Source: Gemmatimonadota bacterium (GTDB taxonomy: Bacteria; Gemmatimonadota; Gemmatimonadetes; Gemmatimonadales; GWC2-71-9). Taken from it: a stretch of DNA of 32,656 bases. Positions within the stretch are counted from its first letter, which is position 1; every line of letters begins with the position of its first letter. Shown piece after piece: positions 1 through 32,656 of this stretch. The stretch covers positions 1 to 32,656 of the forward strand of contig QHUZ01000044.1 of NCBI GenBank assembly GCA_003223395.1, in the 5' to 3' direction. The notes under the pieces were generated by a model that saw only the letters and a program-made list of their open reading frames with translations, had not been told where the DNA came from and did not search any database. Position numbers and translations under genes: made by a program.

Positions 1-807
1 GCGCGCATTCGCGAGGCCGCACAACAGGGCGCGGACCTCGTTTGCCTGCCAGAGCTGTTCCGCACCCAATACATCGGCCAGCGGGAGGACCACGCGCTGT
101 TCGATCTGGCCGAGGCGGTCCCCGGACCGACGACCGAGACACTCGGCAAGATTGCAAAAGAGAATGGCGTCGTCGTGATCGCGTCGCTGTTCGAGCGCCG
201 CGCCGCGGGCTTGTATCACAACACGGCAGCGGTCATCGACGCCGACGGCAAGGTCAAGGGGATCTATCGCAAGATGCACATCCCCGACGACCCCGCGTAC
301 TACGAGAAATTCTATTTCACGCCGGGTGATCTGGGCTTTCGCGCGTTCGATACAAAGGTCGGCCCGATCGGCACGCTCGTCTGCTGGGATCAATGGTATC
401 CCGAGGCGGCTCGGCTCACGGCCCTGCAAGGCGCGAACATTCTGTTCTATCCCACCGCGATCGCCTGGCACCCTTCAGAGAAAGCGCAACACGGGGAACA
501 GCAGCTCGATGCCTGGAAGACGATTCAGCGCAGCCATGCGATCGCGAACGGCTGCTGGGTCGCGGCGGTGAATCGCGTCGGCTTCGAGAAACTCGGTGGT
601 GAAGGCGCGGGGCTAGAGTTCTGGGGCCACTCGTTCATCTGTGACCCGTTCGGCATCGTGGTCGCCGAGGCCGCGGAACACGAGGCGCTCGTGCTGGCGC
701 AGGTGGATTTGGCGCGGATCGAGGAGGTCCGCCGCAACTGGCCGTTCCTGCGTGACCGGCGCACTGATGCCTACGACGGCATTCAACACCGGTTTCTTAC
801 CGATTGA
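1..807 (+). CDS. aguB: N-carbamoylputrescine amidase, 5' end cut by window
   Basis: This is a nitrilase-superfamily C-N hydrolase that converts N-carbamoylputrescine to putrescine, CO2 and ammonia in the cytoplasm. It is the last step of the agmatine route to polyamines. The frame is open from base 1, and 268 residues are visible of a usual 285-300, so roughly the first 20-30 residues lie outside the window. The nitrilase Glu-Lys-Cys triad is present: Glu in LPELF (visible residue 18), Lys in YRKMHIPD (91) and Cys in LVCWDQWYPE (128). The YRKMHIPDDP and CWDQWYPEAAR strings are typical of AguB rather than of general nitrilases. The agmatine deiminase gene follows 55 nt downstream, which supports the assignment. 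The call is firm; only the true start is unknown. Confidence 0.95.
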   Translation, partial: ARIREAAQQGADLVCLPELFRTQYIGQREDHALFDLAEAVPGPTTETLGKIAKENGVVVIASLFERRAAGLYHNTAAVIDADGKVKGIYRKMHIPDDPAYYEKFYFTPGDLGFRAFDTKVGPIGTLVCWDQWYPEAARLTALQGANILFYPTAIAWHPSEKAQHGEQQLDAWKTIQRSHAIANGCWVAAVNRVGFEKLGGEGAGLEFWGHSFICDPFGIVVAEAAEHEALVLAQVDLARIEEVRRNWPFLRDRRTDAYDGIQHRFLTD

Positions 808-810
808 CCT

Positions 811-838
811 CAGCCATCAGCCATCGGCCATCAGCAAG
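811..838. repeat. CAGCCAT heptad array between aguB and aguA
   Basis: Three consecutive 7-nt units read CAGCCAT, CAGCCAT, CGGCCAT, followed by a partial CAGCAAG. They begin 3 nt after the aguB stop. The array also forms the left arm of an inverted repeat that reaches over the aguA start codon. Confidence 0.7.
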
Positions 839-866
839 CACACCACAGAAGGCTGACGGCTGATGG
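814..866 (+). promoter_or_regulatory. Inverted repeat overlapping the aguA start codon
   Basis: The left arm CCATCAGCCATCGGCC (814-829) pairs with GGCTGACGGCTGATGG (851-866) at 14 of 16 positions around a 21-nt loop. The right arm contains the aguA ATG (863-865) and the end of the AGAAGG Shine-Dalgarno-like stretch (847-852). In mRNA the hairpin could hide the aguA start. The structure is visible in the sequence; its regulatory role is inference. Confidence 0.5.
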
Positions 867-1894
867 CAGAGCGCTATAGGATGCCGGCCGAGTGGGAGCC
901 GCATGCGGCGACCTGGATCGGCTGGCCGCACAACGTCACCGACTGGCCCGGGAAGTTCCCTCCGATCCCATGGGTCTACGGCGAAATCGTCCGCACGCTC
1001 GCGCCCGGTGAAGTGGTTCGCATTCTGGTCAACTCGGCGCTACAGCAGACGCAGGCCCGTCGTATCCTCAACAAGGTCGGCGTCGATCTGGCCCGCGTCG
1101 ACTTCCTGCGCTTCCCGACTAACCGCGGCTGGACCCGCGACTTTGGCCCAATCTTCGTTCGAAGGTCGGCTGACGGGAGTCTCGCGATCGCACGCTTCCA
1201 CTTCAACGCCTGGGCGAAGTACAAGGACTGGAAGAAAGACGACAAGATCCCCGAGCGTGCGGCGAAGCGGTTCAAGCTTCCGTTGATTGAAGGGAAGGTC
1301 GTGCTCGAGGGCGGCAGCATCGACGTGAACGGACGCGGCACCCTGATCACGACGGAAGAATGTCTGCTCGATCCGAACGTGCAGACCCGCAATCCCGGAC
1401 TCTCGCGGGGGGAGATCGAGACCGTGTTTCGCGATACCCTCGGGATCACGAACACCCTGTGGCTCGGCAAAGGGATCGCGGGCGACGACACGCATGGCCA
1501 CGTGGATGACCTGTGTCGCTTCGTGAAGCACGGAACTGTCGTCCTGTGTCGCGAAGACAATCCGAAGGACGTGAATTACCGGCCTCTTGCCGAGAATCGC
1601 GAGCGCCTGCAGGGGATGCATCTGGAAAGAGGGACGAGCATCGAAGCTATCGACCTTCCGATGCCCGCCCCCCTGTATTTCGACGGCGTTCGGTTACCCG
1701 CCAGCTACGCGAACTTCTACATCGCCAATGCCGCGGTACTCGTGCCGACATTCAATGATCCCAAGGATCGGATTGCCCTCGGCATTCTCGCCGAGCTCTT
1801 TCCCGATCGGCCCGTGGTGGGGATTCACGCGGTGGATCTCGTGTGGGGACTCGGCACGATCCATTGCCTGACGCAGCAGGAGCCGGCAGCTTAG
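863..1894 (+). CDS. aguA: Agmatine deiminase (agmatine iminohydrolase)
   Basis: The enzyme hydrolyses agmatine to N-carbamoylputrescine and ammonia, feeding the AguB amidase encoded just upstream. The 343-residue length fits the PAD_porph / agmatine deiminase family (about 340-370). Family landmarks are visible: TRDFGPIFV near residue 92, EGGSIDVNGRGTL near 148, the GDDTHGHVDDLCRF substrate-binding stretch near 206, and the nucleophilic Cys in GTIHCLTQQEP (Cys335). The start is chosen because AGAAGG lies 10 nt upstream of the ATG. Gene order aguB-aguA on one strand suggests one transcript. The TAG stop overlaps the TAA of the convergent gene. Substrate specificity rests on family similarity and on the aguB neighbour. 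Confidence 0.95.
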   Translation: MAERYRMPAEWEPHAATWIGWPHNVTDWPGKFPPIPWVYGEIVRTLAPGEVVRILVNSALQQTQARRILNKVGVDLARVDFLRFPTNRGWTRDFGPIFVRRSADGSLAIARFHFNAWAKYKDWKKDDKIPERAAKRFKLPLIEGKVVLEGGSIDVNGRGTLITTEECLLDPNVQTRNPGLSRGEIETVFRDTLGITNTLWLGKGIAGDDTHGHVDDLCRFVKHGTVVLCREDNPKDVNYRPLAENRERLQGMHLERGTSIEAIDLPMPAPLYFDGVRLPASYANFYIANAAVLVPTFNDPKDRIALGILAELFPDRPVVGIHAVDLVWGLGTIHCLTQQEPAA

Positions 1895-2439
1895 GCCCGC
1901 ATTGCGCCGTCGATCACGTCGGCGACGCGGGCCAGGTCGGCGAGGATGTGGGCGCGCCCGTTGGCGGAGAGTCCCTCCGCCGTTCGAACCCGTCCCAGGC
2001 ACGCTTCCAGGCTCTCGAGTGCGGAGCACAGATAGACCGTTGCTTGGTCCACCGCCAACCATGCGCGCTCATGCGCTCCCAGGCACAGTCCTCCGAGCTC
2101 GACCACGAGCCGCTCGGGGCTGCGGCGCTCGAGTCCCGTCGGCGGCGGCTCGGGCGGATCGTTGCGCACCGCCGCCACATGCCAACGATCGGCATCGACG
2201 CGGCAGCCGACCCACAGACTGTGGGGCAGCGCCAGTCTGCCCCACCGACGCAACACATCTACGACGTCGAACTCCAAGTCACCGTCGGGAGGCGGCCGCC
2301 GGCTCACGGCCTCGGTCGTTGCCAGTCCGCCGCGAACTACGCGCCAGAGCGCCACGGTGCGGCCGCGGAGAGCGGTACTCAATTGATTCAGCAGCTCGCA
2401 GCGGCGCTCATAGAGACCAATCAGAGAGGATTCGCGCAT
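1891..2439 (-). CDS. Hypothetical protein, 182 residues
   Basis: I do not recognise this protein. It is a soluble, Leu/Arg/Glu-rich 182-residue chain with no signal peptide or membrane segment. The C-terminal half (LEACLGRVRTAEGL through DLARVADVIDGAMRA) looks helical. The reading is preferred over the two long plus-strand frames across the same bases because AGGAG lies 6 nt before the ATG, the composition is protein-like, and the stop meshes with the aguA stop in a 4-nt overlap seen at other convergent pairs in this window. It lies downstream of the SMP-30-type gene on the same strand, separated by 125 nt. Confidence 0.6.
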   Translation of the reverse strand: MRESSLIGLYERRCELLNQLSTALRGRTVALWRVVRGGLATTEAVSRRPPPDGDLEFDVVDVLRRWGRLALPHSLWVGCRVDADRWHVAAVRNDPPEPPPTGLERRSPERLVVELGGLCLGAHERAWLAVDQATVYLCSALESLEACLGRVRTAEGLSANGRAHILADLARVADVIDGAMRA

Positions 2440-2564
2440 CGCGAGCTCCTCGGTTCGTGTCTCTACAAGAACCCCAGACCCGTCCTGAAGTAACGCGTGT
2501 CGCGCATGCGGCCCGCGCGTGCGTGACGAGGATCATCAACGCCGTGTGCCGTCTGAGCGCAATC

Positions 2565-3479
2565 CTATTGCAGCTGCCAAATCTCCACGCGATTCCCTGT
2601 GAGGATCGGAATCAGCACCCGATTGCGCTTGGCGTCATATCCGATATCGGCGGGACTTGGAACGCCACTGATGATCTTCGTGCCCTGGGTACTGTCGAAG
2701 CGCGTGATCGATGAGTCCGTCCAGCTCGACACGACCACTTTCCCCCCGATCATCTCCACGCCATCGAACCCGCCGACGCCTCTGGCGATTACGCTGGGCG
2801 CGCGATCGCCGGGTTTCCACGCCATCACCGCTTTGCCGCCGTACTGCACCACGATGAACCGCCGCCCCACGGCGTCGAGTGTGATCCCGTTGGGCCGGCC
2901 GAGTGTGTCACCCCGCACGGCGACAGTCACCTTGCGATCCGGTCCGACGCGGAAAATGCGGTCCGGCCCCGGGTGCAGAACGTTGCCGACGTCATCGAAG
3001 CGAATGCCGGTGTCGGTGACGTAAATCGCGCCGTTGGGAGCGATCGCGATGTCGTTCAGGAACACCGCTCCCAGGCTGTCCAGCTTCACGCTGTCAATGG
3101 GAACTCCGGTCCGCGCGTTGAACGCGCGCACGACGTCGATATCGGCCACCCACAGCGTGTCACCGAGCACAGCCAGACCCTTGGGCGCGTTGAGTGTCAC
3201 ACCACCGCGACCGCCTTCGATGAACTTGAGCACTTCGATCGCCCCGTCCGGCCGCACGCGGCTGATGAAGCCGTTGTTGTCCTTCGTGAGCGGGCTGCCG
3301 TTGATGTTCGACACGAAGTAGATGTCCTGCGCCGAATCGTCGAGCACAGATTCCGGCGTCAGAAACCCGACGACCGTCGCCACCTTGGTCGCCCGGGAAT
3401 TCGCGGGCGGCGGAACCTGTGGCGCCGGCGCTACCGTGTCGGCACGCGCCGACCTCCGGCTCTGTGATGAACTGCACAA
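2565..3479 (-). CDS. SMP-30/gluconolactonase-like six-bladed beta-propeller protein
   Basis: The 304-residue sequence carries the repeated blade pattern of the SGL / SMP-30 / NHL-like propellers: LTPESVLDDSAQDIYFVSN near residue 40, GLAVLGDTLWVADID, IAIAPNGAIYVTDTG, RPNGITLDAVGRRFIV and GKVVVSSWTDSSI. Such proteins are lactonases or ligand-binding propellers; the substrate cannot be read here. The start is uncertain. The best upstream candidate is a TTG 12 nt after the EF-G-like stop, with GAAAGG directly in front. The first 30 residues are Ser/Pro/Ala-rich without a recognisable signal peptide, although relatives are often secreted. The frame continues directly from the upstream gene across its TAG stop. 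The gene is probably cotranscribed with the EF-G-like gene. Confidence 0.8.
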   Translation of the reverse strand: MCSSSQSRRSARADTVAPAPQVPPPANSRATKVATVVGFLTPESVLDDSAQDIYFVSNINGSPLTKDNNGFISRVRPDGAIEVLKFIEGGRGGVTLNAPKGLAVLGDTLWVADIDVVRAFNARTGVPIDSVKLDSLGAVFLNDIAIAPNGAIYVTDTGIRFDDVGNVLHPGPDRIFRVGPDRKVTVAVRGDTLGRPNGITLDAVGRRFIVVQYGGKAVMAWKPGDRAPSVIARGVGGFDGVEMIGGKVVVSSWTDSSITRFDSTQGTKIISGVPSPADIGYDAKRNRVLIPILTGNRVEIWQLQ

Positions 3480-3491
3480 CCCTTTCGGTCG

Positions 3492-5588
3492 CTAGGCCTT
3501 CGCTTCCTCCAGCTCCTTCTTCCGCGCCTCGGTCACCTTTGCGGCGATTTCGGACGGCGCGTCCTGGTACACGTGGAACTTCATGCGATACGTCCCGCGC
3601 CCATGCGTAATCGAATGCAGCGTCGTGGCGTACCGGTCGAGCTCGGCCTCGGGGACGAGCGCCTTCACCTTCGTGAGTCGTCCATCCTTCTCCGTTCCGA
3701 CGATGTGCCCGCGACGGGAGGAGAGATCGCCCATCACGGCACCCTGATATTCGTCGGGCGTCCAGACTTCGACATCCATGATCGGCTCGAGCAGCACGGG
3801 CCGCGCTCCCGGACTCACGTTTCGGAACGCCAGAATGCCGGCCATTTTGAACGACATTTCGTTCGAGTCCACGTCGTGGTAGGAGCCGTCGTATAGCTCG
3901 AACTTGAAGTCCACGACCGGATAGCCGGCGATCGGCCCCTTGTGCGCCGCCTCGAGCACGCCGCGCTCGACGGCCGGGATGTATTGCCGCGGGATCACGC
4001 CGCCGACGATCTCATCCACGAACTGCACCCCTGAGCCACGGGGCAGCGGCGCGATCCGAATCCAGCAGTCGCCGTACTGCCCGCGCCCGCCGGTCTGCTT
4101 CTTGTGCTTCCCCTGTCCCTCTGATTTTCCCCGGAACGTTTCGCGGTACGCGACCTTCGGCTTGGCGGTCTGTGCATGAACGCCGAATTTCCGCGCCAAT
4201 CGCCCCACCACGATTTCGAGATGCCGTTCGCCGAGCCCCCGAATGAGTGTTTGGCTCAGCTCGCTGTTGTACTCGTGATGGAACGTCGGATCCTCCTCGT
4301 GCAGCTTGTGCAGGCCGGTCGACAGCTTGTCTTCCTCCCCGCGCTGCTTCACCTCGACGGCAACGGTGATCACCGGCTCGGGGAACGGAATCTTCGGCAG
4401 GACGAGCCCCATGTCCTTGGCCGAGAGCGTGTCGTTGGTATGCGTGTCGCGCAGCTTCGCGACCACACCGATGTCACCCGCGTGCAGCTCGGGGAGCTCG
4501 ATCCGCTCCTTGCCTTGCGCCACGCACAAGTGATTGAGCTTCTCGGACGCTTCGCGCGGCGCGTTCCAGACATCCTGTCCGTTCTTGACGCGGCCCGAGA
4601 AGATGCGGAACAGCGTGACGTCGCCGACGTGCGGCTCGGAGACCGTCTTGAACACCTGTGCTGCCAACGGTCCCGCGTCATCCGCCTTCAGGGTCAAGCG
4701 CTCGGCGGTGCCCCATTTCTGCGCATCGACAGGCGGGCGCTCGTTGGGCGCCGGACACAGCTCGACGAGCTTATTGAGTAACGCGCGCGTGCCGTACGTC
4801 AGCTCGGCGGCGCCGCAGAACAACGGGAACAGCTCCCCCTTCGCCATGCCGGCCTTCATCGCGGCGATCGCCTCGTCGCGGCCGATCTCTTCGCCGCCGA
4901 GGTAGCGCTCCAGCAGCGTGTCGTCGGTGGCGGCGATGCTTTCGATCAGTTCCTGGGAATACTTCTCGAAGCGCTGCTTGTACTCGTCGGGAACGTCCAC
5001 CTCGTCGTACTCGCCAGCCTTGGTTCCCTTCTTATAGAGGTGCGCCTTCTTCGAGAAGAGATTGATGATCCCGTGGAACTCCATTCCTTCGCCGACCGGG
5101 ATCTCCACCGGGATCACCTTGGGCGTCAGCTGCGCCTTGATCTGATTGAAGACGCGCTCGAAGTTAGCGTGCTCCTTGTCCATCAGCGACACGAAGAACA
5201 GGCGGGGCAGCGAGCGGCGCTCGCAGTAGTCCCACACCTTCTCGGTCCCGACTTCCACACCGGCCGTCGCCGACAGGACGACGACTGCCGAGTCCGCGGC
5301 ATACACGCCCGCGAGCGCGTCGCCCGTGAAGTCGAGATATCCCGGTGTGTCGATGAGGTTGACCTTCGTGTCCATCCATTCGGCAACGGCGAGGGCGAGG
5401 TTGATCGAGTACTTGCGTTCGATTTCGTCGGCGGTGTAATCGGTGAGGGCGGTTCCGTCTTTTACGGAGCCATGTCGTTTGCTCGTTCCGGCCACGAACG
5501 CCAGCGCATCGACCAGGGAGGTCTTGCCGCTCGCGCCGTGGCCGACGACGGCCACATTCCGGATCTCCGGCGTCTTATACACACGCAT
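3492..5588 (-). CDS. Elongation factor G-like translational GTPase (EF-G2 type)
   Basis: This 698-residue protein has the full EF-G layout: an N-terminal GTPase domain, a beta-barrel domain II, then domains III-V. Visible motifs are the P-loop GHGASGKTSL (residues 16-25), switch I DYTADEIERKYSINLALA, and G3 DTPGYLDF. The base-specificity motif reads FVSLMDKEHANF instead of the usual FVNKMD, so Asn and Lys of NKxD are replaced by Ser and Leu while Asp remains. Switch I carries Ser where canonical EF-G has Thr. This places it with EF-G paralogues rather than the str-operon fusA, and no ribosomal protein genes are adjacent. The ATG at 5588 is preferred over the TTG at 5618. AGGAG lies 10 nt before it, and the TTG falls inside a likely promoter box. 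Confidence 0.88.
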   Translation of the reverse strand: MRVYKTPEIRNVAVVGHGASGKTSLVDALAFVAGTSKRHGSVKDGTALTDYTADEIERKYSINLALAVAEWMDTKVNLIDTPGYLDFTGDALAGVYAADSAVVVLSATAGVEVGTEKVWDYCERRSLPRLFFVSLMDKEHANFERVFNQIKAQLTPKVIPVEIPVGEGMEFHGIINLFSKKAHLYKKGTKAGEYDEVDVPDEYKQRFEKYSQELIESIAATDDTLLERYLGGEEIGRDEAIAAMKAGMAKGELFPLFCGAAELTYGTRALLNKLVELCPAPNERPPVDAQKWGTAERLTLKADDAGPLAAQVFKTVSEPHVGDVTLFRIFSGRVKNGQDVWNAPREASEKLNHLCVAQGKERIELPELHAGDIGVVAKLRDTHTNDTLSAKDMGLVLPKIPFPEPVITVAVEVKQRGEEDKLSTGLHKLHEEDPTFHHEYNSELSQTLIRGLGERHLEIVVGRLARKFGVHAQTAKPKVAYRETFRGKSEGQGKHKKQTGGRGQYGDCWIRIAPLPRGSGVQFVDEIVGGVIPRQYIPAVERGVLEAAHKGPIAGYPVVDFKFELYDGSYHDVDSNEMSFKMAGILAFRNVSPGARPVLLEPIMDVEVWTPDEYQGAVMGDLSSRRGHIVGTEKDGRLTKVKALVPEAELDRYATTLHSITHGRGTYRMKFHVYQDAPSEIAAKVTEARKKELEEAKA

Positions 5589-5615
5589 GGGGCGCAGCTC
5601 TCCTGCGAGGGGGAC

Positions 5616-5623
5616 CAAAAATA
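5616..5623 (-). promoter_or_regulatory. TAnnTTTG-type promoter box before the EF-G-like gene
   Basis: The minus strand reads TATTTTTG here, an exact match to the -7 element TAnnTTTG described for Bacteroidetes-type housekeeping sigma factors. It would put the transcript start about 20 nt before the ATG at 5588, leaving room for the AGGAG site. No clear -33 TTG is obvious. The motif is seen; its use as a promoter is inferred. Confidence 0.4.
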
Positions 5624-5662
5624 TGAACCGCAGGTGCGGGGCCGGGCTAGGCCAGGCAAAGG

Positions 5663-5763
5663 CTAGGCCGCAGACGCGCAGCGGTAAACGGGCAACGGAG
5701 GCCAGGACAACCTGCTTGTCCCAACCCCCGTTTACCGAGGCCCGCGGCGCGTCTGAGGCCTAG
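5663..5763. repeat. 101-nt intergenic palindromic element
   Basis: The outer arms CTAGGCCGCAGACGCGC (5663-5679) and GCGCGTCTGAGGCCTAG (5747-5763) pair over 17 positions with one mismatch. The inner arms CGGTAAACGGG (5682-5692) and CCCGTTTACCG (5727-5737) pair perfectly over 11. The apex holds a separate GGACAA-CCTGC-TTGTCC hairpin (5705-5721). A 2/9-nt asymmetric bulge separates the two stems. There is no T-run beside it, so it is not a typical intrinsic terminator. It fills most of the gap between the lipoprotein gene and the EF-G-like gene. The rest of 5624-5776 shows only a short CCGCA/TGCGG hairpin at 5629-5640. Confidence 0.75.
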
Positions 5764-5776
5764 TAGTTGCAGGTCC

Positions 5777-6415
5777 TCAGTAGCCTACACTCTCCATCTC
5801 CGCATCAGCAGTCGCATCATGGTCGTGATTCGCGTACCTGATATGCTCGACCAGCCGGTGCAGTATCTGCATGGCGCGCAGGTTCAGCGCGAGTGCCGTG
5901 ACCTTGTCACCGCCGACGAACGCCTGATCGGCCCGTACGCGCAGATCCTTCACGTGCGCCAGAATCGCACGAAGGCGAGGCGCGTCACGGCCGCCGAGGA
6001 ACTTCTCGATCCGGTCGATCGCGCTGTCGACCGCGAGGCCGGTGCGCTCGGGCGCGTTCGGGAAGAGCTCGATCACGGCTGACAGCACGTAGCGGAACGC
6101 CGCCCGGCGATCCGCGCGCGCGGTGGCGGTATCACCCCGCTGAAATGCGGCCCACGCGGAATCACGGCTGGCGCGTGCGGAGTCGAGGTAGGCGCGTGCG
6201 ACCGGATCATCCGTCGTCCGGAGCGTATCGAGGACTCTCCGGATCCAGCCTTCGTAGTTGGTGCCGCCGCCCGCTGTCACCGCGACGTTGTCGGCTATCA
6301 CCTGGGCGTTCTGTGCGAGCACGAGCTCGTTCGAAGACGCCCCAGTCGGATCCTGGCTGCACGCTGTCGCCGCAAACGTCAGAGCGCCAAGCGCTATCGT
6401 CATGCGTTTCAACAT
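5777..6415 (-). CDS. Predicted lipoprotein, alpha-helical, unknown function
   Basis: The start is the ATG at 6415, with GGAG 8 nt upstream. This gives MLKRMTIALGALTFAATACSQ, a lipoprotein signal with Cys at about residue 20. The mature part of about 190 residues is almost entirely helical and rich in Ala, Arg and Asp: VARAYLDSARASRDSAWAAF, then FQRGDTATARADRRAAFRY, and later LRAILAHVKDLRVRADQAFV. The tail is His/Asp-rich (RYANHDHDATADAEM), which could bind metal, but that is speculation. I do not recognise a named family. The protein is likely anchored in the periplasm or on the outer membrane. The MFS gene lies 49 nt upstream on the same strand, so cotranscription is possible. Confidence 0.75.
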   Translation of the reverse strand: MLKRMTIALGALTFAATACSQDPTGASSNELVLAQNAQVIADNVAVTAGGGTNYEGWIRRVLDTLRTTDDPVARAYLDSARASRDSAWAAFQRGDTATARADRRAAFRYVLSAVIELFPNAPERTGLAVDSAIDRIEKFLGGRDAPRLRAILAHVKDLRVRADQAFVGGDKVTALALNLRAMQILHRLVEHIRYANHDHDATADAEMESVGY

Positions 6416-6464
6416 CAATCGCTCCGTGAGAAGTCTGGCCTTGGACGCTGAAGCGTGGACGCCG

Positions 6465-7706
6465 TTAAGACTCCACGGGAGGGCGTTCAGGTAACGGGAC
6501 GACCGGTACCGGAGGAGGAGGCGGAGACGGGCCGGGTGTGACGTGGTGCGTGACGGGTGCGAGTCGAAACGCCGCAAGCCCGGCGATCGCCATGAAAAAA
6601 CCCGCGAGCACGAAGGACGTGACCTGGCTCACGTCGTACACCTTCCCGATGAGCGGTGGACCTACGGTGCGACCCAACGCACTGATCGCCTGCGCGGCGC
6701 CGAGGATCGTGCCTTGCTCGTTGGGGTCGGCGTAGACGGACACGAGGCCCGTCGCTGCCGGAGAGAACAGACTGTTCGAAACGGCGAGCACGAACGTCCA
6801 TACGTACAGGAGTGCCGAGCTCGGCAGGAACGGCACGATGGCAATCGACGCCGCCATCCCGAACGTCCCGATGATGACCAGCGTCCGCTCACCCGTGCGC
6901 CGCACCACCTTGCCGAAGAAGTAGCCCTGCACCGCCGCCGCGGTCACGCCGATGATGATGAAGAGGAAGGTGAGTTGCAGCTGCTTCCACCCGAGCGCGT
7001 CCATCGCACGGTACGGCAGCGCCGCGGTATATCCAGCGAATCCGAGCGGGACCAGCGCCCACACCACCATGAGCGGGCGGAGGCGGGGCCGCGCGATCGC
7101 GTGAACGATGTGATTCAGGTCGAAGAGCGGCCGCTTCACGCGGAGCTCGTGTTTCAACGACTCGGGCAGGATGAAGTAGGCCGACACGAAGTTCGCGAGC
7201 GACAATCCGACGCCAACGAGACCAGGCCATCTGTGCCCCAGAAAATGGTCGGCCAGTCCTCCCAGCGCCGGCCCCGCGCTGAACCCGATCCCGAATGCCG
7301 CGCCGACGATGCCCATGCCGCGCGACCGCTCGGCCCGCGTGGTGATGTCGGCCATGTACGCCTGGGCCACCGAGATGTTGCCGCCCGCAAAGCCGGAGAC
7401 GACCCGCGACAGGAACAGCACCCAGTACGAGCCGGCGAAGGCAAACAGGGCATAGCCGGCCGCATTGAAGAGCATCGTCGTCAGCAACACGGGCCGGCGG
7501 CCGATCCGGTCGGACAATTTGCCGAGCAGCGCGGTCGCGACGAACTGCATGAAGGAGTAGACGCCGAGCACGGCGCCATACGCGAGGCCGCTGGCCCCGA
7601 AGCGCTGCGCGTAGAACGGCAGAATCGGCATCACGATCCCGAAGCCGATCAGATCGATCAGGACGGTGAAGAAGATGACGGCGTAGCGGGAGCGGGAGGC
7701 GGGCAT
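6465..7706 (-). CDS. MFS transporter, TetA-like DHA1 family drug efflux
   Basis: The 413-residue protein has about 12 hydrophobic segments. It carries the DHA1/TetA signatures IDLIGFGIVMPILPFYAQRF in TM1, motif A GKLSDRIGRRPVLL in the TM2-3 loop, and the motif C-like GIGFSAGPALGGL in TM5. These are proton-coupled exporters of drugs or metabolites in the inner membrane. The substrate cannot be assigned, and tetracycline resistance should not be assumed. The start at 7706 is chosen because MPASRSRYAVIFFTVLIDL leads straight into TM1. There is no Shine-Dalgarno sequence before it, but TATATTC lies 8 nt upstream, so a very short leader is possible. The cytoplasmic tail is Pro-rich. Confidence 0.9.
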   Translation of the reverse strand: MPASRSRYAVIFFTVLIDLIGFGIVMPILPFYAQRFGASGLAYGAVLGVYSFMQFVATALLGKLSDRIGRRPVLLTTMLFNAAGYALFAFAGSYWVLFLSRVVSGFAGGNISVAQAYMADITTRAERSRGMGIVGAAFGIGFSAGPALGGLADHFLGHRWPGLVGVGLSLANFVSAYFILPESLKHELRVKRPLFDLNHIVHAIARPRLRPLMVVWALVPLGFAGYTAALPYRAMDALGWKQLQLTFLFIIIGVTAAAVQGYFFGKVVRRTGERTLVIIGTFGMAASIAIVPFLPSSALLYVWTFVLAVSNSLFSPAATGLVSVYADPNEQGTILGAAQAISALGRTVGPPLIGKVYDVSQVTSFVLAGFFMAIAGLAAFRLAPVTHHVTPGPSPPPPPVPVVPLPERPPVES

Positions 7707-7714
7707 GGGGGGAG

Positions 7715-7721
7715 GAATATA
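7715..7721 (-). promoter_or_regulatory. TATATTC box before the MFS gene
   Basis: The minus strand reads TATATTC 8 nt before the MFS ATG. The same heptamer precedes the EamA gene (10231-10237) and the GAF/PAS kinase gene (22083-22089), which suggests a shared -10-like element. Its function is inferred only from this recurrence. Confidence 0.35.
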
Positions 7722-7803
7722 CAGGTTGCAGGGTCGCGGAAACGGAGGCAGACTAAGGGAGCCTTTGCCACCCGCCCGTTCCCATAGGTCCAGGAGAATC
7801 ACA

Positions 7804-9294
7804 ATGCGGAGCTTCGTCCTGAGAACCGCAACGATCGCGGGCGCGATCGTCGTCGCGGCATGCGTCGAGTACGCACCGATCACTCCGACTGCAGAAATGG
7901 CCACGCAAGCTCCAACAGCCGGCAGCCCAACGCTTCAAGTCGTCGCCACACCCGCAGACGCGAAATCCTACGTCATCAACTTCACTGGCTCGCAGCTCCC
8001 GGCAGATCTCGCGGCGCAGCTGAGTGCCGCGGGCGGAACCGTGACCAGGACGGTCGACCAGATTGGCGTCGCCGTGGCCGCGTCGAGTGACCCGAGATTC
8101 GCCGCGCGCGCGGCGAAGATCAATGGGGTCGCGGACGTGACGGAAGACATCGACGTACAGTGGGTCGCGCCGGAACGGATCGTCGATGCAGGCGATTTTG
8201 ACCCCGCCGCAAGCTTCGGCGCGACGGAGGCCTTCCGGCAGATCCAATGGGCACCTGACGCGATCTCGGCCCCGGCGGCCTGGGATCTCGGCGCGCGGGG
8301 AGCAGGTGCGCGCGTGGCAATCGTGGACGGCGGCATCCACAGCACTCACCAAGACATTGCGCCGAACCTCGATGTCGCGCACTCACGGTCGTTTGTCACG
8401 GGCCGGGCTTTCAACTTCGATCAAGCGCGTGACACGCTGGGCGTCTGCCGCCTGAACGACACGTTCTGGCACGGCACCCACGTGGCAGGAATCGTCGGCG
8501 CTCCCGGTCAGGGCCTCGGGACGGTCGGAATCGCGCCGAGTGCCACCCTGATCGGCGTAAAGGTGCTGCATTGCGGGAGCGGCTCGTTCGCGAGCGTCAT
8601 CGCGGGAATCGTGTATGCCGCCACCCCGATTGCCGAAGGCGGAGCCGGCGCGGACGTCATCAACATGAGCCTCGGGGCGCTGTTCCCGCGGCAAGGCGTC
8701 GGGGCCGCAAAACTTGCCGTCGCGCTCGGCAAGGCGACCACGTACGCCTACCAGCGGGGCGTCACCGTGATCGCGGCTCTCGGGAATAACGCCGCCGATC
8801 TCGATCACACCGCCAACCTGATTTTTGTCCCGGCGATGTCGCCGCATGTGATCGCCGTGTCGGCGACCGGTCCCATGGGATGGGCACTCGGCGTCAACAA
8901 CTTCGATCGGCCGGCGTCGTACACGAACTTTGGTCAGTCGGCGGTCACGTTCGCGGGACCGGGTGGCGACTTTGTGTTGCCAGGCGAGGCCCCTTGCACG
9001 AAGCCTCTGAATCCCAGCGGCTCTCTCACACGCCCGTGCTGGGTGTTCGACCTCGTTCTCGCGCCGCAGCGCGGGGCCGGGAGCGCCATAAACTCGTACG
9101 CATGGGCCGCAGGCACGAGCATGGCAACGCCGGCGGTATCGGGCGTCGCCGCATTGATCATTGGAAAGTTTGGCCGCATCGGACCGGCCGCAGTCGAGCG
9201 GCGTCTGCGTCAGTCAGCGGACGATCTCGGCAAGCCTGGTAACGACGATTTCTACGGTGGTGGTCGCGTCAACGCGCTCAGAGCGGTTCAGTAA
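7804..9294 (+). CDS. Subtilisin-like S8 serine protease lipoprotein
   Basis: The 496-residue protein begins with a lipoprotein signal ending in IVVAAC. A propeptide-like inhibitor I9 domain follows (SYVINFTGSQLPADLAAQL, around residues 57-120), then an S8 catalytic domain. The Asp-His-Ser triad is visible: Asp175 in VAIVDGGIHS, His223 in HGTHVAGIVG and Ser439 in GTSMATPAVSG. The oxyanion Asn is probably in VIAALGNNAADLD. The protein ends soon after the catalytic domain, with no C-terminal repeat or sorting domain. The start has AGGAG 7 nt upstream. It is transcribed divergently from the MFS gene and is followed by a strong hairpin. The substrate is unknown; nutritional or surface-protein processing is likely for the family. 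Confidence 0.93.
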   Translation: MRSFVLRTATIAGAIVVAACVEYAPITPTAEMATQAPTAGSPTLQVVATPADAKSYVINFTGSQLPADLAAQLSAAGGTVTRTVDQIGVAVAASSDPRFAARAAKINGVADVTEDIDVQWVAPERIVDAGDFDPAASFGATEAFRQIQWAPDAISAPAAWDLGARGAGARVAIVDGGIHSTHQDIAPNLDVAHSRSFVTGRAFNFDQARDTLGVCRLNDTFWHGTHVAGIVGAPGQGLGTVGIAPSATLIGVKVLHCGSGSFASVIAGIVYAATPIAEGGAGADVINMSLGALFPRQGVGAAKLAVALGKATTYAYQRGVTVIAALGNNAADLDHTANLIFVPAMSPHVIAVSATGPMGWALGVNNFDRPASYTNFGQSAVTFAGPGGDFVLPGEAPCTKPLNPSGSLTRPCWVFDLVLAPQRGAGSAINSYAWAAGTSMATPAVSGVAALIIGKFGRIGPAAVERRLRQSADDLGKPGNDDFYGGGRVNALRAVQ

Positions 9295-9314
9295 CGCCCC
9301 GACGCGACGAGAGA

Positions 9315-9346
9315 CAACCGGGCCCGCCGAGTGGCGGGCCCGGTTG
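9315..9346. terminator. Perfect 14-bp hairpin between convergent genes
   Basis: CAACCGGGCCCGCC (9315-9328) and GGCGGGCCCGGTTG (9333-9346) pair perfectly around a GAGT tetraloop. The hairpin lies between the stops of the subtilase gene and the EamA gene. It lacks a T-tract on either strand, so it may act as a bidirectional transcript end or 3' stabiliser rather than a classical intrinsic terminator. Confidence 0.65.
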
Positions 9347-9349
9347 CAT

Positions 9350-10210
9350 TCAGGCCGCAATCGATTCGCGCGGCGCCTGTCGCACGTCGAGCAGGATGCG
9401 GCCCGCCGTCGCGCCGAGGATGAGCGCGCCGCCCGCCAGCGTCGCGGGGCCGGGTGTCTCACCATGCACCAGCCAGGCCCAGATCGGATTCAGCACCGGC
9501 TCGATAAGAAGGAAGAGCCCGACCTCGAGCGCCCGCACCCGCGGCACGGCGCGCGCCAGAAAGAGGTACGGGATACCGAGCTGGCACACGCCCAGAAAGA
9601 CCACGACGGCCCAATCGACCGGCCGTCCGGTGACGAGTGGCTGTGCCATGACGAGTGCGATCGTCCCGGCAGTCAGATTACCCGCCACCGCGGCGGCGGC
9701 GACGGACTGGCCGCGCGCCGCCAGCCAGCGATAGCCCATCACCGTGAAGGCCCACGTCACCGCGCAGATCGCCGCGAGCACGTTGCCGAGGACAGGATTC
9801 GGCGCCGTCGCCGAGGGCCGATCGTGACCGAGCAGAAACAGCCCCAGCCCCACACCCATGACCGCCATCTGGCCGATGTCGCGCCGCGTGGCGTGCTCAC
9901 CCAGCAGCACGGGCGCGAGCAGCAGAATGAAGAGCGGGCTCGTGGACTGCAGGAAGATGGCGCTGGCCGCTGTCGTGTGCTTGTTCGCCTGCACATACAG
10001 CAGCGTCGTCGCGGCGTACGAGACGCCGACCACGACGGTGCGCCAGCTCCACCCCCGCCGCGCTTCGGGAAGCAGCGCGAGGATGGTGAGCATCGCGAGC
10101 GCCGCGCGGAACGCCGCGAGCTGCCACGCCCCGAAGCTGCAGAACTTGATGGCCGCGCCCCCGCTCGAGAACAGAACGGCTGCGACAATGATTTTCGATC
10201 GGGGACTCAT
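9350..10210 (-). CDS. EamA/DMT-family transporter
   Basis: The 286-residue membrane protein has about ten hydrophobic segments arranged as two EamA repeats. The first half includes FSSGGAAIKFCSFGAWQLAA and LLYVQANKHTTAASAIFLQS. The second includes LAAICAVTWAFTVMGYRWLA and LEVGLFLLIEPVLNPIWAWL, with the usual EP before the ninth segment. Drug/metabolite transporters of this type export amino acids or other small metabolites across the inner membrane; the substrate is not evident. The start is set at MSPRSKIIV because AGGTG lies just upstream, and TATATTC lies 20 nt upstream. It is convergent with the subtilase gene. Confidence 0.9.
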   Translation of the reverse strand: MSPRSKIIVAAVLFSSGGAAIKFCSFGAWQLAAFRAALAMLTILALLPEARRGWSWRTVVVGVSYAATTLLYVQANKHTTAASAIFLQSTSPLFILLLAPVLLGEHATRRDIGQMAVMGVGLGLFLLGHDRPSATAPNPVLGNVLAAICAVTWAFTVMGYRWLAARGQSVAAAAVAGNLTAGTIALVMAQPLVTGRPVDWAVVVFLGVCQLGIPYLFLARAVPRVRALEVGLFLLIEPVLNPIWAWLVHGETPGPATLAGGALILGATAGRILLDVRQAPRESIAA

Positions 10211-10230
10211 GGCACCTCGCCGGGAGCGAG

Positions 10231-10237
10231 GAATATA
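10231..10237 (-). promoter_or_regulatory. TATATTC box before the EamA gene
   Basis: The minus strand reads TATATTC 20 nt before the EamA ATG, followed by an AGGTG Shine-Dalgarno site. It matches the boxes before the MFS and kinase genes. The promoter role is inferred. Confidence 0.35.
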
Positions 10238-10253
10238 GGCTAGCTTGGTGCCG

Positions 10254-10646
10254 ATGAGGGTTTGTGTCGCCACCGCACTCGCCGTGATACTGGTCGCCTG
10301 TTCCCACGGCGTACGCGAGTCACCCGAGCTCGCTCCGAGTCACGATGCCGATTTCCTCACGGCGGCGAATTTCGTCGAGGTCAAGGGGGGCACGTTGTAC
10401 GACGCCGTTCAGCAACTACGCCCGGCGTGGATTCTGCGCACGCGGCAGAACCCGGTACTGCCAGCTCAGACCAACGTGATTATCTACATGGATGGAGCGC
10501 GCTACGGAGCGGGGATCGACGGCCTGCGCACGCTCGCGCTCAGCGCGATTGCAACAGCGCGGTACTTCTCTCCCCTCGAGGCGACGGCGCGTTTTGGTCC
10601 GGGCCACCCCCTCGGCGCCATCGAAGTGATCACCCAACCCCACTAG
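10254..10646 (+). CDS. Small lipoprotein with minimal TonB-plug-like domain
   Basis: The 130-residue protein starts with MRVCVATALAVILVACSHG, a lipoprotein signal with the box LVAC. The rest resembles the TonB-receptor plug fold: GTLYDAVQQLRPAWI, NVIIYMDGARYGAG, LRTLALSAIATARYFSPLEA and a closing TARFGPGHPLGAIEVIT. The YMDG / RFG / G-I-x-V-x-T order matches the end of plug domains, but no beta-barrel follows. A second copy of the same family is encoded at 14761-15165. Its function is unknown. As a secreted stand-alone plug-like protein it might bind a surface partner. It precedes the ArsC-like gene by 5 nt, so the two are probably cotranscribed. Confidence 0.75.
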   Translation: MRVCVATALAVILVACSHGVRESPELAPSHDADFLTAANFVEVKGGTLYDAVQQLRPAWILRTRQNPVLPAQTNVIIYMDGARYGAGIDGLRTLALSAIATARYFSPLEATARFGPGHPLGAIEVITQPH

Positions 10647-10651
10647 CAGCC

Positions 10652-11008
10652 GTGGAAGTCCAGGTCTTCGGTGTGCGCAAGAGCGCGGACACGCGCGCAG
10701 CGTTGCGGTTTTTCGCCGAGCGGCGCATCAAGGTCCATTTCGTCGATCTGCACGAGCGTGCCGCGTCGGTCGGCGAGCTGCGGCGCTTCGCGCAGAAGTT
10801 CGGCATCACCGCGCTCCTCGACCGGGAATCGCGCCGGTTCGGGGAGCTGGGGCTGCGCTCGGCGATGCTGAGTGAAGAGCGTTGGCTGGAAAAACTCTCG
10901 CTCGAGCCATTGCTGCTGCACATGCCGCTGGTGCGCAACCAGCAGCAGCTCACGATCGGCGCCGCGGAGGAAACCTGGAAAACGTGGTACGCCACTGCGA
11001 AATCCTAG
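10652..11008 (+). CDS. ArsC/Spx-fold thioredoxin-like protein without catalytic Cys
   Basis: The 118-residue protein has the beta-alpha-beta opening of ArsC/Spx proteins (VEVQVFGVRKSADTRAALRF) and a matching middle (KVHFVDLHERAASVGELRRF, then FGITALLDRE). It ends with LVRNQQQLTIGAAEETWKTW, where the ArsC family has LIRRP...GFDE. The catalytic Cys after the first strand (KNCDT in arsenate reductases) is replaced by Ser-Ala, and no Cys occurs elsewhere in the chain. Arsenate reduction by the usual mechanism is therefore not expected, and a binding or regulatory role is more likely. The GTG start is chosen as the first codon leading directly into strand 1. It overlaps the next gene by 25 nt. Confidence 0.8.
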   Translation: MEVQVFGVRKSADTRAALRFFAERRIKVHFVDLHERAASVGELRRFAQKFGITALLDRESRRFGELGLRSAMLSEERWLEKLSLEPLLLHMPLVRNQQQLTIGAAEETWKTWYATAKS

Positions 11009-12072
11009 CGCTCGTCCTGTGTACCGCGTGTGCGACCGCAAGCAAGCCCCGCGTGACGACTGACGACCTGCAATTCGTCGATTCGCTCTTCTCGGCCTAC
11101 AGCGGGTCCACGGTGCCGGGCGCGAGCGTCGTGGTGATCGCGGACGGGCGCGTCGTACTGCGACGCGCCTACGGGATGGCGGACCTCGAGCGTCGCATCG
11201 CCGCTACGCCGGAGACCGATTACCGCCTCGCGTCCGTCTCGAAACAGTTCACCGCCATGGCCGTGATGCTGCTCGCCCGGGACGGCAAGCTCCGTTACGA
11301 CCAGCCGGTGCGGGACTTCCTGCCCGAGCTGCCCGGCGCCGCGCAGCCGGTGACGGTCCGCCACCTGCTGAACCACACGTCGGGCCTCGTGGACTACGAG
11401 GACCTGGTTCCCGAATCGCGCACCGCGCAGCTCGACGATCGGGATGTGGTCGGCCTGCTCGCGGCAAAGGATTCGGTGTACTTCCCGGCGGGAACCCAGT
11501 ATCGCTACAGCAACTCCGGATATGTGCTGCTCGGCCTGATCGTGGCACGCGTGTCGGGGCTGTCGTTCCCGGAGTTCCTGCGCACGCGAATCTTCCAACC
11601 GCTCGGCATGAGCGCGACCGTGGCCCACGTGGAGGGCTCGGACACGGTGTCGCGCCGGGCCTATGGGTACTCACCGCGCGGCGGGATGTTCGTTCAGACG
11701 GACCAAAGTGTCACAAGCGCCACGCTGGGCGATGGCGGGATCTACACGAACGTGGACGACATGCAGCGGTGGGATCAGGCGCTCTATCCGGGGGCCACCG
11801 CGCTCGTCGATGCGGCGACTTTGGATCTGGCGGCGACGCCGCCCCAACTGCCCGCGGGGGCGGGGGCGACCACGGAATACGGGTTCGGCTGGTTCGTCGA
11901 TACCTATCGGGGCGAAAAACGCTGGCGCCATACCGGCGAGACCAGTGGGTTCCGGAATGCGATCCAACGGTTCCCGCGCCGCCGTCTGACGGTCATCGTG
12001 CTGACCAATCGCTCCAGCGGCGAACCAGGCGCGATCGCCGAGCGCATCGCCGACCGGTTGTTGTTTCGCTAG
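10984..12072 (+). CDS. Serine beta-lactamase-like hydrolase (class C / D-Ala-D-Ala peptidase fold)
   Basis: The 362-residue protein carries the three motifs of the beta-lactamase-like serine hydrolases. These are SxxK as SVSK (Ser84-Lys87), YxN as YSN (175-177) and HTG (316-318) in place of KTG. Other family strings are VRHLLNHTSGL and FRTRIFQPLGM-like FLRTRIFQPLGM. The family includes esterases, D-aminopeptidases and peptidoglycan enzymes; true beta-lactamase activity is not implied. The N-terminus (VRHCEILALVLCTACATASK) looks like a lipoprotein signal with an atypical box. The GTG at 10984 has GGAGG 13 nt upstream and overlaps the preceding gene. The stop shares CTAG with the convergent regulator gene. 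Confidence 0.87.
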   Translation: MVRHCEILALVLCTACATASKPRVTTDDLQFVDSLFSAYSGSTVPGASVVVIADGRVVLRRAYGMADLERRIAATPETDYRLASVSKQFTAMAVMLLARDGKLRYDQPVRDFLPELPGAAQPVTVRHLLNHTSGLVDYEDLVPESRTAQLDDRDVVGLLAAKDSVYFPAGTQYRYSNSGYVLLGLIVARVSGLSFPEFLRTRIFQPLGMSATVAHVEGSDTVSRRAYGYSPRGGMFVQTDQSVTSATLGDGGIYTNVDDMQRWDQALYPGATALVDAATLDLAATPPQLPAGAGATTEYGFGWFVDTYRGEKRWRHTGETSGFRNAIQRFPRRRLTVIVLTNRSSGEPGAIAERIADRLLFR

Positions 12073-12761
12073 CGCTCGATCCGATACCCGAAGGTCCGGA
12101 CGGTAACGATGTGGCGGGGATGGGCGGGATCGCGCTCCAGCTTGCGCCGCAACATGGCCACGTGCGTGTCCACAGTCCGGCTCATCACGTCCTCGGCGTA
12201 GCCCCACACCTCGCGCAGCAGCTCGAGACGGCTCGCCACGCGCCCGCCGCGTTTGAGCAGTGCGGCGAGCAGCGCGTATTCCTTGGGCCGCAGCTCCGCC
12301 GGCCGGCCGGCTCGCCGCACCTGGTGGCGCGCGAAGTCCACCGTGACGTCGCCGAAGCCGTGCAGCGACGGGTCCCCGGCGTCCTCGCGCCTGATCCACT
12401 CGAGAAAATCGGCTGCACGCTTGACCGTCCCGATGATGCGCTCGTCGTCGAACGGCTTCAGGAGATAATCGAACGCCTGGATCTCGAACGCGTGTACCGC
12501 GTGCTCTTCGAACGCGGTGACGAACACGATCGCCGGCGGCCGCGCTTCGTTCACCGCCGCCGCGACCGCGAAACCGTCGAGGTCGGGCATCTGAATGTCC
12601 AGGAACACGAGATCCGGCGGCGGCGTCGTGCGCCGCAGCAGCTCCACGGCGTCGCGACCGCTCGAGCACTCCTCGATGTGCGTGACGCTGCTGATCTGCT
12701 GCAGCACGCCGCGCAGCCTGCGCCGCGCCGGCGCTTCGTCGTCAACGATGATCGCGCGCAT
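12069..12761 (-). CDS. Hybrid response regulator: LytT/AlgR-type receiver with PhoB-type winged helix
   Basis: The 230-residue regulator has a receiver domain with acidic pair Asp7-Asp8, phosphoacceptor Asp55 (FLDIQMPD), Thr82 and Lys102 (LLKPFDDE). The strings EAPARRRLRGVL and FEIQAFDYLLKPF are those of LytT/AlgR-type receivers, which normally carry a LytTR DNA-binding domain. Here residues 135-229 are instead an OmpR/PhoB winged helix (RPKEYALLAALLKRGGRV, SRTVDTHVAMLRRKLE, TVRTFGYRIE). The gene overlaps the upstream kinase gene by 20 nt, so the two are translationally coupled and presumably partners. It probably acts as a phosphorylation-dependent transcription factor; targets are unknown. 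The stop shares CTAG with the convergent hydrolase gene. Confidence 0.93.
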   Translation of the reverse strand: MRAIIVDDEAPARRRLRGVLQQISSVTHIEECSSGRDAVELLRRTTPPPDLVFLDIQMPDLDGFAVAAAVNEARPPAIVFVTAFEEHAVHAFEIQAFDYLLKPFDDERIIGTVKRAADFLEWIRREDAGDPSLHGFGDVTVDFARHQVRRAGRPAELRPKEYALLAALLKRGGRVASRLELLREVWGYAEDVMSRTVDTHVAMLRRKLERDPAHPRHIVTVRTFGYRIER

Positions 12762-13794
12762 GATCGGAGTAGGGAATGTCGATCACGGCCAGGGCGCCGC
12801 CGGGGGCCGGGGCGGGGGCGTTGGTCAGCTCGAAGCGATGACCCGGACCGTACAGCTCCTGCAGACGGGCCCGTGTGTTGGCGAGTCCCAATCCTCCGCC
12901 GCTGGAGCTGCCGTTGAGGCCCGGCCCGTTGTCACGCACCTCGAGATGCAGGCGGTCACCCTCCCGGACCGCGGCGATCGAAATCTCCGCGACGTTGCCG
13001 TTGGGGACGACGCCGTGTCTGATCGCGTTCTCCACAAGCGGCTGCAGGAGCAAGGTCGGGACGACGGCGGATGCGGCCCGGGGATCGACGCGAAATGTCA
13101 CGCGCAGACGATCGCCGAATCGCGCTTCCTGGATGGCGACGTAATGGTCCAGCAACTCGAGTTCCTCCTCGAGTGTGACGAGCGGACCCCGTTCCCGGTT
13201 AAAGGATTGCCGCAGCAGCTCCGACAGGCGCGCGATCATCCGGTTCGCCTGCTTGGGATCCTCGAGGACGAATGCCGAAATGGTGTGCAACGTGTTGAAG
13301 AGGAAATGCGGCTGGAGCTGTCCCACGAGCGCATCGAGCCGCGCCTGTACGAGCTGCGTCTCGAGTCGAGCGGTGCGCCAGGCGTAATACAGCCCGGCGA
13401 CCATCGCGTAGACGAGCACATTGAACGTCCACCAGATCCCGATGCCGTCCAGCACGCCCGTGAGGAACGTATGCGGTGTGCGCCACAAACCGAGCGCCCA
13501 TTTCAGGCCGCCCTCGAAGCCGGCGCAGGCGACCGCGGTGATCAGCGCCATGGGAATGTGGGCGGCGATGACCACCGCCGGCCGGCGAATTCGGATGGCC
13601 CATGCGGCAAACGCGCATGCCGGCGCCGTAAACAGCGCCCAGCTCCACCACCCCGTGAGCTGCCAGGCGAGGATCCAGCTCCAGGATCGTGGGTCGGCGC
13701 TGCCCACCGTCTGGAAGTGCATCTGGATCGCGAACAGCAGCGCGACCGCGGTCCAGGCACCCCAGATGATCAGTGCACGCTTCACGAGCTTCAT
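12742..13794 (-). CDS. LytS/YehU-type sensor histidine kinase
   Basis: The 350-residue membrane kinase has about four hydrophobic segments in residues 7-135 and a short coiled region (ARLETQLVQARLDAL). A His_kinase (PF06580) domain follows, with phosphoacceptor His163 in LQPHFLFNTLHTI. The ATPase domain shows the N-box LLQPLVENAIRHG and G-boxes VRDNGPGL and GGGLGLANTRARL. Kinases of this family usually pair with LytTR regulators. This one is fused by overlap to a regulator with a PhoB-type output domain. No extracellular sensor domain is large enough to suggest a ligand, so it may sense within the membrane. The ATG follows a perfect GTAGCATGCTAC palindrome by 1 nt. Confidence 0.93.
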   Translation of the reverse strand: MKLVKRALIIWGAWTAVALLFAIQMHFQTVGSADPRSWSWILAWQLTGWWSWALFTAPACAFAAWAIRIRRPAVVIAAHIPMALITAVACAGFEGGLKWALGLWRTPHTFLTGVLDGIGIWWTFNVLVYAMVAGLYYAWRTARLETQLVQARLDALVGQLQPHFLFNTLHTISAFVLEDPKQANRMIARLSELLRQSFNRERGPLVTLEEELELLDHYVAIQEARFGDRLRVTFRVDPRAASAVVPTLLLQPLVENAIRHGVVPNGNVAEISIAAVREGDRLHLEVRDNGPGLNGSSSGGGLGLANTRARLQELYGPGHRFELTNAPAPAPGGALAVIDIPYSDHARDHR

Positions 13795-13795
13795 T

Positions 13796-13807
13796 GTAGC
13801 ATGCTAC
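13796..13807. promoter_or_regulatory. Palindrome GTAGCATGCTAC abutting the kinase start
   Basis: This is a perfect 12-bp palindrome ending 1 nt before the kinase ATG. It could be an operator or part of a very short leader. Only the symmetry is directly visible. Confidence 0.35.
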
Positions 13808-13849
13808 GAAACCGGTGACGGGCCCGTAGGCACGTGGTGGTCAGAATCG

Positions 13850-13862
13850 TGTGAACTTCACA
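13850..13862. promoter_or_regulatory. Operator-like inverted repeat TGTGAACTTCACA
   Basis: A 13-bp palindrome with TGTGA/TCACA half-sites and a 3-nt centre lies in the divergent region between the kinase gene and the SnoaL-like gene. The half-sites resemble CRP/FNR-type boxes, but the spacing is shorter than CRP's 6 nt. The remainder of 13795-13930 shows no other clear element apart from the GGAGGT site at 13919. Confidence 0.35.
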
Positions 13863-13930
13863 AGGCCGTAACGCCGCGCCTCTACGCTGGTTCCCGCCGC
13901 GCCATCAGATTGTCCGCGGGAGGTCACACC

Positions 13931-14764
13931 ATGCGACTACCGCTGCTCGGTTTCATCGTACTCGTCGCTGCCGGCGACCGGTCCTCCGATCGTGACGCAT
14001 TGCTCGCCGCCGACCGTTCGCTCTCCGACAAGACCGCTGCGCGGGGCATGGTGCAGGGGTTTCTGCCGAGCATGACCGAGGGCGCCGCATATCTGTATCC
14101 GGGCGCGCCCCTGCTGCGCGGCACCGCGCGAATTCGCACGTTTCTCGAGACCGCCGACTCGCTCGGGAAACAGACGTGGGCGCCCGCGTTTGCGGACGTC
14201 TCAGCCGACGGCCGGTTCGGCTACACCTACGGCTGGACGCACGCCGCTGGGACACGCGGCAAGTACCTCGCGTGCTGGCAAAAAGCCGGGAGCAGCTGGC
14301 GACTCGTCGCCTATGCCAGCACGACAACGGTGCCGGTCGCGGACTCGGTTGCGCCACGCGGTCCCGGTGGTGAACTCGGTGCGCAGGTGCGGGGCCGCGC
14401 TGATCCGCACGAGCTGCTGCAGGCGGACTCCGCATTCGCCGCGCTGTCGGTGACGAGCGGGGCAAAGACCGCGTTCCTCGCGTTCGCGACCGAGGATGCG
14501 ATCTCGTTCGGGGGCGGAGCGCAAATGACGCAGGGGCGGCAGGCGATTGGCGCGGGGTTCGACGGCTTTCCGGCCGGCGCAGTGCTCGAATGGTGGCCGG
14601 TGGCGGCGGAGATCGCGGCGTCCGGAGATCTCGGCTGCACCGTGGGCGAGGCGAAAATCACCAGCCTCAACCACTACAGCAAATACCTCACAATTTGGCG
14701 GCGCCAGCCCGACGGCAGCTGGAAATTCGTGGCCGATGGAGGGAATCTCCGGCCGGCGCCCTAG
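13931..14764 (+). CDS. Exported protein with two SnoaL/DUF4440-like (NTF2-fold) domains
   Basis: The 277-residue protein starts with a probable signal sequence (MRLPLLGFIVLVAAGDRSSD) and has GGAGGT 6 nt before the ATG. Two similar halves follow, each of the DUF4440/SnoaL type. The first is DALLAADRSLSDKTAARGMV...GAPLLRGTARIRTFL...YGWTHAAG...KYLACWQKAGSSW. The second is HELLQADSAFAALSVTSGAKTA...GGAQMTQGRQAIGAGF...YLTIWRRQPDGSWKFVADGG. NTF2-fold domains bind small hydrophobic ligands or act in ketosteroid-isomerase-like chemistry, but DUF4440 proteins are mostly uncharacterised. The gene is transcribed away from the LytS-type kinase gene and may be a target of that system, which is inference. 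Confidence 0.78.
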   Translation: MRLPLLGFIVLVAAGDRSSDRDALLAADRSLSDKTAARGMVQGFLPSMTEGAAYLYPGAPLLRGTARIRTFLETADSLGKQTWAPAFADVSADGRFGYTYGWTHAAGTRGKYLACWQKAGSSWRLVAYASTTTVPVADSVAPRGPGGELGAQVRGRADPHELLQADSAFAALSVTSGAKTAFLAFATEDAISFGGGAQMTQGRQAIGAGFDGFPAGAVLEWWPVAAEIAASGDLGCTVGEAKITSLNHYSKYLTIWRRQPDGSWKFVADGGNLRPAP

Positions 14765-15165
14765 TGCTTCAGCGTCACCACGATTCCCGGACCGCTGCTG
14801 GGTCCAAAGCGCGCGCCGACTTCGGTCATGCTCATGTACTTGAGCGAATAGATGAGCTCCGCCGGGATCGTCCTGAGAAACTCGATGTCGCCCTTGTCCC
14901 GCTCGTCCATGTAGACGTGGATCTCTGCCATCCGGGCATCCGAGCCCGGCTGGGGCATCAGTACCATCTCGCGCGCTCGCCCCAGCCACCTCGGCCGCAG
15001 CAATCGGACGACGTCGAATGCGTTTCCGACGCTCGGCCGTGCGCGCTCGATCTCGTCCTGTGTGATCAGCGTGCTGCTGCTCTTTGGCTTGGACTGTGCC
15101 GGCGCCGCTGATGCTACGAGCGCCATCGCGCACAACGGCACCAACGCACGAACGATCGTCAACAT
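14761..15165 (-). CDS. Small secreted protein with minimal TonB-plug-like domain (paralogue)
   Basis: The 134-residue protein has a cleavable signal peptide (LCAMALVASAAPAQS) and GGAGGGA just before the ATG. Its C-terminal 85 residues align with those of the lipoprotein at 10254-10646. Shared features are the D-V-x-x-LRP-x-W motif, (I/V)-x-YMD, LRT, a Tyr-Ser segment, ARFGP and a closing V-T. The family resembles a TonB-receptor plug without the barrel. It lies 20 nt downstream of the ABC exporter gene on the same strand, so the two are probably cotranscribed. Its function is unknown. Its 3' end shares CTAG with the convergent SnoaL-like gene. Confidence 0.72.
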   Translation of the reverse strand: MLTIVRALVPLCAMALVASAAPAQSKPKSSSTLITQDEIERARPSVGNAFDVVRLLRPRWLGRAREMVLMPQPGSDARMAEIHVYMDERDKGDIEFLRTIPAELIYSLKYMSMTEVGARFGPSSGPGIVVTLKH

Positions 15166-15185
15166 GGCTCCCTCCGTGGACCGCG

Positions 15186-17057
15186 TTACCGATACCCGGC
15201 TGCCTGCAGAGAAAATAACTCCGCATAGAGCCCGCCGCGCGCCACCAATTCTTCATGTGTCCCGTCATCCGCCAGCTCACCGCCCTTGAGCACCAGAATC
15301 CGGTCGGCCATCCGCACGGTCGAAAAGCGATGCGAGATCAACACCGCCATCCGCCCCTTGGTCAGCTCCGCGAACCTCAGGAACACCTCGTACTCGGCAC
15401 GGGCATCGAGTGCCGCGGTCGGCTCGTCGAGAATCAACACTTGCGCCTCGCGCATATACGCACGCGCCAACGCCACCTTCTGCCATTCGCCGCCTGACAG
15501 CTCCACGCCGTTATCGAACCGCTTGCCGAGCATCTGATCGTAGCCTTGCGGCACCCGCTGGACGACCGAGTCGGCGAGGCTGCGTGTAGCCGCTTCGCGA
15601 ATGCGGGCGTCGTCGTCCAGTGCCTCGATCTGGCTGACGCCGATGTTCTCGCGCAGAATGAAGTCGTAGCGGACGAAATCCTGGAAGATGATGCCGATGT
15701 TCCTGCGCAGGCTGTCGAGGTCGTAGTCGCGGAGGTCGACGCCGTCGAGCAGGATGCGACCCTCGTCGGGGTCGTACAGCCGAGACAAGAGCTTCACCAG
15801 CGTCGTCTTCCCCGCCCCGTTCTCGCCGACGAGCGCGATACGCTCATGTGGCTCGAAGGTGAACGACAGCCCGCGCACGGCCCAGCGCTGCGAGCCCGGA
15901 TAACGGAAGCCGACATTCTCGAAGCGGAACCCCGCCTGCAACGGTCGGGGCACCGGTCGGGCTCCGGGTTTCGAGACAACGCTCGGTTGGACGTCGAAGA
16001 ACGTGAATAAGTCGCTCAGGTAGAGGCTCTGCTCGTAAATCGACGACAGCGAGATGAGCACACTCTGGATCAGGCCTCGACTCTGCCGAAACGACCCGGC
16101 GAGAAACGTCAGCGTGCCGATCGTGAAGTCGCCCATCACGGTGCGATAGATGATCACCGCATAGGCGCCGTAGTAGCCGAGTGTTCCCACCGTCACGAGC
16201 AGCGTCGAGACGAGATTGCGCTTGACCGCGAGCCGCTTGTTCTCCTGATAGAACTTCTCCGACAGACTGGCGTACCGTCCCACCAGGAAGTCCGACAGGC
16301 CGAACAGCTTCACCTCTTTGGCCGACTCGTCGGACGCACCCATGTAGCGCAGATAGTCGAGCAGCCGGCGCTCGGGGGTCCACCGGAACAGCAGCGAGTA
16401 GCCGAGGGATGCGAAGTGCGCTTCGCCCAGGAATGCCGGCAATACCGCGATGGTCAGGAGCAGGAGCAGCCAGGGCAGCTGCACGAGCAGGACGCTCGCG
16501 AGCGAGATCAGGGTGATGAGATCCTGCGCCGTCCCCAGCAGCAACGTGAACAGGCCGATGCGCCCCACAGTCTGGCGGCGGGCGCGCTCGAGGTGATCGT
16601 AGATCTCGGCGTCCTCGAATTGCGCGAGATCGAGCGTGGCGGCGTGCTGCATGAGACGCACGCTGAGCCGATTGGCGAAGAGATCCCCGAGCAGGCTCTC
16701 GAGCAGCGAGGAGAGCCGCGCCAACCCCTCGCCCACGACGGCGATCCCGAGCTCGAGCCCGACGAGGCCGGCGAGATGCCACCAATCGGGGGTGCCGCCG
16801 GCGTGCACCGTGGCGACGCCGGCGATGACGCCATCGATGATGAGCTTACCGATCCAGAGAACTGCGACGGGGATGAGGGACCGGACCGCCCGCAGCACCA
16901 GAATGGCGACGGTGTAGCCGCGGTGCGTTTGAAACACCAGGCGGACCAGCGGCGGCACGTGTTGCAGGGCGGCGAGCCGTTCGCCCCAGGTGGGCGGGGC
17001 GTCGGGACTGGCGCCCTGAGCGGCGCGCGCCGCGCGATACAGACGCCGTTTCCCCAT
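15186..17057 (-). CDS. ABC exporter, fused permease and ATPase
   Basis: The 623-residue half-transporter has a six-TM permease in residues 45-340 and a C-terminal ATPase. Walker A GENGAGKTTL is near residue 408, signature LSGGEWQKVALARA near 520, Walker B VLILDEPTAALD near 540, and the H-loop His is in LISHRF. The signature Trp (LSGGEW) and the QDFVRYDFILRENIG stretch resemble NisT-like peptide exporters that lack a peptidase domain, so a peptide or hydrophobic cargo is plausible. No precursor peptide or modifying enzyme is seen nearby. It would work as a homodimer or with a partner elsewhere. The small plug-like protein encoded 20 nt downstream may share its function. Confidence 0.9.
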   Translation of the reverse strand: MGKRRLYRAARAAQGASPDAPPTWGERLAALQHVPPLVRLVFQTHRGYTVAILVLRAVRSLIPVAVLWIGKLIIDGVIAGVATVHAGGTPDWWHLAGLVGLELGIAVVGEGLARLSSLLESLLGDLFANRLSVRLMQHAATLDLAQFEDAEIYDHLERARRQTVGRIGLFTLLLGTAQDLITLISLASVLLVQLPWLLLLLTIAVLPAFLGEAHFASLGYSLLFRWTPERRLLDYLRYMGASDESAKEVKLFGLSDFLVGRYASLSEKFYQENKRLAVKRNLVSTLLVTVGTLGYYGAYAVIIYRTVMGDFTIGTLTFLAGSFRQSRGLIQSVLISLSSIYEQSLYLSDLFTFFDVQPSVVSKPGARPVPRPLQAGFRFENVGFRYPGSQRWAVRGLSFTFEPHERIALVGENGAGKTTLVKLLSRLYDPDEGRILLDGVDLRDYDLDSLRRNIGIIFQDFVRYDFILRENIGVSQIEALDDDARIREAATRSLADSVVQRVPQGYDQMLGKRFDNGVELSGGEWQKVALARAYMREAQVLILDEPTAALDARAEYEVFLRFAELTKGRMAVLISHRFSTVRMADRILVLKGGELADDGTHEELVARGGLYAELFSLQAAGYR

Positions 17058-17097
17058 AGCGTTAACTTCGCTCAGACCAGGACGTCAGACCAGACAC

Positions 17098-18681
17098 ATG
17101 CCGCTATCCCTGATTGCAACCCTGTGCTTGCTGACCACCCAGGCGCCTGGTGCGAGCCTGACGCCGCGGGATTCGGCCTTCCACGCGCTGAATCGTCTGG
17201 CGTACGGCGCCCGCCCCGGCGAAGCCGACAGCATCGCGCGGCTCGGCGTGATGCGGTGGATCGAGCAGCAGCTCGATGCTGATCACGTCCCCGACCCGCG
17301 AATCGCCGAGCACGAGCGCCAATTCAAGATCCTCGATTACGATCGCGCCGATCTCGCCGGTCGCTACCGGGACGCGACCCGCGAGCGCCAGCGTCTGCAG
17401 CGCGAGGCCGCGGCGACCGGCGACTCGACACGGATGCGCGATGCCCGCCCCATGCAGGAGTTCCGAGAGCTTGGCGGTCAACTGCAGCAGCTCGCCATCG
17501 TGCGTGCCGCCGTGTCAGAGCGGCAGCTCCGAGAGGTGATGGTCGATTTCTGGACCAATCATTTCAACGTGTTCGTCGGCAAGGGCGCCGATCGCTTCTT
17601 GCTGCCTTCCTATATAGAGGAAACGATCCGGCCGCGGGCATTCGGCCGCTTCGAGGACTTGCTCATCGCGACGGCCGAGAGTCCCGCGATGCTGTTCTAC
17701 CTCGACAATGCGCAGAGCGTGGCACCGGGCTCCAGACCTCCGGCGCAGCGCCCTCCGGCCTTCTTGTTGCGGCGACGGTTTGGAATGAATGAGATGCCCG
17801 AAGAGCGCCGGCAGCGGGAGCAGCGTCGGCCCACAGGCATCAACGAGAACTATGCGCGCGAGCTCCTCGAGCTCCACACCCTGGGCGTTGACGGTGGTTA
17901 CACCCAGCAGGACATCATCGAAGTCGCGCGCATCTTCACCGGTTGGAGCATCGAGCCCCCGGAACGGGGATCCGGTTTCGTGTTCCGCGACTGGGCCCAC
18001 GACCATGGAACGAAGCACGTCTTTGGGCTCACCTTCCGTGATGACGGCAAGGACGAAGGCATCAAGCTGCTCAAGTTCCTCGCGAACGAGCATGCCACGA
18101 TGCATCACGTCAGCGCCAAGCTGTGCGCGCGCTTCGTCGCCGATGAGCCGCCGGATGGGTGCGTCGACGCCGCCGTGACTGCCTGGCAACAGACGCACGG
18201 CGACATTCGCGCCGTACTGCGCGCCATCTTCACGTCCCCGGACTTCTGGTCGGCGCAGGCGGTCCGCTCCAAGGTCAAGACGCCCTTCGAATTCGTCGTG
18301 AGCGCGGTGCGCGCCACCGGCGTCGAGCCCGACGATACGCCGCGGCTCGCGCAGCTCGTCGCCCGCCTCGGCGAACCGCTGTACCAGCAACCCGCCCCGA
18401 CCGGCTATGCCGAGACCGAGGAGCATTGGGTGAACAGCGGCGCGCTGCTGGCGCGCATGAACGCCGCCATGATGCTCGCCAAGGATTGCTCCAGTATCCC
18501 CGCGATCGACGATCACGCCCAGCTGGTGGAAATGATCAATCAACAACTGCTTGCCGGCACGATGTCAGCGCATACGCGGACCGTCATTCTCGAGCAGCTG
18601 ACCGATATCCACGATCCTGAGCAGGCTCGGGTCATGGCCGTGGGCCTGGCCCTCGGTGGCCCGGACTTCCAAAGACAATAG
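17098..18681 (+). CDS. DUF1800 family protein, predicted exported
   Basis: The 527-residue protein belongs to DUF1800 (PF08811). Diagnostic strings are FHALNRLAYGARPGEAD, VDFWTNHFNVFVGKG, PAMLFYLDNAQSV and GINENYARELLELHTLGVDG, then GYTQQDIIEVARIFTGW and MHHVSAKLCARFVADEPP. The first 20 residues (MPLSLIATLCLLTTQAPGAS) look like a cleavable signal peptide. DUF1800 genes almost always sit beside DUF1501 genes, as here (29 nt apart). The biochemical role is unknown; a cell-surface or extracytoplasmic function is inferred from the signals. It is divergent from the ABC exporter gene with a 40-nt gap in which I see no distinct promoter. Confidence 0.93.
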   Translation: MPLSLIATLCLLTTQAPGASLTPRDSAFHALNRLAYGARPGEADSIARLGVMRWIEQQLDADHVPDPRIAEHERQFKILDYDRADLAGRYRDATRERQRLQREAAATGDSTRMRDARPMQEFRELGGQLQQLAIVRAAVSERQLREVMVDFWTNHFNVFVGKGADRFLLPSYIEETIRPRAFGRFEDLLIATAESPAMLFYLDNAQSVAPGSRPPAQRPPAFLLRRRFGMNEMPEERRQREQRRPTGINENYARELLELHTLGVDGGYTQQDIIEVARIFTGWSIEPPERGSGFVFRDWAHDHGTKHVFGLTFRDDGKDEGIKLLKFLANEHATMHHVSAKLCARFVADEPPDGCVDAAVTAWQQTHGDIRAVLRAIFTSPDFWSAQAVRSKVKTPFEFVVSAVRATGVEPDDTPRLAQLVARLGEPLYQQPAPTGYAETEEHWVNSGALLARMNAAMMLAKDCSSIPAIDDHAQLVEMINQQLLAGTMSAHTRTVILEQLTDIHDPEQARVMAVGLALGGPDFQRQ

Positions 18682-18710
18682 CGGCGGTAGGGGGCGGTAG
18701 GAGGCGGTAC
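18681..18710 (+). repeat. Three-copy GGCGGTAG-type decamer array carrying the DUF1501 Shine-Dalgarno site
   Basis: Three 10-nt units read GCGGCGGTAG, GGGGCGGTAG and GAGGCGGTAC. They begin at the last base of the DUF1800 stop and run to the base before the DUF1501 ATG. GGAGG at 18700-18704 within the array is the Shine-Dalgarno site for DUF1501. The array is complementary to a second array inside DUF1501 (18810-18849). Confidence 0.8.
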
Positions 18711-19973
18711 ATGTCGATCTCAAGACGGGTTTTTGTGAAGAACGGCGGGCTGGCGTTGGTCAGCCTGGGACTCGATCCGCTCTTTCTCGCAAGATCTGTA
18801 TTTGCGCGATACCGCCCCTTACCGCCCCCTACCGCCTCCGACCGCCCGATTTTGGTTTGTTTATTCCAGCGCGGCGCCGTGGACGGGTTGAACATGATCG
18901 TCCCGCATGGCGAGCCGGCGTACTACCAGGAGCGCCCCCGCATCGCGGTTCCTGCCGGCGACGTCGTCGATCTCGACGGCCATTTCGGCCTGCATCCGAG
19001 TCTCGCGCCACTCAAAGAGCTGTGGGACAACAAGAGCCTCGCGGCGATTCACGCGATCGGCTCACCCGACGCGACCCGCAGTCACTTCGATGCACAGGAC
19101 TATATGGAGACCGGCACGCCCGGTGTGAAGAGCACCGGCGACGGCTGGATGAACCGCTATTGCCAGCACGACCGCGAGCATGCCGACACGCCGTTCCGCG
19201 CGGTTGCGTTCGGACCGCAGTTGCCGCGCATCCTCGCCGGCAGTGCGCCGTCGCTTGCAATCGATGATCTGCAAGCGTTTGGTCTCCGCGTGCCACAGGA
19301 GGCCGCCCGCGATCGGCTGACGCGCGCCTTTGAGGAGCTGTACGACGGGGCCGGCACCGGGCTATTGGCGTCGTCGTCGCGCGAGGGATTCGAGGCGGTT
19401 CAGATGTTGAAGCGCGCCGACCCGACGCAGTACCGCCCCGCCGCCGGGGTCGAGTACCCGCCGGGCCGGTTAGGCAAGACGCTGCTCCAGATCGCGCAGC
19501 TCATCAAAGCGGACGTCGGGCTCGAGATCGCGTTCGCGGACTGCAGCGGCTGGGACACGCACGTGAACCAGGGCTCGAGCGACGGCCAGCTCGCCGCGCG
19601 GCTCCGTGAGCTGGGTCTGGCGCTCGCCGCGTTCAACCGTGACCTGGGCGAGCGCATGCACAACGTCGTCGTGCTCACCATGTCCGAGTTCGGCCGGACG
19701 ATCCGCGAAAACGGCAACAGCGGCACCGATCACGGCCATGCGACCGCCATGCTGGCGCTCGGCGGGCCGGTGAATGGCGGCCGAGTGCTGGGCAAGTGGC
19801 CGGGACTGGGTGTCGAGCAGCGCTTCGAGGGCCGCGACGTCGCGGTCACGACCGACTTCCGCGACCTCTTCGGTGAGATTCTGGCGCGTCACCTGAGCGC
19901 GACCGACCTGGGGACGGTCTTTCCCGGCTACACACCCAGCCCTGACAGATTCCTCGGAGCGATTCGCGGTTAG
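18711..19973 (+). CDS. DUF1501 family protein with Tat signal
   Basis: The 420-residue protein belongs to DUF1501 (PF07394). Family landmarks are LVCLFQRGAVDGLNMIVPHG, GLHPSLAPL, HAIGSPDATRSHFDAQDYME, DCSGWDTHVNQG and VLTMSEFGRTIRENG, then GTDHGHATAMLALG. The N-terminus MSISRRVFVKNGG has a twin-arginine motif (SRRVFVK), so it is exported folded, probably with a cofactor or metal. The fold is related to the alkaline phosphatase/sulfatase superfamily, but the substrate is unknown. The linker after the signal (RYRPLPPPTASDRP) is encoded by a decamer repeat array complementary to the array that carries the ribosome-binding site. It is paired with DUF1800 upstream. Confidence 0.94.
   Translation: MSISRRVFVKNGGLALVSLGLDPLFLARSVFARYRPLPPPTASDRPILVCLFQRGAVDGLNMIVPHGEPAYYQERPRIAVPAGDVVDLDGHFGLHPSLAPLKELWDNKSLAAIHAIGSPDATRSHFDAQDYMETGTPGVKSTGDGWMNRYCQHDREHADTPFRAVAFGPQLPRILAGSAPSLAIDDLQAFGLRVPQEAARDRLTRAFEELYDGAGTGLLASSSREGFEAVQMLKRADPTQYRPAAGVEYPPGRLGKTLLQIAQLIKADVGLEIAFADCSGWDTHVNQGSSDGQLAARLRELGLALAAFNRDLGERMHNVVVLTMSEFGRTIRENGNSGTDHGHATAMLALGGPVNGGRVLGKWPGLGVEQRFEGRDVAVTTDFRDLFGEILARHLSATDLGTVFPGYTPSPDRFLGAIRG
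18810..18849 (+). repeat. Inverted decamer array inside the DUF1501 signal/linker region
   Basis: Four 10-nt units read TACCGCCCCT, TACCGCCCCC, TACCGCCTCC and GACCGCCCGA. The first three are the reverse complement of the array at 18681-18710, with about three mismatches over 29 positions. The units stay in frame as a Pro/Arg-rich linker. In mRNA the two arrays could form a long stem enclosing the start codon. Confidence 0.75.
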
Positions 19974-20794
19974 GCGTTCGCTGCCGCATCAAGCCGGATG
20001 ATGCCGTCGCCCGCGCCGTCCCGAATCGTCAGCCAATCGGTGCGGACGCGGTCCCACTCCTGAATCACCAGGCCCTGATCCTCGAACAGCGCGCGAATCT
20101 GGCTCGGGCTGAAGCCGGCGATATCCTCGAGAATCGGCACCAGCACCGAGAGGGCGTCATCGCTGATCACGGTGCGCTTGGCGATATGCGCGACTTCGCG
20201 CGCTTCCGACGCCGCGATCGTGAAGCCGTCGCCGCGGTTGACGTGCAGCATCACCGGAATGTCCGATTGCCCGTCGCCGACGTACACGACCTGGTCGCGC
20301 GGCACGACGTGCCGCGCACGGATCTCTTCGACCGCTGCAACCTTGCCGTAGCCGGCCGCGACGCGCAGGAGCGTCCCGATCTTGCCGTCATCGGGCTGGA
20401 ACTCGAACCGGGTGCCCACGACATGATCGGCCGGGACGATGCCGTCGAGCGCCGAGAGCACGACCTCCTGCGGCGCCGCGGAGATCACGTAGAAGTCGAA
20501 ACGGTTGCCATCGATTCCCTGTGCGAGCATCCGGGTGAGGAGCTCGACGTTGCGCTTGAGCCGCACCTGGCGCCCGACCTTGAGAAGATCATTGCGAGTG
20601 ACTCGGGCGTACTCAGGGTCATTCGCGAGCAGGTACGCCAGCTCGGCGCCCTGCTGCACGAGATTAAGGCTCGAGAGCGCTGCCACTTTCTCACGAAAGC
20701 TCGTGATCCCCAGCATCTCGCTCAGCACGATGCCGGAGTCGTTAAAGCTCAGTGTCTGATCGAAGTCACTTGCCAGCAGGTAATGCTTCTTCAT
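19970..20794 (-). CDS. HAD-superfamily phosphatase (phosphoserine phosphatase-like)
   Basis: The 274-residue protein shows the four HAD motifs: I DFDQT (nucleophile Asp10, acid/base Asp12), II VISAAP (Ser), III a Lys in DDGKIG, and IV YVGDGQSDIPVM. The cap insert after motif I (LSEMLGITSFREKVAALSS) is of the C1 helical type, as in phosphoserine phosphatase and MtnX-like enzymes. Substrate assignment is not possible from sequence. The ATG at 20794 is chosen because GAGGGGG lies about 7 nt upstream, and the ATG 6 nt earlier would be too close to it. An intrinsic terminator lies only 30 nt upstream, so the gene either starts transcription inside that gap or is read through. The stop shares TTAG with DUF1501. 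Confidence 0.85.
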   Translation of the reverse strand: MKKHYLLASDFDQTLSFNDSGIVLSEMLGITSFREKVAALSSLNLVQQGAELAYLLANDPEYARVTRNDLLKVGRQVRLKRNVELLTRMLAQGIDGNRFDFYVISAAPQEVVLSALDGIVPADHVVGTRFEFQPDDGKIGTLLRVAAGYGKVAAVEEIRARHVVPRDQVVYVGDGQSDIPVMLHVNRGDGFTIAASEAREVAHIAKRTVISDDALSVLVPILEDIAGFSPSQIRALFEDQGLVIQEWDRVRTDWLTIRDGAGDGIIRLDAAANA

Positions 20795-20824
20795 CCACAT
20801 CCCCCTCGTTGAATCCCTCACACG

Positions 20825-20853
20825 AAAAAGCCCGCACCATCGGGGTGCGGGCT
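20825..20853 (-). terminator. Intrinsic terminator on the minus strand
   Basis: On the minus strand AGCCCGCACC, a 5-nt loop and GGTGCGGGCT form a perfect 10-bp stem followed by TTTTTC. It ends the HtrA-like transcript or attenuates the HAD gene, whose ATG lies 31 nt further on. The rest of the gap, 20854-21023, shows no tRNA, riboswitch consensus or convincing gene. One 6-nt stretch (GCGGGC on the minus strand, about 20896-20901) could pair with the 5' arm of the terminator. Confidence 0.8.
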
Positions 20854-21023
20854 GTCGTCTGAGTTGCGACCAGAGTACATCGCGTCAGCTAGCGCCCGCC
20901 TCCCCGGTTTGGTTCCCGGTGTGGAGCGACATGTTCGAATTGCAGGCGCACAAAGTCATGGCAGGAATGGTAGTTACACTGGTCGGCCCAGGCAACACCC
21001 TGGCTGTCACAAGCACGTCACAG

Positions 21024-22049
21024 CTACGGCGTTGCCGTTTCGGCAGCCGTGATCGGCAGCTCGAGGCGTTCCGCTTTGCGCACGGCGGCGACGGTCGTCG
21101 CGCTACCAATTCGATCGCCGGTGAGCAGGCGGTGCAAGTCGTCGATGCCGTGCACCGGTTGTCCATCGAACGCCACGATGATGTCGCCCGGCTGCAGACC
21201 CGCACGCGCCGCCGGACTGCCGGACTCGATCGTCGTGATCAACACGCCACTCGGCTGAATCAACCGATGGGCGCGCACGGCGAGACGCGGCAACGAAACG
21301 TTTTGTCCACCGACACCGATGCGCGCGCGGCGCACATGCCCGAACGCTATGAGCTGGCCAACGACCAGCTTGACCGTATTCACCGCGACGGCAAAGCAAA
21401 TCCCCTGCGCGGGCAGAATCACCGCCGTGTTGACACCGACGACGCTCCCCCGCGAATCGAGCAGCGGCCCGCCTGAATTGCCGGGATTCAGCGCGGCGTC
21501 GGTCTGAATCACGTTGTCGATCAGCCGTCCCGAAACCGATCGGAACGAGCGCCCCAGCGCGCTCACCACGCCCGCCGTCACCGTGCTATGGAATCCCAGA
21601 GGATTCCCGATCGCGATGACGATTTGGCCCACGCGCAGTGTCGCGGAATCCCCCAGGGGGCCGACGAGCTGAGAAGACACATCGACACGGAGGACCGCGA
21701 GATCGGTATCGGGATCATCCCCGACAAGCTCGGCGCGCATACGGCGGCCATCAGGGAATGCCACATCGGTCCTGGTCGCACCATGCGCGACGTGGCTGTT
21801 GGTGAGGATGAATCCATCGGGCGTGAAAACGAATCCCGATCCGGCGCCTTGGGTCTCGCGTGGCGACGCGCTACGACGCCGGTGGTGCACCTCGACACTG
21901 ACGACCGCGGGAGCAACACGCTCCACGACGCCGCTCACGGTTCGCGAATACGCGTCCAGCAACTCGGCATCGGCGGGAGGTGAGGTGGGGAGAGGCGATT
22001 GCTTCGGACTCACAGGCTCCCCTTCCACCAGATTGAGATGTGTGGTCAT
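21024..22049 (-). CDS. HtrA/DegP-like S1C serine protease with one PDZ domain
   Basis: The 341-residue protein has the S1C catalytic triad: His86 in ILTNSHVAHG, Asp116 in DDPDTDLAVL and Ser192 in GNSGGPLL. The usual GSGFVFTPDGFILTN and IGNPLGFHSTVTAGVVSALG strings are present. One C-terminal PDZ domain (about residues 255-335: GVLITTIESGSPAARAGLQP, then DIIVAFDGQPV) follows. No signal peptide or membrane segment is seen in the N-terminal 50 residues (Pro/Glu-rich), unlike periplasmic HtrA proteins. It may be cytoplasmic, or the true start may be missed. The ATG at 22049 lacks a Shine-Dalgarno site but sits back to back with the histidine kinase gene, 48 nt away. A quality-control protease role is inferred. 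Confidence 0.88.
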   Translation of the reverse strand: MTTHLNLVEGEPVSPKQSPLPTSPPADAELLDAYSRTVSGVVERVAPAVVSVEVHHRRRSASPRETQGAGSGFVFTPDGFILTNSHVAHGATRTDVAFPDGRRMRAELVGDDPDTDLAVLRVDVSSQLVGPLGDSATLRVGQIVIAIGNPLGFHSTVTAGVVSALGRSFRSVSGRLIDNVIQTDAALNPGNSGGPLLDSRGSVVGVNTAVILPAQGICFAVAVNTVKLVVGQLIAFGHVRRARIGVGGQNVSLPRLAVRAHRLIQPSGVLITTIESGSPAARAGLQPGDIIVAFDGQPVHGIDDLHRLLTGDRIGSATTVAAVRKAERLELPITAAETATP

Positions 22050-22082
22050 GCCACAGGAACGCCACGCGGTTCCCCGAAACCA

Positions 22083-22089
22083 TATATTC
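22083..22089 (+). promoter_or_regulatory. TATATTC box before the GAF/PAS kinase gene
   Basis: TATATTC lies 8 nt before the kinase ATG, with GAGG between. It is the third copy of this heptamer found close upstream of a gene start in the window. It may be a -10 element giving a very short leader. Confidence 0.35.
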
Positions 22090-22097
22090 GAGGCCGC

Positions 22098-24023
22098 ATG
22101 CGAGACGTCTTGCAGGCGCTGCTCCGCGAAGCGAGCGACGCGAAACGCTCGGCTGACTTCTGGAACGCGGCCGCCGGAATCTTGAGCGGCTGGGCCGGCG
22201 GTGCGCGGCTGTCCATTCGCTACCAGGGAATCAACGAAGCCGGATCCGTGACGGCGGGCGCGGACGACCGCGGGGGCCGCAGCCTGAACGCGACGTGGCA
22301 CGATCCCGAGGGGCGCCGGGTCGAAGCGACGCTCGCGGGTGCCCCACCGGCGCTTCCGACATCGGAGCTCGAAGCGGCCATTGAGTTTGCGTCCCGCCTC
22401 GCCGTCATGGTGGGACGGCGCGCCGCGCTCGAGCGCGAGCGGCGGCTCGGCAGCTTCGTGGTCGAATTGGCGCGCTGGCTGCTCGCCGCGCCCGAGACGC
22501 AGCTCCTGCTGCGCTATACGCTGCAAAGCCTGATGGAGCTGGTGGACGCCCAGGGCGCCTTCGTCGCGCTGAAGCAGCCGGACGGGGAAAACTTGCGCCT
22601 CTCACCCGCGCTTGGCGGCGCTGCACCGGTCGAAGGGCTGATCATCGGACTCGACAGCAGCGCCACCGGTCGTGTGGTGCGCACCGGTGAAGCGCTGATG
22701 ACGGCAGACCTGCGCGCCGAGCAGGATGCGAGCCCCATCGTGACACGGCTCACCGAAGGCGTGCGCGCAGCCCTGATCGCCCCGCTCCGGCTCTCGCATG
22801 GACCGGTGGGCGCCGTCGGACTTGTGCGTATCCAGGTTGCGGATGCCCCGGCGCCCCCGCCCTTCACGTTGCACGAGCTGCATTATGTGTCCGCGGTCGC
22901 CGCGCACATCGCCGGCGGCATCGAGCTCTCGGAGGCCGTGGCCGCCACGCGCGCCGCGGCCGACCGGGCGCGGGCGATGGTGGACGCGAGCCCCCTGCCG
23001 ATGGCGCTCGTGGACACCGCCGGCACCGTGCGCCAGCTCAACGGCGCAGCGATGCAGGTCTTCGGCGTCGCGTCGAAGGACGCGGCGGTCGGGCGCCATC
23101 TCGAGAAGCTCGGCCTCTCGCCCAGCGGGCTCACGGTGCGGCTCATGCTGACGGGCCGTCAGGAGGGCCAGCCCTGGCACGGCCGTGTGCTGGTGACCCA
23201 AAGCGGAGGCGACCGTCGCATCTGCGATTGCACGGTGACGGATCTGCGCGGCCTCGGTTCGCAGGATCTGCTCGTCGCGCTGTATGACCGAACCGACGAG
23301 CTGCGTGCGCAGCGCGAGCTCATCGCCCGCGAGAAGCTGGCCACGGTCGGCGAGATCGCGAGCGGTGTCGCGCACGAGGTGAACAACCCACTCGCCGCGA
23401 TTCGCATGGAAGCTGAGATGCTGGGCCGCTCGACGCAGGACGCCGAGGCCAGCACCGCCGCCGCGACGATCGTGCGCGAGGTGGATCGCGCCGCCCGCAT
23501 CGTGCGCAGCCTGCTGCGCCTGGCACGCCGGGCCGACACCACTCCGGTGCGGATTCAGCTCAACGAGCTGGTGCGCGACGTGGCGGAAATCCGGCAACGA
23601 GTGCTTCGCGCCGACAACATCGAAGTGCGCACGCGCATGGATCAGGGCGCCGAGGCCGTGTTGGGCCTTGGTCAGGAGCTGCAGCAAGTCGTCATCAATC
23701 TCGTCACCAATGCCGAGCATGCTGTGCGCGGGCGTCCCAACGCGGTCATCGAGCTGGCGACGGAGGCTCGGAGAGATTGGGTGCGCCTGACTGTCGAGGA
23801 CTCGGGACCGGGCGTGCCGCAAGACGTGCGGAGCCGGATCTTTGATCCGTTCTTCACGACCAAGAGTCCCGACGAAGGATCAGGACTCGGCCTCTCGATT
23901 TGTCAGCGCGTAGTCGCGGAGGTGGGCGGGCGAATCTGGCTGGAAGACTCCAGCACCCTGGGCGGCGCGAAGTTCGTGGTGGAGCTGCCCGCCGCCCCGG
24001 CGCGGGACGACGTCATCGGCTGA
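22098..24023 (+). CDS. Soluble sensor histidine kinase with GAF and PAS domains
   Basis: The 641-residue kinase has no membrane segment. An N-terminal GAF-like region (about residues 10-110) is followed by a second GAF (about 125-275: [36 protein letters not shown], and [20 protein letters not shown]). A PAS domain follows (about 290-400: [20 protein letters not shown]). The HisKA helix contains His426 ([15 protein letters not shown]), and the ATPase domain has [28 protein letters not shown] and [10 protein letters not shown]. This layout resembles NtrB-like cytoplasmic kinases. No response regulator gene is adjacent, so its partner is unknown. The ATG at 22098 has GAGG 6 nt upstream. It is divergent from the HtrA-like gene. 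Confidence 0.93.
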
Positions 24024-24026
24024 GAC

Positions 24027-24386
24027 TTACGCTTCGAGGATCTGCCGCCGGTAGAGGGCGAGCGTCGCGAGGCCGTACGCGCCGATCGCGAGAAGCAGGA
24101 CGCCCAGCGACCAATGCGGGCCGAGCTGCCACAGCCCAGCGCCGATGTAGCCGATGCTGGCGACGAGCCCTAGGCCCAACACTTCCTTGCGTGCCATGAG
24201 AATCCCGAACACGTAGCCCCAGCTGAAGCCGGCGAGGCCGAGGAAGATGATGGCGTTGGGAATGATCTTCGTCGGATCGATGAGATTGAGGCCGCCCGCA
24301 AAGGCACAGAACAGACCGATCACCGTGTAGCTTGCGAGATGGAGCGCCAGCGGCAGGGGCAGCGTGCCCATTTTATTGAAGGTCAT
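24027..24386 (-). CDS. Small four-helix membrane protein, unknown function
   Basis: The 119-residue protein is strongly hydrophobic with four predicted membrane helices: LALHLASYTVIGLFCAFAGG, NAIIFLGLAGFSWGYVFGIL, LGLGLVASIGYIGAGLWQLG and SLGVLLLAIGAYGLATLALY. I do not recognise a named family. The ATG at 24386 has no Shine-Dalgarno site. The AT-rich stretch TAGTTTTAAATC directly before it could be a promoter for a leaderless transcript. MGTLPLPL at 24371 is an alternative start. It is convergent with the kinase gene, 3 nt apart. Confidence 0.7.
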   Translation of the reverse strand: MTFNKMGTLPLPLALHLASYTVIGLFCAFAGGLNLIDPTKIIPNAIIFLGLAGFSWGYVFGILMARKEVLGLGLVASIGYIGAGLWQLGPHWSLGVLLLAIGAYGLATLALYRRQILEA

Positions 24387-24421
24387 GATTTAAAACTACA
24401 CCAGACACCTAGATTTCGGAC

Positions 24422-24931
24422 ATGCAGGCAACCCGCACCTATCTCGAGCTCAAGGATCGCAACCAGTTCAAGGCGGGATTCGGGGAGTTTCCCGACATCA
24501 CGATTGCGCGGGCCCGGAATCCCTCTCCTGAGCTCTACCGGACCTGCTATCGCACGGTCGGTGAAGCGTTCCATTGGTTCGATCGCTGGGATTGGTCGGA
24601 CGACGAGATCGCAGCACACCTGGCCGATCCGGCGATTCAGCTGTTCGTGGCGAGACGGAATGGCGGCGTGGCGGGATGGTATGAGCTGCGACGCGTCGCG
24701 GAGGATGATTCCGTGGAGATCGCCTACTTCGGGATCGTCGCTGCCGAGTTCGGGCGCGGCTTCGGCAAACATCTGCTGTCCAGCGCCGTGCGCGACGCCT
24801 GGGCACTGGCCCCTAGCCGCGTCTGGTTGCACACCTGTACGCTCGATCATCCCAACGCACTGCCGAATTACCTTGCCCGCGGCTTCACGCCTTATCGCCA
24901 GGAAACGTACGAAGTAGATTCCGCCCCGTGA
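24422..24931 (+). CDS. GNAT-family N-acetyltransferase
   Basis: The 169-residue protein has the GNAT acetyl-CoA site: strand beta-4 VEIAYFGIVAAEFGRGFGKH with the R-G-x-G-K pyrophosphate loop near residue 118, then LLSSAVRDAWALAPSRVWLH and a closing NYLARGFTPYRQETYEV (motif B). The acceptor substrate is unknown. It opens a tightly packed set: its TGA overlaps the GTG of the next gene (GTGA), and the next two junctions are also overlapping or abutting, so the four genes are probably one transcript. A TAGATTTC stretch lies 4 nt before the ATG and may be the promoter box of a nearly leaderless message. Confidence 0.88.
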   Translation: MQATRTYLELKDRNQFKAGFGEFPDITIARARNPSPELYRTCYRTVGEAFHWFDRWDWSDDEIAAHLADPAIQLFVARRNGGVAGWYELRRVAEDDSVEIAYFGIVAAEFGRGFGKHLLSSAVRDAWALAPSRVWLHTCTLDHPNALPNYLARGFTPYRQETYEVDSAP

Positions 24932-25316
24932 ACTTCGATTTCAATTTCCAGCTCACCCGTAAGCGCAAGTTCATCATCGCGGGGATCCTGCTCACCCCGA
25001 TCGTGATCTTTGCGCTGTATACCTGGTCGGCCCTCCAGTGGAGCTACTCCGAAGGCGAGCGCGCCGGATTCGTCCAGAAGTTTTCGAAGCGCGGCTGGCT
25101 TTGTAAGACATGGGAGGGAGAGCTGGCGATGGTGTCGATGCCCGGCACCAATCCCGAGAAATTCTACTTCTCCGTTCGGGACGATAACATCGCGGAGCAC
25201 ATCAACGGGTCGCTCGGCAGGCGCGTCGCGCTGACGTATCAACAGCACAAGGGCGTCCCGACGACATGTTTCGGCGAGACGGAGTATTTCGTGGTCGCCG
25301 TGAAGGTACTGCCGCA

Positions 25317-25320
<4 letters not shown>
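24928..25320 (+). CDS. Single-pass membrane-anchored protein, unknown function
   Basis: The 130-residue protein starts with a short basic stretch (QLTRKRK), then one membrane helix ([19 protein letters not shown]). A small, mostly beta extracytoplasmic domain follows, with two Cys ([13 protein letters not shown] and [12 protein letters not shown]) that could form a disulfide. Proteins of this shape occur widely in bacterial genomes, sometimes under misleading enzyme names, and have no established function. The GTG start overlaps the GNAT stop (GTGA) and its own stop overlaps the aconitase start (ATGA), so it is translationally coupled on both sides. Confidence 0.8.
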
Positions 25321-28058
<2,738 letters not shown>

Positions 28059-28069
28059 AAGCGTTCCTT

Positions 28070-29455
28070 GTGTTGTGGCTGGCGCTCGTGAGTGGCTGTG
28101 GCCGCCAGCCTGTCGCCTCGGTGTGGGTCACCACGGGCGATCAGCGGAAACTCCTTTCCCGCGAACCCGACGTTGCTTTCTCGACGGCTGACACGACGGG
28201 ACTTCCGACGATCGCCGTGGCCGACACGCCGAGCTATCAGGAAATGGTGGGGTTCGGCGCGGCACTCACCGACGCGTCCGCGTTACTGATCAACGGGCTA
28301 CCGCCCGATCGCCGGGACTCGTTGCTGCGTGACCTGTTCGACCGGGACAACGGAATTGGCTTGAGCTTCACGCGACTCACCATCGGCGCGTCCGACTTCT
28401 CGCCGACTCATTACACCTTCGACGACATGCCGCCGGGACAGCACGATTCGTCGTTGCTGCGCTTCTCGATCGAACCGGATCGCGCGCACCGGTTGCCGGT
28501 GCTGCGGCGTGCCCTGGCGATCAACCCGGAGCTCAGGATCATGGCGTCGCCGTGGAGCGCCCCCGCCTGGATGAAGACCAGCGACAAGCTCATCGGGGGC
28601 ACGTTGCGTCCCGATGCGTACGGGCCGTTCGCGGAGTATCTGGCGCGCTATGTCGACGCCTACGCGGCCGAGGGCGTGCCGATCTTCGCGCTCACGGTGC
28701 AGAACGAGCCGCACTACGAGCCTGGAGACTACCCGGGCATGCGGCTCGAGCCGCCCGCGCGAGCGCGCCTCATCGCCGCATACCTCGGCCCGCGGCTCGC
28801 GCGCGCCGGATCCCGGACTCTCATCTTCGATTGGGATCACAACTGGGATCAGCCGCAGTCGCCGCTCCAGGTGCTCGCCGACAGCGTGGCGCGCCGCTAT
28901 GTCGCAGGAGTGGCGTGGCATTGCTATGGCGGTGACGTAGCCGCCCAGGGGACGGTGCACGACGCCTATCCCGCGGTGGATGCCTACTTCACGGAATGCT
29001 CGGGCGGCGACTGGGCGCCGAAGTTCGCGGAGAATCTTCTTTGGGGCACGCAGCACCTGATCATCGGGGCGACGCGCAACTGGGCGCGCGGTGTGCTGTT
29101 CTGGAATCTCGCGCTGGACGAGAACCATGGTCCCCACCTCGGCGGATGCGGCAATTGCCGCGGCGTGGTCACCATCGACTCCAAATCGGGCGCCGTCACG
29201 CGCAACGACGAGTACTACGTGCTGGCGCACGCCAGCCGGTTCGTGCGCCAAGGCGCGCGGCGCATCGCATCGTCATCCGGTGTGGCTGGGCTCGAGAGCG
29301 TCGCGTTCAGGAATCCCGACGGCTCTCGCGTGCTCATCGTGGTGAACACGGCCGCTGGGGAACAACGGTTCGCGGTCCGATCTGCAGGAAAAACGCTGAT
29401 CTACGTGTTGCCGGCGGGCGCCGTGGCGACGCTGCGCTGGCTAGATCGAGTTTAG
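28070..29455 (+). CDS. GH30-family glycoside hydrolase lipoprotein
   Basis: The mature 450-residue protein matches GH30 (glucosylceramidase-like / endo-beta-glycanase). The opening is EMVGFGAALTDASALLINGL, the acid/base Glu lies in TVQNEPHYEPGD, and the nucleophile Glu lies in AYFTECSGGDW. The closing beta-sandwich ends with LPAGAVATLRW. It acts on beta-glycans outside the cytoplasm; substrate linkage cannot be fixed. The lipobox LVSGC is clear. The start is problematic. The nearest canonical codon is GTG at 28070, giving only 10 residues before the Cys and no positive charge. A natural signal ([15 protein letters not shown]) would begin at GTA 28055-28057, which has GGGGA 7 nt upstream and overlaps the aconitase stop. 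Confidence 0.9.
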   Translation: MLWLALVSGCGRQPVASVWVTTGDQRKLLSREPDVAFSTADTTGLPTIAVADTPSYQEMVGFGAALTDASALLINGLPPDRRDSLLRDLFDRDNGIGLSFTRLTIGASDFSPTHYTFDDMPPGQHDSSLLRFSIEPDRAHRLPVLRRALAINPELRIMASPWSAPAWMKTSDKLIGGTLRPDAYGPFAEYLARYVDAYAAEGVPIFALTVQNEPHYEPGDYPGMRLEPPARARLIAAYLGPRLARAGSRTLIFDWDHNWDQPQSPLQVLADSVARRYVAGVAWHCYGGDVAAQGTVHDAYPAVDAYFTECSGGDWAPKFAENLLWGTQHLIIGATRNWARGVLFWNLALDENHGPHLGGCGNCRGVVTIDSKSGAVTRNDEYYVLAHASRFVRQGARRIASSSGVAGLESVAFRNPDGSRVLIVVNTAAGEQRFAVRSAGKTLIYVLPAGAVATLRWLDRV

Positions 29456-29878
29456 AAAAGCCTCGAGCTCGGCCGGCGGCACGGCGCCCACCCGGCGCGC
29501 CACTTCCTTGCCGTCCCGGAACGCGATCAAGGTCGGAATTCCCCGCACACCGAAGCGCGTGCCGGCAGCCGGATTCCGATCGGTGTCGAGCTTTGTCACG
29601 AGGATCTGGCCGGCGCGGCGGCGCGCGACGTCATCCAAGAGCGGCGCCATGATCTTGCAGGGCCCGCACCAGTCCGCGTAAAAGTCCACCACCACCGGCA
29701 CCGTGCTGTCGGTGGTGACCCGCTCGAACGACGCATCGGAAATCGCGATGGGACGGTCCAGCCGGATCGGCTTGCCGCACTTGCCGCATTTGGGGTGCTG
29801 TTCGATGCGCGCGAGGTCCACGCGATTGAGGGTTTCGCAGAACGGGCAGACGACGGTCGCTGTTTGCGCGCTAGCCAT
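29441..29878 (-). CDS. trxC: Thioredoxin 2 (zinc-containing TrxC)
   Basis: The 145-residue protein has an N-terminal zinc ribbon (CPFC, Cys11/Cys14, and CGKC, Cys31/Cys34) followed by a thioredoxin domain with active site WCGPC (Cys71/Cys74) and the cis-Pro in RGIPTLIAF. TrxC reduces disulfides and peroxidases in the cytoplasm and is often oxidative-stress induced. The gene lies 10 nt downstream of the AhpD-like selenoprotein gene on the same strand, so it is a strong candidate for that enzyme's reductant. The 3' end overlaps the convergent GH30 gene by 15 nt. Confidence 0.95.
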   Translation of the reverse strand: MASAQTATVVCPFCETLNRVDLARIEQHPKCGKCGKPIRLDRPIAISDASFERVTTDSTVPVVVDFYADWCGPCKIMAPLLDDVARRRAGQILVTKLDTDRNPAAGTRFGVRGIPTLIAFRDGKEVARRVGAVPPAELEAFLNSI

Positions 29879-29888
29879 GAATCAGACA

Positions 29889-30455
29889 TCACCCCCGGCC
29901 AACGCCGAGGGCATCGGCCACACGGTTGATGTAATTGAACCACGACGCGATCAGCGTGATCTGCAGAATTGCCCGATCGTCGAATCCTACTCGGCGCAGC
30001 TCCTTATGGTGCGCCGGGCCGATGCGCGTGGCGTCGCGCGTGAGCTGCGCCACGTAGTCCAGCATCACCCGTTCCTGCTCCGAGATCGGCGCCTTGGTGT
30101 AATCGTCCTCGAGCGCCGCCACGAGCGACTGATCCAGCGTGATCCGACGCAGAAACTCTGCGTGGGATTCAATTCAGTATCGGCAGCGATTCGTGACCGA
30201 GACGACCGTGGTGATCATCTCGTGCTGGCGGCGCGTGAGCGGCAGGTCGGACGACATGAGCGCCCCAAAGGTCGCAAACGCGTGATACAGCGCGTCGGGG
30301 ATCAGGCTGTGCGAGGCGACGATGCCGGACGTCCCGTCAGCCGTGGGGTGGACCGGCGTCGCGTATTCCTTGGGGTACATCGCCTTCTGCGCCTCTACGG
30401 CACGGCGCAGCTTCTCATCCCCCTCGCTCAGCGGAACTGTGCGAATCCAGGTCAT
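29889..30455 (-). CDS. AhpD-like peroxidase-related selenoprotein with in-frame TGA (Sec94)
   Basis: Read through the TGA at 30174-30176, the frame gives 188 residues of the AhpD / carboxymuconolactone decarboxylase fold, closest to the 'uncharacterised peroxidase-related' subgroup. The 93 residues before the TGA end in [19 protein letters not shown]. The sequence after it continues without a frame shift as [20 protein letters not shown] and ends [16 protein letters not shown]. The TGA stands where the family has the second Cys of CxxCxxxH, giving Cys91-x-x-Sec94-x-x-x-His98. A bSECIS-like hairpin starts 5 nt downstream of the TGA. The AGGA before the ATG is supplied by a heptad repeat. Upstream is an amino-acid permease gene, downstream trxC. 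Selenocysteine genes are not in the window. The alternative is a pseudogene or a base error. Confidence 0.88.
30142..30168 (-). promoter_or_regulatory. Candidate bacterial SECIS element
   Basis: The RNA-sense strand forms a stem of AUCC/GGAU (4 bp), one C-C mismatch, then ACGCAG/CUGCGU (6 bp), closed by the loop AGUUU. The loop G is the second loop base and lies 18 nt after the UGA. This agrees with the described bacterial consensus of a short-looped hairpin with G among the first two loop bases, about 16-37 nt downstream of UGA. It lies inside the coding region, as bacterial SECIS elements do. Confidence 0.75.
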
Positions 30456-30460
30456 CGGAT

Positions 30461-30516
30461 CCTAGGGGTTAGGGGCTAGGAGCTAGGGGCTAGGGGTTCG
30501 GGGTTCGGGCTAGGCC
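30461..30516. repeat. Seven-copy GCTAGGG heptad array between permease and selenoprotein genes
   Basis: On the plus strand the units read CCTAGGG, GTTAGGG, GCTAGGA, GCTAGGG, GCTAGGG, GTTCGGG and GTTCGGG, then a diverged CTAGGCC. On the coding (minus) strand the array encodes the Pro/Ser/Asn-rich tail of the permease, includes its stop, and runs to 5 nt before the selenoprotein ATG. It supplies AGGA as a Shine-Dalgarno site there. Confidence 0.85.
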
Positions 30517-31810
30517 GTCCACGAAAAAGTAGATAGTAGACTGGCACCCCAACGGCGACAATACCGACACCGAGCGCGGCCTGCAGCGGGTTGCGGGCGG
30601 CCACTAAGAAGAGCACCACGGCGACCAGCACGAGAAACACGACCGGCGTGGCTGGATAACCCCAGGTGCGGTACGACGCCGCAGGTGCGCGGCGCCGGAT
30701 GCCGAACAGGCCCGCCACGGTCAACCCGACGAACAGCACCGTCACGAAGACGAAGTACCCGATGATTTGATTGAACGTGCCCAACGCCACGTAGAGCGAG
30801 GCGATCGCCGCCTGGATCGCGATGGCGCGAGCCGGGGTTCCGAAGCGCGGATGCTCGGCGGCCACTGCCCTGAAGAACACACCGTCGCTCGCCATCGCGT
30901 AATAGACGCGCGGCAGTGCCATGAGCAGCCCGAGCAAACTGCCCAGCACCGCGACGATGACCACGCCCGAGAACACGCGGCCGCCCGCCGGTCCGAACAA
31001 CGCCTCGCCGGCTTGCGCCGCGAACGTCTCGCCGGACGTCACGCGCTCGAGCGGGACGAGATAGAGAAAGACGGCGCTCGTCAAGATGTAGATGGCGGTG
31101 ATGATCGCCACCCCGATCGCAAGCGCGCGCGGCACCGTGCGGGCGGGATCCCGCGCTTCCCCCGCCAGCTTGGGGATTTCCCACCAGCCTCCGAATGCAA
31201 AGAACGCGCCGACCAACCCCGCGGCCAACGCCATTGGAAGCGGATCCGAACCGGCCCGCTGCGCGACGAAGGGCACGAAGTTCGACCAGCTTCCTGCGTG
31301 CAGCGCGAATGCCAGAATCGCAATGAGTGCCAGCGCGCCGAGCTTCAGCGCGGTGAGGCCCTGCATGAGTCCGGAGCCGAGCCGCAGGCCCGCGATATTG
31401 ACCGCCGAGATCGCAAGGATGGACCCGATCGCGATGAGTTTGAGCCACACGCCGGAAACGCCCAGCGCGTAGCCGACGTAGCTCGCGAGTCCGGCGGCCA
31501 GTGCCGCGGTGATGCCGGGATCCATGACGAGCAGGCATTTCCAGCCGTACAGGAAGGCGACCGCGGGACCATAGGCTTCACGCAGGTACACATAGCCGCC
31601 GCCCGCCTGGGGCGTTCGTGCCGCGAGCTCGCCATAACACAGTGCGCCGCTCAGCGCCATCACACCCATGACCAGCCAAACGACCAACAACCAAAACGGC
31701 GAGCCCAGCGAGCGCGCCATGCCCGCCGGCGTGAGAAAAATCCCGATGGCCACGACCTCGCCAACGACGAGTGCCGTGACGGCGACGAGACCAAGCTGAC
31801 GGCGTAGCAC
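30476..31810 (-). CDS. APC-superfamily amino-acid permease
   Basis: The 444-residue protein has about 12 hydrophobic segments. The APC opening motif is present (LVVGEVVAIGIFLTPAGMAR in TM1, with the unwound G-I-G-I-F-type site), followed by ALCYGELAARTPQAGGGYVY in TM2-loop. TM6 reads FFAFGGWWEIPKLAGEARDP, where the usual WE-NLPGEVKNP-type conserved stretch follows. It most resembles LAT-like amino-acid transporters; the substrate is unknown. It starts at GTG 31810 with no clear Shine-Dalgarno site. TATCTT lies about 7 nt upstream and might be a -10 element. The C-terminal tail is encoded by the heptad repeat and looks unstructured. The selenoprotein gene begins 20 nt downstream. Confidence 0.9.
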   Translation of the reverse strand: MLRRQLGLVAVTALVVGEVVAIGIFLTPAGMARSLGSPFWLLVVWLVMGVMALSGALCYGELAARTPQAGGGYVYLREAYGPAVAFLYGWKCLLVMDPGITAALAAGLASYVGYALGVSGVWLKLIAIGSILAISAVNIAGLRLGSGLMQGLTALKLGALALIAILAFALHAGSWSNFVPFVAQRAGSDPLPMALAAGLVGAFFAFGGWWEIPKLAGEARDPARTVPRALAIGVAIITAIYILTSAVFLYLVPLERVTSGETFAAQAGEALFGPAGGRVFSGVVIVAVLGSLLGLLMALPRVYYAMASDGVFFRAVAAEHPRFGTPARAIAIQAAIASLYVALGTFNQIIGYFVFVTVLFVGLTVAGLFGIRRRAPAASYRTWGYPATPVVFLVLVAVVLFLVAARNPLQAALGVGIVAVGVPVYYLLFRGRPSPNPEPLAPSS

Positions 31811-31893
31811 GTTTCTAAGATAGCCTGCATGTTTATGATTGCAGCGCGCCGCCGTCGCGCGTATACACGCACACCCAATACCGCGAGGCGACC

Positions 31894-32406
31894 ATGATTC
31901 GTTCCCCGACTCTACCCGGCCTGCTCATGTTGGCGCTCACCCTGAGCGCGTGCGGCGCTTCTCGGTCGCCCGTCCCGCTCGTGGGCGCAGCGAGCGACGT
32001 CAGCGCCCTCACCGGTGAATGGGCCGGCGATTACAGCAGCGCCGAGTCCGGGCGCAGCGGCAGTATCAGCTTCACACTCCGGGCCGCTGGCGACTCCGCG
32101 TTCGGCGATGTCGTCATGATCCCGACCGCATGGGGTCGGCCGCTCATGCCGTATCGTGAGGGGAACACAGCGGGGGCAGTGGGAAATCAGCAACCAACCT
32201 CGACGGTGCTGACGATTCGGTTCGTGCGGGTGGAGCACGGCCACGTGAGCGGCACGCTGGATCCCTATGCCGATCCACAGACCGGCGCGCGCCTGTTGAC
32301 CACCTTCAGCGGCGAGCTCAGCGGCAAGGCGATCACTGGGACCTACACGACCAGGCTGCCGTCGGGCGATACACAGACCGGCCGTTGGACGGTGCAGCGG
32401 CGTTAG
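31894..32406 (+). CDS. Predicted lipoprotein, beta-rich, unknown function
   Basis: The 170-residue protein has a lipoprotein signal (GLLMLALTLSACGASRS, box LSAC). The mature domain is rich in beta strands: LTGEWAGDYSSAESGRSGSI, VLTIRFVRVEHGHVSGTLDP, and ITGTYTTRLPSGDTQTGRW. This resembles small lipocalin-like or avidin-like barrels that measure 'G-x-W-x-G' and 'I-x-G-T-Y' repeats, but I cannot name a family. GAGG lies just upstream of the ATG. It is divergent from the permease gene. The 83-nt gap contains no clear promoter beyond a TTTATGATTG stretch. The stop shares TTAG with the convergent gene. Confidence 0.75.
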   Translation: MIRSPTLPGLLMLALTLSACGASRSPVPLVGAASDVSALTGEWAGDYSSAESGRSGSISFTLRAAGDSAFGDVVMIPTAWGRPLMPYREGNTAGAVGNQQPTSTVLTIRFVRVEHGHVSGTLDPYADPQTGARLLTTFSGELSGKAITGTYTTRLPSGDTQTGRWTVQRR

Positions 32407-32656
32407 CGGTCCTTCGACTCGCGGGCGACAGTGGGCGTCGCGAACTCGGGGCGCCCCACCGGCTCGAGCCCGAGATACTGCCGCGCGCGATTCAGCGCGT
32501 CGTCGATGTTGCCGTGGATGTTCTCCTCGGTGAGCTCGTCGTACAGTCCTGAACGCCCGAGGGCCACCACGGGCTGGGCGTGCACATCGGACAGGATCAC
32601 GAGAGTCCCTTCCCGGCGACTGCGGTGTGCCAGATCGCGCAACGCGTGCAGGCCGG
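32403..32656 (-). CDS. C-terminal STAS domain of a SulP-type anion transporter, 5' end cut by window
   Basis: The open frame runs from the right edge to 32403 and gives about 84 residues. It matches the end of a STAS domain as found at the C-terminus of SulP permeases: GLHALRDLAHRSRREGTLVI, then LSDVHAQPVVALGRSGLYDE, followed by ENIHGNIDDALNRARQYLG. SulP proteins move sulfate, bicarbonate or other anions; the permease part would lie beyond the window. A free-standing STAS anti-sigma antagonist is less likely because the sequence before residue 1 is still open and the pattern is that of SulP tails. The stop overlaps that of the convergent lipoprotein gene. Confidence 0.75.
   Translation of the reverse strand, partial: GLHALRDLAHRSRREGTLVILSDVHAQPVVALGRSGLYDELTEENIHGNIDDALNRARQYLGLEPVGRPEFATPTVARESKDR

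Follow-up and report, generated by a model that had tools for sequence, protein, structure and literature searches.

The window analysed here, a stretch of 32,656 nucleotides from a Gemmatimonadota genome (assembly of 3.41 Mb, 97.6% complete), carries on its minus strand a gene with an internal TGA codon, flanked by a thioredoxin gene and an amino-acid permease gene. The features are as follows.

29441..29878, minus: Thioredoxin-2-like gene (N-terminal zinc ribbon and thioredoxin); its start lies about 10 nt past the stop of the selenoprotein gene
29889..30455, minus: AhpD-like (TIGR01926, peroxidase-related) putative selenoprotein gene, 188 codons and a stop TGA
30174..30176, minus: UGA codon 94, predicted to be read as selenocysteine (Sec); second position of CxxUxxxH
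30476..31810, minus: APC-type amino-acid permease gene, just upstream; the most often conserved neighbour

From 30455 to 29889 the gene is a single frame on the minus strand, whose sole internal stop is the TGA at 30176-30174 (codon 94). The translation reads M-T-W-I...TNRC91-R-Y-U94-I-E-S-H98...G-R-G, followed by a terminal stop (29891-29889) that is also TGA. Since the gene itself ends in this codon, UGA still serves as an ordinary stop in the genome. The list of open reading frames (at least 80 aa) gives 30174-30455 as a frame ending at the internal TGA; the rest of the gene, 30173-29889, stays open in that frame and has no entry of its own. A preliminary description of this DNA had proposed that the two halves are one gene split by TGA, and both its coordinates and its motif prove exact: the internal TGA occupies the second Cys position of CxxCxxxH.

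The same description named trxC as a neighbour. The thioredoxin gene is indeed present here, but it is not conserved beyond close relatives: among the 103 related loci with room downstream it occurs in five, all of them close relatives. It is therefore weak evidence for a functional partner, and we reject the idea of trxC as a conserved partner as a general rule. About 30 of the 110 loci, from Gemmatimonadota as well as Acidobacteriota, have the permease upstream. No ahpC adjoins the gene, whose flanks are the thioredoxin and the permease. Neither of these neighbours shows the task of the enzyme. The gap that separates the permease from the selenoprotein gene (window positions 30456-30520) contains short repeats of CTAGCCCCTA, which stand just before AGGA, a likely ribosome-binding site.

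Conservation of the TGA codon and of both halves of the gene

Relatives of the gene were sought in one genome per species. Of the 245 found, 80 were fetched; they come from Gemmatimonadota, Acidobacteriota, and single records of Latescibacterota and Planctomycetota, which may be binning errors. Together with 30 loci from a search of the phylum they make up 110 loci, some of which are one contig under two names, and 99 of which are distinct over the 60 nt that begin at the UGA. Among named relatives, Gemmatimonadetes MAGs come nearest, in agreement with the phylum guessed beforehand. Codon 94 is TGA in all 110 loci and Cys in none. Since the search patterns left codon 94 out, this uniformity is not built into the sample.

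Both halves of the gene are under purifying selection, as had been claimed when the gene was first described as conserved and not decaying. Compared with those close relatives that align without gaps, to which the estimate was confined, dN/dS is 0.06-0.10 before the TGA and 0.04-0.16 after it. High first-half dN values against three loci (L025, L057 and L060) were left out; they probably arise because the sequences were compared without gaps although a small indel separates them near the N terminus. Judged from these substitutions, the part after the TGA is both translated and conserved. Chance is excluded because the TGA stands at the same codon in every one of the 110 loci and dN/dS is low in both halves.

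Could the TGA nonetheless stem from faulty sequencing or assembly, or mark a gene that is decaying through a nonsense mutation, with TGC or TGT as the true codon? One substitution would yield a standard CxxC protein, and there are 11 Cys relatives in the phylum; but the TGA recurs at every locus in many independent assemblies, the selection just described acts on both sides of it, the codons of the hairpin that follows it are frozen, and the genome holds a complete Sec machinery (see below). A sequencing error is untenable because about 89 distinct genes, nearly all in other assemblies, would have to share it. On the strength of the 110 loci and the dN/dS values, we reject error and pseudogene alike, and regard the probability of this explanation as practically nil.

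A tree of 118 proteins places a Sec-only core clade (89 rows) at the end of a long branch with full support, and the 11 Cys proteins fall in two places, both among distant relatives. Within the core, the Gemmatimonadota sequences sit among Acidobacteriota sequences, a placement which suggests that the gene may have been transferred between the phyla, support within the core being uneven and the bootstrap not settled.

One Cys relative may be described separately. In a genome of the same family as the window genome, a TIGR01926 relative (L133 in genome G141) has TGT (Cys), and SelA was not detected in that genome. The protein is nested among Sec proteins, and its hairpin is decayed. We conclude that it likely represents a loss of Sec followed by adoption of Cys, i.e. 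a Sec-to-Cys reversal.

The hairpin after the UGA and the selenocysteine machinery

Immediately downstream of the UGA, the transcript can form a hairpin with the following elements.

30147..30163, minus: predicted bacterial SECIS hairpin, stem ACGCAGA / UCUGCGU
30156-30154, minus: its apical loop GUU, the first base being the invariant G; the loop starts 17 nt after the UGA

The best evidence for this hairpin comes from synonymous codon usage. Codons 98-103 read CAC GCA GAG TTT CTG CGT and are nearly invariant: in 90 distinct core sequences, CAC is found in 88, GCA in 88, GAG, TTT and CTG in all 90, and CGT in 87. Elsewhere in these genes, GCA accounts for 8% of Ala codons, TTT for 28% of Phe, CTG for 39% of Leu and CGT for 10% of Arg. 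Across 89 full-length genes, codons 98-103 have the lowest synonymous variation of the gene (0.054 versus a mean of 0.752, with a window standard deviation of 0.123), and the codons flanking them vary freely at synonymous sites.

The pairing of the stem points the same way. In distant UGA relatives the codons are CAC GGR GCG GGN CTC CGT, or nearly so, and fold to ACGGRG-loop-CUCCGU, so that the C-G pair at columns 17/27 of the hairpin alignment is changed to G-C, a compensating change. In the 23 sequences of that alignment the loop G is invariant, and 94.4% of cells pair; shuffling lowers this to 83.3% and sliding to 58% or less. Since the shuffles leave relatedness in, the codon comparison is the stronger of the two lines of evidence. 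In the Cys homologues the hairpin is largely lost: the A14-U30 pair is kept in none of 11 and the pair at columns 18/26 in two of 11. Taken alone, the folding energy of the region does not stand out from that of shuffled sequences (z of -1.3); minimum free energy was therefore uninformative as stand-alone evidence, and codon freezing and covariation decided the matter. From these sequence comparisons we judge that the hairpin is a bacterial SECIS with a G in its apical loop.

A third Sec subgroup (L144, L148 and L149) has the motif UxxAHAHDLR or UxxSHAHDLR, and in it the common hairpin is broken. A candidate alternative hairpin, GACCUC-CGGGNN-GAGGUY, can be read from these sequences further downstream.

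The preliminary description had proposed looking for selA, selB, selC and selD in the parent genome, and all four are present: a tRNA-Sec (77.6 bits; anticodon TCA according to ARAGORN), a SelB above its curated cut-off with the C-terminal SelB part of the profile included, a SelA (516 bits) and a SelD (392 bits). The gene for SelD (L018:1501-2433, minus strand, contig C109) carries a UGA of its own, in the motif GAGUACK, at the known Sec/Cys active-site position of SelD. It is thus a second gene of this genome that uses UGA at a catalytic position, and the SelD of this genome would itself be a selenoprotein.

Across the phylum, SelA is found in 282 of 395 genomes. Among the matches listed, 102 of the 111 genomes that have the TGA form carry it, against one of 10 with only the Cys form (Fisher p = 4e-8, for genomes that are related and hence not independent); the nine TGA genomes in which SelA was not detected are mostly fragmented or incomplete assemblies. 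The homologues have TGA as codon 94, and such Cys homologues as were found occur mainly in genomes that lack SelA.

An alternative is that TGA is a general sense codon in this genome (e.g. for Trp or Gly), or is read through by ordinary suppression. TGA is a rare stop in the window, where just one other of the 14 listed genes ends in it; yet that gene (12742-13794) and the selenoprotein gene do both end in TGA, the internal TGA is always at the catalytic Cys position with a SECIS hairpin after it, and the full set SelA/B/C/D is present, with SelA tracking the TGA form. We reject general recoding, since TGA is also a stop, in this gene included, and consider the alternative as a whole extremely unlikely.

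With the machinery present and TGA conserved at codon 94 of the homologues, the selenocysteine reading first put forward for this gene is upheld: UGA 94 almost certainly encodes selenocysteine. These sequence features strongly support decoding by SelB together with Sec-tRNA-Sec, under the direction of the hairpin that follows the codon.

Family, fold and proposed chemistry

Scored with Cys as residue 94, the protein reaches 110.9 bits on the TIGR01926 profile (cut-off 81.8), and it scores 46.9 bits against the Pfam CMD profile (cut-off 23). It belongs to the TIGR01926/CMD superfamily, as had been suspected. Membership in TIGR00777, the canonical AhpD family, is rejected, the score of 20.8 bits lying far under the cut-off of 191.95. 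The following residues make up the putative active site together with position 94.

30219..30221, minus: Glu79, equivalent to Glu118 of AhpD, with equal spacing to the Cys pair; invariant
30183..30185, minus: Cys91, first residue of the CxxU redox motif; invariant in the alignment
30162..30164, minus: His98, equivalent to His137 of Mycobacterium tuberculosis AhpD; invariant in the alignment

In M. tuberculosis AhpD the proton-relay residues are Glu118, Cys130, Cys133 and His137 (PMC3141380). Their spacing is that of Glu79, Cys91, Sec94 and His98, and these four positions are invariant across 43 relatives.

The AlphaFold model (pLDDT 93.5, pTM 0.89) is all-helical and AhpD-like, with an active-site helical hairpin formed by helices 75-89 and 92-106. 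Foldseek matches it to 6k40 and 2prr with a TM of 0.83-0.84 and to 2oyo and 2pfx with a TM of about 0.83. The AhpD-like debrominase Bmp8 is also among the structural matches (TM 0.75).

We have very little doubt that the gene encodes an AhpD-like, peroxidase-related selenoprotein whose UGA 94 is decoded via the hairpin, and which is most likely a thiol/selenol redox enzyme. Its chemistry may be sketched by analogy with M. tuberculosis AhpD and Pseudomonas aeruginosa PA0269. The aligned residues Glu79, Cys91, Sec94 and His98 would form an AhpD-type proton-relay site. Attack on a peroxide, or on a partner in oxidised form, would come from the selenolate of Sec94. Cys91 would then resolve the product by forming a selenenylsulfide, after which a thioredoxin or a lipoyl/dihydrolipoamide system would act as thiol reductant and restore the enzyme.

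Because the AhpD-like fold also includes the debrominase Bmp8, a role other than peroxide reduction must be considered. The selenoprotein might serve as a disulfide reductant for AhpC-like proteins, just as M. tuberculosis AhpD is an adaptor for AhpC, or might act on organohalides as does Bmp8; moreover, PA0269, a relative that has been characterised, is a weak peroxidase (PMC3141380). Against such a role stand the retention of all AhpD proton-relay residues and the closest folds, which are peroxidase-related proteins, although neither of these tells substrates apart. We regard a task of this other kind as possible, but on the unlikely side.

Relation to known AhpD-like proteins

Several consequences follow for annotation and for the biology of the phylum. 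The seemingly broken gene is an intact selenoenzyme gene, and pipelines without a matching selenoprotein model are expected to truncate such genes at codon 94. Selenocysteine is widely used in this large soil phylum, most of which is uncultured, and the same selenoprotein is widespread in Acidobacteriota. The proposed extension of such proteins to Gemmatimonadota holds for the phylum, but not as an exceptional case, Sec use being common there. In the literature on selenoproteins we found nothing specific to Gemmatimonadota; Acidobacteria were listed with selenoproteins already in 2006 (PMC1794560).

Among solved structures, the closest relatives are the uncharacterised peroxidase-related proteins 2pfx, 2oyo, 2prr and 3c1l and the Deinococcus radiodurans AhpD 6k40 (E-values from 1e-21 to 8e-16). 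The chains 2pfx and 2oyo, for which two alignments are shown, have Cys where the window protein has Sec94. M. tuberculosis AhpD (1gu9, 1knc) is a weak match overall, with a TM of 0.5-0.6, and has Cys133 at the position of the Sec. The Tyr that precedes Sec94 is found in PA0269 as well.

Two NCBI families that are AhpD-related and named as (seleno)proteins, NF041238 (AhpD_rel_CFYUT) and NF053654 (GroundWater_YciW), do not include the window protein: with 55.4 bits against a cut-off of 175 and 36.3 bits against a cut-off of 310, membership in either is rejected. No NCBIfam selenoprotein model scores above its cut-off for this subfamily.

The preliminary description had mentioned AhpD-like selenoproteins from metagenomic surveys, and the CxxU form is indeed an established family. 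The Sargasso Sea survey of 2005 reported 27 AhpD-like CxxU sequences and four CMD-domain proteins (PMC1088965), the GOS survey reported 299 and 70 AhpD-like sequences (PMC2398784), and a 2026 review lists TIGR01926 CxxU (PMC13188914). With the survey groups AhpD-like and AhpD-like 1 (COG2128, TIGR01926) the window protein shares the fold family, Sec at CxxU, and a bacterial SECIS directly downstream. The survey proteins come mostly from marine metagenomes, whereas the window protein belongs to a deeply branching, mainly soil subfamily with a HAEFLR/SECIS sequence of its own, in which no Cys member was found; it is set apart from the survey proteins on the basis of their descriptions.

A Sec-only subfamily whose SECIS is nearly frozen across phyla offers a good case for asking why Cys cannot replace Sec. 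One might speculate that this is an obligate-Sec AhpD-like subfamily, passed between Acidobacteriota and Gemmatimonadota, with a task in soil that is beyond Cys and a substrate that is possibly not a simple peroxide, a proposal which we consider doubtful at present. In sum, the AhpD-like CxxU selenoprotein is a kind already known, to which the window protein belongs; what is new is how widely it occurs in Gemmatimonadota and Acidobacteriota and, apparently, from the sequences compared, a deeply branching, Sec-only subfamily in soil phyla.

Follow-up and report, generated by a model that had tools for sequence, protein, structure and literature searches.

Sec-containing AhpD-like proteins with a CxxU site have been on record since 2005 (PMC1088965). 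A 2006 list gives them as AhpD-like (COG2128; PMC1794560), and in 2008 they were found, as "AhpD-like 1", to be abundant in marine data (PMC2398784); a 2026 review lists the AhpD-like selenoprotein with TIGR01926 (PMC13188914). The bSECIS model in that review has a stem of 4 to 16 bp, a loop of 3 to 9 nt with a G in its first two bases and the form N1-G-[G/U]-N-N2, a spacing of 16 to 37 nt and an MFE of at most -7.5 kcal/mol (PMC13188914, Fig. 2 legend).

Here we describe such a locus in a 32,656-nt stretch of DNA from a soil bacterium of the Gemmatimonadota, referred to as the window. Like the published COG2128 (YciW)/TIGR01926 selenoprotein, the window protein has a CxxU site with a predicted bSECIS downstream. 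The element agrees with the published consensus in its 6-bp stem and its N1-G-U-N-N2 loop, whose A and U are able to pair; in contrast, its spacing of 16 nt lies at the short end of the range, and its sequence is frozen, not variable, within the close family. The members described here come from Gemmatimonadota and Acidobacteriota and have a nearly invariant hairpin core, two features that set them apart from the published COG2128 example as described. Their subfamily also has a stretch of about 20 to 30 residues N-terminal to the core that is absent in more distant members. In a partial search of the literature, we found no report linking the AhpD-like selenoprotein family to Gemmatimonadota. 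With signal and protein family already known, the locus would be a new and very well supported member, unusually clean in that its 18-base hairpin core has hardly changed across two phyla.

An AhpD-like gene interrupted by UGA

The gene and its immediate neighbors are as follows.

29889-30455, minus strand: AhpD-like (TIGR01926) gene of 188 residues, internal UGA predicted to be read as a residue
30176-30174, minus strand: predicted Sec UGA codon, residue 94
30476-31810, minus strand: APC-type amino acid permease (PF13520), directly upstream of the selenoprotein gene
29441-29878, minus strand: thioredoxin 2 (TrxC-like; NF008229, 128.1 bits against a cut-off of 125), 10 nt downstream

The codons for NRCRY directly precede the UGA, giving a CxxU site (C91-R-Y-U94) in which the UGA takes the place of the second Cys of CxxC. 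Translation with table 11 ends the ORF at 30174, and a standard gene caller returns a 93-residue stub, cutting at the UGA a gene that soil Gemmatimonadota and Acidobacteriota commonly carry. This ORF end would fit a true stop, that is, a pseudogene, a sequencing error or a truncated protein followed by an accidental hairpin, but that reading is already refuted by the homologues and is highly improbable: the same UGA and an intact downstream frame recur in 116 homologues of at least 50% identity, residues encoded after the UGA, H98, R178 and G184 among them, do not vary, and synonymous sites are frozen in the hairpin core only.

The protein matches the TIGR01926 family, in whose annotation name "peroxidase-related" appears, with 110.9 bits (cut-off, 81.8), and PF02627 also matches. 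The (seleno)protein equivalogs NF041238 and NF053654 score below cut-off (55.4 versus 175 and 36.3 versus 310 bits), and we would class the protein as related to them, not as a member. The motif reads E79...C91-R-Y-U94-I-E-S-H98; an alignment of 25 members, Cys forms among them, shows no variation at E79, C91, Y93, Cys/Sec94 or H98. In its Glu-12-Cys and Cys-4-His spacings, the motif presumably resembles the proton relay known from mycobacterial AhpD. The predicted model (pLDDT 93.7) has an AhpD-type helical fold, shared at a TM of about 0.8 with the AhpD-type "peroxidase-related" structures 2PRR, 6K40, 2PFX, 2OYO and 3C1L (0.83 for 2PRR and 6K40), largely uncharacterized proteins that also resemble the window protein in sequence. 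The best-aligned of these, 2PFX, has CxxC where the window protein has CxxU.

As for the neighborhood, an APC permease homologue lies directly upstream on the same strand in 26 of 94 close loci from more than one phylum, an association that is suggestive only. We also considered whether the gene and thioredoxin form a conserved operon; a matching neighbor was found only beside the nearest relatives, and thioredoxin is therefore not a general partner. Between permease and selenoprotein gene lies a series of G-rich near-repeats (taggggttaggggctagg...ggggttcggggttcggg; window 30462-30512). Elsewhere in the window (17098-19973), a DUF1800 gene is followed by an adjacent DUF1501 gene on the same strand.

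A hairpin directly downstream of the UGA

The initial annotation had described a hairpin starting 5 nt after the UGA, with 10 pairs, a single C-C mismatch and the loop AGUUU. The sequence bears this out: in minus-strand order, UGA is followed by AUUGA, AUCC, C, ACGCAG, AGUUU, CUGCGU, C and GGAU, placing the stem-loop at 30168-30142 with its start at 30168 and the mismatch at +10/+28. The loop G, claimed at +18, is indeed there (30156). The elements are listed below.

30147-30164, minus strand: constrained core of the predicted bSECIS, CACGCAGAGTTTCTGCGT (+10 to +27, 18 bases)
30158-30163, minus strand: upper stem 5' arm ACGCAG, pairing conserved
30153-30157, minus strand: apical loop AGUUU, conserved G at 30156 (+18)
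30147-30152, minus strand: upper stem 3' arm CUGCGU, third base of Leu102 covaries with +14
30165-30168, minus strand: proposed lower stem 5' arm AUCC, present in the window sequence, not conserved
30142-30145, minus strand: proposed lower stem 3' arm GGAU, present in the window sequence, not conserved

The stem-loop lies within the coding region, immediately 3' of the in-frame Sec UGA, with an upper stem of 6 bp, a 5-nt loop that has G as its second base and starts at +17 (UGA-to-loop spacing, 16 nt), and an MFE of -15.2 kcal/mol (z = -1.94; 10 of 200 shuffles fold equally well). Rfam searched over the whole window at gathering thresholds gave no match. The genome contains a single exact copy of the 17-base stem-loop; a near-match at C61:10119 was dismissed for want of a TGA 10 to 44 nt upstream.

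How surprising is such a hairpin? The initial annotation had called its chance low, which holds for the precise stem and fails for bSECIS-like hairpins at large. Among synonymous recodings of the same peptide, 3.3% give the six upper pairs, 0.18% give all ten, and 0.08% fold as stably as the native hairpin. In contrast, a loose bSECIS rule (at least 6 bp, a loop of 3 to 9 nt, G in the first two loop bases, spacing of 16 to 37 nt) is satisfied after 160 of the 802 TGAs (20%) in this GC-rich window, a frequency that also speaks for an accidental hairpin behind a true stop. Because the loose rule is satisfied so often, the single-sequence match is helpful, of moderate weight and, alone, not decisive; the comparative data on the hairpin are decisive.

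Synonymous constraint on the hairpin core

The homologues belong to Gemmatimonadota and Acidobacteriota, apart from a few records with other labels, and the loci named individually here were found by peptide patterns lying wholly outside the hairpin. At residue 94, all 99 homologues of at least 50% identity have TGA, and more distant forms have Cys; the 18-base core (+10 to +27) is identical in 92 of the 99. With a further set added, TGA is present in 116 of 117 such homologues and the core is identical in 104 of the 116, all of which (116/116) keep the hairpin core. The loop G, whose conservation had been proposed as a check, is invariant at +18 across 41 diverse rows; an earlier set had it in 72 of 75 contexts, and in the other 3 the hairpin is relocated.

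An obvious concern is that these 18 bases encode HAEFLR, including the active-site His98, and that base pairing is a mere by-product of protein conservation. The peptide does contain the invariant H98 and L102. Against this, codon entropy is 0 to 0.22 bits at codons 98 to 103, compared with an average of 1.33 at other conserved codons, and the constraint has abrupt edges, synonymous positions being free on either side (1.88 bits at codon 97 and 2.10 bits at codon 104). Moreover, some codons of the core are seldom used in the rest of these genes (GCA, 8.5%; CGT, 9.7%; TTT, 28.5%). Pairing is also kept despite residue changes: a distant Sec clade (HHGAGLR) carries ACGGRG-CGGGN-CUCCGU, L201 has F101L, and R103C in L197 yields a G-U pair. 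Since Cys forms lack the pairing as well, we regard protein conservation as a very improbable explanation. What the alignments show is RNA-level constraint on the core at synonymous sites, and none on the lower four pairs.

Covariation and relocation of the stem

Stem covariation among Sec homologues had been named beforehand as a test, and for the upper stem the outcome was positive, with a C-G to G-C exchange at +14/+24. In 41 diverse contexts, an alignment that left out the clearly relocated hairpins of L088 and L104, 98.4% of upper-stem cells are paired and no pair at +14/+24 is broken; with all 127 contexts included, pairing of the upper stem stands at 97.5%. Over these 127, the third base of the Leu102 codon follows +14: with C at +14 the codon is CTG (71 contexts), with G it is CTC (50) or CTT (2). 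The four remaining contexts (L069, L088, L101 and L104) have C at both positions. L069 forms the stem in a shifted register, and L088, L101 and L104 carry the hairpin GACCUC-CGGGCU-GAGGUC about 8 nt further downstream, with its loop starting at +25. In these last three loci, the predicted bSECIS has thus changed its place inside a single family. The +14/+24 change nevertheless reflects few independent events on the tree, a point in favor of protein conservation, and too few for significance in an independent-pairs test; the case therefore rests mainly on the synonymous constraint and on the Sec/Cys contrasts.

The 10-bp stem of the initial annotation fared unevenly: its upper 6 bp and loop are constrained, but its lower four pairs (AUCC/GGAU) find no support. 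Covariation of the lower stem was rejected, with 32.9% of its cells paired in the 41 contexts versus the upper-stem figure given above. All four lower pairs are present in 8 of 79 unique close contexts, and pairing is no better than in shuffled sequences; most close sequences can pair somewhat below the core in other registers. The comparison argues for a functional stem of 6 bp, not one of 10 bp interrupted by a mismatch; the lower pairs, in the proposed register, seem dispensable.

Cys forms and the distribution of SelA

The bSECIS-like structure, conserved in Sec homologues, is absent from Cys homologues, with none of nine forming the stem. Two Sec/Cys contrasts can be placed on the tree, both accompanied by stem loss. 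L086 is a Cys form nested among Sec forms and has a degraded version of the hairpin. L195 (G412:C125:5361-6118) is a Cys form of the close subfamily, 65% identical to the window protein, in which UGA has become TGC, the hairpin is lost and the partner Cys91 is replaced by Thr (NRTRYC). Its genome gave no match to SelA in a search in which nine other genomes matched.

The same pattern extends across the window's phylum. SelA is matched in 28 of 30 genomes with a Sec form (three matches being partial and below cut-off) and in 1 of 10 genomes whose best match is a Cys form. SelA was without a match in two UGA-form genomes, G390 (81% complete) and G146 (95% complete), which may be due to assembly gaps.

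These data also bear on whether the UGA might be an ordinary sense codon, through a reassigned code or Trp suppression, beside a hairpin without a role. An open frame beyond the UGA is what such a codon would give, but Cys is the aligned residue in homologues without UGA, the gene itself terminates at a second UGA (29891-29889) followed by only a weak fold (-5.3 kcal/mol), a complete Sec machinery is encoded in the genome, and, from one genome to the next, the UGA form goes with SelA. Of the readings weighed here, we consider a sense codon the most improbable.

Sec machinery and predicted decoding

The window's own genome encodes SelB, SelA, tRNA-Sec (anticodon UCA) and a Sec-containing SelD (L048, G000:C109:25106-26038) with UGA-encoded Sec at residue 18 (SHGAGUACKLGP). 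As in the AhpD-like gene, a 6-bp stem lies downstream of the UGA in SelD and closes a loop that contains GU (GGCGCA-GGUCU-UGCGCC). The two hairpins differ in that the SelD loop starts at +33, with G as its first base, compared with +17 for the AhpD-like gene; both are presumably read by the same SelB. The genome also has a second AhpD-like gene (L111, G000:C94:36024-36350), 35% identical and with a single in-frame TGA, at the CxxC position (NQCVF-U).

Taken together, we are nearly certain, on comparative grounds, that the hairpin is a bSECIS that directs Sec insertion at the UGA of the AhpD-like gene, and we predict readthrough. From established knowledge of bacterial Sec decoding, we infer that SelB with Sec-tRNA-Sec(UCA) would bind the upper stem and its loop with the UGA positioned in the A site, and that Sec would be inserted at residue 94, the second CxxU position, in place of termination. 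The product would be an AhpD-fold CxxU protein, probably a peroxide- or disulfide-active enzyme.

Implications

More tentatively, gene and signal may form a portable unit built on a minimal bSECIS, its 18-base core all but frozen across phyla, rebuilt or moved about 8 nt downstream in sister clades and served by a SelB that needs only six base pairs and the loop G; we offer this as a possibility, one that we would not yet bet on. With hairpins that are identical, compensated, relocated or lost, each matchable to Sec or Cys and to the presence or absence of SelA, the AhpD-like family amounts to a natural experiment in which the minimal requirements of a bacterial SECIS would be directly testable.
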